Shown here: positions 1-60,838 of the stretch, one piece after another
Layout: each line of letters opens with the position of its first letter
Numbering within the stretch: the first letter of the stretch is position 1
DNA from: an uncultured Mycoplasmatota bacterium
GTDB taxonomy: Bacteria > Bacillota_I > Bacilli_A > RF39 > UBA660
DNA length: 60,838 nucleotides
Direction: 5' to 3'
Assembly: GCA_947570175.1 (NCBI GenBank)
Contig: CANOTJ010000008.1
Span: 1-60,838, forward strand
Notes under the pieces: generated by a model
Database searches by the model: none
What the model was told of the DNA's origin: nothing
Seen by the model: the letters and a program-made list of their open reading frames with translations, nothing else
Program-made: the position numbers and the translations under genes

Positions 1-58
1 TTTTGAGGTAGAATCAAAGTATTAAAAGTGGTGCGGTTCAAATTACAATTAAAAATAT

Positions 59-89
59 AAAAAATAAGCCTAAAATGCTTATTTTTTAT
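59..89 (+). terminator. Intrinsic terminator of an upstream gene
   Basis: A 9-bp stem (61-69 paired with 77-85, 7-nt loop) is followed by a T-run. The first 58 bases ahead of it show no open frame that I can assign, so they are probably the tail of the gene before recF (dnaN or the S4-domain gene by usual synteny, which is inference). Confidence 0.6.
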
Positions 90-98
90 ATTATTTTA

Positions 99-107
99 TG
101 GTATAAT
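99..107 (+). promoter_or_regulatory. Extended -10 promoter of recF-gyrB-gyrA
   Basis: TGG-TATAAT forms a perfect extended -10 (TG at 99-100, hexamer 102-107). No good -35 is visible at the right distance, as is usual for extended -10 promoters. It lies just after the upstream terminator and about 78 bases before recF, so it probably drives recF, gyrB and gyrA. Confidence 0.6.
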
Positions 108-184
108 TGTAAATGGGTATAGGAGTATTTAATTCATGAAACTTTTTTTATTCGTCGTTTAAATAATAAAAAAGAAGGTGAGTA

Positions 185-1300
185 ATGTATATAAAAAATA
201 TTTTATTGATGAATTTTAGAAATTATAAGACTTTAAAAATCAATTTTTCAAAAGGAATTAATATTATATATGGAAATAATGCTCAAGGAAAAACAAATTT
301 ATTAGAAAGTATATATGTTTTAGCACTTACAAAGTCTCATCGTTCTTTCATAGATAATAATTTGATTAAAGAAGAGGAAGAATCTTCTAAAATAGAAGGA
401 AATGTAGAAATTAATAATATAAATAGTAATTTTCAAATTATTATTTGTAAGAAAAATAAAAAATTAAAAATTGATAAAGATGAAATAAAGAAAATTAGTG
501 ATTATATTTCTAGATTAAATATAATTATTTTTTATCCCGAGGATTTAGAATTAATAAAAGGTGCCCCCAAAAATCGTAGACGTTTTTTAAATTTAGAACT
601 TAGTCAGTTATATCCAGAATATTTAGTATTATTAAATAATTATAATAAGATATTAAAAATGCGTAATGATTACATTAAACTTATTTGCTCAAGAAATACT
701 TCAGATTATAGTTATTTAAATATTTTGACAGATTATTTAATTGAACAATCTATTAAGATTTATCAATATCGTAACCAATTTATTTTAGAATTAAATGAAA
801 TTAGTTCTAGTATTTTTAAAAATATTTCAAATTTAGAACATTTTTGTATTAAATATAGAAATTCTATTTTTTTTGAGAATTATGATTCTATTTATATTAA
901 GAATCAGATGAAAGAATATTTTAAGAAAAATTTAGATCGCGAGATGAAATTAAAAACAACAATTATTGGTCCGCATAAAGATGATATAGAATTTTATATT
1001 GATGAGTTTAATTTGAAAAATTATGGTTCGCAGGGACAACAAAGAATGGCAGTTTTATCAATAAAATTAGCAGAGATTGATCTTTTTCTTAAAAAAAAGA
1101 ATCAATATCCAATTTTATTATTAGATGATGTTTTTAGTGAACTAGATGATCAAAAAAAGAATAATTTATTGAATTATATTCATGAAAAAATGCAAACAAT
1201 TATTACAACAACAGATTTAAAAAATATCGATCATTCTATCATAGAAAAAGCTAAATTAATAGAGATAGAGAATGGAAAAATTATAAAAGAGGTGAATTAG
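185..1300 (+). CDS. recF: DNA replication and repair protein RecF
   Basis: RecF is an SMC-like ATPase that helps load RecA at single-strand gaps with RecO and RecR. The 371-residue length is normal. The N-terminus carries the Walker A motif GNNAQGKTN near residues 31-39; the C-terminal part shows the GSQGQQR signature near residues 280-286 and the Walker B LLLDDVFSELD near residue 315. An AGAAGGTG ribosome site ends about 4 bases before the ATG. The gene abuts gyrB without spacing, the standard recF-gyrB order beside dnaA/dnaN in Firmicutes. recR lies 7 kb downstream, and recO is not in the window. Confidence 0.97.
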   Translation: MYIKNILLMNFRNYKTLKINFSKGINIIYGNNAQGKTNLLESIYVLALTKSHRSFIDNNLIKEEEESSKIEGNVEINNINSNFQIIICKKNKKLKIDKDEIKKISDYISRLNIIIFYPEDLELIKGAPKNRRRFLNLELSQLYPEYLVLLNNYNKILKMRNDYIKLICSRNTSDYSYLNILTDYLIEQSIKIYQYRNQFILELNEISSSIFKNISNLEHFCIKYRNSIFFENYDSIYIKNQMKEYFKKNLDREMKLKTTIIGPHKDDIEFYIDEFNLKNYGSQGQQRMAVLSIKLAEIDLFLKKKNQYPILLLDDVFSELDDQKKNNLLNYIHEKMQTIITTTDLKNIDHSIIEKAKLIEIENGKIIKEVN

Positions 1301-3232
<1,932 letters not shown>

Positions 3233-3242
3233 GAGGTATAAA

Positions 3243-5693
3243 ATGGATAATTTAAAATTGAATAACATAGTAACAGAAATGAAGGATTCATTTATTGAAT
3301 ATTCATTAAGTGTAATTATATCTCGTGCGCTTCCAGATTTAAGAGATGGTTTAAAACCTGTACATAGAAGAATATTATATACAATGTTAGAATCTGGATT
3401 TACTCCAGATAAAGCATATGTAAAATGTGCTAAAACAGTCGGAGCAGTAATTGGTAATTACCATCCACATGGAGATACTGCTGTTTATGATGCTATGGTA
3501 AGAATGGCTCAAGATTTTAGCTTTAGACATCCTTTAATAGATGGACATGGTAATTTTGGATCTATTGATGGTAGTACTGCAGCAGCATATCGTTATACTG
3601 AATCAAAAATTTCTAAAATTGCAATGGAATTAGTTAGAGATATCAATAAAAATACAGTAAATTTAATTGATAATTTTGATGCTTCTAGAAAGGAACCAGA
3701 GGTTTTACCAAGTAGATTTCCAAATATTTTAGTAAATGGAACAATGGGAATTGCTGTGGGAATGGCTACTAATATACCTCCACATAATTTAGGCGAAGTT
3801 ATTGATGGATGTATTGCATATATAGAAAATCCAGATATTGATATTTTAGGTCTTATGGAATATATTAAAGGGCCAGATTTTCCAACTGGAGGATCAATAT
3901 TAGGAAATAGTGGAATTAAGAAAGCCTATGAAATAGGAAAAGGAACAATAGCAATACGAGGCAAAGTGGATGTTGTAGAGAAAAAAGATCGTTATGAATT
4001 AATTATAACAGAAGTACCATATCAGGTTAATACCTCTTCATTAATTACAAGAATTGCTGAATTAGTTAGAGATAAAATAATAGATGGAATAGCAGATTTA
4101 AGAGAAGAAACTTCTTTCAAAGATGGGATGAAAATTGTTATTGAATTAAAGCGAGATGCAAATCCAAATGTTGTTTTGAACAATTTATATAAACATACAC
4201 AGTTACAATCCTCATATGGAATTAATATGTTAATGTTATATCAAGGAAAACCTCAAATTTTGGGGCTAAAAGATATTATTAGATATTATATTGATTTTCA
4301 AAAAGAAGTTATTTATAGGAGAACAGAATTTGAATTAAATAAAGCAATCAAGAGAGCACATATTTTAGAAGGATTAAAGATAGCCTTAGATCATATTGAT
4401 GAAGTAATTAAAATTATAAAAGAATCAAAAAGTGATATTTTGGCAAAAGAAAAATTAGTATCAAAATTTAATTTAGATGAGATTCAATCTGAAGCTATTT
4501 TAGAAATGAAATTAAGAAAATTAACTGGATTAGAGAAAGATAAAATATTGTCTGAATTAAATGAATTACTTCAAACAATCGAAAATTTAAAAGATATTTT
4601 ATCTAGCGAAGATAAAATTTTAAATGTAATAAAAAATGAGTTGATTGAAATCAAAGAAAAATATAGTGAAAGTAGAAAAACAGAGATAGATATGTCTTCA
4701 ATCGAATATATTGAAGATGAATCTTTAATCCCAGTAGAAGATATTGTTATTACACTTACACAGAATGGATATATTAAAAGAATGAATAGTAATAATTATA
4801 AAAGTCAAAATAGAGGTGGAGTAGGAATTAAAGGCATGGCTACTAATGAAGAAGATTATGTTCAAAATTTATTAACTATGACAACTCATGATTATATTTT
4901 ATTCTTTACTAATAAAGGAAAAGTATATCGTATTAAGGGCTATGAAATTCCACTATTTAGTAGGCAATCTAAAGGATTACCGATTGTTAATTTATTACCA
5001 ATAGAGAAAGATGAAATCGTAACTACTATGTTAAAAATAGATAGAGATGAGTCTTCTAATTATATTGTATTTTGTACACAAAAAGGATTAATTAAAAGAA
5101 CAAATGTAAAAGAATTTAATAACATAAGAAAAAATGGGAAAATAGCTATTACTTTAAAAGAAGACGATGAATTAATAGCTGCTAGAAAGACCGATGGTAA
5201 TAATGAAATCTTAATTGCTTCTACAAATGGACGAATGATTCGTTTTATGGAATCAGAAATTAGAATTATGGGAAGAACAGCTTCAGGAGTTAAAGGAATA
5301 GATATTGGAGCAGGAAAATGTGTTGGTTGTGAAATTACTACAGATAATCAACAAATTTTGGTAGTAACAGAAAAAGGTTATGGAAAAAGAACTTCCGTAA
5401 ATGAATATCGAATGACGCATCGAGGAAGCAAAGGTGTTAAAGCTTTAAATATAACAGAAAAGAATGGAAATATTGTTTCATTTAAAGTAGTAACAGGAAA
5501 TGAGGATTTAGTTATTATCACAGATAGTGGAATGATTATTAGATTACCATTAGAACAGGTATCTACTACTGGAAGAGTTGCCCAGGGTGTAAAATTAATT
5601 AATTTAAAAGAAAATCAGAAAGTTAGTACTGTGACTCTTATGGAAAAGGAAGAAGAAAATATTACTGAGGAATATTTAATAGAAGAAGAATAA
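3243..5693 (+). CDS. gyrA: DNA gyrase subunit A
   Basis: GyrA is the DNA-cleaving subunit of gyrase. The 816-residue protein has the winged-helix catalytic domain with the active-site Tyr118 in AAAYRYTE, followed by a coiled coil and a C-terminal beta-pinwheel. A GyrA-box-like QNRGGVG near residue 523 supports gyrase rather than topoisomerase IV. In the quinolone-determining region the position matching E. coli Ser83 is Thr79 and the Asp87 match is Asp83; this Thr may affect quinolone binding, but I cannot tell phenotype from it. A strong terminator follows the gene. Confidence 0.97.
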   Translation: MDNLKLNNIVTEMKDSFIEYSLSVIISRALPDLRDGLKPVHRRILYTMLESGFTPDKAYVKCAKTVGAVIGNYHPHGDTAVYDAMVRMAQDFSFRHPLIDGHGNFGSIDGSTAAAYRYTESKISKIAMELVRDINKNTVNLIDNFDASRKEPEVLPSRFPNILVNGTMGIAVGMATNIPPHNLGEVIDGCIAYIENPDIDILGLMEYIKGPDFPTGGSILGNSGIKKAYEIGKGTIAIRGKVDVVEKKDRYELIITEVPYQVNTSSLITRIAELVRDKIIDGIADLREETSFKDGMKIVIELKRDANPNVVLNNLYKHTQLQSSYGINMLMLYQGKPQILGLKDIIRYYIDFQKEVIYRRTEFELNKAIKRAHILEGLKIALDHIDEVIKIIKESKSDILAKEKLVSKFNLDEIQSEAILEMKLRKLTGLEKDKILSELNELLQTIENLKDILSSEDKILNVIKNELIEIKEKYSESRKTEIDMSSIEYIEDESLIPVEDIVITLTQNGYIKRMNSNNYKSQNRGGVGIKGMATNEEDYVQNLLTMTTHDYILFFTNKGKVYRIKGYEIPLFSRQSKGLPIVNLLPIEKDEIVTTMLKIDRDESSNYIVFCTQKGLIKRTNVKEFNNIRKNGKIAITLKEDDELIAARKTDGNNEILIASTNGRMIRFMESEIRIMGRTASGVKGIDIGAGKCVGCEITTDNQQILVVTEKGYGKRTSVNEYRMTHRGSKGVKALNITEKNGNIVSFKVVTGNEDLVIITDSGMIIRLPLEQVSTTGRVAQGVKLINLKENQKVSTVTLMEKEEENITEEYLIEEE

Positions 5694-5697
5694 AATT

Positions 5698-5740
5698 AAA
5701 ATACCTTAAGGTAAATAATTACATACTTTAAGGTATTTTT
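5698..5740 (+). terminator. Intrinsic terminator after gyrA
   Basis: A 12-bp A/T-rich stem (5698-5709 paired with 5728-5739) is followed by a T-run. It starts 5 bases after the gyrA stop and ends the recF-gyrB-gyrA unit. Confidence 0.75.
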
Positions 5741-5763
5741 ATATTCAAAATATAAAAATTTTT

Positions 5764-5785
5764 CAATGTTTCACGTGAAACATTG
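5764..5785. other. parS centromere-like site 1
   Basis: The 16-mer TGTTTCACGTGAAACA at 5767-5782 is a perfect match to the bacterial parS consensus bound by Spo0J/ParB, inside a 22-bp perfect palindrome. ParA and ParB are encoded in the same window at 29.4-31.1 kb. Origin-proximal, intergenic parS sites are where ParB nucleates and loads SMC. Confidence 0.95.
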
Positions 5786-5980
5786 ATTTAAAAAAATTAA
5801 TATTTTAATTTTATTGATATATTTAAATTAGAAGAATATTTTAGAAAAAAAAGATAACTAAATATAAAATAATATATCCACAATATACTAGTTTAAGAAA
5901 ATATAAAAGCTTAAATAAAGATGAATAATTAAAAAATATGTATGATTAATTTGAAATACTAATTTTAATAAATAAAATTT
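5786..5980. other. AT-rich spacer between the two parS sites
   Basis: About 195 bases of very A/T-rich sequence without a credible reading frame, tRNA or hairpin terminator. One near-match to a DnaA box (ATATCCACA at 5874-5882, one mismatch to TTATCCACA) is present, but a single box is not evidence of an origin. I see nothing else here. Confidence 0.5.
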
Positions 5981-6008
5981 TATCAATGTTTCACGTGAAA
6001 CATTGATA
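5981..6008. other. parS centromere-like site 2
   Basis: A second perfect TGTTTCACGTGAAACA at 5987-6002, set in a 28-bp perfect palindrome that is longer than that of site 1. Its centre is 220 bp from the centre of the first site. It sits just upstream of the SRP RNA promoter. Confidence 0.95.
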
Positions 6009-6015
6009 GATATAG

Positions 6016-6047
6016 TTGAAAAAAAAATAAAAATAGGTTAATATTAT
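6016..6047 (+). promoter_or_regulatory. Putative SRP RNA promoter
   Basis: TATTAT at 6042-6047 is a plausible -10 about 5 bases before the RNA start. TTGAAA at 6016-6021 could be the -35, but the 20-bp spacer is longer than ideal. Confidence 0.45.
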
Positions 6048-6050
6048 ATA

Positions 6051-6128
6051 CGACACAACATTTATATTTGAATCAGGTCAGGATCGGAAGATAGCAGCCT
6101 TAAGAATCTCTAAATGTGTGTGTCTTTT
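6051..6128 (+). ncRNA. ffs: Small signal recognition particle RNA (4.5S type)
   Basis: The RNA of the signal recognition particle, which with Ffh targets nascent membrane proteins. The conserved apical domain GGTCAGGATCGGAAGATAGC (6077-6096) is the Ffh-binding loop with its GGAA tetraloop. The two ends pair: GACACA plus ACATTTA at the 5' side with TAAATGT plus TGTGTC at the 3' side (6052-6065 and 6111-6124, one bulge). A T-run from 6125 completes an intrinsic terminator. It is the short form without an Alu domain, although many Bacilli and Clostridia carry the long form. It sits directly before tadA and dnaX, as the scr gene does in Bacillus. Confidence 0.93.
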
Positions 6129-6146
6129 TTTATGGATGGTGTTGGT

Positions 6147-6581
6147 ATGAAAAATATAGAATATATGAAAGTAGCTTTAAAAGAGGCAAATAAGGCTTAT
6201 ATCAAAGATGAAGTTCCAGTAGGAGCAGTAATTGTTCGAAATGATGAAATAATATCTAAAGGCTATAATCAAAAAGAAATTTCAAAAAATGCAATTAAAC
6301 ATGCAGAATTAATTGCAATTGATAAAGCATGTAAAAAAATGAATAGTTGGCATTTAGATGATTGTATTTTATATACTACATTGGAACCTTGTTTAATGTG
6401 CATGGGGGCAATTTTAGAATGTAGAATTAAGAAAATTTATTATGCAATATCTAATGAAAAATATGGTAGTATAAAATATTTAAGCGATCAACAATTATCA
6501 AAAATGCAGATAGAAAAAGGAATATGTGAAAAGGAATCTCTATTCTTATTACAAAATTTTTTTCAAAATAAAAGAAATTAA
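6147..6581 (+). CDS. tadA: tRNA-specific adenosine deaminase TadA
   Basis: TadA makes inosine at the wobble position of tRNA-Arg(ACG). The zinc deaminase motifs are clear: HAE (His52, Glu54) and PCLMC (Cys82, Cys85), counted from the start chosen here. In-frame ATGs exist at 6114 and 6132, but 6114 lies inside the SRP RNA and 6132 in its terminator. The ATG at 6147 has GGATGGTG about 5 bases ahead and starts where the family normally starts (MKNIEYMK). With this start the protein has 144 residues. It may be partly transcribed by readthrough from the SRP RNA. Confidence 0.93.
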   Translation: MKNIEYMKVALKEANKAYIKDEVPVGAVIVRNDEIISKGYNQKEISKNAIKHAELIAIDKACKKMNSWHLDDCILYTTLEPCLMCMGAILECRIKKIYYAISNEKYGSIKYLSDQQLSKMQIEKGICEKESLFLLQNFFQNKRN

Positions 6582-6607
6582 ATCAACTTTAATATTTTAT
6601 TTGAAAA

Positions 6608-6616
6608 TGATATAAT
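6608..6616 (+). promoter_or_regulatory. Extended -10 promoter of dnaX
   Basis: TGA-TATAAT (hexamer 6611-6616) lies 15 bases before the dnaX ATG, giving a very short leader with a GGTGG ribosome site. No clear -35. Confidence 0.5.
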
Positions 6617-6631
6617 AAGTATGGTGGTAAT

Positions 6632-8251
6632 ATGTATCAAACATTATATAGAAAATATAGGCCTTCTAATTTAGATGAAGTTGCAGGTCAGAAGGTAATA
6701 ATAAGAACATTAAAAAATGCAATTAAACAGAATAAATTATCACATGCTTATTTATTTACAGGACCAAGGGGAACAGGAAAAACAAGTGTAGCAAAGATTT
6801 TAGCAAGAACAGTTAACTGTACTTCTTTGGTTGAAACAAATCCATGTAATCAATGTAATAATTGTAAAGAAAATTTAAAACAGCCTATTGATATTATAGA
6901 AATAGATGCTGCTTCTAATAATGGAGTAGACGAGATTAGAGAAATAAAAAATAAAGTAAATTTAGTTCCATCAATTAATAAATATAAAGTTTATATCATA
7001 GATGAAGTTCATATGTTAACAGCAGGTGCTTTTAATGCATTATTAAAAACACTTGAAGAACCTCCTTCACATGTTATTTTTATCTTGGCAACAACAGAAC
7101 CACATAAAATACCTATGACTATTTTATCTAGATGTCAACGTTTTGATTTTCAAAAAATAAATATGGATGAAATTGTTCATAGATTGAGATACATATCTGA
7201 AAAAGAGAATATCTTGATAAGTGAAGATTGCTTAAAAGAAATTGCTAGAATATCAAGTGGAGGAATGCGGGATGCTATAGGAATTTTAGATCAAGCTAGT
7301 GCTTATTCAGATGAAAGAATTACTCTAGAAGATATTTATGAAATAAATGGATCATTGTCATCATTAGAAATAAAAGAATTTATTGAAAATTTACATAAAC
7401 AAAATTTAGAACAGTTAATTCAGTTGATAGAGTTTTATAATGAAAAAGGAAAAAATTTTTCTAAGTTAACAGAAGATATACTATTTTATTTAAGAAACAT
7501 TTTATTAAAGAATAATGTTCCAGATTATTTTTTATCATTGAAATTGGAATATGAAGAATATGATATTCAAATTGAAAATCAAAAATTAATGAATTGGATA
7601 GATCATTTTAATACAATGATTTTAGAATTAAAAAAGGTTAGTAATTCTAAATTGTTTTTTGAATTGAATATTATAAAATTATTGAATAATGATTCAAAAT
7701 CTCAAGTAATTAAAAAGAAAAGTGAATATGGAAAAAAAGAATTAATCGTAAATAAAAAAGTTAATCAAAAAAAATCAGAGAATGAGATTAATTTTGAAAC
7801 ATTAGAAAAACTAAAATCTATTAGGATTAATAATACTTTGTGTAATTTTAACAAAAAAGAGTATTTAGATTTCAAAGATAAGATAGAAGAAGTTCATCAA
7901 TTGCTTATTGATCCAGATTATAGTGAATGTGCATCCATTATTTTAGATGGTACTATGAAAGCAGCTGGAAATAATCATTTTATATTTGTATTTGATACAG
8001 AGCATGGTACAAATTTATATAATGAAAAATTAAATCAAATAGATAAACTATTTAAGTTTAAATTTCATGATACTTTTAGGAGTATAGCTGTAAATAAAAA
8101 AGAATGGGAAAAAATAAAAAAATCATTTAATAGTAAAGAAATATTATATGAATTTAAAAAAGAACCAAATGATTTAATAGATAAATTAATTTTAAAAAAA
8201 AGTGAGAATAATATTGAAGAAGACTTTGGAAATATAGTAGAATATAATTAA
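6632..8251 (+). CDS. dnaX: DNA polymerase III subunits gamma and tau
   Basis: DnaX is the motor of the clamp loader. The AAA+ domain has Walker A GPRGTGKT at residues 44-51, the zinc-binding cysteines 63, 72, 75 and 78, Walker B IDEVH at 123-127 and the sensor-1 region ending in LSRCQRF. Residues after about 370 form a Lys/Asn-rich linker and a C-terminal domain. At 539 residues it is close to B. subtilis DnaX. It is followed 19 bases later by ybaB and recR, a strongly conserved dnaX-ybaB-recR unit. Confidence 0.97.
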   Translation: MYQTLYRKYRPSNLDEVAGQKVIIRTLKNAIKQNKLSHAYLFTGPRGTGKTSVAKILARTVNCTSLVETNPCNQCNNCKENLKQPIDIIEIDAASNNGVDEIREIKNKVNLVPSINKYKVYIIDEVHMLTAGAFNALLKTLEEPPSHVIFILATTEPHKIPMTILSRCQRFDFQKINMDEIVHRLRYISEKENILISEDCLKEIARISSGGMRDAIGILDQASAYSDERITLEDIYEINGSLSSLEIKEFIENLHKQNLEQLIQLIEFYNEKGKNFSKLTEDILFYLRNILLKNNVPDYFLSLKLEYEEYDIQIENQKLMNWIDHFNTMILELKKVSNSKLFFELNIIKLLNNDSKSQVIKKKSEYGKKELIVNKKVNQKKSENEINFETLEKLKSIRINNTLCNFNKKEYLDFKDKIEEVHQLLIDPDYSECASIILDGTMKAAGNNHFIFVFDTEHGTNLYNEKLNQIDKLFKFKFHDTFRSIAVNKKEWEKIKKSFNSKEILYEFKKEPNDLIDKLILKKSENNIEEDFGNIVEYN

Positions 8252-8270
8252 TAGAAAAGAGGAAAATTTT

Positions 8271-8567
8271 ATGAATATTCAATCAATGATGAAACAAGCT
8301 CAAAAAATTCAAGATGAGATGTTAAAAGAAAAAGAAAATATAGATCAAAAAGATTTTATAGGAAAATCATCTTTTGTAGAAGTAATTTTAAAAGGAAATA
8401 AAACTATTTCAAATGTTAAAATCAATCAAGAAAAATTAGAAAAAGAAGATATAGAAATGTTAGAGGATATGTTAGTCGTTGCTATTAATGATGCGATGAA
8501 ACAGATTGATATAGAAGTAGATGAAAAATTAGGAAAATATACAAAAAGAATGCCAGGTTTATTTTGA
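8271..8567 (+). CDS. ybaB: YbaB/EbfC family nucleoid-associated protein
   Basis: A 98-residue DNA-binding protein of the YbaB/EbfC family, usually a dimer thought to bridge or bend DNA. It begins MNIQSMMKQAQKIQDEM, the family's N-terminal helix, and has the short beta-strand core with GKSSFVEVILKGN. The start has AGAGGAAAA upstream. Its TGA stop overlaps the recR ATG by one base, so recR is likely translationally coupled. Confidence 0.93.
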   Translation: MNIQSMMKQAQKIQDEMLKEKENIDQKDFIGKSSFVEVILKGNKTISNVKINQEKLEKEDIEMLEDMLVVAINDAMKQIDIEVDEKLGKYTKRMPGLF

Positions 8568-9163
8568 TGTATCCAGCAACAATTCATAATTTAATAGAAT
8601 GTTATAAAAAATTGCCTGGAATAGGAGAAAAGACAGCTGAAAGACTTGCTCTATCTACTTTGCAATTAGATGACGAAATTTTAAATTTATTTTCTAAATC
8701 ATTATTAGATAGTAAAAAGAAAATTAAAAGATGTAAAAAATGTAATCATTTATCTGAAGAAGATTTGTGCTCTATTTGTAAGAACACAAATAGAGACCAA
8801 AATATAATATGTGTTGTGGAAGAACCAAAAAATGTAATTGTATTTGAAAAAGTTGGAACATATAATGGATTATATCATGTTTTAGATGGATTAATTTCAC
8901 CACTTGATGGTGTTAATCCAGAGGATATAAAGATAGATGAATTAATAGATAGAATAAATAAAGAAGACATAGAAGAAATAATTATTGCTGTAAAACCTAG
9001 TATAGAAGGTGAAACAACAGCAATGTATATTTCAAAGTTATTAGAAAATATAAATGTAAAAATAACAAGAATTGCTCATGGAATTCCTTTGGGAGTAGAT
9101 ATGGAATATCTAGACCTATTAACTTTAGAAATGGCTTTAGAAGATAGGACAGACATATCATAA
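8567..9163 (+). CDS. recR: Recombination protein RecR
   Basis: RecR is the ring-forming partner of RecF and RecO in RecA loading at gaps. It has the helix-hairpin-helix LPGIGEKTAERL near residues 15-26, a C4 zinc finger (CKKC then CSIC) near 54-70, and a Toprim domain with CVVEEPKNV. At 198 residues it matches the family. The ATG at 8567 overlaps the ybaB stop; a TTG three bases earlier is not needed. Confidence 0.96.
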   Translation: MYPATIHNLIECYKKLPGIGEKTAERLALSTLQLDDEILNLFSKSLLDSKKKIKRCKKCNHLSEEDLCSICKNTNRDQNIICVVEEPKNVIVFEKVGTYNGLYHVLDGLISPLDGVNPEDIKIDELIDRINKEDIEEIIIAVKPSIEGETTAMYISKLLENINVKITRIAHGIPLGVDMEYLDLLTLEMALEDRTDIS

Positions 9164-9201
9164 AAATATTTTTTAAATCATATTGTAAAATAGGTGATGA
9201 T

Positions 9202-9390
9202 ATGATTCAAAAAATATTTAAATTTATGAAAAGACTTATTTTTAGCTCTTTTTTATTATATGGGTATAATATGTTATCTTTACCATTGAATATAATTGTA
9301 CCTATTAATGTTATTACAATATTAGGTATTACAATATTAGGTATTCCAGCGTTATTTGCTTTCATATTAATTCATATTTTTATTTATTAG
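9202..9390 (+). CDS. BofA-like membrane protein (pro-sigma-K processing inhibitor family)
   Basis: A 62-residue, almost entirely hydrophobic protein with two membrane segments. Its C-terminal part (LPLNIIVPIN, then ILGIPALFAFIL) resembles the end of BofA, which in Bacillus holds the SpoIVFB protease inactive in the outer forespore membrane. The position directly after recR is the place of bofA in Bacillus. It is shorter than B. subtilis BofA (87 residues). Bases 9313-9342 are a perfect 15-bp tandem duplication that repeats five residues (ITILG twice). A GGTGATGAT ribosome site precedes the ATG. The call rests mainly on synteny plus the C-terminal motif. Confidence 0.62.
   Translation: MIQKIFKFMKRLIFSSFLLYGYNMLSLPLNIIVPINVITILGITILGIPALFAFILIHIFIY
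9313..9342. repeat. 15-bp perfect tandem duplication inside the bofA-like gene
   Basis: ATTACAATATTAGGT occurs twice head to tail (9313-9327 and 9328-9342), in frame, doubling an ITILG block in the second membrane segment. Confidence 0.9.
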
Positions 9391-9404
9391 AAAAAGGTGT
9401 TAAA

Positions 9405-10358
9405 ATGCTTGATAATTTTATTGAAGAACAGAAAATAGCAACAAAAATATTAAAAAATGCAGTAAGAAAAAATAAGGTGAGTCATGCTTATTTATTAGAA
9501 ACAAATGGCTATAATAAAAAAAATCAATTTCTTTTATCATTTGTAAAATATTTATTATGTCCAAATCAATATAGTAATTTTAATGACTGTAAAAATTGTT
9601 ATCAATGCCAAAATATAGAGAAAGATAATTTCTCTGAATTAAAACATATTTATCCTGATGGTCTTTGGATAAAGAAAGAACAATTGCTCAATCTTCAAAA
9701 AGAATTTAGTGAAACAAGCATTCAATCTAATAAGAGAATTTATATTATTCATGAAGCCGAAAAAATGAATCCTTCTGCCGCTAATTCAATATTAAAATTT
9801 TTAGAGGAACCAGAAGATAATATCATAGCAATTTTAGTAACTGATAATATTCATCAATTATTAGATACAATCACATCAAGATGTCAAATTATAAGTTTGA
9901 AAAAAAATAATATTAACAACGAAAAAAATGCAATAGAAAGAATTAAACAGGAAATACAATTTACAGATGAATTAAATTCAATAGAAGATAAAATAATATT
10001 AGAGAAAATAGCTAAAATCATCGAATTTATTGATTATTTTGAAAAAAATCAATTAGATATTCTTCTATATACCAAAAGTAAATTTCATGATTTTTTTGTA
10101 GATAAAAATGATATTATTTTATTTTTTAGTATAGCAAATTTATTTTATTTAGAAGTATTGAAATATAAGAGTAACCAACCAATCAAAATATTTTTAGATT
10201 ATAAAAAGATTATAGATAATATTTCAAATACAAATACTATAGAGAATTTAACACATAAAATAAAAATAATCATCGATGCAAAGGATAATGTAAAATATAA
10301 TATAAATAATAATTTACTAATCGATAAATTAATTATTGAGATGACTGGAGGAGTATAG
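9405..10358 (+). CDS. holB: DNA polymerase III delta' subunit
   Basis: HolB is the stator of the clamp loader. The 317-residue protein resembles DnaX in its N-terminal half (KNKVSHAYLLE, zinc cysteines in CPNQ...CKNCYQC, and the SRCQII sensor-1 end) but has no Walker A lysine motif, as expected for delta'. HEAEKMNPSAANSILKFLEEP is typical. It is 14 bases after the BofA-like gene and its stop directly abuts ricT, matching the B. subtilis order holB-ricT(yaaT). Confidence 0.93.
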   Translation: MLDNFIEEQKIATKILKNAVRKNKVSHAYLLETNGYNKKNQFLLSFVKYLLCPNQYSNFNDCKNCYQCQNIEKDNFSELKHIYPDGLWIKKEQLLNLQKEFSETSIQSNKRIYIIHEAEKMNPSAANSILKFLEEPEDNIIAILVTDNIHQLLDTITSRCQIISLKKNNINNEKNAIERIKQEIQFTDELNSIEDKIILEKIAKIIEFIDYFEKNQLDILLYTKSKFHDFFVDKNDIILFFSIANLFYLEVLKYKSNQPIKIFLDYKKIIDNISNTNTIENLTHKIKIIIDAKDNVKYNINNNLLIDKLIIEMTGGV

Positions 10359-11156
10359 ATGAAAGGAATTGTTGGAATTAAATTTGATATTGATTCTCAA
10401 TTAAAATACTTCTATGTGGGAGAATTAAAAGTTAGAAAGAATTTAAATGTTATAGCAAAAACAGAAAGAGGATTAGAATTAGGAAAGATTGTTACAGATA
10501 TTCATCAAATTGATAATAGTAAATTACATAATGAATTAATGAATATTTTAAGAATTGCTACTAAAAGAGATTATAATAATTATAAAAAAAATAAAGAATT
10601 AGCACATGAAGCTTTGATAAAATGTAGAGAGTTAGTTACTAAAATGAGTTTAGAAATGAATGTTATGGAATCTTTTTTTACATTGGATAAAGATCATTTA
10701 ATATTTCATTTTTATGCTGACAATAGAATTGATTTTCGTAATTTAGCTAAAGAACTTGCCTATATTTATAAAACAAGAATCGAATTACGTCAAATAGGAG
10801 TTAGAGATAAAGCTCAAAAAATAGGTGGAATAGGTGGTTGTGGTCAAGAATTATGTTGTTCTAGATTTTTAAATAATTTTGATTCTGTAACTATATCTAT
10901 GGCGAAAGATCAGAATTTATCATTAAATCCCACAAAAATAAATGGAGTATGTGGGAGACTTTTATGTTGTTTAAAATATGAAGAAGATTGTTATAAATCT
11001 TGTAAAAAAGTATTGCCTAAAATAGGACAAACTATTGAAACTAAAAATGGAATTGGAAAAGTAATTTCACTAGACATTTTAAAACAAAAATATAAAATTC
11101 AATTTGAGAATGGAAATATATTAGAAGAAGAGATTTCAATTGGAAACAATAAATGA
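10359..11156 (+). CDS. ricT: PSP1-domain protein RicT (YaaT)
   Basis: RicT belongs to the RicA-RicF-RicT complex that steers RNase Y processing and affects sporulation and competence in Bacillus. The 265-residue protein has the PSP1 domain and the expected cysteine clusters GGCGQELCC near residues 158-166 and VCGRLLCCLKYEEDC near 195-209, which can bind iron-sulfur clusters. AGGAGT precedes the ATG. RicA and RicF are not in the window. The end overlaps trmN6 by 17 bases. Confidence 0.92.
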   Translation: MKGIVGIKFDIDSQLKYFYVGELKVRKNLNVIAKTERGLELGKIVTDIHQIDNSKLHNELMNILRIATKRDYNNYKKNKELAHEALIKCRELVTKMSLEMNVMESFFTLDKDHLIFHFYADNRIDFRNLAKELAYIYKTRIELRQIGVRDKAQKIGGIGGCGQELCCSRFLNNFDSVTISMAKDQNLSLNPTKINGVCGRLLCCLKYEEDCYKSCKKVLPKIGQTIETKNGIGKVISLDILKQKYKIQFENGNILEEEISIGNNK

Positions 11157-11859
11157 TATATTAGGATATAAAAATTTAAAGATTTATCAAAATTCTGATA
11201 TGTTTCAATTTTCTTTAGATTCCGTCCTACTTCCTAATTTTATAACAATTAATAAGAATACAAAAAAAATTTTAGATATAGGAACAGGAAATGCTATCAT
11301 TCCTATTATTTTAACTACTAAAACAGATGCGGAGATAACAGCAATTGAGATTCAAAAAGATGTCTTTGAATTAGCTAAAAAATCTATTAAACTGAATTTT
11401 TTAGATTCTCAAATAAAAGTACTTCATAATGATATCAATCAATATTATTTGGAATGTAATTCTGAAGAATATGATATTATTACTTGTAATCCTCCGTATT
11501 TTAAAGTGAATGAGACTTCTAAATTAAATGATAGTGAATATAAAATAATTGCTCGTCATGAGATTAAATTAGATTTAGAAAGATTGATGAAGATATCTTC
11601 TAAATTATTAAAAAATAAAGGAATAATCGGAATTGTTCATCGACCAGACCGTTTAATAGATATTATAATGACAATGAAGAAATACAATATAGAACCTAAA
11701 AAAATAAGATTTGTTTATCCAAAAAAAACAAAAGAAGCTAATATTTTATTGATCGAAGGTAAAAAAAATGGAAACCCAGGCTTGAAAATATTGAGACCAC
11801 TATATTCGCATTTGGATAATGGAAATTATACATTAGAAATTCAAAAATATTTTGAATAA
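11140..11859 (+). CDS. trmN6: tRNA1(Val) adenine-37 N6-methyltransferase family protein (YabB)
   Basis: A class I SAM-dependent methyltransferase. It has the SAM motif DIGTGNAIIPI near residues 46-56 and the catalytic NPPY at about residue 116, typical of N6-adenine methyltransferases. The frame starts with TTG inside the end of ricT; the next ATG (11153) is out of frame. Starting at TTG gives METINDILGYKNLKIYQ, which lines up with the start of Bacillus YabB. Position between ricT and rsmI matches Bacillus. The exact tRNA substrate is family knowledge, not shown by the sequence. Confidence 0.85.
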   Translation: METINDILGYKNLKIYQNSDMFQFSLDSVLLPNFITINKNTKKILDIGTGNAIIPIILTTKTDAEITAIEIQKDVFELAKKSIKLNFLDSQIKVLHNDINQYYLECNSEEYDIITCNPPYFKVNETSKLNDSEYKIIARHEIKLDLERLMKISSKLLKNKGIIGIVHRPDRLIDIIMTMKKYNIEPKKIRFVYPKKTKEANILLIEGKKNGNPGLKILRPLYSHLDNGNYTLEIQKYFE

Positions 11860-11871
11860 GAGGTGAAAATT

Positions 11872-12711
11872 ATGTCACAAAAAAGTTATGACAGTACTCC
11901 AAGTTTATATTTAATTCCAACCCCTATAGGAAATATGGAAGATATTACTTTAAGAGCTATTCATATTTTAGAAAAAGTGGAAGTTATTTTTTGTGAAGAT
12001 ACGAGAGTTACTGCTTTATTATTAAACTATTTAAATATTAAAAAGAAATTAATTTCTAGTCATCTGTATAATGAAGAAAAAAATAAAGAAAAATTACTTT
12101 CTTATTTGAAAAATGGTTTTGATGTTGGATTAGTAAGTGATAGAGGAACACCAATTATTAGTGATCCTGGCTATGTTTTAGCAAGATATACAATAGAAAA
12201 TGGATATAATGTAATAGGCTTACCAGGACCAACTGCATTAATATCAGCTTTAATTATGTCAGGATTACCTCCAATGCCTTTTTATTTTTATGGTTTTTTA
12301 AGCAATAAAGGTAGTAAAAGAAGAAAAGAATTAGAAAGTTTAAAAGATGTGGAGGCAACTTTAATTTTCTATGAATCTCCTCACAGAATAGATAAAACTT
12401 TAGAAGATATATTAGAAATATTGGGAAATAGAAGTATTTCGATTTCCCGGGAAATAAGTAAAAAATATGAAGAAATTTATCGTGGAACAGTAACAGAAAT
12501 ACAAAAACAATTACTTGACATTAGGGGAGAATTTGTTATAGTATTGGAGCCTGGAAAATCAATAAAAAAATATGACAATTTGACATTAACTGAACATATT
12601 AATTTATTAATTGAGATGGGAAATAAAAAAAATGATGCTATCAAAGAAGTGGCAAAGTTAAGAAATTTGAAAAGAAGTGATGTATATAAAGAATTTCATA
12701 GGAGTGATTAA
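11872..12711 (+). CDS. rsmI: 16S rRNA (cytidine-1402-2'-O)-methyltransferase
   Basis: RsmI methylates the ribose of C1402 in 16S rRNA. The 279-residue protein shows the tetrapyrrole-methylase-type fold: TPIGNMEDITLRA near the N-terminus, SDRGTPIISDPG near residues 90-101, and LPGPTALISAL near 118-128. The ATG at 11872 has GAGGTG six bases ahead; an in-frame GTG at 11863 lies inside that ribosome site. It ends directly at the pth ATG. Confidence 0.95.
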   Translation: MSQKSYDSTPSLYLIPTPIGNMEDITLRAIHILEKVEVIFCEDTRVTALLLNYLNIKKKLISSHLYNEEKNKEKLLSYLKNGFDVGLVSDRGTPIISDPGYVLARYTIENGYNVIGLPGPTALISALIMSGLPPMPFYFYGFLSNKGSKRRKELESLKDVEATLIFYESPHRIDKTLEDILEILGNRSISISREISKKYEEIYRGTVTEIQKQLLDIRGEFVIVLEPGKSIKKYDNLTLTEHINLLIEMGNKKNDAIKEVAKLRNLKRSDVYKEFHRSD

Positions 12712-13266
12712 ATGAAGATAATAGTGGGATTGGGAAATCCAGGAAAAGAATATGAAAATACACGTCATAATGTTGGATTTATGGCCTTAGATAGGATCAT
12801 AAAAAAAATGGGTCTATCTTTTAAAAAAGAAAAGTTTGATGGCATTTATACAGAAATGGTTTATCATGGAGAAAAAATTATTTTTTTGAAACCACAACGT
12901 TATATCAATTTATCTGGAGAAGTTCTAAAAAAATATTTGGATTTTTACAAAATTGCTATAAAAGATATATTAATTATTAGTGATGATTTAGATTTACCAG
13001 TTGGTAAAATAAAAATGAAATTGAAAGGTGGAAGCGGGGGACATAATGGTTTAAAAAATATAGAGTATCATTTAAGAACAAAAGAATATAAAAGAATTAA
13101 AGTTGGAATTGCAAATAATAAGAATTTGAATACCAAAGATTATGTCTTAGGAAAATTTAATAAGGAAGATCAGAAATTGTTAGAAGAAAGTTTAAATCTT
13201 TTTCCTAGCATTTTTGAGGATTATTTAAATTTAACATTTGAAAATGTAATGAGTAAATATAATTAA
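12712..13266 (+). CDS. pth: Peptidyl-tRNA hydrolase
   Basis: Pth recycles peptidyl-tRNA released from stalled ribosomes. The 184-residue protein has GLGNPGKEYENTRHNVGF with Asn9 and catalytic His19, the DDLDLPVG loop near residue 93 and GGSGGHNGLK near 105-114. It starts immediately after the rsmI stop and is followed by mfd, the pth-mfd order of Bacillus. Confidence 0.97.
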   Translation: MKIIVGLGNPGKEYENTRHNVGFMALDRIIKKMGLSFKKEKFDGIYTEMVYHGEKIIFLKPQRYINLSGEVLKKYLDFYKIAIKDILIISDDLDLPVGKIKMKLKGGSGGHNGLKNIEYHLRTKEYKRIKVGIANNKNLNTKDYVLGKFNKEDQKLLEESLNLFPSIFEDYLNLTFENVMSKYN

Positions 13267-13286
13267 TGATACATAGTATCATTTTT
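13265..13286 (+). terminator. Small hairpin terminator after pth
   Basis: An 8-bp stem (AATGATAC/GTATCATT, loop 13273-13275) followed by TTT. The pth stop codon lies in the first bases of the stem. The tight loop and short T-run make it a weak or partial terminator. Confidence 0.45.
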
Positions 13287-13312
13287 GTCATGTAGAAAGG
13301 AGGTAAAAATGT

Positions 13313-16300
13313 ATGACATTTATCGATTTTGATATGAAAGATGAACAAGTTATTTATGGACTAACAAATGAATTAAAATGTTTATATATTATAGAAAAAT
13401 ATCAATCTACTAATTTTTCTATTGTTGTTGTATTGAATACATTATATGAAGCAAATATATTATATCAAAGTCTTTCAAATTATGAAGAAGATGTATATCT
13501 TTTTCCAATGGATGATTTTTTAACTAGTGAAGCTCTAGCAATTAGTCCAGAATTGGAAACCACTAGATTAGAAACATTAGAAAGCATTGTAGAAAAGAAA
13601 AAAAGTATTGTTGTTACAAATTTAATGGGGTATTTAAGATTTCTTCCTCCTATTGATATATATTTAAATAGTTTTATCACTTTAGAGGAAGGTCAAGAAA
13701 TTGATTTAAATCAAGTAATAGAAAAATTATATAATATAGGGTATCAAAAACAATCTCTTGTTACAAAAACAGGAGAAATGGCAGTTCGAGGTTATGTCAT
13801 TGATATTTTTCCTATAAATGAATCAAATCCTGTTCGTATTGAGCTTTTTGGTGATGAAATAGAATCTGTGCGCTATTTCGATATTGATACCCAACTTACA
13901 ATAAAAAAAATAAGGGAAACTAAAATATCTCCTAATACAGAATTTTTAACTAATTCAAATAATAGTGATTCATCTTTTAAACAAAGTGATTTGATAAATT
14001 ATGTTAATCCTATTAATATAACAGATTATTTAAAAAACGGTTCTGTTTGTTATATTAACTATTCAAATATAAAACTAGGATATAAACAGTTACAAGAAGA
14101 TATATTAGAATATAATATCTCTACAGATAAAAAAAATACTATTCAATATATGTATGATTTATATGATTTACCAACCAAGAATTGTTTTTATTTAGAAGAT
14201 TTTGATAATATAATTGATAATGTATCCAATACAAAGAACTATCAATCTCATGAGATATTACCTTTTTCTAAAGAAAAAAACGAAATCAATATGCGATTAA
14301 ATAGATATTTGGAGCAAAATAAAATTGTTATTATTAGTGTGAATGATTATCATAAAATGAGTGATATTGCCGAATTTTTAGAAAATAAGAGTGTTGTTTT
14401 AACAAATGAAAATGAATTATATAACAAAAAGATCAATGTAATTCATAAAAATATTATAAAAGGTTTTGAATTTGAAAATTATATTGTTATTAGTGAAAAT
14501 GAACTATTTTCTAATCAGAATAAGAAAATTAAGTATAAGAGTAATTTTAAATATGGAACAAAAATTAAGAGTATTAATAATTTAGATATTGGTGATTATG
14601 TTGTTCATGTGATTCATGGAATTGGTCGATATAGAGGATTAAGGACTCTAGTGAAGAATGGTTTAAAGAAAGATTATTTGACAGTTGAATATAAGGATGG
14701 AGATAAACTATATATTCCAGTAGAGAAAATAGAATTCATTAGTAAATTTTCTTCTCATGAAGGTATCCAACCAAAAATTAATAAATTAGGTAGTACAGAG
14801 TGGGAAAGAACAAAATTAAGGGTAAAAAAGAAATTAGAAAATATAGCTAATCAACTTTTAGAATTGTATGCTAAAAGAGAATCAAGTATTGGAATATCTT
14901 TTGAAAAAGATGATGAGAATCAATTAGAATTTGAAAAAGAATTTGAATATACTGAAACTGCCGATCAAATTCGGGTAATTGAAGAGATAAAAAAAGATAT
15001 GGAATCTAAACATCCAATGGATCGCTTACTTTGTGGTGATGTTGGATATGGAAAAACAGAAGTAGCTTTTCGTGCTATATTTAAAGCTGTATTATCAGGA
15101 AAACAAGTTGCATATCTATGCCCTACTACAATTTTATCTAATCAACAATATGAAAATGCTTTAAAACGTTTTAAAAATTATCCTGTGAATATTGAAGTAT
15201 TAAATCGTTTTGTTTCAACAAAAAGAGTAAAAAAAATTAAACAAGATTTAATAAATGGAAAAGTCGATATTGTTATAGGTACGCATAGATTACTTAGTGA
15301 TGATATTCAATTTAAAAATCTTGGGTTATTAGTAGTAGATGAAGAACAAAGATTTGGAGTAAAACAAAAAGAAAAAATCAAACAATTAAAAAATAATATT
15401 GATATTTTAACTTTATCAGCTACCCCAATTCCAAGAACACTTCAAATGTCTTTAACTGGTATTCGTAATTTATCATTAATTGAAACTCCACCAGTGGATC
15501 GCTATCCAATTCAGACTTATGTTTTAGAAGAAAATAAAAATATTGTTAAAGATGCTATTTACAAAGAACTGTCTAGAAAAGGTCAGGTATTTATTCTTTT
15601 TAATAATATAACAGAAATGGAACAAAAGCTATTAGAAATCCAATCTCTTGTTCCAGATGCTAGAATTGTATGTGCCCATGGACAAATGAATAAAAATGAT
15701 ATAGAAGATGTTATGATAAAATTTGTCAATCAAGATTATGATATATTATTGTGTACAACTATTATTGAGACAGGAATTGATATACCAAATGTCAACACAT
15801 TAATCATTATTGATGCAGATCGATTTGGTTTATCACAATTATATCAAATTAGAGGAAGAGTCGGTAGAAGTAACAAAATTGCCTATTGTTACTTAATGTA
15901 TAATAAAGGAAAAGTTTTAAGTGAGATTGCTCAAAAACGATTGAATGTAATAAAAGAGTTTACAGAACTTGGTAGTGGATTTAAAATCGCAATGCGTGAT
16001 TTATCTATTAGAGGTGCAGGTGATATATTAGGTGGAGAGCAAGCTGGTTTTATTGATAGCGTTGGAATTGATTTATATCTAACTATGTTGGAAGAAGAAA
16101 TTAATAAATTAAAGGGAACATCAACTCCAATATCAGAATCTATTGATGAAAAGCCTCTTTTGGAAGTGGAAACTTTTATTGATAATAAATATGTCGAAGA
16201 GGAAGATTTAAAAATAGAGATTCACAAAAAAATTAATTCAATAGATTCTTATGAGAAATTAATCGAAATAAAAAAAGAAATAGAGGATCGTTTTGGAAAA

Positions 16301-16603
16301 ATCGATGAGAATATTTTAATTTATATGTATGAAGAATGGTTTGAAAAAGAGGCACAAAAACTCAACATTACAAATGTAAAACAAACGAAGAATTTTATAG
16401 AAATAACACTTTCAAAGAAATTGACAAATTTGTTAAAAGGAGATTTATTATTTACTGAAGTTAGTTCTATATCTAGAATGTTCCGCTTTAGTATGAAAAG
16501 GGAATGTTTAATCATTACATTGGACATTATTAAATTAGAACGACATTTTATTTATTATTTGATTGAATTGTTAGAGATTATAAAAAAAGCTATAAAGCCA
16601 TAA
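13313..16603 (+). CDS. mfd: Transcription-repair coupling factor Mfd
   Basis: Mfd removes stalled RNA polymerase and recruits UvrA. The 1096-residue protein has an N-terminal UvrB-like part, the RNA polymerase interaction region starting at DIGDYVVHVIHGIGRYRG near residue 425, and the translocase with Walker A GDVGYGKTE near 575, DEEQ near 674, and SATPIPRTLQMS. The C-terminal domain is present. It is somewhat shorter than B. subtilis Mfd (1177). Start chosen at 13313 because AAAGGAGG lies 8 bases ahead; the ATG at 13309 is in another frame that stops after seven codons. Confidence 0.97.
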   Translation: MTFIDFDMKDEQVIYGLTNELKCLYIIEKYQSTNFSIVVVLNTLYEANILYQSLSNYEEDVYLFPMDDFLTSEALAISPELETTRLETLESIVEKKKSIVVTNLMGYLRFLPPIDIYLNSFITLEEGQEIDLNQVIEKLYNIGYQKQSLVTKTGEMAVRGYVIDIFPINESNPVRIELFGDEIESVRYFDIDTQLTIKKIRETKISPNTEFLTNSNNSDSSFKQSDLINYVNPINITDYLKNGSVCYINYSNIKLGYKQLQEDILEYNISTDKKNTIQYMYDLYDLPTKNCFYLEDFDNIIDNVSNTKNYQSHEILPFSKEKNEINMRLNRYLEQNKIVIISVNDYHKMSDIAEFLENKSVVLTNENELYNKKINVIHKNIIKGFEFENYIVISENELFSNQNKKIKYKSNFKYGTKIKSINNLDIGDYVVHVIHGIGRYRGLRTLVKNGLKKDYLTVEYKDGDKLYIPVEKIEFISKFSSHEGIQPKINKLGSTEWERTKLRVKKKLENIANQLLELYAKRESSIGISFEKDDENQLEFEKEFEYTETADQIRVIEEIKKDMESKHPMDRLLCGDVGYGKTEVAFRAIFKAVLSGKQVAYLCPTTILSNQQYENALKRFKNYPVNIEVLNRFVSTKRVKKIKQDLINGKVDIVIGTHRLLSDDIQFKNLGLLVVDEEQRFGVKQKEKIKQLKNNIDILTLSATPIPRTLQMSLTGIRNLSLIETPPVDRYPIQTYVLEENKNIVKDAIYKELSRKGQVFILFNNITEMEQKLLEIQSLVPDARIVCAHGQMNKNDIEDVMIKFVNQDYDILLCTTIIETGIDIPNVNTLIIIDADRFGLSQLYQIRGRVGRSNKIAYCYLMYNKGKVLSEIAQKRLNVIKEFTELGSGFKIAMRDLSIRGAGDILGGEQAGFIDSVGIDLYLTMLEEEINKLKGTSTPISESIDEKPLLEVETFIDNKYVEEEDLKIEIHKKINSIDSYEKLIEIKKEIEDRFGKIDENILIYMYEEWFEKEAQKLNITNVKQTKNFIEITLSKKLTNLLKGDLLFTEVSSISRMFRFSMKRECLIITLDIIKLERHFIYYLIELLEIIKKAIKP

Positions 16604-16605
16604 AA

Positions 16606-16640
16606 AAGTTTATGAGTAAATTCATAAACTTATTTTTTTT
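16606..16640. terminator. Bidirectional terminator between mfd and ppaC
   Basis: A 10-bp stem (16606-16615 with 16622-16631) flanked by A-run and T-run, so it can end transcription from both converging genes. It overlaps the ppaC stop codon. Confidence 0.8.
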
Positions 16641-18252
16641 CAATTTCTTCCATAATGTTTGGAAGCATTTGTTTTTTACGAGAAACCATACCTTCTAAAT
16701 AGTATCCTTGTTCTAAATTTTTAACATTAAAACCATTTTCTAAAATATTTTTTGAGGTGTCATTAAAATAAATATAAGATCCATTTTTAATAATATCTGT
16801 TGCAAATAAAGTAATAACGTCATATTTTTTATTCTCAGCTGTTTGATTAATTAAATCAATATATTCTTGTTTTTCTTGATTAATTTCATCGATATCTAGG
16901 ATAAATACTTGACCAATCCCAACTTTATTTTCACCTATTGTGAAATTTTTGAAGTCCATATTTAGAACTTCTTCTTTTGTTTTTCCTTTTAAGGTAGCTC
17001 CAGCTTTTAACATTTCCATTCCATATTTTTCATAATCCAGTTTTGCAATTTTAGATAATTCTTTTACTATTATTTTATCTGTTTCTGTTGTGGTAGGAGA
17101 TTTAAATAATAATGTATCACTTAAGATGGCTGATAACATTAATCCAGCTATATCTTTAGGAATTTCTACATTTGCTTCTTCAAATAATTTATAAAGCAAA
17201 GTACAAGTACAACCTACAGGCATACTTCTAAAATTAATGGGTATAGAGGTACCAATAGTACCTAAATTATGATGATCTAATACTTCCATAATTTCTGCTT
17301 CTTCTATTCCATCTACACTTTGTGAAGACTGATTATGATCTACTAATATAACCTTTTTTTTATCAAATGTATTTTGATCAATCAATCGAATCATTCCTAA
17401 ACATTTATTCTCTTTATTTACAATAGGATAATTAGTATGCCCATATTTTGTAGTAATTTCGATAAAATCATCACGATAATCATATATACTAAAAGAAATT
17501 GGATTAGGATTAATGTTAATTAATTTGACATAATTACACAATTTTAACATATTTGCACATTCATATGTATCAATAGGGACAGAAATAACATTTACTTTAT
17601 TACTTTTTGCGATATCCATTAATTCCTGTGGCAATTCTATATTATTAACTAGAATTAGTAAATGAATTCCACTCATAACAGCATATTCCATAATTTTATA
17701 ACGATTTCCTACTATTAAAATATCTTTTTTATTTAAGCTAATATCATTAATAAGTGTTTCACTTTTGTAGGTAGCAGCTAATATTTTTCCTTCTATTTTA
17801 TCATCAAATTGTAATATTTGTGTAGCATGTAATGTCTCTAATATATTTGCATAATTTGTATTTAAATAAGTTAAGTCTCCATCGATTAAATATTTAGAAA
17901 TCTCTTTTACATTGACATATCCTGTTAGCTTATTTTTATAATTCACAAGTGGCAAACCTGTATAACCATGTTGCATTAAATTTTTATATGTCTTATAGAT
18001 AGATTGATGTTCTTCAATCATAGCCCCTTTCTCATAATGCATATTTTGAATTTGTACTTTAACATCATTTAAGAACTTAGGCTCTTTTATTTTGAAATAA
18101 TCTAATACAAATTTAGATTCTTTATTTAAATTACCTAGCACTCTAGGTTCTGTATTCTCTCCTAGTTTATTTTTTAAATAAGATAGACAGATACTAGCAC
18201 AAACAGAATCAGTATCTGGGTTTTTATGTCCAAAAACAAATATCTTCTCCAT
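16630..18252 (-). CDS. ppaC: Manganese-dependent inorganic pyrophosphatase with regulatory CBS/DRTGG insert
   Basis: A family II (DHH) pyrophosphatase that hydrolyses PPi to phosphate. The N-terminus has FGHKNPDTDSV with metal ligands His9, Asp13 and Asp15, and the core has the DHH motif VLDHHN near residue 329. At 540 residues it has about 230 extra residues compared with the plain enzyme (about 310): CBS-like segments (MIEEHQSIYKTYKNLM..., and a second near residue 250-290) around a DRTGG-like domain. In Clostridia such inserts bind AMP, ADP or diadenosine polyphosphates and tune activity. It is the only gene on the minus strand. Confidence 0.93.
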   Translation of the reverse strand: MEKIFVFGHKNPDTDSVCASICLSYLKNKLGENTEPRVLGNLNKESKFVLDYFKIKEPKFLNDVKVQIQNMHYEKGAMIEEHQSIYKTYKNLMQHGYTGLPLVNYKNKLTGYVNVKEISKYLIDGDLTYLNTNYANILETLHATQILQFDDKIEGKILAATYKSETLINDISLNKKDILIVGNRYKIMEYAVMSGIHLLILVNNIELPQELMDIAKSNKVNVISVPIDTYECANMLKLCNYVKLININPNPISFSIYDYRDDFIEITTKYGHTNYPIVNKENKCLGMIRLIDQNTFDKKKVILVDHNQSSQSVDGIEEAEIMEVLDHHNLGTIGTSIPINFRSMPVGCTCTLLYKLFEEANVEIPKDIAGLMLSAILSDTLLFKSPTTTETDKIIVKELSKIAKLDYEKYGMEMLKAGATLKGKTKEEVLNMDFKNFTIGENKVGIGQVFILDIDEINQEKQEYIDLINQTAENKKYDVITLFATDIIKNGSYIYFNDTSKNILENGFNVKNLEQGYYLEGMVSRKKQMLPNIMEEIEKK

Positions 18253-18273
18253 ATAATACCTCCTCGCACTAGC

Positions 18274-18282
18274 ATTATATCA
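18274..18282 (-). promoter_or_regulatory. Extended -10 promoter of ppaC
   Basis: On the minus strand TGA-TATAAT (hexamer at 18274-18279) lies 21 bases upstream of the start codon and is followed by GAGGAGGT as ribosome site. Confidence 0.6.
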
Positions 18283-18352
18283 TAAAAATGAATGTTTCCA
18301 GTATAAAAAAGGTAATTTTATCCAAAATATTTGTTAGAGGGAGAGGTAAAGA

Positions 18353-18886
18353 ATGAAAGCAACAGGTATTGTTAGAAGAATTGATGAATTAGGGCGTGTG
18401 GTGATTCCAAAAGAAATTCGAAAAAATTTACGTATTCATGAGGGAGAAAATGTTGAAATATATATTGATGCAAATGAGAATATTATTCTTAAAAAGTTCT
18501 CTGTTATTAAAAATTTAAAAGATTTTTCGCAAAACTTAATTGATGTTATTTATTCATTTTGTAAATATGATATTATTATAACCGATAATGATGAAATTAT
18601 AGCTGCATCTAGTAGTATAAAAAGGAAATGTATTAATCAACCGATTAGTAATACTTTAAATAACCTTATTCAAAAAAGAGAATATATCACAAAAGAAGAA
18701 TATGATAATTTGGAATTAACAGAGAATTATCAAATAAACGGGAGATATATAATAGATTCTATAATAGTACATAGTGATGTAGTAGGACTTGTCATTCTTA
18801 TTTCTGAAAATGATACTATTTCTGAGTTGGATGAAAAAATTGTTCATATAGTCTCTAATTTCTTTACAAAATATCTTGAAGAGTAA
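18353..18886 (+). CDS. spoVT: Stage V sporulation protein T-like regulator
   Basis: An AbrB-type transcription regulator. The N-terminal swapped-hairpin domain is obvious (MKATGIVRRIDELGRVVIPKEIRKN, split here for brevity into ATGIVRRIDELGRVVIP and KEIRKN), followed by a GAF-like C-terminal domain. The length of 177 matches B. subtilis SpoVT (178), which controls forespore genes. It follows mfd as in Bacillus, apart from the inserted ppaC. GAGGGAGAGGT precedes the ATG. AbrB itself is much shorter (about 95 residues), which favours SpoVT. Confidence 0.88.
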   Translation: MKATGIVRRIDELGRVVIPKEIRKNLRIHEGENVEIYIDANENIILKKFSVIKNLKDFSQNLIDVIYSFCKYDIIITDNDEIIAASSSIKRKCINQPISNTLNNLIQKREYITKEEYDNLELTENYQINGRYIIDSIIVHSDVVGLVILISENDTISELDEKIVHIVSNFFTKYLEE

Positions 18887-18904
18887 ATATTTTTATGTTA
18901 TAAT
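18876..18904 (+). promoter_or_regulatory. Promoter of the T-box leader, dut and metG
   Basis: TTGAAG at 18876-18881, a 17-bp spacer, and TATAAT at 18899-18904 with an upstream TG (18896-18897). The -35 lies in the last codons of spoVT. Confidence 0.7.
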
Positions 18905-18910
18905 GTAATA

Positions 18911-19126
18911 TATTTAAAGATTATGAAGGAAAGAAAAATAATTATATTTTTTCAGAGAGTTTGTGGTGGGTGAAAACAAATAAAATAGATTATTTTAAAT
19001 GGTTCTGGAATCGTTTAGGTGAATTGTTAGCTTAAACCGTTTATATGCGTTAAATAAAAGAGGTAGAAATTCTACGAATTAAGGTGGTACCACGTGAACT
19101 ACGTCCTTATCAGGCGTAGTTTTTTA
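18911..19126 (+). promoter_or_regulatory. T-box riboswitch with Met (AUG) specifier
   Basis: A tRNA-sensing leader. It has the AG-bulge element AGAGAG (18955-18960) and distal loop GGTGGGTGAAA, the antiterminator T-box AAGGTGGTACCACG (19081-19094), and a terminator hairpin (19097-19106 with 19113-19121) followed by T's. By alignment to the well-known glyQS leader, the three bases and purine before TTCTGGAATC are ATG-G, so the specifier is AUG at 18999-19001. The base of Stem I can form between 18916-18922 and 19009-19016. Uncharged tRNA-Met should favour readthrough into dut and metG. Confidence 0.92.
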
Positions 19127-19140
19127 TATGGAGGCAAATT

Positions 19141-19623
19141 ATGAGAAAATTTGAGAAAATAAGTTTTTATCAATTTAAAAAAGATGTGGAAGATAATAAA
19201 ATATTGTATGATGAATATAATTTACCAAAGAGAAGTACAAAGTATAGTGCTGGATATGATTTTGAGTCTATCATTGATTTTACTTTAAAACCAGGTGAAA
19301 TTAAAAAAATCCCATTAGGTATAAAGATTGCAATGAATCCCGATGAAATGTTGATGTTAGTAAATAGAAGTAGTATAGGCTTTAAATATAATGTTAGACT
19401 CACTAATCAAATTGGTATTTTTGAAAGTGATTATTACAATAACAAAGCTAATGAAGGACATGCTTGGTTAAGTTTACAGAATCACGGTCAAAAAAATTTC
19501 GTGATTAAAAAAGGTGACAAAATATGTCAAGGAATTTTTACTAAATTTTTAACAGTTGACCAAGAAGAAGAAATAAATGAAATTCGACAAGGTGGTATTG
19601 GTAGCACAAATAGGGAGGAATAA
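19141..19623 (+). CDS. dut: dUTP diphosphatase (trimeric dUTPase family)
   Basis: dUTPase hydrolyses dUTP to dUMP and PPi and keeps uracil out of DNA. All five motifs are visible in 160 residues: AGYDFES, VNRSSIG, GIFESDYY, GDKICQGIF and GGIGST near the C-terminus. Motif III normally reads G-(I/V)-I-D-S-D-Y; here the catalytic Asp position holds Glu and the residue before it is Phe. An insertion (NNKANEGH) follows motif III, as in many Clostridia-type dUTPases. It is the first gene after the Met T-box, two bases before metG's start region; ung is 5.6 kb downstream. Confidence 0.88.
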   Translation: MRKFEKISFYQFKKDVEDNKILYDEYNLPKRSTKYSAGYDFESIIDFTLKPGEIKKIPLGIKIAMNPDEMLMLVNRSSIGFKYNVRLTNQIGIFESDYYNNKANEGHAWLSLQNHGQKNFVIKKGDKICQGIFTKFLTVDQEEEINEIRQGGIGSTNREE

Positions 19624-19625
19624 AA

Positions 19626-21185
19626 ATGAAAAAAAAATATTATATAACAACGGCAATCGCTTATGCTTCTGGGAAACCCCATATTGGAAATACTTATGAT
19701 GTTGTTTTAGCGGATGCTTATGCACGATATAAACGTTTATCAGGGTATGATGTTTATTTTCAAACAGGTACAGATGAACATGGTGAAAAAATAGAAAAAA
19801 AAGCTAATGAAGCGAGAATTACACCACAAGAATATGTAGATGATATTGCTTTAGAAGTTCGTAAAGTATGGGATTCTCTTAATACAAGTTATGATAAATT
19901 TGTAAGAACATCTAATCCTAGTCATAGAGAAACAGTAACAAAAATATTTAAAAAACTATACAATCAAGGGGATTTATATAAAGGAAAATATGATGGGTTA
20001 TATTGTACTCCATGTGAATCTTTTTTTACAGAATCTCAATTAATAGATGGCAAATGTCCAGATTGTGGAAGAGAAGTAAAAAAAGCAAGTGAAGAAGCAT
20101 ATTTTTTTAATCTAAATAAGTATGCCAAAAAATTGGAAGAATATTTAGAGAAACATCCAGATTTTATTCAGCCTGTCAGTAGAAAAAATGAAATTGTTAA
20201 TAATTTCTTGAAACCAGGTCTTCAAGATTTATGTGTATCTCGTACATCATTTGATTGGGGTATTCCAGTAGATTTTGATCCAAAACATATTGTTTATGTT
20301 TGGATTGATGCTCTAAGTAATTATATTACATTTTTAGGTTATGATCCAGATGGAAATCATAGTGAAGAATTTAAAAATTATTGGCCAGCCAATATTCAAT
20401 TTATAGGAAAAGATATTATTCGTTTTCATGCTATATATTGGCCAATTATGCTAATGGCACTAGATTTACCACTTCCAGAAAAAATATTTGCGCATCCCTG
20501 GGTTTTATTTGGTGAGGATAAAATGAGTAAATCAAAAGGAAATATTGTTTATGCCGATGAACTTGCTCAACAATTTGGAACAGATTGTGTTCGTTATTAC
20601 TTACTTCACGAGATTCCATTTCATAGTGATGGTACTTTCACTTATGAGTTATTTATTGATCGTATCAATAGTGATTTAGCAAATGTTTTAGGAAATTTAG
20701 TAAATAGGACAATCTCTATGTGTCATAAATATTTTAATGGCATTGTTTATGAACCAATAGGTGAATATGAACCAGTAGATTTAGAATTAAAAAATATTGT
20801 ATTATCTACACCAAGTAAGGTAGAGCAAAAAATGGAAGAATTTAAAACGATGGAGGCTTTAGACGATATTTTTGAAATTTTTAGAAGAAGTAATAAATAT
20901 ATAGATGAGACAACTCCTTGGATTTTAGCAAAAGATTTAGAAAAACAAGATCGACTAAAAACAGTTCTCTATAATTTATTGGAAAGTATACGTTCAGGGG
21001 CAGTTTTATTACAACCATTTTTGCCAGAAACAGCTGATAGTATTTTCAAACAATTGAATACTGAAAATCGTTTTATAGAGAGCATTAATTTTGATGGAAT
21101 GGATTTTGGAATTCAACTAAATCAACCAGAACCATTATTTTTGAGGATTAATAAAGAAGAAAAATTGAATCAAATTTTGAATTAA
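19626..21185 (+). CDS. metG: Methionyl-tRNA synthetase
   Basis: A class I aminoacyl-tRNA synthetase charging tRNA-Met. It has the HIGH-type motif GKPHIGN near residues 16-22, a zinc-knuckle CTPC...CPDCG region near residues 126-150, and KMSKSKGN near 298-305. The AGGGAGGAA ribosome site overlaps the dut end. At 519 residues it lacks the C-terminal tRNA-binding (EMAP-like) domain of the 650-670-residue Bacillus enzyme. Expression is expected to follow tRNA-Met charging through the T-box ahead of dut. Confidence 0.97.
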   Translation: MKKKYYITTAIAYASGKPHIGNTYDVVLADAYARYKRLSGYDVYFQTGTDEHGEKIEKKANEARITPQEYVDDIALEVRKVWDSLNTSYDKFVRTSNPSHRETVTKIFKKLYNQGDLYKGKYDGLYCTPCESFFTESQLIDGKCPDCGREVKKASEEAYFFNLNKYAKKLEEYLEKHPDFIQPVSRKNEIVNNFLKPGLQDLCVSRTSFDWGIPVDFDPKHIVYVWIDALSNYITFLGYDPDGNHSEEFKNYWPANIQFIGKDIIRFHAIYWPIMLMALDLPLPEKIFAHPWVLFGEDKMSKSKGNIVYADELAQQFGTDCVRYYLLHEIPFHSDGTFTYELFIDRINSDLANVLGNLVNRTISMCHKYFNGIVYEPIGEYEPVDLELKNIVLSTPSKVEQKMEEFKTMEALDDIFEIFRRSNKYIDETTPWILAKDLEKQDRLKTVLYNLLESIRSGAVLLQPFLPETADSIFKQLNTENRFIESINFDGMDFGIQLNQPEPLFLRINKEEKLNQILN

Positions 21186-21253
21186 AATGTCAAGAATTAA
21201 TATTTTTTGCTGTAAAATGTTGTAAATTGTCGGTAAAATGTCGATTTAAGTAA

Positions 21254-21283
21254 TTGATAGTAGTGTATTTATTGTGTTATAGT
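21254..21283 (+). promoter_or_regulatory. Promoter of a small membrane-protein gene
   Basis: TTGATA at 21254-21259, 18-bp spacer, TATAGT at 21278-21283. Just upstream (21212-21246) an imperfect repeat of GTAAAATGT occurs two or three times with TTGTCG/TGTCG variants, which might be a regulator-binding region or chance in AT-rich DNA. Confidence 0.5.
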
Positions 21284-21320
21284 ATTACTGTTGTTCAAAA
21301 AGTAATAGAAAGGGAAAAAT

Positions 21321-21491
21321 ATGACAACTAATAAATATGTAGATAAGAAGTATGTTATATTGATAGGCACATTATTTTTTGTTTCAGTATTATGTAGTAC
21401 TATAATCGATCCAAATATAGTGGATATTGTATATCTTGCCCTTTCATTTGTATTGGCACTAAGATATATAATGGTGTGCATAAAAAATTAA
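21321..21491 (+). CDS. Small two-helix membrane protein, unknown function
   Basis: A 56-residue frame starting MTTNKYVDKKYV with AGAAAGGGAAAA as a good ribosome site. Two hydrophobic segments (about residues 12-28 and 33-51) are separated by a short TIIDPNIVD turn, and the ends are basic. It has its own promoter and terminator, so it is an independent transcript and not a shadow. I do not recognise the family. The opposite strand of the same region also has an open frame, but without start signals. Confidence 0.6.
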   Translation: MTTNKYVDKKYVILIGTLFFVSVLCSTIIDPNIVDIVYLALSFVLALRYIMVCIKN

Positions 21492-21514
21492 AGTTTCACT
21501 CTGAAACTTTTTTT
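21490..21514 (+). terminator. Intrinsic terminator of the small membrane-protein gene
   Basis: A 9-bp stem (AAAGTTTCA/TGAAACTTT, loop CTC at 21499-21501) followed by TTTT. It begins inside the stop codon. Confidence 0.8.
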
Positions 21515-21540
21515 GTTATACTAAATAAGAAGGTGAAATT

Positions 21541-22305
21541 ATGTATATAGATACACATTGTCATTTAGATAGTAGCAATTATGATTCTATTGAAAATATC
21601 ATAAAACGAATAGAAAATAATATAATAATAGTAAGTGGTTTTGATAATAAATCAAACCATGAAGTATTAGATCTTTGTAGTCGTTATTCTAATATATATG
21701 GTACAATTGGTATTCATCCTACAGAAATAACGGACCACATTGTTGATGATTTACAATTTATTAATGATTCATTACATCATCCCAAAATAGTTGGAATTGG
21801 AGAGATTGGGTTAGATTATCATTGGAATGATACTAATAGAAAACAACAGAAAAAATACTTTAAACGACAAATAGAAATAGCAATTCAAAATCGAAAAACG
21901 ATTGTAATTCATAGTAGAGATGCAGCACAAGATACCTATGATATTTTAAATCAATATGATTTATCAAATATAAAAGTGGTAATGCATTGTTATAGTTATA
22001 GTTTAGAAATGGCTCAAAAGTTTGTCCAGATGAATATTAAATTAGGAATTGGAGGAGTACTTACTTTTAAGAATTCTCATAAATTGAAAGAAATAGTTGA
22101 AAAATTAGATCTTCATCATTTTGTATTAGAAACAGATAGCCCTTATTTAACTCCAGAACCTTATCGCGGTAAAAAGAATGAACCGAGTTATATTGTTTAT
22201 GTTGCAAAAAAGATAGCAGAAATAAAGGAAATTTCCCTGGAAGAAGTGTTAACAAAAACAACTTTAAATGCTATTGCTCAATTTGACTTAAAAAACATAA
22301 TATGA
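21541..22305 (+). CDS. tatD: TatD family metal-dependent DNase/hydrolase
   Basis: A TIM-barrel hydrolase of the TatD type (3'-5' nuclease activity is known for E. coli TatD). Metal-binding motifs are present: DTHCHLD at residues 4-10, GIGEIGLDYHW near 87-97, VIHSRDA near 122-128, and ETDSPYL near 197-203. The 254-residue length is normal. AAGGTGAA precedes the ATG. Location after metG matches Bacillus (metS-yabD). Confidence 0.95.
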   Translation: MYIDTHCHLDSSNYDSIENIIKRIENNIIIVSGFDNKSNHEVLDLCSRYSNIYGTIGIHPTEITDHIVDDLQFINDSLHHPKIVGIGEIGLDYHWNDTNRKQQKKYFKRQIEIAIQNRKTIVIHSRDAAQDTYDILNQYDLSNIKVVMHCYSYSLEMAQKFVQMNIKLGIGGVLTFKNSHKLKEIVEKLDLHHFVLETDSPYLTPEPYRGKKNEPSYIVYVAKKIAEIKEISLEEVLTKTTLNAIAQFDLKNII

Positions 22306-22311
22306 TATAAT
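22283..22311 (+). promoter_or_regulatory. Promoter of the 3D-domain protein gene
   Basis: TTGACT at 22283-22288, 17-bp spacer, TATAAT at 22306-22311 with an extended TG at 22303-22304. It is embedded in the last codons of tatD and is one of the best promoter matches in the window. Confidence 0.75.
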
Positions 22312-22337
22312 TTACCTATCATTATGAGGTGAATGAA

Positions 22338-23027
22338 ATGAATATATATTTACTAGAACATCTTTTAAGATGGATAGGAATGTTATTTGTATCTTTTATT
22401 TCCATTTTTAATGTTGGAACATATGAAGAATATGTTTTGAGTGTTGATAATAAGAATATGAGTTTTGGTACTAGTATAGTGAATCATCAACCAATTGTTT
22501 TACAGAATTCAAAAGAAGAGGAAGTTCAACAGGAGATACAAACACCTATAGTAAATGAACCACAACAGATTAAAGAAGAGAAACCAATTATTAAAGAAGA
22601 AATTACAAAGAATATTACAGAACAAGTAGAAACAACAAATTTAGAAGTTATGACTGCTAAAGTAACTGGATATGGTTCAGATTGTCAAGGATGTTCTGGA
22701 ACAGGTAATTTAGCTTGTAGAACAAAATCAGGCTCTAAACATAGTTTAATAACAAATGGAATTTATTATAATGACGATACTTACGGAAATGTTCGAATTG
22801 TAGCAGCTGCTAAACAAAAGTTTCCTTGTGGAACAGTAATTGAAATTAGTAAAGCAGGTCAACAATCTATTTTAGCTATAGTAATGGATCGTGGGGCTTC
22901 TATGAATAATGCTTATAGCAATGGTATTATTTGGATTGATTTAGCGTATGCTACTATAGCTGATGCTAAACAAGGAGGAGTATCTGGTTTAGATTATCAA
23001 ATTAATGTAAAAAGATGGGGATGGTAG
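22338..23027 (+). CDS. Secreted or membrane-anchored 3D-domain protein (YabE-like)
   Basis: A 229-residue protein with one N-terminal hydrophobic segment (about residues 5-26), a Glu/Gln/Lys-rich linker to about residue 100, and a C-terminal 3D domain named for three conserved Asp. Visible are VTGYGSDCQGCSGTG, VAAAKQKFPCGT, MDRGASM and IDLAYAT. Such domains resemble lytic transglycosylases that cut peptidoglycan; Bacillus YabE sits at the same place between tatD and ksgA. No G5 or DUF348 domains are present. Start ATG 22338 is used, with GAGGTG six bases ahead; the GTG at 22329 is inside that site. Confidence 0.85.
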   Translation: MNIYLLEHLLRWIGMLFVSFISIFNVGTYEEYVLSVDNKNMSFGTSIVNHQPIVLQNSKEEEVQQEIQTPIVNEPQQIKEEKPIIKEEITKNITEQVETTNLEVMTAKVTGYGSDCQGCSGTGNLACRTKSGSKHSLITNGIYYNDDTYGNVRIVAAAKQKFPCGTVIEISKAGQQSILAIVMDRGASMNNAYSNGIIWIDLAYATIADAKQGGVSGLDYQINVKRWGW

Positions 23028-23037
23028 TCCCTTTTTT
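23017..23037 (+). terminator. Short terminator enclosing the stop of the 3D-domain gene
   Basis: A 5-bp stem GGGGA/TCCCT (one G-T pair) with the TAG stop in the loop and six T's after it. Short, but GC-rich for this genome. Confidence 0.45.
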
Positions 23038-23078
23038 ATTATGAAATAGGTTAATTTTAAAGTGATGGAAGTGATAAA

Positions 23079-23915
23079 ATGGAAAATTCATCAAAAAGTG
23101 TAAAGAGATTAATAGAAGAAAATAACTTTACATTTAAAAAAATGTATGGTCAAAATTTTATTATAAATCATGGAATTATTCAACAAATTATAAAAAAATC
23201 AAAAGTTGATCATAATACATTAGTAATAGAAATTGGACCAGGGGCAGGGGCTTTGACTATTCCTTTATCTGAAGTTTGTGGACAAGTACTGTGCTATGAG
23301 ATTGATAATAGTTTACGGCCAGTATTAGATCAAGTATTAAAAGATAAGGATAATGTTGAGGTCGTTTACCAAGATTTTTTACACAGTGATTTGAAAAACG
23401 ATTTAAAGAGATATCATTATTCTAAAATATATGTTGTTGCAAATCTTCCATATTATATTACAACTCCTATTATTATGAAATTAATAGAAGAAGAGATTAA
23501 TGTAAATAAAATAGTAGTAATGGTTCAAAAAGAAGTTGGAAATCGTTTTAAAGCAGAACCAGGATCCAAAGATTATAATTCTTTATCTGTTTTTTTAAAC
23601 TATTATTTTGATATTAAAAAAATAATAGATGTTAGTAGAAATTCTTTTATTCCAAAACCCAATGTAGATAGTATTGTCATAGAATTAACCAAAAAGGTGC
23701 AACAAATACCTTTAAAAAATAAAGAATTATTTTTTAAATTAATAAGAGATAGTTTTTGTCAAAAACGGAAAACAATCAAAAATAATTTGAAGCAATACAA
23801 TTTAGAAATCATCCAAGAAATACTTTCTAAGTATTCTATGGATTTAACCATTCGTGCAGAACATATACCTATTGAAGTATTTATTGATATTGCAAATAGT
23901 CTAGATGAATATTAA
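23079..23915 (+). CDS. ksgA: 16S rRNA adenine-1518/1519 N6-dimethyltransferase
   Basis: KsgA dimethylates the two adenosines of helix 45 of 16S rRNA. It has QNFIIN near residues 25-30, the SAM motif EIGPGAGALT near residues 51-60, NLPYYITTP near residue 122, and the C-terminal helical domain FCQKRKT. 278 residues is normal. In Bacillus the maturase rnmV lies directly before ksgA; here it is absent. Confidence 0.96.
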   Translation: MENSSKSVKRLIEENNFTFKKMYGQNFIINHGIIQQIIKKSKVDHNTLVIEIGPGAGALTIPLSEVCGQVLCYEIDNSLRPVLDQVLKDKDNVEVVYQDFLHSDLKNDLKRYHYSKIYVVANLPYYITTPIIMKLIEEEINVNKIVVMVQKEVGNRFKAEPGSKDYNSLSVFLNYYFDIKKIIDVSRNSFIPKPNVDSIVIELTKKVQQIPLKNKELFFKLIRDSFCQKRKTIKNNLKQYNLEIIQEILSKYSMDLTIRAEHIPIEVFIDIANSLDEY

Positions 23916-23929
23916 ATCATCTTTTTTTT
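23903..23929 (+). terminator. Terminator enclosing the ksgA stop codon
   Basis: AGATGA/TCATCT stem (23903-23908 with 23917-23922) and seven T's. The stop TAA is in the loop. Confidence 0.7.
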
Positions 23930-23960
23930 ATTTAATTGAATAAAATATAATGGTGATATA

Positions 23961-25268
23961 ATGATTAATATTATAAATAAAATATTATGGGCAATTGCAA
24001 CAGTATTAATAGTTTACTCTAGCATTTATTTTTCTTTTCGTTTTCGATTTATTCAGGTTCATTTAAAAAAGATATTCTCATCAATTTTTTATAAAAATAA
24101 TTCTTCTAATATAAAGCCCTTTTCTATCCTAATGTTTACACTTGCTGGTAGAATAGGTGTAGGTAGTATTGCGGGTATTGCATTATGTATTTATATAGGT
24201 GGAATAGGGAGTATTTTTTGGTTATGGATTTTAACATTTTTTACCTCTATTTTATCATATATCGAAACAATTTTAGGAAATAAGTATAAGGAAAGGGATG
24301 GAAAATATTATAAAGGGGGACCTAGTTATTATATTAAGAATGGTTTAGGAAATAAAAAATTAGGAGGACTTTATGCTATATTAATCATTATTAGTTATAT
24401 AGGTGGTTTCTTAAGTATACAGACTAATACAATTACAAAGTCTTTAAATGAGATTACTTTCATATCTCCAGTTATAATAGGAATGATCATTGTGATTATC
24501 ACTGCCTTTATTATTTTAGGAGGACTTCAAAAAATATCTAGTTTTACAAATAAAATCGTTCCATTAATGGGGGCTCTTTATTTGCTTACTTCTTTTTATA
24601 TAGTTTTTAAAAATATAGAGATTATTCCACATCTGATAAATCGAATTATTCAATCTGCTTTTAATTTTAAACCCTTCTTATCGGGCTTTTTAACTACTTT
24701 TATTGTTGGTGTTCAAAGAGGTATTTTTTCTAATGAAGCAGGATTAGGAACGGGAAGTATTGCTTCTTCAATTGGCAATCTTCCTAGTAAACAGCAAGGA
24801 TATATTCAAATACTTGGCGTATATATAACTAGTCTTATAATATGTACATCAACCGCCTTTATTATCTTAACTTCCAATTATAATGGTTTTCAATTTACTG
24901 ATTTAAATGGAATTGAACTTGCAAGTAAGGCATTTGAATATCATTTAGGATCAATAGGAACAATTTTTACATTTATCTCTATTTTGTTATTCTCTTTTTC
25001 CACTATTTTAACAGGATATTATTATGGAGAATCTTCTTTGAAATATTTTAATTTGAAAGAAAATAAAAAATCATTATTTTTATTGAAACTCTTCACTCTT
25101 ATTATTTTATTTTTAGGTTGTATCATTTCTTCTGATTTTCTTTGGAAATTAGTAGATGTTTTAGTTGCAATATTAGCTATTATTAACATATATGCTATTT
25201 TTCAGTTAAAAGAGGAATTATTCACTGAAACAGATTGTTATAAAAGAAAAAAATATGATAAAATATAA
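23961..25268 (+). CDS. AGCS family amino-acid:cation symporter
   Basis: A 435-residue integral membrane protein with about ten hydrophobic segments. The AGCS (alanine or glycine:sodium symporter) signatures are visible: AGRIGVGSIAGIA near residues 62-74, GGIGSIFWLW near 80-89, YYKGGPSYYI near 117-126, and QRGIFSNEAGLGTGSIA near 252-268. The exact substrate cannot be read from sequence. GGTGATAT precedes the ATG. It is inserted between ksgA and ung, not a usual Bacillus neighbour, and probably has its own weak promoter (TATAAT at 23946-23951). Confidence 0.88.
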   Translation: MINIINKILWAIATVLIVYSSIYFSFRFRFIQVHLKKIFSSIFYKNNSSNIKPFSILMFTLAGRIGVGSIAGIALCIYIGGIGSIFWLWILTFFTSILSYIETILGNKYKERDGKYYKGGPSYYIKNGLGNKKLGGLYAILIIISYIGGFLSIQTNTITKSLNEITFISPVIIGMIIVIITAFIILGGLQKISSFTNKIVPLMGALYLLTSFYIVFKNIEIIPHLINRIIQSAFNFKPFLSGFLTTFIVGVQRGIFSNEAGLGTGSIASSIGNLPSKQQGYIQILGVYITSLIICTSTAFIILTSNYNGFQFTDLNGIELASKAFEYHLGSIGTIFTFISILLFSFSTILTGYYYGESSLKYFNLKENKKSLFLLKLFTLIILFLGCIISSDFLWKLVDVLVAILAIINIYAIFQLKEELFTETDCYKRKKYDKI

Positions 25269-25281
25269 ATGGTGGTTTCGT

Positions 25282-25932
25282 ATGATAAATAAAAATTGGG
25301 ATAAAGTGTTAGAACCAGAATTAAAAAAAGAATATTTTGAAAATCTTGGGATATTTGTTAAAAATGAATATAAGCATAAAAAAATATATCCACAGTATAA
25401 AGATATATTTAATGCTTTTCGTTATACGGATTATGATGAAGTAAAAGTAGTAATTCTTGGACAAGATCCTTATCATGGTGATAAGGAGGCACATGGACTT
25501 TCTTTTTCTGTTCAAGAGGGTGTACCAATGCCTCCATCTCTTCGAAATATTTTTCAAGAATTATATAATGATATTGGTGTTAAAAGGACAACAACTGATT
25601 TAACAGATTGGGCAAAGCAAGGGGTCTTACTTTTAAACTCAATTATGACTGTAGTAAAAGATCATCCTTTATCTCATAAAGGAAAAGGCTGGGAAATATT
25701 TACTGATTGTGTAATTCAAAAATTGGGTGAAAGAGAGAAACCAATTGTTTTCATTTTATGGGGTAGTTATGCTAGAAGTAAAAAAGAATTGATAACTGGA
25801 AAGAATCACAAAATTATAGAGAGTGTTCATCCTTCTCCTCTATCAGCAAATCGCGGATTTTTTGGCAGTAAGCCATTTTCCAAAACTAATCAATTTTTAG
25901 AAAATTTTAATATTACTCCAATTCATTGGTAA
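25282..25932 (+). CDS. ung: Uracil-DNA glycosylase
   Basis: Ung removes uracil from DNA. The catalytic motif GQDPYHG (Asp and Tyr) near residues 61-67 and the HPSPLSA motif near 187-193 are intact, with SWAKQGVLLLN-like DWAKQGVLLLNS between. The ATG at 25282 has GGTGG nine bases ahead and gives a 216-residue protein of normal size; an upstream in-frame ATG at 25255 lies inside the transporter gene and adds residues not usual for the family. Confidence 0.96.
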   Translation: MINKNWDKVLEPELKKEYFENLGIFVKNEYKHKKIYPQYKDIFNAFRYTDYDEVKVVILGQDPYHGDKEAHGLSFSVQEGVPMPPSLRNIFQELYNDIGVKRTTTDLTDWAKQGVLLLNSIMTVVKDHPLSHKGKGWEIFTDCVIQKLGEREKPIVFILWGSYARSKKELITGKNHKIIESVHPSPLSANRGFFGSKPFSKTNQFLENFNITPIHW

Positions 25933-25984
25933 TCATCTTGTTTTAAAATGGATTTTAAGTTAGAATATGTTATGAGGTGTAAAT

Positions 25985-27310
25985 ATGGAAAAAGCATATG
26001 ATTTTTTGATGAATGAAGTAGGAATTCAATATGGGGATTCTATTATAGTTGGAGTTAGTGGCGGACCTGATTCAATGGCACTGTTACATTTAATGTCTAG
26101 TATTAAAAAGAAACTAGATATTGAAGTAATTTGCGCACATGTTAATCATAATGTTCGAAAAGAAAGTTCTGATGAGAAAAAATTTGTTGAACAATTTTGT
26201 CAGGCTCACGATATTGTTTTTGAAAGTATGAAAATAGAAGATTATGGTGATGATAATTTTCATAATGAAGCAAGAAGTAAACGATATCATTATTTTGGTA
26301 AAATTGTAAAAAAATATAATGCAAAATATTTATTAACAGCCCATCATGGTGATGATTTAATTGAGACAATTTTAATGAGAATTGTTAGAGGATCTACTCT
26401 TAGAGGATACAGTGGTTTTTCTAAGACTGTAAAAATTGATGATTATACAGTTCTTAGACCACTTATTAATGTAACAAAAGAGGAAATTTTTGAATATAAT
26501 CGTATTAATAATATTACCTTTGTTCAAGACGCTTCTAATCAAAAAGACGTTTATACTAGAAATCGTTTTCGTAAATATATTGTTCCAGAAATAAAAAAAG
26601 AAGACCCTAATGTACACCATAAATTTTATAAATTTAGTACAACCTTATTAGAATATAACGATTACATAGATAAACAGGTAGAAAAAGAAATTTCTAGAAT
26701 CTTCCCACAAAATGTATTAAAAATAGAAGAATATTTAAAAGAAGAAAAGGTTATTCAAATGAAAATTATTTACTATATTCTAGAACATATTTACCAGGAT
26801 GATTTAATGTTAATAACAGATAGTCATGCTGATTTATTGCATCAATTAATTATATCTAAAAAACCAAATGCTTTTGTATATTTGCCAAATAATTTAAAAG
26901 CCATAAAATCATATGATACTTTAACTTTTGTAAGTGAAGAAATTAGTTCAGAAGAATATGAAATTGAAGTTATTAATTATCTAAATTTACCAAATGGAAA
27001 GAATATAGAAGTGGTTGAATCTTGTGATGATAATAGTAATAATGTATGTCGTTTAAATAGTAGTGATTTAAAAATGCCACTTCGTGTTAGAACAAGAAGT
27101 GATGGAGATCGAATTCATGTAAAGGGAATGTTAGGTAGTAAAAAAATAAATGATATTTTTATCGATTCTAAAATTTCTACTCAAGAACGAAATATATGGC
27201 CAATTGTAGTAGATTCTAATAATACAATTGTTTGGCTTCCGGGATTAAAAAAGTCAAAATTTGACAAATCAAAAGAAGAAAAGTATGATATAATACTTAG
27301 GTACTATTAA
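25985..27310 (+). CDS. tilS: tRNA(Ile)-lysidine synthetase
   Basis: TilS adds lysine to C34 of tRNA-Ile(CAU). The N-type ATP pyrophosphatase P-loop VGVSGGPDSMALLH lies near residues 21-34. The C-terminal half carries the TilS substrate-binding region with LRVRTRSDGDRIHV and WPIVVDSNNTIVWLPG. 441 residues is normal. In most Firmicutes hpt lies between tilS and ftsH; here ftsH follows directly. Confidence 0.95.
   Translation: MEKAYDFLMNEVGIQYGDSIIVGVSGGPDSMALLHLMSSIKKKLDIEVICAHVNHNVRKESSDEKKFVEQFCQAHDIVFESMKIEDYGDDNFHNEARSKRYHYFGKIVKKYNAKYLLTAHHGDDLIETILMRIVRGSTLRGYSGFSKTVKIDDYTVLRPLINVTKEEIFEYNRINNITFVQDASNQKDVYTRNRFRKYIVPEIKKEDPNVHHKFYKFSTTLLEYNDYIDKQVEKEISRIFPQNVLKIEEYLKEEKVIQMKIIYYILEHIYQDDLMLITDSHADLLHQLIISKKPNAFVYLPNNLKAIKSYDTLTFVSEEISSEEYEIEVINYLNLPNGKNIEVVESCDDNSNNVCRLNSSDLKMPLRVRTRSDGDRIHVKGMLGSKKINDIFIDSKISTQERNIWPIVVDSNNTIVWLPGLKKSKFDKSKEEKYDIILRYY
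27286..27294 (+). promoter_or_regulatory. Extended -10 promoter of ftsH
   Basis: TGA-TATAAT (hexamer 27289-27294) inside the end of tilS, 31 bases before the ftsH ATG. A TTGACA at 27261-27266 is attractive, but the spacing of 22 bp is too long for a normal -35. Confidence 0.5.
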
Positions 27311-27325
27311 AGGAGGAGCAATTTA

Positions 27326-29314
27326 ATGAATAAAAAAATAATGAAGAAAAATATATTGCCATATGTATTGATTGGAATTTTTATGCTAGGAGTCTTAATA
27401 TTTCTAAATGTTGCTAATCAAAAAGTAAATATTTTGACATATGATTCCTTCATGAAAGAGATTAAGGAAAAGAATGTAGAAAAGATTACCATTACTCCAA
27501 GAAGTAATGCAAGTGTATATGAAATTAGTGGTACATTAAAAGATTATGAGGAAGGAGAAACATTTTTCTTAAAAGCACCTTTGGCTGAAAGTGTAATGAA
27601 TAAGATTCTATTATCAGAAGAAAAATATAATTTTGAAGTTGAAACAGTTTCAGATCCATCTTCTAGTACACTATTGTTATTTATTATTAATATTTTACCA
27701 ATGGTTATTTTAGTTGGAGTTGCCTTTTTCTTTATTTCTAGACAAATGGGTGGTGCTAATAAATCAATGGATTTTGGACGAAGTAGAGCTCGTTTGAATG
27801 AAGATAGTAAAAAGATGACGTTTGGTGATGTTGCTGGATTAGAGGAGGAAAAAGAAGAAGTTAGCGAATTAATTGATTTCCTAAAGAATCCTAAAAAATT
27901 TCAAAAGCTTGGTGCTAGAATTCCTAAAGGAGTATTATTGGTTGGTCCACCAGGAACAGGAAAAACACTACTTGCAAGAGCAGTAGCAGGAGAAGCAAAT
28001 GTTCCATTTTATTATATTAGCGGATCAGAATTTGTTGAACTTTTTGTCGGTGTTGGTGCAAGTCGAGTTCGTGATATGTTCAAACAAGCAAAACATAATG
28101 CGCCTTGCTTAATTTTTATTGATGAAATAGATGCTGTTGGACGTCAAAGAGGAGCAGGATTAGGTGGAGGTCATGATGAACGTGAACAAACACTAAATCA
28201 ATTATTAACAGAAATGGATGGATTTGGAGCAAATGAGGGAATTATTATAATTGCAGCAACTAACCGTCCAGATGTATTAGACCCTGCTTTGCTTAGACCT
28301 GGAAGATTTGATCGTCAAGTAACTGTAAATTTACCAGATGTCAAGGGACGCGAAGAAATATTAGAGGTTCATGCACGTGGAAAAGTATTTGCAAAGAATG
28401 TAAAACTTTCTAATATAGCTAGAAGAACAGTTGGTTTTTCTGGAGCTGATTTAGAGAACTTATTAAATGAAGCTGCTTTGTTAGCGGTTAGACGCGATAA
28501 AAGATTTATTACTATGGAAGAAATAGATGAAGCCCATGATAGAGTTCTTATGGGGCCTGCTAAGAAAAGTCATAAATATACAGATCATGAAAAGAAAGTT
28601 GTAGCTTATCATGAAGCAGGACATGCTGTTATGGGAATCAAATTAGATGGTGCAAATGAAGTACAGAAAATAACAATTGTGCCTCGTGGAGCAGCAGGTG
28701 GATATAATTTAATGCTTCCAAAGGAAGAAAACTATTTACAAACCAAAAAAGAATTATTAGAAACAATCAGTGGGTTATTAGGTGGTCGTGTGGCAGAAGA
28801 ATTTATTTTTCATGAAGTGACAACAGGAGCCCATAATGATTTTGAAAAAGCAACTAAGATAGCAAGAGCAATGGTGACAGAATATGGTATGAGTGATTTA
28901 GGACCTGTTCAGTTTGAACATCAAGACTCTAGTGTATTTTTAGGAAGGGATTACAATAAAAGTCGCAATTTTTCTAGTCAAGTAGCATTTGAAATTGATC
29001 AAGAACAACGTAAAATTATTGGAGAATGCTATGAATTAACAGAAAAGGTAATTTCTGAAAATAAAGAATTATTGGATTTAATTGCAACGAGTTTATTAGA
29101 AAAAGAGACATTAACAAGAGAAGAAATTGAATATTTAGTGGAACATAAATGCTTACCAGATGAGGATGGTGAGATTGATTATAGTGATTTTGAAGAAGTC
29201 AGCTATGAGGATATGACCCTAATAGAATTAAAACAATTAGCGAAAGAAAAAAATATTAAGAATTATTCAAAAATGAATAAAGAAGAGATCATTAAGAAAT
29301 TAGAAGAAAAATAG
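27326..29314 (+). CDS. ftsH: ATP-dependent zinc metalloprotease FtsH with Rho_N-like C-terminal module
   Basis: FtsH is a membrane AAA+ protease. It has two membrane helices (about residues 12-28 and 113-137), Walker A GPPGTGKT near 211-218, [11 protein letters not shown], the SRH region, and the zinc site HEAGH near 431-435 with the distal Asp in [10 protein letters not shown]. After an acidic linker, the last ~32 residues ([14 protein letters not shown], then [17 protein letters not shown]) match the Rho N-terminal/SAP-like helix-extended-helix consensus, an unusual addition. AAGGAGGAG precedes the ATG. Confidence 0.96.
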
Positions 29315-29324
29315 TCTTCTTTTT
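29302..29324 (+). terminator. Terminator enclosing the ftsH stop codon
   Basis: AGAAGA/TCTTCT stem (29302-29307 with 29315-29320), TAG stop in the loop, then TTTT. Confidence 0.65.
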
Positions 29325-29360
29325 CTTTTGTTTAAAATGATAGCTTTTCGTCGTTTTTTA

Positions 29361-29369
29361 TGGTAAAAT
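29361..29369 (+). promoter_or_regulatory. Putative extended -10 promoter of parA-parB
   Basis: TGG-TAAAAT (29364-29369), 38 bases ahead of the parA start used here. No convincing -35. Confidence 0.4.
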
Positions 29370-29406
29370 AGATATAAGTAGAATGTGTAGAAATTTGGTG
29401 ATGAAA

Positions 29407-30192
29407 ATGGGAAAAATAATTGCTTTAGTAAATCAAAAAGGTGGTGTGGGAAAAACAACATCTAGTATTAATCTAGCAGCATCCTTAGGTGTTTTGAAAC
29501 GAAGAACCCTTTTAGTAGATTTAGATCCACAGGGAAATTCTACTACAGGAGTGGGAATTGGAAAAACAGATTATGAAAATAGTGTTTATGAATTATTAAA
29601 AGATGATGCTACTTTAGAAGAAGTGGTTATCAAAACTAAATTTAATAATTTATATGTAATTCCAGCTACGATTAATTTGGCAGGATTAGATTTTGAACTA
29701 ATGGAAAAAAGTAAATTAGATCCAAATTTTGTAAAGGGAAGTCAACTGAAGAGACATTTAACAAAGGCAAAAGAATTATTTGATTATATTATTATAGATT
29801 GTCCTCCATCTCTAGGTATTTTAACTACAAATGCCTTGACAGCAGCAGATTCGGTGATAATTCCTGTACAATGTGAATTTTTTGCTTTAGAGGGAATTAT
29901 GCAACTTTTAAATACTATTATGTTGGCTCAAAAAAATTTGAATCCAACATTAGATATAGAAGGAGTTTTACTTACTATGTTAGATAGTCGAACAAATTTA
30001 GGATTAGAAGTTGTAGAAGATATAAAAAGTTATTTCAAAGAAAGAGTATATGACACAATTATTCCAAGACTTGTTAGATTATCAGAAGCCCCAAGTCATG
30101 GTAAACCAATTGTGGCATATGATCCGCAAAGTAGGGGAACAGAGGCATACTTAAATTTGGCTAAGGAAGTGATTGAACGAAATGGAGAATAA
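29407..30192 (+). CDS. parA: Chromosome partitioning ATPase ParA/Soj
   Basis: A deviant Walker A ATPase for origin segregation. KGGVGKTTSS with the signature Lys is at residues 11-20, followed by LLVDLDPQGN near 37-46 and DCPPSLG near 124-130. The start at 29407 (MGKIIALVNQ) matches the family, with GGTG six bases ahead; an ATG at 29401 directly abuts that site. 261 residues. It overlaps parB by 11 bases. Its sites (parS) are in the gyrA-SRP RNA gap. Confidence 0.96.
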   Translation: MGKIIALVNQKGGVGKTTSSINLAASLGVLKRRTLLVDLDPQGNSTTGVGIGKTDYENSVYELLKDDATLEEVVIKTKFNNLYVIPATINLAGLDFELMEKSKLDPNFVKGSQLKRHLTKAKELFDYIIIDCPPSLGILTTNALTAADSVIIPVQCEFFALEGIMQLLNTIMLAQKNLNPTLDIEGVLLTMLDSRTNLGLEVVEDIKSYFKERVYDTIIPRLVRLSEAPSHGKPIVAYDPQSRGTEAYLNLAKEVIERNGE

Positions 30193-31054
30193 AAAGAGAG
30201 CTTTAGGAAGAGGTTTAGAACAGTTATTTAATAATGAAAATTTGGATGTAGAAAAATTGGAACAGACAATTTATGAAACGGCAACTAATGAAGAAATCAT
30301 CGAAATTGATTTGGATGATTTGAGAGCAAATCCATATCAACCCAGAAAGGTATTTGATGATACTGCTTTACAAGAATTATCAGATTCTATAAAAGAACAT
30401 GGTGTATTTCAACCGATTATTATTAAGAAAAGTATAAAAGGCTATGAAATTATAGCTGGTGAAAGAAGAGTTCGTGCCTCCAAAATGGCAGGGTTAAAAA
30501 AAATTCCTGCAATTATTCGTAATTTTACTGATGAACAAATGATGGAAATTGCATTATTAGAAAATTTACAAAGGGAAAACTTAACCGCTATAGAGGAAGC
30601 TTATGCTTATAAGGCAATGCTTGAAAAACTGGATTTAACTCAAGATGAACTTGCGAAAAAAATAGGAAAAAGTCGAAGCCATTTAACAAATATTCTGGGT
30701 TTATTAAGATTACCTAATGATGTTCAACAAATGGTAGCAGAATCAAAAATTACAATGGGGCATGCAAGAGCATTAAGCAAACTAGAAAATCCAGATCAAA
30801 TAAAAGAATATGCAGATCAAATTGTAAAAGATAGAATTTCTGTCAGAGATATTGAAGAATTAACAACTAGAAAAATTCCAGAAAACAATAAGCAAATAAT
30901 AAAGAAGAGTAATGAAGATTATAAATATGCAGAAGAAATACTTAGAGATAAATTAGACACAAAAGTAAAAATTAAAGATAGAAAAATTGAAATTCATTTT
31001 ACAAGTGTTGCAGATTTAAACCGTATTTTAGAAGTTCTTGATATCAAAGAATAG
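30182..31054 (+). CDS. parB: Chromosome partitioning protein ParB/Spo0J
   Basis: ParB binds parS, spreads using CTP and loads SMC. The 290-residue protein starts with ALGRGLEQLF, has the CTPase motif GERRVRASKMAG near residues 92-103, a helix-turn-helix DELAKKIGKSRSHLTNIL near 153-170, and a C-terminal dimer domain. The ATG at 30182 overlaps the parA end; a TTG at 30173 with AGGAAG ahead would add three residues and is an equally possible start. Noc is not seen in the window. Confidence 0.96.
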   Translation: MENKKRALGRGLEQLFNNENLDVEKLEQTIYETATNEEIIEIDLDDLRANPYQPRKVFDDTALQELSDSIKEHGVFQPIIIKKSIKGYEIIAGERRVRASKMAGLKKIPAIIRNFTDEQMMEIALLENLQRENLTAIEEAYAYKAMLEKLDLTQDELAKKIGKSRSHLTNILGLLRLPNDVQQMVAESKITMGHARALSKLENPDQIKEYADQIVKDRISVRDIEELTTRKIPENNKQIIKKSNEDYKYAEEILRDKLDTKVKIKDRKIEIHFTSVADLNRILEVLDIKE

Positions 31055-31062
31055 GTGATATA

Positions 31063-31854
31063 ATGTTAGAGAGAATATTAATTAAGGAAATTATCGGTCC
31101 AATTATTATTGTACTTGCTACATTTTTAATTTATTTAATTATTAAAACAATAATAAGGCGCACTATGAAATTGAAACTAGCTAAAATAGACTATCGTCGA
31201 CATAAAACGATAAGTGGTCTTATTCTTAATGTAATTAAATATATTTTAATAATTATTGCCATTTTATCAATTTTAACAGTTTATGGAATAAATACAAGCG
31301 CTTTACTTGCCTCTCTTGGAGCAATTGGTGTAGTAATAGGATTAGCCTTTCAAGATATTTTAAAAGATCTTTTATCGGGAATTTCTATTATTATTGAGAA
31401 TCAATATGGAATTGGAGATACCGTAACAATTAATGATTTTAAAGGGGAAGTATTAGAAATTGGACTTAGAACAACAAGATTAAAGGCAAAAACTGGTGAG
31501 ATTAAAATTGTATCTAATCGAAATATTAATGAAGTAATAAATCATAGTTTTACTACTTCGTTAGCTATAGTGGATGTAATGGTTTCGTATGAGGAAGATT
31601 TAAAGAAAGTAGAGGAAGTACTACAAAATGTTTGTGATAAAGTAGCAAAAGAAGTAAAATTAATAAAAGGAAAACCTCAAGTATTGGGAATTAATCAATT
31701 GGGGGAATCAGGAATAGAGTATCGTATTACAGCTGAGACAAAATCTATGCAACATATAGATGTTCAACGAATATTACTTCGTGAAATTAAATTATCATTT
31801 GATCAAAATAATATTGAAATTCCGTATAATCAGTTGGTGATTCGTAGTGCATGA
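31063..31854 (+). CDS. Small-conductance mechanosensitive channel (MscS family)
   Basis: A 263-residue MscS-type channel that releases solutes under hypo-osmotic stress. Three hydrophobic segments lead to the pore-lining helix SLGAIGVVIGLAFQDIL near residues 84-100 and the beta domain YGIGDTVTI. AGGTGATATA precedes the ATG. An MscS gene next to spo0J is common in Bacilli. Confidence 0.92.
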   Translation: MLERILIKEIIGPIIIVLATFLIYLIIKTIIRRTMKLKLAKIDYRRHKTISGLILNVIKYILIIIAILSILTVYGINTSALLASLGAIGVVIGLAFQDILKDLLSGISIIIENQYGIGDTVTINDFKGEVLEIGLRTTRLKAKTGEIKIVSNRNINEVINHSFTTSLAIVDVMVSYEEDLKKVEEVLQNVCDKVAKEVKLIKGKPQVLGINQLGESGIEYRITAETKSMQHIDVQRILLREIKLSFDQNNIEIPYNQLVIRSA

Positions 31855-32029
31855 GTATAAATTAGGTAGTATTGTTATTATGAAAAAACAACATCCCTGT
31901 GGTACAAATTTATGGGAAATTACCCGTGTAGGGGCAGATATAAAAATAAAGTGTTTAAATTGTGGTAGAACAATTATGATTCCACGTATTGAATTTAATA
32001 AGAAATTAAAAAAAGTAGATACTTATTAG
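31847..32029 (+). CDS. DUF951 family protein (YyzM-like)
   Basis: A 60-residue protein of unknown function. It has MKKQHPCGTNLWEI, then IKCLNCGRTIMIPR, with CxxC and an HPCG motif that could form a zinc or RNA-binding site. The start is GTG at 31847, overlapping the mscS stop; the ATG at 31851 is in another frame that stops at once. GGTG lies four bases ahead. The order parB-mscS-DUF951-ychF is typical in Firmicutes. Confidence 0.9.
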   Translation: MHEYKLGSIVIMKKQHPCGTNLWEITRVGADIKIKCLNCGRTIMIPRIEFNKKLKKVDTY

Positions 32030-32038
32030 GAGGAAAAT

Positions 32039-33574
32039 ATGTCAAGATTAAGAAAAAAACAAAAGAAGATTTATGGACCAGTTTTGGTTATGATGATATT
32101 TATTGTATTTATATCAGTTGCTAGTTTTGTTTTATCTATTTTAGGAGTAGAAGGATCTAAAACGATTATTAATAATGGTGTTTTGGAATCCAGTATGATT
32201 ACAGTAAATAATGTTTTAAGCTTTAAGGGTTTAAAGTATGTAATAGGCCATATTGTAAGTAATCTACAAGCTTTTGAACCATTAGTCTTATTGATTATTT
32301 CTTTAATAGGAATGAGCATTTGTGAAAAAAGTGGTTTTTTTAAAGCTTTATTTTCCCCTCTAAAAAAAGTAAAACTAGGTCTAGTGATTTATTTTACTCT
32401 ATTGCTTGGAATTATATCTAGTGTTATTGGAGATTATAGTTTTATTTTTCTGCTTCCTTTAGCAGGAGTGATGTATAAATATATCGGCAAAAATCCAGTA
32501 TTTGGAATCTTAGTTATGTTTTTGGGAATAACATTGGGGTATGGAACAGGTTTTATTTTTAATTATAATGATTATTTAATGGGAAATTTAACTCAAATTT
32601 CTGCAAATCTAGATGTTGATAAAACTTATGAATTTAATTTATTTTCTAATATTTACATTATGATTGTTTCGACACTTATCATAACAATTATTTTAACCTT
32701 TTTAATAGAAAAATTCTTGCTATATAAATTTACAATTCGTGAGAATAATGAAGATGAGGATGATGAAGAATTAGTCATTTCCAAAAAAGCTAAAATTATC
32801 TCTTTATTAGTAGGTTTTATATTCTGTTGTATTACAGTATATTTACTTTTACCAATCAAATTACCTGGTGCTGGAATACTATTAGATAATCATGCAAATC
32901 GATATATGGAAAAAATATTCGGGGATGCAGCGCCATTTAAACAAGGAATTGTTGTATCAATTACACTTTTATTTCTATTATGTGGTTGGATTTATGGGAA
33001 AATATCAGGAAATATTAAGAATGGTCATGAATTTAGTTTAGGGCTTTCTAAGAATTTTGAAAGTTTAGGTTATATGTTTGTTTTAATCTTTTTCTTTTCA
33101 CAAATGATAGCTATTCTAAAATGGACTAAAATAGGTGATATTATTGGAACAAATTTAATTGATTGGATGGGAAGTCTTCAATTTTCTGGTATACCTTTAA
33201 TTATTACTTTCTTCTTAGTGGTGTTGATAATCGGAATTCTTATTCCTGGAACTATAGATAAATGGCAATTAATGTCACCAACTATTATCCCTTTATTTAT
33301 GCGTTCTAATATTACTCCAGGGTTTACACAATTTATTTTCAAAGTAGCAGATGGTGTTAGTAAATCGTTTACGCCTTTATTTTCCTATTTTATTGTTATG
33401 TTAGCATTTTTGGAAAAATATAATAACGATCCAAAGAATCAAATTAGTATATTTGGAACAATTAAACAAATTTTCCCAATTGTATTGTTAACAATATGTT
33501 TATGGCTTTTAATTATTGTACTTTGGTATATTATTGGAATTCCAATTGGAGTAGGAGTGATTTCCACTTTATAA
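32039..33574 (+). CDS. AbgT-type transporter
   Basis: A 511-residue membrane protein with about eleven hydrophobic segments. It resembles the AbgT (aminobenzoyl-glutamate or sulfonamide efflux) family: FEPLVLLIISLIGMSICEKSG near residues 77-98 and the C-terminal KWQLMSPTIIPLFM then VADGVSKSFTPLFSYF. The charged stretch EDEDDEELVISKKAK near residue 240 is a cytoplasmic loop. Substrate cannot be predicted; import of folate fragments and drug efflux are both reported for the family. AGGAGGA precedes the ATG. Confidence 0.78.
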   Translation: MSRLRKKQKKIYGPVLVMMIFIVFISVASFVLSILGVEGSKTIINNGVLESSMITVNNVLSFKGLKYVIGHIVSNLQAFEPLVLLIISLIGMSICEKSGFFKALFSPLKKVKLGLVIYFTLLLGIISSVIGDYSFIFLLPLAGVMYKYIGKNPVFGILVMFLGITLGYGTGFIFNYNDYLMGNLTQISANLDVDKTYEFNLFSNIYIMIVSTLIITIILTFLIEKFLLYKFTIRENNEDEDDEELVISKKAKIISLLVGFIFCCITVYLLLPIKLPGAGILLDNHANRYMEKIFGDAAPFKQGIVVSITLLFLLCGWIYGKISGNIKNGHEFSLGLSKNFESLGYMFVLIFFFSQMIAILKWTKIGDIIGTNLIDWMGSLQFSGIPLIITFFLVVLIIGILIPGTIDKWQLMSPTIIPLFMRSNITPGFTQFIFKVADGVSKSFTPLFSYFIVMLAFLEKYNNDPKNQISIFGTIKQIFPIVLLTICLWLLIIVLWYIIGIPIGVGVISTL

Positions 33575-33575
33575 G

Positions 33576-33597
33576 AAAGAGTAAAAACTCTTTTTTT
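33576..33597 (+). terminator. Intrinsic terminator after the AbgT-type gene
   Basis: AAAGAGT/ACTCTTT stem, AAAA loop, then T's. It starts two bases after the stop. Confidence 0.75.
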
Positions 33598-33613
33598 GTT
33601 TTTTAAAATTTTA

Positions 33614-33622
33614 TGTTATAAT
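33614..33622 (+). promoter_or_regulatory. Extended -10 promoter of ychF
   Basis: TGT-TATAAT (hexamer 33617-33622), 27 bases before the TTG start. No good -35. Confidence 0.5.
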
Positions 33623-33648
33623 GGTATTAATTGAAAGGAGAATGCGAT

Positions 33649-34749
33649 TTGAGTTTAACAGCAGGAATAGTGGGACTTCCTAATGTAGGAAAATCAACCT
33701 TATTTAATGCCATTACAAAACAAAAAATTTTGGCGGCTAATTATCCTTTTGCAACAATTGATCCAAATGTAGGAGTAGTAACAGTTCCAGATAAACGCTT
33801 AGATTTTTTAAATCAATTATATTGCCCAAAAAGTCTAGTTCCTACTACTATTGAATATATAGATATAGCTGGTTTAGTAAAAGGTGCTTCATTAGGAGAA
33901 GGGTTAGGAAATAAATTTTTATCTCATATACGTGAAGTAGATGCGATTGTTGAAGTGGTTAGATGCTTTAAAAATAAGGATATTATTCATGTTGAGGGAG
34001 AAGTAGATCCGATTCGTGATATTGAAATTATTAATCTAGAACTAATGCTTGCCGATTTAGAAGTTATTAACAATCGTATAGGAAAAATTGGAAAAAAAGC
34101 TGCTATGTCAAAGGATAAGGAAACTATTCAAGAAATTGGTATTTTGAATAGATTAAAAGAATCTTTAGAACAAAATATTCCTGCTAGAATGTTGAAATTT
34201 AATGATGAAGAACAAAAATTAGTAAAAAGTTTTAATCTTTTAACAATTAAACCAATTATCTATATGACAAATGTAGATGAAGAAGATTTGTTAGAAGGTG
34301 GAAATCAATATGTAGAACAAGTAAAAGAACATGCTAAAAAAGAACAGGCGAAAGTAGTGATTGTTTGTGCTAAAATAGAATCCGAATTAGTAGATTTAAC
34401 AGATGAGGAGAGAACAGAATTTTTAAATGATTTAAATATTTCAGAAAATGGATTAGACAAATTAATAAAAGCTACTTATGAACTATTAGGCTTGGAAACA
34501 TATTTTACAGCTGGAAAGGATGAGGTAAGAGCCTGGACGTTTAAAAAGGGAATGAAGGCTCCAACATGCGCAGGAATTATTCATAGTGATTTTGAAAAAG
34601 GATTTATTCGAGCAGAAATTATGAGCTACTCGGATTTGAAAGAAAATGGCACGGAATTAAAAGTAAGAGAAGCAGGAAAAATGAGGTTAGAAGGAAAAGA
34701 ATATCAGATGAAAGATGGAGATATTTGTTATTTCCGATTTAATGTTTAA
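33649..34749 (+). CDS. ychF: Redox-regulated ATPase YchF
   Basis: An Obg-family P-loop protein that prefers ATP and binds the ribosome. It has GLPNVGKSTLFNAIT near residues 8-22, the C-terminal TGS domain (YFTAGKDEVRAWT) and NVDE-type specificity region. The start is TTG at 33649 with AAAGGAG 8 bases ahead, giving the family N-terminus SLTAGIVGLPNVGKS and the usual 366 residues; an in-frame TTG at 33631 would lie before the ribosome site. Confidence 0.95.
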   Translation: MSLTAGIVGLPNVGKSTLFNAITKQKILAANYPFATIDPNVGVVTVPDKRLDFLNQLYCPKSLVPTTIEYIDIAGLVKGASLGEGLGNKFLSHIREVDAIVEVVRCFKNKDIIHVEGEVDPIRDIEIINLELMLADLEVINNRIGKIGKKAAMSKDKETIQEIGILNRLKESLEQNIPARMLKFNDEEQKLVKSFNLLTIKPIIYMTNVDEEDLLEGGNQYVEQVKEHAKKEQAKVVIVCAKIESELVDLTDEERTEFLNDLNISENGLDKLIKATYELLGLETYFTAGKDEVRAWTFKKGMKAPTCAGIIHSDFEKGFIRAEIMSYSDLKENGTELKVREAGKMRLEGKEYQMKDGDICYFRFNV

Positions 34750-34789
34750 TATTGTCGGATTTAGTTAATATAATATATAGGAGGATTAT

Positions 34790-35434
34790 ATGGAAAATAA
34801 TAAAATTTTTAGTAAAGTATTTATGTGGATGTTTATAGGACTTTTGGTTACTTTTTTAACGGGATATATTGTTTCTATAAATGACACTATGATTTATAAT
34901 ATTTTTTCGAAGGGAACTTATTTCTTATTAGTTATTTTAGAATTGGTTTTGGTAATTGTTTTATCAGCACGAATTCATAAGATGCAAACCACAACAGCAC
35001 GAATTTTATTTATTTTGTATTCGTTTGTCACAGGGCTTACATTTGGAAGTATTTTTGTTGTATATAGTATTACTTCTATTATGCTTGTATTTATTATTGC
35101 AGCCGTATTATTTGGAATATTTGCCTTAATAGGAAATTTCACCAAATTAGATTTGACAAAAATTGGTACTATTCTATTAATGTTATTACTTGGGGTAGTT
35201 ATTTGTACTATTGTGAATATGTTTTTGAATAATAGTATGTTCGATTTAGTTGTAAGCTGCATTAGTATTGCTATCTTTTTAGGATTTGTTGCTTATGATA
35301 TTCAAAAGATCAAGAAGTTATCTTTAGAAATAGAAGATGAAAATAAGTTGGCTATTATTGGTGCTTTAGAATTATATTTAGATTTTATTAATATATTTTT
35401 AGATTTACTTAGAGTATTTGGAGATAGAGATTAA
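34790..35434 (+). CDS. Bax inhibitor-1/YccA family membrane protein
   Basis: A 214-residue protein with seven hydrophobic segments. The typical C-terminal motif for the family is present: FVAYDIQKIKK near residue 166 and LELYLDFINIFLDLLRVFG near 193-211. Related BsYetJ acts as a pH-sensitive calcium leak, but the role here is inference. AGGAGGAT precedes the ATG. A Ca2+-type P-ATPase is encoded 22 kb away. Confidence 0.88.
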   Translation: MENNKIFSKVFMWMFIGLLVTFLTGYIVSINDTMIYNIFSKGTYFLLVILELVLVIVLSARIHKMQTTTARILFILYSFVTGLTFGSIFVVYSITSIMLVFIIAAVLFGIFALIGNFTKLDLTKIGTILLMLLLGVVICTIVNMFLNNSMFDLVVSCISIAIFLGFVAYDIQKIKKLSLEIEDENKLAIIGALELYLDFINIFLDLLRVFGDRD

Positions 35435-35446
35435 TATCTCCTTTTT
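35420..35446 (+). terminator. Terminator enclosing the stop of the Bax-inhibitor-like gene
   Basis: GGAGATA/TATCTCC stem (35420-35426 with 35435-35441), TAA stop in the loop, then TTTTT. Confidence 0.8.
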
Positions 35447-35468
35447 CTTTGAATAAAATAATATTGAC

Positions 35469-35497
35469 TTTACAAATTTTTTTTAGTCTGTTATAAT
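35469..35497 (+). promoter_or_regulatory. Promoter of rpsF-ssb-rpsR
   Basis: TTTACA at 35469-35474, 17-bp spacer, TATAAT at 35492-35497 with extended TG at 35489-35490. A TTGACT at 35464 is too far. Confidence 0.72.
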
Positions 35498-35502
35498 TTA
35501 TA

Positions 35503-35560
35503 GCGAGTATTAATTTACTCCTTGCTTCATTAGAAGCCGATAGACCAAAAGGAGGTGCGA
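35503..35560 (+). promoter_or_regulatory. rpsF leader resembling the S6:S18 autoregulatory element
   Basis: CTCCTT (35518-35523) pairs with AAGGAG (35549-35554), so the ribosome site is in a stem. Inside it lies a GCTTC/GAAGC hairpin followed by an unpaired CCGATAGACC. This matches the known S6:S18-binding mRNA motif (two stems with a bulge containing CCG). Binding of excess S6:S18 would hide the rpsF ribosome site. Confidence 0.78.
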
Positions 35561-35563
35561 AAT

Positions 35564-35854
35564 ATGAGAAACTACGAGATTATGATTATTGTAAAACCTA
35601 CTTTGAGTGAAGAAGACACAAAAAAAGTTGTAGAAAATTTTTCAAATATTTTAACTACAAATAGGGCAAAAATCATTGGAACAAAAGAGATGGGTCAAAG
35701 AGAACTAGCTTATGAAATCAAAAAGTATAAAAGTGGATATTATTATGTTTATGAAATTGAAACAGATGATGATAAGGCAATTAACGAATTTGATCGTTTA
35801 TCTTTAATTAGTGATGATATAGTTCGTCATTTAATTACTAGAATTGAAAAATAG
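35564..35854 (+). CDS. rpsF: 30S ribosomal protein S6
   Basis: Binds 16S rRNA in the platform with S18. MRNYEIMIIVKPTLSEEDTKK is the typical N-terminus (split: MRNYEIMIIV and KPTLSEED). 96 residues. The ATG at 35564 has AAGGAGGTG ahead; the GTG at 35555 overlaps that site. First gene of rpsF-ssb-rpsR. Confidence 0.96.
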   Translation: MRNYEIMIIVKPTLSEEDTKKVVENFSNILTTNRAKIIGTKEMGQRELAYEIKKYKSGYYYVYEIETDDDKAINEFDRLSLISDDIVRHLITRIEK

Positions 35855-35870
35855 GAAAAGAGGCAGTTAA

Positions 35871-36335
35871 ATGAATCGAGTAATGTTAATAGGAAGACTT
35901 ACAGCAAAGCCAGAACTTAGATATACGAGTTCTAATATACCGTTTGCAAGATTTTCTGTAGCAATTAATAGAACATTTAGTAATAGTCAAGGTCAAAGGG
36001 AAACAGACTTTATTAATGTAGTTGTTTGGAGAAAACAAGCGGAAAATGTATGTAATTTTTTAGATAAAGGTAGTTTGGTATCGGTAGAAGGTAGACTACA
36101 AACTGGAAGTTATGACGATAAAGATGGAAATAAAAGATATTCTATGGATGTCGTAGGGGACTCTGTTCAATTTTTGGAAAGTAAAAGTCAAGCACAAAAT
36201 AGAGCAAACAATAGCGATAATGTTAGCCCTTATGATTATCAAGATAATAATTTTAATAGTGAAATTAGTGTTGAAAATGATCCATTTGCTGACTTTGGAG
36301 ATAGTGTGTCAATCGATGATAACTTCTTAGATTAA
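35871..36335 (+). CDS. ssb: Single-stranded DNA-binding protein
   Basis: SSB coats single-stranded DNA. The N-terminal OB fold is typical: [19 protein letters not shown] region, [18 protein letters not shown], and [13 protein letters not shown] Gln/Asn/Ser-rich linker follows. The last residues are SIDDNFLD, lacking the usual DDDLPF-like tip that recruits partner proteins; an acidic DPFADFGD stretch lies just before. 154 residues. Sits between rpsF and rpsR as in most Firmicutes. Confidence 0.95.
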
Positions 36336-36352
36336 AAGAAGGAGGTTTAAAA

Positions 36353-36571
36353 GTGGCAGAATTTTATAGAAAAAAGAAAAAAATATGTCAATTATGTGCA
36401 GGAAAGACAGTTAATTATAAAAATCCTGAAATACTAAAAAAATATATTAGTCAAGATAAAGGTAAAATATTACCAAGAAGAGTAACAGGAGCTTGTTCAA
36501 AACATCAAAGAGTAATTGCCAATCAAATTAAAAATGCACGTTTTATGGCGCTATTGCCTTTTGTAAAATAA
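36353..36571 (+). CDS. rpsR: 30S ribosomal protein S18
   Basis: Partner of S6 in the small-subunit platform. 72 residues with CQLC and the later Cys/His (ACSKHQR), the zinc-binding form, and the typical ARFMALLPF end. GTG start at 36353 with AAGGAGG eight bases ahead; no ATG is available nearby. Confidence 0.96.
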   Translation: MAEFYRKKKKICQLCAGKTVNYKNPEILKKYISQDKGKILPRRVTGACSKHQRVIANQIKNARFMALLPFVK

Positions 36572-36593
36572 GATGATTCAATCTTATTTTTTT
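36565..36593 (+). terminator. Terminator enclosing the rpsR stop codon
   Basis: AAAATAAGAT/ATCTTATTTT stem (36565-36574 with 36581-36590) followed by TTT. The TAA stop is within the 5' arm. Confidence 0.75.
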
Positions 36594-36656
36594 ATTGATG
36601 GTGTATAACATATAAATTAAAGAGTATATTTTATTCTGTTTTTGCATAAAAAAGAC

Positions 36657-36685
36657 TTGATTTTCATATGATATTCTAGTATAAT
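36657..36685 (+). promoter_or_regulatory. Main promoter of the S10-spc-alpha ribosomal array
   Basis: TTGATT at 36657-36662, 17-bp spacer, TATAAT at 36680-36685. It is the only strong promoter I see before rpsJ and probably serves much of the following 14 kb. Confidence 0.75.
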
Positions 36686-36690
36686 TTTGA

Positions 36691-36815
36691 ATGTGTGGAA
36701 CGCGTTGATATGTGAGGTTGCTGATACGCCAGGTTAAGTTGTTAATAAAATTAAACTTGGCGATTAGGTTTTTGCATGGAGTGAGTCTGTACTGGATATA
36801 GGCGAAGGGAGGATA
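36691..36815 (+). promoter_or_regulatory. Structured leader of the rpsJ (S10) operon
   Basis: A 5'UTR of about 125 bases. It contains a 9-bp stem CGCCAGGTT/AACTTGGCG (36727-36735 with 36754-36762) and G-rich unpaired-looking segments (GATATGTGAGGTTGC, GAGTGAGTCTGTACTGG). From memory similar leaders precede rpsJ in other Firmicutes; the regulator is unknown to me. No alternative gene is visible in the 247 bases between rpsR and rpsJ. Confidence 0.55.
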
Positions 36816-36818
36816 TAA

Positions 36819-37127
36819 ATGGCAAAAAATAAAATGAACATCAAATTGAAAGCTTTTGAACACAAAAATTTAGATAATGCTTGTGCGAACATTGTTGATA
36901 CTGTAAAAAGAACTGGTGGAGAAATTAGTGGTCCAATACCATTACCAACAGAAATTGAAAAAGTAACAATTTTAAGAGCTGTACACAAGTATAAAGATTC
37001 AAGAGAACAATTTGAAAAAAGAACACACAAAAGACTTATTGTTATCAATAATCCAAGTAAGGAAACGATTGATGCATTAACGCATCTTGAAATTCCAAGT
37101 GGTGTTGATATTCAAATTAAGTTATAA
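36819..37127 (+). CDS. rpsJ: 30S ribosomal protein S10
   Basis: Small-subunit head protein, also an NusB partner in antitermination. 102 residues with [24 protein letters not shown] and [24 protein letters not shown] precedes the ATG. First gene of the ribosomal array. Confidence 0.97.
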
Positions 37128-37145
37128 AAATGAGGAGGAAAAATT

Positions 37146-37913
37146 ATGAAAGGAATCTTAGGTATTAAAAGAGGAATGACTCAGGTATTTACTAAATCTG
37201 GTAAGTTAATTCCTGTAACTGTCGTTGAAGTGGAACCAAATGTGGTAACACAAATTAAAACAATAGAAAATGATGGTTACAATGCAATCCAATTAGGATT
37301 TGATACAAAAAGAGAAAAGTTAGCAACAAAAGCTTCTATTGGAATTACCAATAAAGCAAAAACTACACCTAAGCGCTTCTTTAAAGAAATAAGAGGTGTT
37401 GATGTAGACAATTATTCTTTAGGGCAAGAAGTGAAAGTCGATATCTTCACTGAAGGAGAAATGGTTGATGTAACAGGAACTACTAAAGGAAAAGGATTTC
37501 AAGGCGTTATTAAACGTCATGGACAATCTAGAGGACCTATGGGGCATGGTTCACATTATCATAGAAGACCAGGATCAATGGGAACTATGAGGCCTATGCG
37601 TGTTTTTAAAGGAAAAAAATTACCAGGACATATGGGTACATTGAAAGTAACCATTCAAAATTTGGAGATTGTTATGGTAGATGTAGAAAATAATTGCATT
37701 TTAGTGAAGGGCAATATTCCAGGCCCTAAAAAAGGTTTGGTTATTATTAAATCTGCTGTTAAAAATCCTAATAAGATCAATGAAGTTGAGGAATTAAATA
37801 TTTTAACGGTTGAACAAACACAAATCGAAGAAAAAATAGAGTCTGTTGAATCAGAACAAAATCAACCAACAGAGGAAGCTACTGAAGAAACAGTAGAAAC
37901 TGTAGAAGAGTAG
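37146..37913 (+). CDS. rplC: 50S ribosomal protein L3 with acidic C-terminal tail
   Basis: L3 reaches toward the peptidyl transferase centre. The core is typical ([28 protein letters not shown], and the [12 protein letters not shown] loop). L3 is usually about 205-210 residues; here it has 255, with roughly the last 40 being Glu/Thr/Val-rich ([24 protein letters not shown]). The tail is in frame with good codon use and ends before the rplD ribosome site, so it is not an obvious frameshift. Confidence 0.96.
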
Positions 37914-37924
37914 GAGGCAAGAAA

Positions 37925-38548
37925 ATGGCAAAAACATCTGTTTTAAACATAAAAGGTGAAAAAGTAACTGATATTACTTTAAATGCAGAAGTTTGGGGGA
38001 TTGTTCCAAATGATGCTGTTTTATATGATGCAATTACATTAGCAAGAAATGCTATGAGACAAGGAACTCATGATACAAAAACACGAAGTGAAGTAAGCGG
38101 TGGAGGAAAAAAGCCTTGGAGACAAAAAGGAACAGGTCGTGCTCGTCAAGGAAGTACACGTGCACCTCATTGGTATAAAGGTGGAATTGTTTTTGGACCC
38201 CATCCAAGAGATTATGATAAAAAAATGAATCGTAAAGAAAGACGATTGGCTTTGAAATCCGCACTTGCCTATAAAAATATAGATAAAGAATTGATTGTTT
38301 TGGAAAATCTAAATTTAGAATCTTCTAAAACAAAGGATATGAAACAAATATTAGAAAATTTAAAAACAACTAAAAATGTATTAATTGTTGTAAATGAATT
38401 AGATGACAATATTATTCTTTCAACTCGTAATTTGAAAAACGTTAATCTTCTTCAAGCTAACGAAATTAACACATTAGATATAATTGCTGCAGATAATATG
38501 ATTATTACAGTGGATGCAGTAAAAGCAATTGAGGAGGTGCTTGTTTAA
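37925..38548 (+). CDS. rplD: 50S ribosomal protein L4
   Basis: L4 lines the exit tunnel. 207 residues with the long extended loop [20 protein letters not shown] near residues 55-74 and [18 protein letters not shown] precedes the ATG. In E. coli L4 regulates this operon; no proof for that here. The TAA stop shares its last A with the rplW ATG. Confidence 0.97.
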
Positions 38549-38826
38549 TGGAAAATTATAGGGATATTATAAGACATCCAATTATAACTGAAAAAAGTGC
38601 ATCTTTGGCGGAAAATAACACTTATGTGTTTAGTGTAGATATTCACGCAAACAAGATACAAATAAAGCAAGCGATTGAAAATATTTTTGATGTAAAAGTT
38701 GAGAGTATACATACCATTAACGTAAAGCCTAAGAAAAAAAGAGTAGGGCGTTATGCGGGAAAAACAAAGAGGGTAAAAAAAGCAATTGTTAAATTAAAAG
38801 AAGGAAGTTCAATCGAGCTTATCTAG
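38548..38826 (+). CDS. rplW: 50S ribosomal protein L23
   Basis: L23 sits at the tunnel exit and docks SRP and trigger factor. 92 residues with [16 protein letters not shown] and [20 protein letters not shown]-type loop ([14 protein letters not shown]). Starts on the last base of the rplD stop; GAGGTG lies 10 bases ahead. Confidence 0.97.
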
Positions 38827-38847
38827 TAAAAAAATAGGAGGAAATAT

Positions 38848-39681
38848 ATGGCTATTAAGAGTTATAAAGCAATGACTAATGGTACACGTAATATGACAAA
38901 GCTAGATTATAGTGAAGAAATCACTAAAACAACCCCAGAAAAATCATTAGTTGTTACATTGAAGAAAAAGGCTGGTCGTAATAATCAAGGTAAGATAACT
39001 GTTAGACATCGTGGTGGAGGAGCAAAAAGAAAATATCGTATTATTGATTTTAAAAGAAATAAAGATGGTATTGTAGGAATTGTTTCATCTATTGAATATG
39101 ACCCAAATAGAAGTGCTAACATTGCTTTGATTAAATATGCAGATGGAGAGAAAAGATATATTATAGCTCCAAAAGGATTAAAAGTAGGAGATAAAATTGA
39201 AAGTGGAGTAAAGGCTGATATTAAAATAGGAAATGCATTACCACTTGAGAATATTCCTGAAGGAACAGTTGTTCATAACGTTGAACTAAAAGCAGGTAAA
39301 GGTGGAGAACTTGCTCGATCTGCAGGAGCTTCTGTTCAAATTCTTGGAAGAGAAGGAAAATATACATTAATTCGTTTAACTAGTGGTGAAGTTCGCAAAG
39401 TATTAAGTGTTTGTAGAGCTACTATTGGTGAAGTAGGAAATGCAGATCATGAACTTGTTAATATAGGAAAAGCTGGTCGTAAGAGACACATGGGAATTAG
39501 ACCAACTGTTCGTGGTTCTGTTATGAATCCTAATGACCACCCTCATGGAGGTGGAGAAGGTAGAGCCCCAATTGGACGTAAAGGACCAGTTACTCCATGG
39601 GGAAAACCTGCTTTAGGATATAAGACACGTAAAAACAAAAAAGCTTCAAATAAGTTGATTGTTCGTCGTCGTAAAAAATAG
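38848..39681 (+). CDS. rplB: 50S ribosomal protein L2
   Basis: L2 is needed for subunit joining and peptidyl transfer. 277 residues, normal. Typical motifs: [32 protein letters not shown], and the C-terminal [13 protein letters not shown] with the conserved His. AGGAGGAA precedes the ATG. Confidence 0.98.
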
Positions 39682-39697
39682 TGAAAGGATGGTTTAA

Positions 39698-39970
39698 ATG
39701 GCTAGAAGTTTAAAAAAAGGACCTTATGTTTTTAGTAGATTATTAAAAAAGGTCAAAGAAATGAATAAATCTGGTAAAAAATCAGTAATTAAAACTTGGT
39801 CACGCCGTTCAACAATTTTTCCTGATTTTATAGGACATACATTTGGTGTACATAATGGTAAGGATTTTATTCCAGTTTATGTAACAGAAGATATGGTAGG
39901 ACATAAATTAGGAGAATTTTCACCAACACGTAAATTTGGTGGACATGGCGATGATAAGAAAAAGAACTAG
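39698..39970 (+). CDS. rpsS: 30S ribosomal protein S19
   Basis: Small-subunit head protein next to S13. 90 residues with [27 protein letters not shown] and [27 protein letters not shown] precedes the ATG, a weaker site than its neighbours. Confidence 0.97.
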
Positions 39971-39991
39971 TTACCAGGAAGGAGGACTAAA

Positions 39992-40324
39992 ATGGAAGCA
40001 AAAGCTATTGCAAAAGGGCTTAGAATTCAACCTCGAAAAGCTCGTTTAGTTATAGATTTAATTCGTGGAAAAGACGTAGAAGAAGCAGACAAAATTTTAA
40101 GTAATTTAAATAAAGAAGCTGCAAGATTAAGCCATAAAGTGCTTACTTCAGCAGTTGCAAATGCTGAAAACAATTTAGGATTAGATAAAACAAATTTATA
40201 TGTAAAAGAGGCCTATGTGAATGAAGGCCAAACAATGAAGAGAATCAAATTTGGTTCGCGTGGACATGTAGATCCAATTAAAAAAAGAACAAGTCACATA
40301 ACAATTGTTGTTGGTGAAAAATAG
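39992..40324 (+). CDS. rplV: 50S ribosomal protein L22
   Basis: L22 lines the tunnel; its loop contributes to macrolide sensitivity. 110 residues with [23 protein letters not shown] and the [19 protein letters not shown] loop. GGAAGGAGG precedes the ATG. Confidence 0.97.
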
Positions 40325-40340
40325 ATAAGGAGGTAAACTG

Positions 40341-41018
40341 ATGGGTCAAAAAGTTAGTCCAATTGGACTTAGAATTGGAATTAATAAAACTTGGGAATCT
40401 AAATGGTATGCAGGAAATAAAGACTTTGCAAAATATTTAGATAACGATGTCAAAATTCGTCGATATTTAGAAAAAAAATTAAAAGACGCAGCAGTTTCAA
40501 GTATATTAATTGAAAGAAATACTACTAAGACTGATATTATTATCAACACTGCTAAACCAGGAGTTGTAATTGGTCATGGTGGAGATGAGATTGAAAAATT
40601 AAAAAAAGAACTATCAAAATTAGTTAATGAAAATATCCAAATTTCTATTATGGAAATTAAGAATCCAGATGTTGTTGCAGCATTAGTTGCAGAAAATATT
40701 GCTCATCAAATAGAAAATCGTGTTTCGTTTAGAATTGCCCAAAAACGCGCAATCAGAAATGCTATGAAAGCAGGAGCAAAAGGAATTAAAACAGCAGTTT
40801 CAGGACGCTTAGGTGGAGCAGATATGGCAAGAACTGAAGGATATACAGAAGGAAATATTCCACTTCATACTTTAAGGGCAGATATTGATTATGCTCATAA
40901 AGAAGCTGATACTACATATGGAAAAATCGGTGTAAAAGTATGGATTTACAAAGGAGAAATCCTTCCTGGAAAGGAAAAGGGAGGTAAGAAAAATGGCGCT
41001 AATACCAAAGAGAACTAA
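40341..41018 (+). CDS. rpsC: 30S ribosomal protein S3
   Basis: S3 is at the mRNA entry and has a KH domain. 225 residues with [14 protein letters not shown], the KH segment [17 protein letters not shown], and [13 protein letters not shown] Lys/Gly/Asn-rich tail ([15 protein letters not shown]) overlaps rplP by 26 bases. Confidence 0.97.
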
Positions 41019-41424
41019 ATATAGAAGACCTCATAGATTACGTTATGATGGTGTGGCTAAAGGAAATACAAAAGTTAATTTTGGTGAATATGGGCTTATG
41101 GCAATGGAAGGAGCTTGGATTACACAAAACCAAATCGAGGCTGCTCGTGTTGCTATGACACGTTATATGAAACGTGGAGGAAAAGTTTGGATTAACATAT
41201 TTCCACATCTTTCATTAACAAAAATACCTCTAGAAACTCGTATGGGTAAAGGTAAAGGACAACCAGAAAAATGGGTAGCAGTTGTAAAAAAAGGAAAAGT
41301 TATGTTTGAAATCGCAGGAGTAAGTGAAGAAGTAGCGCGTGAAGCATTACGTTTAGCAATGCACAAACTTCCAATCAAATGCAAATTTGTGACAAAGGAA
41401 AGTGGTGATTCAAGTGAAAAATAG
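40993..41424 (+). CDS. rplP: 50S ribosomal protein L16
   Basis: L16 contacts the A-site tRNA. 143 residues with [23 protein letters not shown]-type [17 protein letters not shown] and [15 protein letters not shown]. The ATG lies inside the end of rpsC, with AAGGGAGGT ahead. Confidence 0.97.
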
Positions 41425-41617
41425 TGAAATAAGAGAATTGACTAATGAAGAGATTCAAGAAAAAATAGAAGAATACAAAAAAGAATTATTTAATTTACGT
41501 TGTAGTCAATCTGCTGGTGAACTTGAAAAACCATCTAGAATTAGAGAATTAAGAAAATTAGTTGCACGTATGAAAACTATTTTAAGAGAACGTGAACTTG
41601 GAATGGAGGAAAAATAA
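41414..41617 (+). CDS. rpmC: 50S ribosomal protein L29
   Basis: L29 sits by the tunnel exit. With GTG 41414 as start it is [10 protein letters not shown]..., 67 residues, like the family; GGTG lies 6 bases ahead. Upstream in-frame GTGs at 41402 and 41405 overlap that site. It overlaps the rplP end by 11 bases. The core [20 protein letters not shown] is typical. Confidence 0.95.
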
Positions 41618-41877
41618 TGGAAAAAGCTAGAAACCGTGAATTAGTTGGTACAGTTGTAAGTGATAAAACAGATAAAACAATTACTGTTTTAGTAGAAACT
41701 TATAAAAATGATCCATTATATAAAAAACGTGTGAAATATTCCAAAAAATATGCTGCCCATGATGAAAAGAATGAAGCGAAAACTGGAGATAAGGTTCGTA
41801 TTGTTGAAACAAGACCAATCTCTAAAAATAAACATTTCCGTTTAGTGGAAATTGTAGAAAAAGCAATTATTTTATAA
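41617..41877 (+). CDS. rpsQ: 30S ribosomal protein S17
   Basis: An OB-fold protein in the small-subunit body. 86 residues with [18 protein letters not shown] and the [13 protein letters not shown] loop. Its ATG uses the last A of the rpmC stop. Confidence 0.97.
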
Positions 41878-41899
41878 TTGAAGTAGAGGAGGAAAATAC

Positions 41900-42268
41900 A
41901 TGATTCAACAAGAAAGCCGTTTAAAAGTTGCTGATAATTCAGGTGCAAAAGAAGTAAGTGTTATTCGTGTGCTTGGTGGAAGCAAAGTTAAAACAGGAAA
42001 TATTGGAGATGTAGTAGTTGCTACTGTAAAAAAAGCAACTCCTAATGGTACAGTTGGAAAAGGAAAAGTTGTTAAGGCTGTAATCGTTAGAAGTAAATTC
42101 GGTCTACGAAGAGAAGATGGATCATATATCAAATTTGATGATAATGCATGTGTAATCATTAAAGATGATAGAAGCCCAGTTGGAACTCGTGTATTTGGAC
42201 CGATAGCACGTGAATTGCGTGATAAAGATTTTATGAGAATTGTATCGCTTGCTAAAGAAGTGTTATAA
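41900..42268 (+). CDS. rplN: 50S ribosomal protein L14
   Basis: L14 forms an intersubunit bridge. 122 residues, exact family length. [18 protein letters not shown] and [22 protein letters not shown] are typical. GAGGAGGAAA precedes the ATG. Confidence 0.97.
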
Positions 42269-42287
42269 TTTTCGGAGGAGGAAAAAC

Positions 42288-42602
42288 ATGAACTTTAAAT
42301 TTAAAAAAGGAGATAAAGTTGTTGTTATAACTGGGAAAAATAAAGGAAAAGAAGGAACTATCATTGAAGTAGATCGCCAGAATAATCGAGTAAAGGTAGA
42401 AGGTGTAAATATTGTAAAAAAACACTTAAAACCAAATGGACAAGATAATGGAAGTATTGAAGAAATGGAAGCTTATATACACGCTTCAAATGTAATGATG
42501 ATAGATCCAAAAACAAAAGAAAGAACTCGAATAGGTCATACAACCAATAAAAAAGGTAAAAAGGTTAGAGTAGCAAAAAAATCTAATCAAGAAATTGACT
42601 AA
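42288..42602 (+). CDS. rplX: 50S ribosomal protein L24
   Basis: An assembly initiator with a KOW motif ([16 protein letters not shown]). 104 residues. The ATG at 42288 has GGAGGAGG six bases ahead; a longer frame from 42240 would overlap rplN and contain this ribosome site, so it is rejected. Confidence 0.96.
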
Positions 42603-42620
42603 TTGGAAGGAGGGTATATG

Positions 42621-43160
42621 ATGAACCGCCTAAAAGAAAAATACACAAAAGAAATTGTACCTAGTTTAAGAGAAGAATTTAATTATTCTAATGTAATGGA
42701 AGTTCCAAAATTAGATAAAATTGTTGTGAATATGGGAGTAGGAGATGCTACTAGTAATAGTAAGCTATTGGAAGCTGCCATGTCTGATTTAGAGATTATC
42801 ACTGGACAAAGACCTGTAGCAACAAAGTCAAAAAAAGCAATCGCTGGATTTAAATTAAGAGAGGGTCAAGCAATTGGTTGTAAAGTAACACTTCGTGGAG
42901 AAAATATGTATAACTTTTTGGATAAACTAATTAGTATTACATTACCACGCGTTAGAGATTTTAGAGGAATATCAACTAAATCATTTGATGGTAGAGGGAA
43001 CTACACGTTAGGACTTAATGAACAATTAATTTTCTCAGAAATAGAATACGATAACGTAGTAAAAGTGCGTGGAATGGACATAGTTTTTGTAACAACAGCA
43101 AAGACAAATGAAGAGGCACTTGCTCTTTTAAAAGGTTTTGGAATGCCTTTTAAAAAGTAA
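42621..43160 (+). CDS. rplE: 50S ribosomal protein L5
   Basis: L5 binds 5S rRNA in the central protuberance. [23 protein letters not shown] and [12 protein letters not shown] are typical. Start chosen at 42621, giving the usual 179 residues with AAGGAGG seven bases ahead; an ATG three bases earlier is also possible. Confidence 0.96.
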
Positions 43161-43180
43161 TAATGAATTAGGAGGATATT

Positions 43181-43366
43181 ATGGCTAAAAAGAGCATGAT
43201 TGTAAAACAATCAAGAAAACCAAAATATAAAGTGCGTGAATATACTCGTTGTAATAGATGTGGTAGACCTCATGCAGTACTTAAAAAATATGGGATTTGT
43301 CGTATTTGTTTTAGGGAATTAGCTTATAAAGGACAAATTCCAGGTGTTAAAAAATCTAGTTGGTAA
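43181..43366 (+). CDS. rpsN: 30S ribosomal protein S14, zinc-binding type
   Basis: 61 residues, the short type with two CxxC pairs (CNRCGRP and CRICFR) that bind zinc. [10 protein letters not shown] start and GVKKSSW end are typical. TAGGAGGAT precedes the ATG. Confidence 0.97.
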
Positions 43367-43384
43367 TAGATAAGGAGGGATTTT

Positions 43385-43783
43385 ATGGCAATGACAGATC
43401 CAATTGCGGATATGCTTACCAGAATTCGTAATGCAAATCAGATGAAATATTTAGAAGTTGAAGTACCAGCATCTAATATTAAAATTGACATAGCTAGGAT
43501 TTTAAAAGAAGAAGGTTTTATAAGCGATTATAAAATTAAAGAAAATGATGTTCAAAATACAATTATTTTAAATTTAAAATATGGACAAAATAAACAACGT
43601 GTAATTACTGGACTTAAGAGAATATCAAAACCAGGATTACGTGTTTACGCTAAAACACATGAACTTCCTAAAGTTTTAAATGGACTAGGAATTGCAATTG
43701 TTTCTACATCAAAGGGTCTTATGACAGATCGTGATGCTAGAAAACAACAATTGGGTGGAGAAGTTTTAGCTTATGTTTGGTAG
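43385..43783 (+). CDS. rpsH: 30S ribosomal protein S8
   Basis: A central-domain assembly protein. 132 residues with [36 protein letters not shown] and [13 protein letters not shown]. Start at 43385 with AAGGAGG six bases ahead; an ATG two codons later is less well placed. Confidence 0.97.
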
Positions 43784-43804
43784 AAAGTAAAGGAGGATAA
43801 AGAT

Positions 43805-44335
43805 ATGAGTCGTATTGGAAACAGAATACTATCAATACCTGAAAAAGTTACTGTGTCAGTAGATGGAGATGTTGTTAAAGTAACTGGTCCTAAGGGAGAA
43901 CTTTCTACTAAAGTGAATGAGAATATTACTGTTAATGTGGAAGATAATCAAGTTATTGTAAAAAGAAGAAATGACAATTTCAAAAAATTTCATGGAACTG
44001 CAAATGCTCTTATCAGAAATATGATTATCGGCGTAACAGAAGGATATCAAAAACAATTAGAAGCGGTTGGTGTTGGGTATCGTTTTGCAGTATCAGGTAA
44101 AACAATTACTGTAAATGCTGGATATTCACATCCTGTAAAAGTAGAGGTTCCTGAGGGAATCACAGTAGAAGCTCCAAGCAATACTGAATTAACAATTAAA
44201 GGAATTGATAAATGTCTTGTTGGTGAGTTTGCTGCAAACATCAGAAAAATAAGACAACCTGAACCATATAAAGGAAAAGGTATACGTTATAAAGATGAAT
44301 ATATTCGTCGTAAAGAAGGAAAAAAGGCAGCATAA
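43805..44335 (+). CDS. rplF: 50S ribosomal protein L6
   Basis: L6 lies near the factor-binding site. 176 residues with MSRIGNRILSIPEKV, GTANALIRNMI and the C-terminal EPYKGKGIRYKDEYIRRKEGKK. AAAGGAGGAT precedes the ATG. Confidence 0.97.
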   Translation: MSRIGNRILSIPEKVTVSVDGDVVKVTGPKGELSTKVNENITVNVEDNQVIVKRRNDNFKKFHGTANALIRNMIIGVTEGYQKQLEAVGVGYRFAVSGKTITVNAGYSHPVKVEVPEGITVEAPSNTELTIKGIDKCLVGEFAANIRKIRQPEPYKGKGIRYKDEYIRRKEGKKAA

Positions 44336-44358
44336 TTAAGTAAAGGAGAGTAATACTC

Positions 44359-44721
44359 ATGATTAAGAAAGTATCTAGAAATGAAGTTCGTAAAGCGAGA
44401 CATGAACGTGTTAGATCAAAAATCATTGGAACAGTAGAAGAACCTAGATTAAATGTATTTCGATCAAATGGAAATATTTTTGCTCAAATTATTAATGATG
44501 AAGCAGGAACTACATTAGTTAGTGCATCTTCTATTGATAAAGAATTAAAACTTGAAAACGGTGGAAATATCGAAGCTGCTACAAAAGTTGGAGAATTACT
44601 TGCAAAAAGAGCAAAAAAAACAAAAATTACAAAAGTTTGTTTTGATAGAGGTGGATACCTATATCATGGACGTGTAAAGGCTTTAGCAGAAGCTGCACGT
44701 GAAAATGGATTAGAATTTTAA
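44359..44721 (+). CDS. rplR: 50S ribosomal protein L18
   Basis: L18 binds 5S rRNA with L5. 120 residues with [29 protein letters not shown] and [30 protein letters not shown] precedes the ATG. Confidence 0.97.
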
Positions 44722-44737
44722 AAAAGGAGGGTAACAC

Positions 44738-45244
44738 ATGGAAACTAGAAGAAGAGAACCACGCCCAAAGCAATTTGAGGAACAAGTACTTAATATTGGC
44801 CGTGTTACAAAAGTAACAAAAGGTGGTCGTAATTTTCGTTTTTCGGCAACTGTAGTTGTTGGAGATAGAAAAGGAAAGGTTGGTCTAGGTACTGGTAAAG
44901 CAAACGAAGTTCCAGATGCTATTAAAAAAGGAGCACAAGCTGCAACAAAGAATGTTATAAAAGTATCCCTAGTTGATAATCGTACAATTCCTCATGAAGC
45001 AATTGGTGTAAGAGGTGCTAGTCGCGTTATGTTGAAACCAGCGTTTGAAGGTACCGGAGTAAAAGCAGGTGGACCTGTTAGAGCAGTATTAGAATTAGCT
45101 GGAGTGAAGGATATTTTATCAAAATCACTTGGATCTAATACAAAAATTAATATGGCATATGCAACTTTAGAGGCATTGAAATCACAAAGAACGGCAGAAG
45201 AGGTTGCCAGATTACGTGGTAAGAAAGTTGAGGAATTATTTTAA
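44738..45244 (+). CDS. rpsE: 30S ribosomal protein S5
   Basis: S5 affects decoding accuracy. 168 residues with the double-stranded RNA-binding part [31 protein letters not shown] and [23 protein letters not shown] precedes the ATG. Its stop overlaps the rplO ATG; rpmD (L30), normally between them, is missing. Confidence 0.97.
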
Positions 45245-45687
45245 TGAAACTACATACTATGTATGCTCATGAAGGAGCAACAAAAAGACGCAAAATAGTT
45301 GGTCGTGGACCAGGAAGTGGAAAAGGTAAAACTTCTGGAAGTGGTGAAAATGGTCAAAAATCTAGAAGCGGTTATAGCCGTAAAGCAGGATTTGAAGGAG
45401 GACAATTACCACTATATCGCCGTTTACCAAAACGAGGATTTACCAATGCTAAATTTAAAAAAGAATATGCTACTATTAATTTGAATGATCTAAATAAATT
45501 TGAAGATGGTGCAGTTATTACACCAGATTTATTAAAAGAAATGGGACTTTTAAAAAAGCAATTATCAGGAGTAAAAGTATTAGGCTATGGAACTCTTGAA
45601 AGAAAATTAACTGTTAAAGCTAATAAGTTTTCAAATAGAGCTTTTGAAGAAATAGAAAAATTAGGTGGAAAAGCAGAGGTGATTTAA
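45244..45687 (+). CDS. rplO: 50S ribosomal protein L15
   Basis: A late assembly protein. 147 residues with the Gly/Lys-rich N-terminus [21 protein letters not shown] and [17 protein letters not shown]. Its ATG shares a base with the rpsE stop; translation is probably coupled. Confidence 0.96.
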
Positions 45688-46962
45688 TTGTTTGCAAGAT
45701 TTAAGCAACTATTTAATCCTCAAAATAAAGATTTAAGAAAAAGAATATTATTTACTTTTATCGTTTTATTTCTATTTAAATTAGGAACAACTATTGTTGT
45801 CCCAGGAATAGATAAAGATTCTTTAGGAACGAATAATTTAGGATTTTTAGAACTAATTAATGCAATGGGAGGAGGAGCTTTAGAGCAATTTTCAATTTTT
45901 GCTTTAGGAGTTATGCCTTATATTACTGCATCAATTATTGTTCAATTGTTAGAAATGGATATTATACCTTATTTTGCAGAGTTATCAAAGCAAGGTGGAA
46001 CAGGAAGAGCGAAATTAAATCAAATCACAAGATATTTGGGAATTGCTCTAGCGTTTATCCAAGGATATATGTATTCCTTTGCCTTTGTAAAAGGAGGAAC
46101 GCCTGTTGAATATATGATGTTTGCTCTTATATTAACAGCAGGGACATCATTGCTTTTATGGCTAGGAGATCAAATTACTACCAAAGGAATCGGAAATGGG
46201 ATTTCCTTAATCATTATGGCAGGAATTATTGCTTCTATGCCTAATATGTTTATTCAAGCTTGGGATAGTATGATAATCCTGGATGGAACTGTTCAACAAA
46301 TAGTGTTTGGAGTTGTTAAGTTTTTATTATTTGTTGTTATGTATTTTGGAATTATTTTGGGAGTTGTTTTTGTTGAAACCTCTGAAAGAAGAATTCCAAT
46401 ACAGTATGCAAATAAATCAACAGCAACAAAAGTTTCAAAACAAAATTACATTCCATTTAAATTGAATTCTGCAGGAGTTATACCAGTTATTTTTGCCTCT
46501 GCAATTATCTCTATACCTGGTTTACTTGCTGGTTTTATAAATAAAGATGGGTTTACATTATTTGTGAATAAATGGTTGACTATGACATCTGTAACAGGTT
46601 TTATCATTTATGTATTGTGCATATTTACATTTGCATATTTTTACACATTTTTACAATTAAAACCAAAGGAATTAGCAGAAAATTTGAATCAAAATGGTGG
46701 ATTTATACCTGGGGTTCGACCAGGAGATGAGACTGTAAAATATATTAGTAAAGTATTAAAGAGAATTACAACAGTAGGTGCATTTAGTTTGGTTATTATT
46801 GCAGCTATTCCAATTATATTTGGAGCAGTATCTAGTCTACCAAGTAGTGTTAGAGTAGGAGGTACTAGTTTACTTATCGTTGTTGGAGTAGCACTTGAAA
46901 CTTATAAACAATTAGATAGTGAACTAATTACACGTAGTCACAGACGAGGAAGAAGAAGATAA
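45688..46962 (+). CDS. secY: Protein translocase subunit SecY
   Basis: SecY is the channel of the Sec translocon. 424 residues with ten hydrophobic segments; GVMPYITASIIVQLL near residue 75, SERRIPIQYANK near residue 231, and GIRPGDET-type PGVRPGDET. The start is TTG directly after the rplO stop, with GAGGTG nine bases ahead. SecE and SecG lie elsewhere. Confidence 0.97.
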   Translation: MFARFKQLFNPQNKDLRKRILFTFIVLFLFKLGTTIVVPGIDKDSLGTNNLGFLELINAMGGGALEQFSIFALGVMPYITASIIVQLLEMDIIPYFAELSKQGGTGRAKLNQITRYLGIALAFIQGYMYSFAFVKGGTPVEYMMFALILTAGTSLLLWLGDQITTKGIGNGISLIIMAGIIASMPNMFIQAWDSMIILDGTVQQIVFGVVKFLLFVVMYFGIILGVVFVETSERRIPIQYANKSTATKVSKQNYIPFKLNSAGVIPVIFASAIISIPGLLAGFINKDGFTLFVNKWLTMTSVTGFIIYVLCIFTFAYFYTFLQLKPKELAENLNQNGGFIPGVRPGDETVKYISKVLKRITTVGAFSLVIIAAIPIIFGAVSSLPSSVRVGGTSLLIVVGVALETYKQLDSELITRSHRRGRRR

Positions 46963-46963
46963 A

Positions 46964-47614
46964 ATGGGGAGCATTATTATAATAGCCCCTCCAGCAGCTG
47001 GAAAGGGAACACAATCTAAATATATATCTGATAAATATAAAATTCCACATATTTCTACTGGTGATTTGCTTCGTGATGAAATTCACAGAGGTACTGAATT
47101 AGGAATAAAGATTTCTAAAATCATGAAGAGTGGTTCTTTAGTAAGTGATGAGATAATCTTAAATGTTTTGATAAACAAAATCAAGAATCTTGATAGTTAT
47201 ATTCTTGATGGATTTCCAAGGAATATTTATCAAGCAAGAGAATATGAAAGATTGATTCATGAATTCCACAAAACCATTGATAAAGTATTTTACATTGATT
47301 TACCAAAAGAAAAATCAAAAGAAAGAATTTTATCAAGATTATCTTGTAGTAAATGTGGAAAAGTATATAATACTGCTTTTGAAGAGACAAAACCGAAAAA
47401 AGCAAACATTTGTGATGATTGTGAAAGCAAATTAACAGAACGCGATGATGATACAGAAGAAGTATTTGAACATCGCTATCAAATATATATTAATGAAACG
47501 AAGCCATTATTAGATTTATATAATAAAGAAAAATTATTATATACAATAAATGGTAGTTTAGATAAAATGAGTATATTTCGTGAAATATGTTCAGTATTAG
47601 AAGGTGACAAATGA
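46964..47614 (+). CDS. adk: Adenylate kinase-type nucleoside monophosphate kinase
   Basis: Interconverts ATP + AMP and 2 ADP. 216 residues. The P-loop reads APPAAGKGTQ instead of the usual G-x-P-G-A-GKGTQ, with Ala at two Gly positions. Other parts are normal: HISTGDLLR, ILDGFPRN, and a zinc-type lid with CSKCG...CDDC (residues about 125-150) and HRYQIY. Synteny secY-adk-map supports Adk. Overlaps map by four bases. Confidence 0.93.
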   Translation: MGSIIIIAPPAAGKGTQSKYISDKYKIPHISTGDLLRDEIHRGTELGIKISKIMKSGSLVSDEIILNVLINKIKNLDSYILDGFPRNIYQAREYERLIHEFHKTIDKVFYIDLPKEKSKERILSRLSCSKCGKVYNTAFEETKPKKANICDDCESKLTERDDDTEEVFEHRYQIYINETKPLLDLYNKEKLLYTINGSLDKMSIFREICSVLEGDK

Positions 47615-48357
47615 TTACAATTAAATCGGATCGTGAGATTGATTTTATGATGCAAGCTGGAGCAATTGTATGGGATACTCATCAATATTTGAAGTCATTT
47701 TTAAAACCTGGAATTACAACAAAAGAAATAGATGATTTGGCCCAGGATTTTATCTTAAAAGCAGGGGCTACGCCATCATTTAAAAATTTGTATGGTTTTC
47801 CAGGAAGCATTTGCATATCATTAAATGAAGAAGTTGTCCATGGTATACCCGGAAATCGTAAATTGAAAACCGGGGATATTATTACATTAGATATTGGAGC
47901 TTGTTATAAGGGATATCATGGTGATTCTGCATGGACATATTCAATTGGAAAGATAAATTCCAAAAAAGAGAAGTTATTAAAAGAGACAGAAGAATCTTTA
48001 TATGCAGGATTAAATGTAATTAAGTCTGGTGTTCATGTAGGAGATATCGGCTATGCTATTTCTAAATATGCGAAACAACACCATTTAGGAGTTGTAAAGG
48101 AACTATGTGGTCATGGAGTAGGGACAGAAGTTCATGAAGATCCTGATGTCCCAAATTATGGAACACCAGGAACAGGAACAATTTTAAAAGAAGGAATGGT
48201 TATTGCAGTAGAGCCAATGTTAAATTATGGGACTGCAGATATTTATATGTTAGAAGATGGATGGACAATTATTACAGCTGATGGAGAACCATCTGCTCAT
48301 TTCGAACATACCATTGTAGTAACAAAAGATGGGTATACAATTTTAACAAAGAGGTGA
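47611..48357 (+). CDS. map: Methionine aminopeptidase type I
   Basis: Removes the initiator Met. 248 residues. The metal ligands can be seen: the Asp of TLDIGACYKGYHGDSAW near residues 91-107, His of CGHGVGTEVHEDP near 169-181, and Glu of AVEPML and SAHFEHTIVV. AGAAGGTG lies before the ATG, which overlaps the adk stop. Confidence 0.97.
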   Translation: MITIKSDREIDFMMQAGAIVWDTHQYLKSFLKPGITTKEIDDLAQDFILKAGATPSFKNLYGFPGSICISLNEEVVHGIPGNRKLKTGDIITLDIGACYKGYHGDSAWTYSIGKINSKKEKLLKETEESLYAGLNVIKSGVHVGDIGYAISKYAKQHHLGVVKELCGHGVGTEVHEDPDVPNYGTPGTGTILKEGMVIAVEPMLNYGTADIYMLEDGWTIITADGEPSAHFEHTIVVTKDGYTILTKR

Positions 48358-48360
48358 AAA

Positions 48361-48633
48361 ATGCCAAAGAAAAATAAGAAAAACACACGACATAATAATT
48401 CTACGAAAAATAGTGAACCTAAAAAAACAAATGCTATTGAAGTAGAAGGAAAAGTTTTAGAAGTATTACCAGGCTATAAATTTTTAGTAGAATTAGAAAA
48501 TAAACATACTGTAATTGCTCACGTTTCTGGTAAAATTCGAATGAATTATATTCGCATTTTAGCAGGTGATACAGTGGTTTTAGAATTATCAGAATATGAT
48601 TTAACACGTGGGCGAATAACCTATAGAAAATAG
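48361..48633 (+). CDS. infA: Translation initiation factor IF-1 with basic N-terminal extension
   Basis: IF-1 binds the A site during initiation. The OB fold is typical ([43 protein letters not shown]). It has 90 residues rather than about 72: an N-terminal Lys/Asn/Thr-rich stretch ([16 protein letters not shown]...) precedes the conserved IEVEG. There is no alternative start codon between the ATG at 48361 and the fold, and GAGGTGAAA lies ahead, so the extension appears real. Confidence 0.93.
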
Positions 48634-48644
48634 GAGGGATAATA

Positions 48645-48758
48645 ATGAAAGTAAAATCGTCAGTTAAACCAAGATGTCCAAAATGTAGAGTTATTAAACG
48701 TAAAGGGAGAATCCAAATTATTTGTGATAATCCAAAACATAGACAAAGACAAGGTTAA
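48645..48758 (+). CDS. rpmJ: 50S ribosomal protein L36
   Basis: A 37-residue zinc-ribbon protein: [20 protein letters not shown] with C-terminal [11 protein letters not shown]. The Cys/Cys/Cys/His set is complete. TAGGAGGGAT precedes the ATG. Located between infA and rpsM as usual. Confidence 0.96.
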
Positions 48759-48773
48759 AAGAGGAGGTGTTTT

Positions 48774-49139
48774 ATGGCACGTATTAAGGGTGTAGATATA
48801 CCAAATAATAAAAGAGTTGAAATCGCATTAACATATATTTATGGAGTAGGAAGAAGTTTATCAAATAAGATTCTTGCTGATGCGAAAGTTGATGTGAATA
48901 AAAGAGCAGGGCAACTAGATAATGATGAATTAAATCGCATTCGTGAACAATTAGATAAGTATACAATTGAAGGTGATTTAAGACGCGAAGTGAATATGAA
49001 TATCAAATTACAAATGGAGATTAATTCACATCGTGGAATTCGTCATAAAAAGGGATTACCTGTTCGTGGACAGAGAACAAATAGAAATGCTAGAACTCGT
49101 AAGGGTAAAGGTAAAACTGTAGCTAATAAGAAAAAATAA
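48774..49139 (+). CDS. rpsM: 30S ribosomal protein S13
   Basis: S13 forms bridges to the large subunit. 121 residues with [22 protein letters not shown] and the basic tail [29 protein letters not shown] precedes the ATG. Confidence 0.97.
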
Positions 49140-49164
49140 TCATAAATAAAAGGAGGTTATGAAT

Positions 49165-49548
49165 ATGGCTTATAAACCAAGAAAACGTAAAGTTAAAAAG
49201 AATGTACCAGAAGGTAAAGCTTATATTAAATCAACTTTCAACAACACAATTGTAACTATTTGTGATAAGGAAGGAAATGCAATTAGTTGGGCTTCAGCTG
49301 GAACATTAGGATTTAAAGGAAGTAAAAAATCTACTCCATTTGCTGCTGGAATGAGCGCAGAAGCAGCTGGTAAAGCAGCATATGATATGGGAATGAGAAA
49401 AGTAGAAGTTTTTGTAAAAGGACTAGGATCAGGACGTGAAACAGCTATTCGTTCATTACAAACGGCTGGTCTTGAAATATCTTCAATCACTGATGTAACA
49501 CCTGTACCACATAATGGATGTCGTCCACCAAAACGTCCACGTGGGTAA
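49165..49548 (+). CDS. rpsK: 30S ribosomal protein S11
   Basis: Platform protein by the mRNA exit. 127 residues with [20 protein letters not shown] and the [18 protein letters not shown] end. ATG 49165 is eight bases after AAGGAGG; the ATG at 49159 is too close to that site. Confidence 0.96.
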
Positions 49549-49568
49549 AAGAAAAGGAGTGTGTGAAA

Positions 49569-50519
49569 GTGTTAAACTTTGAAAAACCAATATACAAAAT
49601 AACAGATTATATAGAAAATAATAATTATGGTAAATTTGAATTAGAACCTCTAGAACGAGGATTTGGTATAACTTTAGGAAATGCTTTACGAAGAGTTATG
49701 ATTTCAAGTATGCCAGGAAGTGCAATTGTAGCTGTAAGAATTGAAGGAGTCATGCACGAATTTCAAACGATGGATGGGATTGTTGAAGATGTAACATCAA
49801 TTATTTTGAATTTAAAAAATGTTGTTGTTAAAAATAATTCTGATGAGATTAAAATAGCTCATCTATCTGTCAATGAGGAAAGAGTTGTAACAGCTGCTGA
49901 TATTGTAGTAGATTCTGATGTTGAAATTATTAATCCAGATCAAGTTATTGCAACCATTGCAAAAAGTGGTAAATTAGAAATGGAGTTTATCATCGCAAAT
50001 GGTCGTGGATATGTTCAATCAACGGATAATAAGAAATACATAGAAAATGCTAAGGTTGGTTTTATTCCAATTGATGCAATATATTCTCCAATTGAGAGAA
50101 TTAGTTCAGATGTAGAAAATGCTCGTGTTGGACAAGATGCAAACTATGATAAATTAGTAATGAATGTCAATACAAACGGATCGATTCGTCCAGAGGAAGC
50201 AATGGCTTTAGGGGCAAAAATTTTAATCGAACATTTAAATATTATTACTAATTTAAGTGAAATTGCCGATGTAACTGGTATTATGAATGCAAAGCAAGAA
50301 GATAGCAAACAAAAGAAATTAGAAACATCTATTGATGATTTAGATTTTTCTGTTAGAGCATACAATTGTTTAAAAAGAGCAGGAATAAATACTTTAGGAG
50401 ATTTAACAGAGAAATCGGAATTAGAAATGATGAAAATTCGTAATTTAGGTAAAAAATCTTTAAAAGAAGTAATTGATAAAATTAAAGATATGGGACTTAA
50501 ATTCCGAGATGAAGATTAG
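49569..50519 (+). CDS. rpoA: RNA polymerase subunit alpha
   Basis: Alpha is the assembly scaffold of RNA polymerase. 316 residues: N-terminal domain with FELEPLERGFGITLGNALRR near residues 22-41, and a C-terminal DNA-binding domain with SVRAYNCLKRAGINTLGDL near 262-280. GTG start at 49569, eight bases after AAAGGAG; a longer frame from 49518 overlaps rpsK and is not credible. Confidence 0.97.
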   Translation: MLNFEKPIYKITDYIENNNYGKFELEPLERGFGITLGNALRRVMISSMPGSAIVAVRIEGVMHEFQTMDGIVEDVTSIILNLKNVVVKNNSDEIKIAHLSVNEERVVTAADIVVDSDVEIINPDQVIATIAKSGKLEMEFIIANGRGYVQSTDNKKYIENAKVGFIPIDAIYSPIERISSDVENARVGQDANYDKLVMNVNTNGSIRPEEAMALGAKILIEHLNIITNLSEIADVTGIMNAKQEDSKQKKLETSIDDLDFSVRAYNCLKRAGINTLGDLTEKSELEMMKIRNLGKKSLKEVIDKIKDMGLKFRDED

Positions 50520-50532
50520 TTAGGAGGACACT

Positions 50533-50889
50533 ATGGCTTATAGAAAATTAGGGCGCACAAATAAACATAGAAGAAGCATGTTAGCTAATTTAACTAGAAA
50601 CGTTATAAAAAAGGAAAGAATCGAAACAACAGAATCACGTGCCAAAGAAGTACGCAAATTTGTTGATAAAATGATTTCCTATGGAAAAGATGGTTCTTTA
50701 GTAGCTAGAAGAAAAGCATTGGCTTTTATGCAAAATGACAAAGAAGCAACAACAAAAGTATTTGATGATTTGGCAAAGAGATTTGCGAATCGAAATGGTG
50801 GATATACAAGAATTTTAAAACTAACTGAGCGTAAAGGTGATGATGCTCTTATGGTTATTTTAGAATTAGTAGAGGAGGATGCAAAGTAA
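50533..50889 (+). CDS. rplQ: 50S ribosomal protein L17
   Basis: 118 residues, bacterial length. [20 protein letters not shown] and [15 protein letters not shown] are typical; the end [13 protein letters not shown] too. TAGGAGGAC precedes the ATG. Last gene of the ribosomal array. Confidence 0.97.
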
Positions 50890-50902
50890 GCATTCTTTTT
50901 TG
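50875..50902 (+). terminator. Terminator enclosing the rplQ stop codon
   Basis: GAGGATGC/GCATTCTT stem (50875-50882 with 50890-50897, G-T pairs included), TAA stop in the loop, then T's. Ends the ribosomal array. Confidence 0.7.
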
Positions 50903-50962
50903 TTGAAAAATATTTTTTAATGTTATATGATTATTAAAGAAATATAAAGGTAGTGATCAAAT

Positions 50963-52015
50963 ATGGATTTAGCCCAATTTATTTTAAAAAAAATGCCTAC
51001 GGATTTATCAGAAATAGAAAAGGCAAGGTATTTATATATTGAATTAGCTAGACGGGTAACTTTTAGTACTACTTTCCAGAATACAGATGCTAAAACCTTT
51101 TTTAAAATGTATAAAGCAACAGTTGATGTTAGACATTTAGAAAACTTTCAAGTTAACTGTGTAATGTGGGCACAATTGTATTCTCAACTTCTAAACATCA
51201 CAGGTATTAAAAATAGTATAATCAATGCTGGTCATCAATATGTAGAATTTTATATTGATGATAGGAAGATGATTGCTGATGCAACCGAGGGAACTTATAC
51301 AGATTTATCACGAATTAGGAATTATGACCATACAAAATATTTCGGACCAAGTATTTTTCAAAGATCAGACTCTAAAAACAATGCTATTGATTTTACACAG
51401 GACTGGATGAAAGAACTTCATGGTATTGATAAAAAAATTGGATATCATTGTGATAAGGGTAAAAAATTAAAAGATTTAAAAACTTTATTAGTTCAAATTC
51501 GCGAAAGCTCTTTAGATTTAAAAGAAATTTTCCCATATGGAAAAATTACGAAAGAAGAAGAATTATGTTTTAAATTAGAATTTTTATATGAAACTATAGG
51601 AATAATGAGTGATGGATATTATGAATCAAAGGATTTTGTGAAATATTTACAAGATATGCTGTTAAATGAGGAAGAAAAAAAACAGATAGGGTCCGTAGAG
51701 CTAAAAAGGACAAATGGGGATGGGAAAGTAGATATTATTCAATGTATTTATGTTCAGTTTTTAGATGATTTTAAGTATTATCTTTTGACTCCAAATCTTC
51801 CAATTCAGCAGTTTAATAAAAGCCAAATTCAATCTCTAGCTGTAAAAGGTTATGGAATTGACAAGAAAAAATTACCTGGGGTATCTTTTCCTAGAAAATT
51901 TATAGCAGGAAAGATAAATAAAAATTTGATATATAAATTATATCGAAAACTTCTTTTTAGAAATAAACAAGATAAGATTGATCTATATGCAGATCAAGAA
52001 AAGCGCCATCGATAG
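50963..52015 (+). CDS. Transglutaminase-like (papain-fold) protein, function unknown
   Basis: A 350-residue protein without signal peptide or membrane segment. The first 120 residues look like a transglutaminase-like cysteine peptidase fold: a helix KARYLYIELARRVTF, then Cys66 in VNCVMWAQLYSQLL, His91 in NAGHQYVEF and Asp106 in MIADATEGTY, in the right order and spacing for a Cys-His-Asp triad. The rest has no motif I know and ends very basic. Similar segments occur in cytoplasmic and effector-like proteins of Firmicutes. The substrate is unknown. A weak own promoter is possible (TTGAAA at 50903). Confidence 0.6.
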   Translation: MDLAQFILKKMPTDLSEIEKARYLYIELARRVTFSTTFQNTDAKTFFKMYKATVDVRHLENFQVNCVMWAQLYSQLLNITGIKNSIINAGHQYVEFYIDDRKMIADATEGTYTDLSRIRNYDHTKYFGPSIFQRSDSKNNAIDFTQDWMKELHGIDKKIGYHCDKGKKLKDLKTLLVQIRESSLDLKEIFPYGKITKEEELCFKLEFLYETIGIMSDGYYESKDFVKYLQDMLLNEEEKKQIGSVELKRTNGDGKVDIIQCIYVQFLDDFKYYLLTPNLPIQQFNKSQIQSLAVKGYGIDKKKLPGVSFPRKFIAGKINKNLIYKLYRKLLFRNKQDKIDLYADQEKRHR

Positions 52016-52016
52016 T

Positions 52017-52045
52017 TTGTAAGCTAAAACAGAATATGTTATACT
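52017..52045 (+). promoter_or_regulatory. Promoter of the SDR-prepilin pair
   Basis: TTGTAA at 52017-52022, 17-bp spacer, TATACT at 52040-52045 with upstream TG at 52037-52038. Confidence 0.6.
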
Positions 52046-52063
52046 GAATATAGTGGTGATCAT

Positions 52064-52822
52064 ATGAAAGCTTTAATAACAGGTGCATCATCAGGATTGG
52101 GAAAGGATTTTGCTAAAATATTAAGTGGTATGGGATATGATTTAATACTTGTTGCCAGAAGAACAGAACGATTACAGGATTTAAAGGATATTTTAACTAC
52201 TCAGATAGAGATTAAAACGCTAGACCTTTCTGATTATCAGAATTGTATAAAATTATATGATGAAGTTAAAGAACAACAAATTGATATTTTAATTAATAAT
52301 GCAGGATTTGGATTATTGGGAAAATTTTTTGAAACAAGTTTGGATAGGGAAATGCAAATGATTGATGTAAATATAAAGGCAGTTCATATTCTTACTAAAT
52401 TATTTTTAAGAGATTTTATGAATCGTGATAGTGGCTATATTTTAAATATATCTAGTAGTGCCTCCTTTTTTAGTGGACCCTTAATGAGTACATATTATGC
52501 TACTAAAAACTATGTAACTAGATTAACTGAAGCAATCTATAAAGAATTACAGGTGGTAAGAAGTAATGTTTACATAGGAGTATTTTGCCCTGGTCCAATT
52601 GCTACAGAGTTTAATCAAGTTGCCCAAGTTAAAGAGAATTTAAAAAGTTTAAACTCAGAGAAAGCAGCTAATTATGCAATACATCAGATGTTTTGCCGAA
52701 AATTTTTGATTATCCCAGGATTTATGAATAAATGTCTATATTTATTTAGAAATTTTATTCCAAATGCACTATTATTGGCAATTACTTATCGAATTCAGAA
52801 AAAGAAAGAAGGAAAAAAATGA
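52064..52822 (+). CDS. Short-chain dehydrogenase/reductase (SDR)
   Basis: A classical SDR of 252 residues. NAD(P)-binding TGASSGLGKDFA at residues 5-16, with Arg-Arg after the second strand (VARRTERL) that suggests NADPH. NNAGFG near residue 79, catalytic Ser in ISSSASF near 130, and YYATK near 145-149. The C-terminus has a hydrophobic stretch and a Lys-rich end, possibly membrane-associated. Substrate not predictable. Ends with ATGA overlap into the prepilin gene. Confidence 0.88.
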   Translation: MKALITGASSGLGKDFAKILSGMGYDLILVARRTERLQDLKDILTTQIEIKTLDLSDYQNCIKLYDEVKEQQIDILINNAGFGLLGKFFETSLDREMQMIDVNIKAVHILTKLFLRDFMNRDSGYILNISSSASFFSGPLMSTYYATKNYVTRLTEAIYKELQVVRSNVYIGVFCPGPIATEFNQVAQVKENLKSLNSEKAANYAIHQMFCRKFLIIPGFMNKCLYLFRNFIPNALLLAITYRIQKKKEGKK

Positions 52823-53163
52823 AGAAACAGGGATTTACATTGATAGAATTATTAGCTTGTTTAGCTGTTTTAGCAATCCTATCAGGAATTGTTTTATCAA
52901 ATGTTTATGAAACAAGTAAAAAGAAGAAGGAAGAAATTACAACTTATCAGCAAAAAATGATTACAGACGCTGCAGAGGCTTATATGGCGGATATGATTGA
53001 TAATACAAATATAGATTGTACTAATACAAATGTTTTGGTAGAGAAATTGATATCGGATGGATATTTATCTAATGAATATGGGAAATTTAAAAATCATAAA
53101 GTACTTATAACATGTACTAAAAAGGATTCTAATAATGTTTATACTTATGAACTAAGCTTGTAA
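52819..53163 (+). CDS. Type IV prepilin-like protein
   Basis: A 114-residue protein with a textbook prepilin N-terminus: KKQG-FTLIELLACLAVLAIL, where a prepilin peptidase would cut after Gly5 and Glu at mature position 5 is kept. A helix continues into a charged region, and two cysteines in the C-terminal part (DCTNTN and ITCTKK) could form a disulfide. No pilus ATPase, platform protein or peptidase lies nearby. Coupled to the SDR by ATGA overlap. Confidence 0.85.
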   Translation: MKKQGFTLIELLACLAVLAILSGIVLSNVYETSKKKKEEITTYQQKMITDAAEAYMADMIDNTNIDCTNTNVLVEKLISDGYLSNEYGKFKNHKVLITCTKKDSNNVYTYELSL

Positions 53164-53207
53164 AAGTATAAAAAATATAATATAATAACATCTATGTTGG
53201 TGATATT

Positions 53208-53972
53208 ATGAAGAATCAAATTATAATGGAAGATATATCCTTTGCATATGGAAAAAATATTATTTTCTCTGGTTTATGCTTAAAAATAAAACAAGGGGAT
53301 TTTATAACAATATTAGGGTCAAATGCAAGTGGTAAGACTACTTTATCAGAAATTCTTGACTGTAAAATAAAATGTCAAGGAGAATGTATTATAAATGCTC
53401 ATACTGTAGTGGTATCTTCGGATAGTAAACTTTATTATGATACGCTGCAGGAAGAATTAGAACAGCAATTATTTCCTCCTCATTTAACAAAGAAGAAAAG
53501 GAAAGAAAGAATTCAAGAATTAGTCGAAGCATTAGATATTTCACATTATTTAAATTATTCATGTCATTATCTTAGTGCTAGCGAATATGATTTATTCTTG
53601 ATTGCACGAGCATTAATAGTAGAACCAGAAGTAATAATCTTGGATGATATTCTATCGAATCTAACTTCATTTTATAGAGAGAAAGTATTTCAATATTTGA
53701 AAAGATTAAATAGGCAAAAGAAAATGTCTATTGTGAATATTACAACTAATTCTGAAGATAGTGTCTATGGAAAAGAGATTGCTTTTCTTTCAAACCAAAA
53801 GATTCTAAGTAGAAATAAGCAAAAAATAACATTATTAAATGATAAACCCTTTATTCAAAATAATATTGATTATCCTTTTATGGCAGATTTATCATTAAAA
53901 TTAAAATATTATGGGTTAGTAGAGGATTTGATTTTGAAAGATAATAAAATGGTGGATTTATTATGGAAATAA
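53208..53972 (+). CDS. EcfA1-like ABC ATPase with degenerate motifs
   Basis: An ABC ATPase in the place of ecfA1 (between rplQ and truA in Firmicutes), 254 residues. Walker A GSNASGKTT near residues 38-46 is intact. Other motifs are degraded: no clear Q-loop Gln, the signature reads LSASE instead of LSGGQ, Walker B ends IILDD with Asp for the catalytic Glu, and the H-loop His is absent (NITTNSED). The C-terminal half is little conserved. It may bind but hardly hydrolyse ATP. GGTGATATT precedes the ATG. It overlaps the next gene by 10 bases. Confidence 0.72.
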   Translation: MKNQIIMEDISFAYGKNIIFSGLCLKIKQGDFITILGSNASGKTTLSEILDCKIKCQGECIINAHTVVVSSDSKLYYDTLQEELEQQLFPPHLTKKKRKERIQELVEALDISHYLNYSCHYLSASEYDLFLIARALIVEPEVIILDDILSNLTSFYREKVFQYLKRLNRQKKMSIVNITTNSEDSVYGKEIAFLSNQKILSRNKQKITLLNDKPFIQNNIDYPFMADLSLKLKYYGLVEDLILKDNKMVDLLWK

Positions 53973-54790
53973 AATTTGATCATGTGGACTATAAATATAA
54001 AAAAATCAATTATAAGGATAAAGAGGTGTTAAAAGGAATTAACATAACATTTCAGGAAGGTAAAATTAATGCCTTAGTTGGTTGTGGAAAGACCACACTT
54101 CTTCATTTAATAATAGGAATGTTAAAACCTACTTCTGGAAATCTTTATATAGATCAAAAAGATATAACTTCGATTGATTCTTTAAGTATACCATTTGATA
54201 TAGGTTTTTTATATCAAAATCCAGAAGAATACTTTTCAGAAGAAATTGTATCAAATGAATTAGAACTTCAATTGAAAAGATATCATTACCATTTAGATGA
54301 GAAAGAGAAAAGGATTCTGTCTTCCTTAATTATGGTTGGATTAGATGAGAGTTTTTTAAATAAAAAAATTTGTCACTTAAGTAGTAGTGAAAAAAGAAAA
54401 TTATCGCTTGCTTCTGCTTTAATTTTAAATCCTAAATGTCTTATATTAGATGAACCAACGTCAAACATGGATAAAGAGTTTAAAAAGATGTTAATAAAGT
54501 TATTAAGAATGTTAAAAAAAAGATATAAAAAAACGATTATCATTGCTAGCAATGATACAGATTTTCTTTTACAAATAGCTGATTATGTATATGTTTTAGC
54601 AGATCAAAAGGTAGTTTTAGAAGGAAAGAATATAGATGTTTTTAAGATGGAATCTGTATTTCACAAATATCATATTTCTGTTCCAAAAATTATTAATTTT
54701 GAAAACTTAGTTTTAAAAAAGAAAAATATTAAACTCGGTTACAGAAATGACATTAATGATTTAATTAAAGATATATATCGTAATTATTAA
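53963..54790 (+). CDS. EcfA2-like ABC ATPase with shortened Walker A
   Basis: An ABC ATPase in the place of ecfA2, 275 residues. The family normally reads ALVG-H-T-G-S-GKST; here it is ALVGCGKTT, three residues short, so the first P-loop Gly is missing. The Q-loop (LYQNPEEYF), the signature LSSSEKRKLSLA and Walker B ILDEPTSNMD are recognisable, but the H-loop His is Asn (IIASNDTD). EcfT, which should follow, is absent and truA comes next. Partner of the preceding gene by overlap. Confidence 0.75.
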   Translation: MEIKFDHVDYKYKKINYKDKEVLKGINITFQEGKINALVGCGKTTLLHLIIGMLKPTSGNLYIDQKDITSIDSLSIPFDIGFLYQNPEEYFSEEIVSNELELQLKRYHYHLDEKEKRILSSLIMVGLDESFLNKKICHLSSSEKRKLSLASALILNPKCLILDEPTSNMDKEFKKMLIKLLRMLKKRYKKTIIIASNDTDFLLQIADYVYVLADQKVVLEGKNIDVFKMESVFHKYHISVPKIINFENLVLKKKNIKLGYRNDINDLIKDIYRNY

Positions 54791-54834
54791 AATACTTATT
54801 TATTAAATATAATAGAAGTGAAAAGAGGGATATC

Positions 54835-55575
54835 ATGAGATATTTTATGACATTTTCCTATGATGGAACAGAATATAAAGGATATCAGAAACAACCAAAT
54901 CAAAGAACAATTCAGGAAGAAATAGAAAAATGCTTAAAAAAGATTAATAATAATAAAGAGGTTGATCTTTATGCCTCAGGGCGCACAGATGCCCATGTAC
55001 ATGCTTTAAATCAAAAGGCCCATTTCAATTTAGATTCTATCATTGATTCTACTAACATAAAAAAAGCGCTAAATAGTATGTTACCAAGAGATATCTATGT
55101 CAAACAGGTGGAACAAGTTGATGATGAATTCCATGCTCGTTTTAATGTTACAGGCAAGGAATATATTTATAAGATTAATATGGGAGAATATGATCCTATT
55201 GAAAAAGATTATGTGTATCAATATAATAAAAGGTTAGATGTTGTAGAAATTGAAAGGGCACTTAAATATATAGAGGGATATCATAATTTTAAAGCATTTA
55301 CAAAAGCAAGTGAAGAACAGAGTAATTATGAGAGAAATATCGTACAGGCCACATTAATTAGAAATTATAAAGATGTAAATAAAATCACAATTTCTTTAGT
55401 TGGGACAGGTTTCTTAAGATATATGGTAAGAAATATTGTAGGAACTTTAATCGAAATAGGAGAAGGAAAAAGAAAGAGTGAGGATATTATTACAATATTG
55501 GAGTCTCAGGATCGTAAGCAAGCTGGAAAAACAGCTAGTCCTGTTGGCTTATATTTGAAAGATGTTTTTTATTAA
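54835..55575 (+). CDS. truA: tRNA pseudouridine synthase A
   Basis: TruA makes pseudouridine at 38-40 of tRNA anticodon arms. 246 residues with SYDGTEYKGYQKQPN, the catalytic Asp in ASGRTDAHVHA near residue 52, FHARFNVTGKEY and FLRYMVRNIVGTL. AGAGGGAT precedes the ATG and a TATAAT lies at 54808-54813. rplM and rpsI, the usual followers, are not here. Confidence 0.96.
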   Translation: MRYFMTFSYDGTEYKGYQKQPNQRTIQEEIEKCLKKINNNKEVDLYASGRTDAHVHALNQKAHFNLDSIIDSTNIKKALNSMLPRDIYVKQVEQVDDEFHARFNVTGKEYIYKINMGEYDPIEKDYVYQYNKRLDVVEIERALKYIEGYHNFKAFTKASEEQSNYERNIVQATLIRNYKDVNKITISLVGTGFLRYMVRNIVGTLIEIGEGKRKSEDIITILESQDRKQAGKTASPVGLYLKDVFY

Positions 55576-55590
55576 AATGATGGATAGATT

Positions 55591-55623
55591 AAAAGTTTAA
55601 ATAATATTATTGAACTTTTTTTA
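55591..55623 (+). terminator. Intrinsic terminator after truA
   Basis: AAAAGTT/AACTTTT outer stem (55591-55597 with 55613-55619) with an inner AATAAT/ATTATT pairing, then T's. Confidence 0.65.
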
Positions 55624-55729
55624 TTGACATAAATTATGATAAAAAATGTAAAGTCCATTGTTTTTTTGAAAATACGATTGACGATTATCCTCTTTATGAT
55701 GTATTTTTATTGTAGAGGAGTCGATAATT

Positions 55730-56710
55730 ATGAAAAAGATTTTAGGGATTCTTATGATTTTAGTATTATTTTCTATGGATATTGTTTCAGCTAAAAGCTC
55801 TGTATCCATTTCTTCTAGCGAAAAAGAATTTAAAATTTATCCATCTACAGATAGCTCAAGCTATAAAATTTATTATCAATTTGTAAAAGTATCTAATGAG
55901 AATTTGAAAGTGAAAGAGGATTTACAGAATACACTTAAAAATTTAGAAGGACAACTATCAAACTCAGAGAATGAGTATTCTAAAACAGAAAATATAAAAA
56001 ATACAGCAGTTGAAAATATTACCCGTGCAGAGGCGGCTAAAACAAGTGCTGATACAGACTATCAAAATTTGTTAAGTGATTTTACTGTAAGAGAGAATAA
56101 CTTATCTAAGAATATTGATGGGAGACTTAATTGTGTAAGAAGTACAACTTGTCAAACTTCGGATACAGAACAATCTTTACAAGAAGAATTTGAATCAGGA
56201 AGATCAAGAATAGAAACAGAAAGACAGGCAGCAACAAATAATTATAATCAAGAGATATCTAAAATAAATAGCGATATGACATTTTATACTTCTGTTGCTA
56301 ATGAATCGTCGTCTAAATTAGAACAGCTTCAAAATGATATTAACTATTACTCTAATAAGATTAATCAAATACAAGAAGAAATGGTAGATTTAACAAAGTA
56401 TGATAATAATAAATGGCTAGAGACAACTAATTTAGTAATTCCAAAATTAACTTCTGAGTCTGAAGAACAATATGTTTTATGGATTAAACTTCAAACAAAA
56501 GAAGGAGAAATTGTTTATGCATCAGCAGACGGAAAAACTTTAGTAGAAAAAAATACTACTGTGAAAAATAATTCAAATCAAAAAACTGCTTCCAATCAAA
56601 AGGTCAAGAATCCTAATACTTCAGATTCTATATTGAAATATGGATGTGCTCTTTTACTACTTGTAACAGGATCAGTATTAGTGACAAAAAAATTAAAATT
56701 GATGAAATAA
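55730..56710 (+). CDS. Secreted coiled-coil protein with sorting-signal-like C-terminus
   Basis: 326 residues. Signal peptide (MKKILGILMILVLFSMDIVSA), then a Ser-rich segment, then a long polar helix-rich part (about residues 60-220) with heptad-like spacing that suggests a coiled coil; two Cys in LNCVRSTTC. The C-terminus has NPNTSD, a hydrophobic helix and a basic end (KKLKLMK), which has the layout of a sortase cell-wall sorting signal but with an atypical motif. AGAGGAG precedes the ATG. Function unknown; surface attachment is inferred. Confidence 0.7.
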   Translation: MKKILGILMILVLFSMDIVSAKSSVSISSSEKEFKIYPSTDSSSYKIYYQFVKVSNENLKVKEDLQNTLKNLEGQLSNSENEYSKTENIKNTAVENITRAEAAKTSADTDYQNLLSDFTVRENNLSKNIDGRLNCVRSTTCQTSDTEQSLQEEFESGRSRIETERQAATNNYNQEISKINSDMTFYTSVANESSSKLEQLQNDINYYSNKINQIQEEMVDLTKYDNNKWLETTNLVIPKLTSESEEQYVLWIKLQTKEGEIVYASADGKTLVEKNTTVKNNSNQKTASNQKVKNPNTSDSILKYGCALLLLVTGSVLVTKKLKLMK

Positions 56711-56731
56711 TCGCTTTAGCGATTATTTTTT
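56706..56731 (+). terminator. Terminator overlapping the stop of the secreted protein gene
   Basis: AATAATCGC/GCGATTATT stem (56706-56714 with 56719-56727), then TTTT. The TAA stop is inside the 5' arm. Confidence 0.85.
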
Positions 56732-56802
56732 GTCATATAATGGCTATTTTTTTTATTTCTAATTCATAGATATCTCTAATATATATTTTTTAGGAGGGAT
56801 CT

Positions 56803-59433
56803 ATGAAGACAGATACTAATATATTGACAGGATTAACACAAAAAGAGGTAACAAATAATAAGAAAATTTATGGAGAAAATAGGATATCTAAAATAGAACA
56901 AACTAACTTTTTAAAAAAATTTATAGAAACTTTAGGAGATCCAATTATTCGAATCTTATTGATTGCCTTAGGAATTAAAACTGTTTTTTTAATCAAAGAT
57001 TTTGACTGGTATGAAACAGTAGGAATTGTGATTGCTATCTTTTTAGCTTCTTTTATTTCCACAATTTCAGAATATGGAAGTGAACAAGCCTTTACGAAAC
57101 TTCAAGAAGAGGCATCTAAGATAAAATGTCGTGTAAGACGAGATGGGATAATAAAGGAGTTAAATGTTGAAGAAGTTGTAGTAGGTGATATTATTTTATT
57201 GGAAGCAGGAGATAAAATTCCAGCAGATGGTGTATTAGTAAAAGGGGAAATTACAGTCGATGAATCATCATTAAATGGAGAAGCAAAAGAACAATATAAG
57301 TATGCATTACAGGGAATTCCAAGGGAAGAAAATAATGTATATCGTGGAACAGTCGTTTATAGTAAAAATGGAATTATGATAGCAACAAGTGTAGGAGATA
57401 AAACAATATATGGTAAAATAGCTAGCGAATTATCAGAAAAATCTCCAGATAGCCCTTTAAAAATAAGATTACGTCATTTAGCTAAGATTATTAGTATTAT
57501 TGGATATATTGGAGCTCTTTTAGTTTCTTTATCTTATCTTTTTTCTGTTATCTTTATAAAAAATCATTTTGATTCTACTTTAATTCATCAAACTTTAACT
57601 AATTTTTCTTTAATGTCAGGGTATATTCTTCATGCTTTAACTCTTAGTGTAACTATCATAGTAGTAGCAGTTCCTGAGGGACTTCCTATGATGATTACTT
57701 TGGTTTTATCTTCTAATATGAAGCGCATGTTAAAGAATAATGTCTTAGTTAGAAAGATGACAGGGATAGAAACAGCTGGAAGTTTAAATATCTTATTTTC
57801 TGATAAAACAGGTACGATTACAAAAGGTAAATTGGAAGTAGTTGGTCTTATAGATGGCGCTTTTCATGAGTATCATAGCGAGCATGATCTAGAGAAAATT
57901 CCAAAATTACATCATTTATTTAAAAAGTCGATTGTTTGTAATAATGCTAGTACTTATGATGAGAATAGAATTCCGATAGGGGGAAATATAACAGATCGTG
58001 CTCTTTTAGGTTTTATTAAAAGTGAAATTTACTCTTATAATAAATTAGAGGTGATTCCTTTTAATAGTCAAAATAAATATTCTATTACAAAAATAAAAGA
58101 TCAAAAGTTGGAGAAATTAATTAAGGGAGCTCCAGAAAAATTATTAGATTATTGTAGTCATTATTACGATTCCATGGGAATGAAGAGAAGATTTCTAGGA
58201 AAGGAAAAGTATCAGTCAAAAATTCATGGGTATACGCAAAAAGGTATTCGAGTTCTCGCCTTGGCAATTAATGATAACTATGATTTAGAGAATACTTTTT
58301 ATAATTTGACTCTTGTTGGAATTGTGTTAATTAAAGATGAAGTTCGAAAAGAGGCTATAGAAGGGATTAAATTAGTAGATAAGGCCCATATTCAAACAGT
58401 AATGATTACTGGAGATAATAAAGATACTGCTATATCTATTGGTAAAGAGGTAGGATTGATTAAAAATAATAACGATTTAATATTAACAAGTACTGAGTTA
58501 AGTCATAAATCTGATGAAGAAATTAAAAAAATTTTACCACAATTAAAAATAGTGGCCCGTGCTTTGCCACAAGATAAAAGCAGATTAGTAAAGATTGCTC
58601 AAAGTATGAATTTAGTAGTTGGAATGACAGGAGATGGTGTGAATGATGCTCCTGCACTTAAAAAAGCGGATGTTGGATTTTCTATGGGAAGTGGCACAGA
58701 AGTGGCAAAAGAAGCTAGTGATATTGTGATTCTAGATGATAACTTTTTATCTATATCAAAAGCTATTTTATTTGGAAGAACAATATTTAAAAGTATCCGA
58801 AAGTTTATAATTTTTCAATTGACTGTTAATATGTGCGCAATTAGTTTATCTATTATTGGTCCATTTATTGGTGTTGATACCCCTGTAACAGTTATTCAAA
58901 TGCTTTGGATTAATATGGTGATGGATACACTTGCAGGACTTGCCTTTTCATTTGAACCACCTTTAATAGAATATATGGAAGAAATTCCAAAGAAAAAAGA
59001 AGAGGGGATTATTAATCGATATATGTTACACGAGATATTATTTACGGGGACCTATTCTTCTTTGCTTTGTATTTTCTTTTTAAAAAATCCGTTTATTCAT
59101 TCACTATTTAGGAATGGATCAAACGATCAATACTTTATGACTGCATTTTTTGGGTTATTTATTTTTATAGGAATTTTTAATTGTTTTAATGCACGAACAA
59201 ATCGATTAAATTTGGTCGCAAATTTATTTAAAAATAGCATTTTTGTGGGTACTATTATTTTTATATTTATTGTTCAACTAATTTTAATATATTATGGTGG
59301 TGATTTATTTCGTACAGCAGGTCTTACTTTAAAGGAATTGGAGATTATGATTTTAATTGCTTTTACTGTAATTCCAATCGATTGGATTCGAAAAATGCTT
59401 CTTCGTAGTCGTGGATATAAGGGTGGCGTATAG
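56803..59433 (+). CDS. Calcium-transporting P-type ATPase
   Basis: A P2-type cation pump of 876 residues with about ten membrane helices. Phosphorylation motif SDKTGT near residue 333, TGE-like motif at LNGEAKEQ near 154, PEGLP in helix M4 near 296, MITGDN, GDGVNDAPAL near 613, and M6 with NMVMDTLAG. The PEGL plus N-x-x-x-D set is that of Ca2+-ATPases of the PMCA/bacterial LMCA type; Mn2+ cannot be excluded. The actuator TGES motif is NGE here. AGGAGGGAT precedes the ATG. Confidence 0.9.
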   Translation: MKTDTNILTGLTQKEVTNNKKIYGENRISKIEQTNFLKKFIETLGDPIIRILLIALGIKTVFLIKDFDWYETVGIVIAIFLASFISTISEYGSEQAFTKLQEEASKIKCRVRRDGIIKELNVEEVVVGDIILLEAGDKIPADGVLVKGEITVDESSLNGEAKEQYKYALQGIPREENNVYRGTVVYSKNGIMIATSVGDKTIYGKIASELSEKSPDSPLKIRLRHLAKIISIIGYIGALLVSLSYLFSVIFIKNHFDSTLIHQTLTNFSLMSGYILHALTLSVTIIVVAVPEGLPMMITLVLSSNMKRMLKNNVLVRKMTGIETAGSLNILFSDKTGTITKGKLEVVGLIDGAFHEYHSEHDLEKIPKLHHLFKKSIVCNNASTYDENRIPIGGNITDRALLGFIKSEIYSYNKLEVIPFNSQNKYSITKIKDQKLEKLIKGAPEKLLDYCSHYYDSMGMKRRFLGKEKYQSKIHGYTQKGIRVLALAINDNYDLENTFYNLTLVGIVLIKDEVRKEAIEGIKLVDKAHIQTVMITGDNKDTAISIGKEVGLIKNNNDLILTSTELSHKSDEEIKKILPQLKIVARALPQDKSRLVKIAQSMNLVVGMTGDGVNDAPALKKADVGFSMGSGTEVAKEASDIVILDDNFLSISKAILFGRTIFKSIRKFIIFQLTVNMCAISLSIIGPFIGVDTPVTVIQMLWINMVMDTLAGLAFSFEPPLIEYMEEIPKKKEEGIINRYMLHEILFTGTYSSLLCIFFLKNPFIHSLFRNGSNDQYFMTAFFGLFIFIGIFNCFNARTNRLNLVANLFKNSIFVGTIIFIFIVQLILIYYGGDLFRTAGLTLKELEIMILIAFTVIPIDWIRKMLLRSRGYKGGV

Positions 59434-59443
59434 CCATCTTTTT
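59419..59443 (+). terminator. Terminator enclosing the P-ATPase stop codon
   Basis: AAGGGTGGC/GCCATCTTT stem (59419-59427 with 59433-59441, two G-T pairs), TAG stop in the loop, then T's. Confidence 0.72.
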
Positions 59444-59462
59444 CTTTTTTGTCGGTATAGCA

Positions 59463-59490
59463 TTGACTTTATTGTCGAATTATGTATAAT
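59463..59490 (+). promoter_or_regulatory. Promoter of the AbiEi-like gene
   Basis: TTGACT at 59463-59468, 16-bp spacer, TATAAT at 59485-59490. TTGTCG occurs on both sides (59449 and 59473) and might be a small operator. Confidence 0.65.
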
Positions 59491-59506
59491 TTATTTAGGT
59501 GGTAAG

Positions 59507-60049
59507 ATGGTTTATTCATATAAGGACTTAAATAAAAAGGGCTATAGTGATTATCAAATTAAAAGGATGGTGAGAGAGAAGAAACTTTATTTAATTAAGA
59601 AGGGAAGTTATTCTACTGTAAAGAATTTTAATTATTTGGAATATATAGCTAGAAAACATCCTAACGCCGTTATTACATTGGAAAGCGCGAGTTATTGTTA
59701 TGGGCTATTAAGAGAGGAGAAAGATTTTTATAGGATTGCAACAAAACAAAAGGACAGAAAAATTCATGATGAAAAAATCAAACAAATTTTTATGACAGAT
59801 TCCTTGTATCATATAGGGATTCAAGTAATTACTTATAAAGGTTTTCAAATTAAAATTTATGATTTAGAGCGATTATTGATAGAAGTAGCTAGGAATAAAA
59901 TAGTATTATCATATGATGATTATCATGAAATTATGGATAGTTATAGAAAAATTTCTCGTTTAATTAAGAAAGAAAAATTAAATGAATATATGAAGTATTT
60001 TAAAGATGAAAAGGTAAAACAAAGAATAAAACAAGAGTTGGCGATATAA
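59507..60049 (+). CDS. AbiEi-like antitoxin or transcription regulator, orphan
   Basis: 180 residues. The N-terminal winged-helix-like part (DLNKKGYSDYQIKRMVREKKL, then LIKKGSYSTV) followed by HPNAVITLESASYCYGLL and LERLLIEVARN resembles the AbiEi antitoxin family of type IV toxin-antitoxin systems. No AbiEii nucleotidyltransferase toxin follows; the next gene is a response regulator. The ATG at 59507 has AGGTGG ahead; upstream in-frame codons from 59411 lie over the P-ATPase end and its terminator, so they are excluded. Confidence 0.72.
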   Translation: MVYSYKDLNKKGYSDYQIKRMVREKKLYLIKKGSYSTVKNFNYLEYIARKHPNAVITLESASYCYGLLREEKDFYRIATKQKDRKIHDEKIKQIFMTDSLYHIGIQVITYKGFQIKIYDLERLLIEVARNKIVLSYDDYHEIMDSYRKISRLIKKEKLNEYMKYFKDEKVKQRIKQELAI

Positions 60050-60094
60050 ATTTTATATCAAAAGTTAACTGATAGCTAAAATAGGAGTGATAAA

Positions 60095-60814
60095 ATGATT
60101 AAATTTATAGTGTGTGATGATCAATCAGAATTTCGGAAAAAAGTGATTAAACATATTAATAAAATTATGGTGAAGTCAAGTACTGATTATGATATAGAGG
60201 AATTTAGTGGATTTGATAAAAAATTTAATACTATCATTCATGATGATATTACAACTAAAATTTATATTTTAGATATAGAATTACCAAATGTTTCTGGTAT
60301 TGATATTGCAAGAAAGATTAGAAAGACAGATTGGAATAGTATCATTATTATGGTTACTTCTCATAATGAGTTAGGTTATGATGCATTAAAGGCTCAAATT
60401 ATGTTACTTGGGTTCATTTCTAAGTTTGATAATTGTAGTGGTAATTTAGATAAAGTATTACAAAAAGCAGTTTCAAATGTGGGAGATAAGAAGGTATTAC
60501 ATTTTGAATCAGCTGGTATTTCTTATAGAATTTATTTGGATGATATTATTTATGTTCTTAAAGATACAATTGAAAGAAAATGTCTTATTAAAACAACTTA
60601 TAGTGATATTTTAATTAATAAAACTATGACAGAAATGGTTGCAGAATTAGATAAAAGATTTTATTTATCGCATAGAAGTTGTGTAGTGAATACAGAGAAA
60701 ATATATAAAGTTGATTTTAAAGAGAATACAATTTATTTTCGTGGTGGAGAATCCATTAATTTGATCTCTAGAGATAAAAGGAAGGGATTAAAAGAATATG
60801 TTGGAATGGATTAG
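60095..60814 (+). CDS. LytTR family response regulator (AgrA-like)
   Basis: 239 residues. Receiver domain with the acidic pair in VCDDQSE near residues 7-13, phospho-acceptor Asp in YILDIELPNVSG near residue 60, and the Thr/Ser position in IMVTSHNE. Then a LytTR DNA-binding domain (HFESAGISYRIYLDDIIYV, RFYLSHRSCVVN, and the end RDKRKGLKEYV). This is the AgrA arrangement. TAGGAGTGAT precedes the ATG. A partner gene starts inside its end. Confidence 0.9.
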   Translation: MIKFIVCDDQSEFRKKVIKHINKIMVKSSTDYDIEEFSGFDKKFNTIIHDDITTKIYILDIELPNVSGIDIARKIRKTDWNSIIIMVTSHNELGYDALKAQIMLLGFISKFDNCSGNLDKVLQKAVSNVGDKKVLHFESAGISYRIYLDDIIYVLKDTIERKCLIKTTYSDILINKTMTEMVAELDKRFYLSHRSCVVNTEKIYKVDFKENTIYFRGGESINLISRDKRKGLKEYVGMD

Positions 60815-60838
60815 TTGGTTTGTAATAGGGTATTTATT
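60798..60838 (+). CDS. Start of a membrane protein, probably the partner sensor kinase (partial)
   Basis: An ATG at 60798 overlapping the end of the LytTR gene opens a frame MLEWISWFVIGYL that runs to the window edge. A hydrophobic start right after an AgrA-like regulator suggests an AgrC-type histidine kinase, but only 13 residues are visible. Confidence 0.45.
   Translation, partial: MLEWISWFVIGYL

Follow-up and report, generated by a model that had tools for sequence, protein, structure and literature searches.

The EcfA-Like Pair and Its Locus

In the window, that is, the whole stretch of 60,838 nucleotides analysed here, two open reading frames coding for EcfA1-like and EcfA2-like proteins (A1 and A2) precede truA. 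The ancestral gene order in Bacilli is ecfA1-ecfA2-ecfT-truA (PMC8046335), and the pair occupies the corresponding position of the group II ECF module (Table 1). The first-pass annotation had claimed that the two ATPases are kept and ecfT is gone, and this was borne out: truA starts 44 bases past the stop of A2, and the ORF list holds no frame of EcfT size in between. The two genes are also, as had been stated, full length (254 aa and 275 aa) and overlapping, by 10 bases, with no internal stops in either frame. On the 5′ side, short-chain dehydrogenase and pseudopilin-like genes lie between rplQ and ecfA1 (52064-53163), and a dehydrogenase of the same type is found 5′ of ecfA1 in several relatives (L005, L026, L105, L110, L120). 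Just 3′ of rplQ, positions 50963-52015 code for a 350-aa protein for which Pfam and NCBIfam searches returned no matches.

Table 1. Features of the ecfA1-ecfA2-truA locus (window coordinates).
Feature	Position	Strand	Description	Basis
EcfA1-like subunit	53208..53972	+	254 aa; putatively ATP-binding, probably non-catalytic	ORF
A1 Walker A	53316..53342	+	GSNASGKTT, intact; half of the putative retained composite site	
A1 Q-loop region	53409-53426	+	VVSSDS, without Gln	
A1 signature	53571..53585	+	LSASE, degenerate	
A1 Walker B	53631..53648	+	LDD, catalytic Glu replaced by Asp	
A1 H-loop	53736..53750	+	NITTN, without His	
A1 C-terminal tail	53868..53969	+	YPFMADLSLKLKYYGL ... MVDLLWK; best kept part of A1	alignment
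EcfA2-like subunit	53963..54790	+	275 aa; Walker A collapsed	ORF
A2 Walker A	54077..54097	+	VGCGKTT, 3 residues short	
A2 signature	54377..54391	+	LSSSE; other half of the putative retained composite site	
A2 Walker B	54437-54454	+	LDE, intact	
A2 H-loop	54542..54556	+	IASND, His replaced by Asn	
A2 C-terminal tail	54728..54787	+	IKLGYRNDINDLIKDIYRNY; best kept part of A2	alignment
Gap between A2 stop and truA	54791..54834	+	site of ecfT in relatives	44 bases
truA	54835..55575	+	3′ neighbour; control gene and tree marker	ORF

Both proteins match their subunit profiles far under the curated cut-off (TIGR04520 with an E-value of 7e-31 for A1, TIGR04521 with 1.7e-51 for A2). The ECF-ATPase fold and the C-terminal domains are nonetheless predicted to be intact in both of them: the AF2 model of A1 has a mean pLDDT of 95.2 and its best solved matches are ECF ATPases, C-terminal domain included, while that of A2 has a mean pLDDT of 92.7 and finds its best Foldseek match in EcfA 4mki (TM 0.90). 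The ATPase motifs are damaged, largely as the first-pass annotation had read them. In particular, A1 carries LSASE for LSGGQ, Asp for the catalytic Glu and no H-loop His; the Q-loop Gln is missing as well, though canonical relatives read FENPD at this place and thus already carry Glu. As for A2, the Q-loop Gln is present (YQNPEEYF), the replacement of the H-loop His by Asn was found as described, and the Walker A is indeed three residues short, although the motif ALVGCGKTT lies at 54071-54097, two bases off the position first given. At the C-terminal ends, residues P223, F224, L232, Y235 and W253 of A1 are invariant in an alignment of 31 sequences, and the A2 tail can be recognised even where a relative has lost most of its ATP-binding lobe. 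The exact shortening of the A2 Walker A by three residues, that is, the same 9-bp loss that was proposed for inspection in relatives, recurs in 22 of the 121 distinct loci; on the truA tree it arose about five times, and supported branches force at least three of these origins.

Composite ATP Sites

In ABC dimers, each ATP is sandwiched by two subunits, one contributing its Walker A and the other its signature. Site I was defined as the A1 Walker A, the A1 Walker B Glu and the A1 H-loop together with the A2 signature, and site II as the reverse. The pair of the window has a site I without Glu and His and a site II without Walker A, neither being catalytically complete. Of the earlier alternative between one composite active site and none, what stands is one putative ATP-binding site, by motifs, made of A1 Walker A and A2 signature, and the catalytic residues are gone.

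The same motifs were scored in 34 distinct loci without EcfT (T-less loci). Thirty of them retain the A1 Walker A and 31 the A2 signature; the A2 Walker A survives in 18 (17 with a minimum length of eight residues) and the A1 signature in 18 (19 with an initial Met allowed). The catalytic Glu of A1 persists in a single locus, with Asn in 17 and Asp in 14, and the H-loop His is found in one A1 and three A2 sequences. Judged by motifs, at least one ATP-binding composite site survives in 33/34 loci, usually formed by A1 Walker A and A2 signature, the exception being L135 with its shortened A1; three loci keep the A2 Walker A and the A1 signature instead, so that the retained site is not constant. 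Loss of the A1 signature goes with loss of the A2 Walker A, its counterpart within site II (15/4/2/13; Fisher p=0.0004), and no such association links Walker A to signature inside a single subunit, which served as the control (p=0.61). On the truA tree, state changes number 4 for the A1 Walker A, 6 for the A2 signature, 14 for the A2 Walker A and 18 for the A1 signature. An independent-pair test of motif co-loss on this tree has only six usable pairs and is without power; the co-loss at site II is significant when counted over loci, and shared ancestry may contribute to it. In 18 further diverged genera (14 T-less, four with a cryptic T), where the few automatic motif matches that hit the wrong Gly-Lys were replaced by readings from the sequences, the A1 Walker A is present in 18/18 and the A2 Walker A in one, and most keep a signature-like LSxxE in A2.

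Loss of EcfT across the Family

The family of the window was surveyed with one genome per genus, for a total of 117 genera. Of these, 84 carry an EcfA2 ortholog, with a recognisable EcfT beside it in 46, a cryptic one in four (G057, G060, G085 and G103, with a remnant of 214-234 aa scoring at most 25 bits or placed by position alone) and none in about 34. In one T-less genus, G033, the contig ends past A2; in the others the gap between A2 and truA is mostly below 70 bases and at most about 250. Roughly 33 of the 117 genera have no pair by the A2 profile, and the genera g58 and g81 hold species with and species without the pair side by side. Mapped on the truA tree, the T label shows about 15 changes, at least five of them forced by well supported branches; the tree is a quick one with many open forks, and only the lower bound is firm. 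The T-less state of the window recurs in many uncultured relatives. Further named relatives are metagenome-assembled genomes of uncultured Bacilli, Tenericutes and Mollicutes, several of them from gut or rumen samples, and a search for relatives at the level of the order returned matches within one family throughout, which leaves the comparison without an outgroup. A search for EcfA pairs without EcfT found no paper in the literature collection that it covered.

Shortened and strongly diverged EcfT remnants of about 214-234 aa, open, in place and mostly without the SRG coupling motif, were observed at L108, L110, L115, L126, L199, L213, L216, L218, L219, L224, L226, L229 and L234. A separate T-containing lineage (L106, L111, L114, L117, L119) displays the opposite damage, with the Walker A of A1 deleted or wrecked and that of A2 largely kept.

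As the first-pass annotation had proposed, the source genome was itself searched for EcfT and S components; the genome is a draft assembly of 1.38 Mb in 49 contigs and 90% complete. No CbiQ-type EcfT scores over the cut-off in it. The CbiQ profile PF02361 alone is too insensitive, having missed the diverged EcfT of G002, G005, G042, G048, G110 and others as well as the T protein on contig C13 of the source genome, and a family-specific T profile was therefore built. With this profile, the sole T-like protein of the whole assembly is the one on C13, within a FolT-A-T module. Likewise, the search for stand-alone S components, which covered PF12822, PF07155, PF09515 and PF07456, found only FolT, inside its own S-A-T module. 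With these profiles, neither EcfT nor S component was found outside this dedicated set. The module (L097) looks complete, with S at 6423-6944, A at 5642-6430 and T at 5076-5645, all on the minus strand; its S component matches the folate S component TIGR04518 with 128 bits, and its ATPase is canonical but for the H-loop (ITNNMDE), where Asn replaces His. G092 has a similar S-A-T set (L098). An intact second EcfA1A2T set, which would have spoken against the first reading, is not what the genome holds, given that the FolT module has a single ATPase, and the genes of the relatives are open rather than filled with stops.

EetB and a Possible Ancestral Cargo

Hardly any S components of PF12822, PF07155 or PF09515 occur across the family. 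EetB (PF07456) is found in 23 genera, specifically in 21 of the 46 with T and in two of the 33 where no A2 was detected. It occurs in none of the 38 genera that have EcfA2 but a cryptic T or none, nor in the genome of the window; the difference between T-containing genera and those with cryptic or absent T has a Fisher p-value of 2.6e-7. Four relatives were inspected; in each, apbE and an EetA-like gene adjoin that of EetB, joined in three of them by an FMN-binding-type lipoprotein gene, the names of neighbours other than PF07456 being our own reading of the sequences. Listeria has a FAD exporter in which EetB, as S component, works with EcfA/EcfA′ and the alternative T protein FmnA (PMC9973259). 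FAD export is thereby suggested as one ancestral job of the ECF module in this family.

All 21 T-containing genera with EetB have at least one catalytically complete composite site, 20 of them with the H-loop His too, which makes them a positive control for how sites were scored. Among T-containing genera without EetB a complete site is found in 13/24, and among T-less genera in 2/20. Exactly one complete site is present in nine of the EetB-carrying genera, namely site I in L007, L107, L121, L124 and L127 and site II in L012, L013, L017 and L020. A single catalytic mutation in either EcfA abolishes transport in L. delbrueckii (PMC10368641). The motif patterns of the nine genera suggest that one complete site may suffice for an ECF motor. 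In L124 (G022), the Ser-Thr repeat STSTSTSTL replaces the A2 Walker A, yet T and EetB are kept. The likely order of events would be that the cargo was lost first, followed by the catalytic residues, after which T would have degenerated and finally disappeared.

Selection on the Pair in Relatives

The ratio dN/dS, which was also proposed at the outset, was estimated by the Nei-Gojobori method with bootstrap limits; with dS close to or beyond 1 in many comparisons, the figures are rough. They come from relatives only, as the genus of the window is represented by one genome, with no second species for comparison. In the pair L028-L188, dN/dS is 0.10 (0.06-0.16) for A1, 0.10 (0.06-0.16) for A2 and 0.06 for truA, and in L164-L174 the respective values are 0.29, 0.15 and 0.22. 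Values for A1 and A2 are 0.16 and 0.23 in L207-L210, 0.29 and 0.25 in L172-L200, 0.37 and 0.32 in G004-G121, and 0.41 and 0.54 (upper limit 0.80) in G013-G140, in which the A2 of one member is without most of its ATP-binding lobe. Overall, T-less relatives range from 0.10 to 0.56, with no bootstrap upper limit above 0.80 and none of the ratios near neutrality. Values of 0.4-0.56 belong to some T-less lineages whose ATP-binding lobe is strongly eroded and whose truA is much better conserved. Low ratios are also found where T is kept and the A2 Walker A deleted (L115, L213, L216, L218). The T-less relatives of the pair are hence under purifying selection. The open frames, and a dN/dS of at most 0.56 in T-less relatives, speak against pseudogenes or relics with loss of frame or neutral evolution.

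A Probably Repurposed ATPase Pair and the Alternatives

The first-pass annotation had left the choice between a decaying ECF module and a repurposed pair of pseudo-ATPases. The relatives favour a repurposed pair with one composite site, with decay as part of the story. Specifically, it appears reasonably probable that a former transporter motor has been kept as an ATP-binding, probably non-hydrolysing heterodimer with a new, non-transport role; we infer both the ATP binding and the new role from sequence. This reading is favoured because dN/dS is well below 1, because the composite sites follow a pairwise logic and because the A1 Walker A persists in the most eroded pairs. The pair would be the surviving ATPase heterodimer of an ECF module that has lost EcfT and its S component. 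A1 and A2 would still associate head to tail and hold one ATP, with the A1 Walker A on one side of it and the LSSSE signature of A2 on the other; the site of the A2 Walker A would be empty and hydrolysis negligible. The dimer would then be cytosolic, in a long-lived, ATP-bound closed state, and might act as an ATP-dependent scaffold or as a sensor of the energy state for some partner. The C-terminal helical domains, being the most conserved, are the likely dimer lock and possibly the partner-binding site; by its position alone, TruA is the obvious first candidate for a partner. This scheme has precedents in ECF biochemistry. No EcfT is needed for the isolated soluble ECF ATPase pair of T. maritima to close on ATP; in the module of L. 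delbrueckii, both hydrolysis and transport are abolished by Glu-to-Gln mutations of the catalytic residue, the double mutant having been solved in a closed, ATP-bound form (PMC10368641). For the Asp and Asn variants such Gln mutants are an analogy and would be no proof of inactivity. As the pair is missing from about 33/117 genera and from single species of g58 and g81, its role must be dispensable in some settings.

The main rival to repurposing is slow decay, in which loss of the cargo, be it FAD export or another, is followed by that of the catalytic residues, of T and S and then of the ATPases, the open frames being transient. Both readings fit much of the gradient, which begins with intact modules and passes by way of degenerate and T-less ones to complete absence, with neither gene, by the A2 profile, in about 33/117 genera and with pair-bearing and pairless species within g81 and g58. 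Decay is also consistent with the faster evolution of the pair relative to truA, at a dN/dS of up to 0.56, and with the erosion of Walker A and signature. Neutral drift at dS near 1, however, predicts many stops, while the A1 and A2 genes read in T-less loci are open, and dN/dS is well below 1 in each T-less pair measured. Moreover, the two halves of one site are lost together while the other site is kept, and even the most diverged pairs retain the A1 Walker A as well as the two C-terminal tails. On balance decay is a rather unlikely explanation for the pair, although selection on the catalytic half has been relaxed and decay is part of its history.

That the pair still powers transport with a T from elsewhere, either that of the C13 FolT-A-T module or an unrecognised membrane protein, is considerably less probable. 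T proteins can be swapped, as EcfA/EcfA′ of Listeria serve both EcfT and FmnA (PMC9973259), some T proteins of the family are so diverged that position alone identifies them, and the genome does have one T-like protein. Nevertheless, the C13 module carries its own ATPase, the family T and CbiQ profiles reveal no further T, and neither composite site of the pair is complete, whereas single catalytic mutants of either EcfA are enough to abolish transport (PMC10368641). Even less credit is due to the proposal that the genes are a mere translated leader coupling ribosomes to truA, their proteins being idle: A1, A2 and truA do overlap or nearly abut in nearly all T-less loci, but low dN/dS ratios indicate that the amino-acid sequence is selected, and retention is motif-specific. 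Lastly, a sequencing or assembly error behind the 9-base gap and the other damage, conceivable in a draft of 49 contigs, was rejected with near certainty, since the identical deletion and the same class of changes recur in many independently assembled genomes and the frames are intact.

Relation to Known Systems

The pair resembles the EcfA1-EcfA2-EcfT module of group II in Bacilli in its operon position before truA, fold, pairing of subunits and C-terminal domains, and differs from it in having no EcfT, no shared S component and no catalytically complete ATP site. ABC heterodimers with one degenerate nucleotide-binding site, such as TAP, CFTR, TmrAB and TM287/288 (PMC7756269), have asymmetric sites like the pair, in which Glu has become Asp or Asn and the H-loop is changed within the retained site; by analogy with their degenerate sites, the latter should bind ATP without hydrolysis. 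These heterodimers have a membrane domain and one site of the consensus type, both of which are missing from the pair of the window; the nine relatives with T, EetB and exactly one complete site come closer to them. The head-to-tail dimer with nucleotide in a degenerate site is putative, and the co-loss of motifs lends it indirect support. A laboratory analogue of the proposed state is the 2EQ catalytic-mutant ECF module (PDB 8BMS, PMC10368641), which is dead for hydrolysis, closed and ATP-bound; it differs in being engineered, in having both sites occupied and in containing EcfT. Several T-containing relatives share with the EetB-FmnA-EcfA-EcfA′ FAD exporter of Listeria (PMC9973259) an EetB-family S component, ApbE and an FMN-binding-type lipoprotein, but, unlike in the exporter, EetB is absent from the genome of the window and from each T-less genus. 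Finally, the soluble ABC-F and ABCE proteins have two nucleotide-binding domains per chain and hydrolyse ATP, whereas the pair consists of two chains in which catalytic residues are absent.

Implications

A broader generalisation can be put forward only tentatively, namely that ECF ATPase pairs of this family have repeatedly and independently become soluble, hydrolysis-dead scaffolds or sensors that hold a single ATP and serve new partners, as a class of non-transport ABC proteins. If true, a transport motor would, on many occasions, have outlived its transporter in the form of an ATP-binding pair. Dozens of genera span the intermediates, with two complete sites, one site with cargo, none with T still present, T-less pairs and extreme erosion, and the family would thus offer a natural record of how ABC ATPases turn into pseudo-enzymes and of which composite-site halves are mutually dependent. 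As far as annotation is concerned, EcfA matches in uncultured Bacilli of this kind would be no sign of vitamin uptake.
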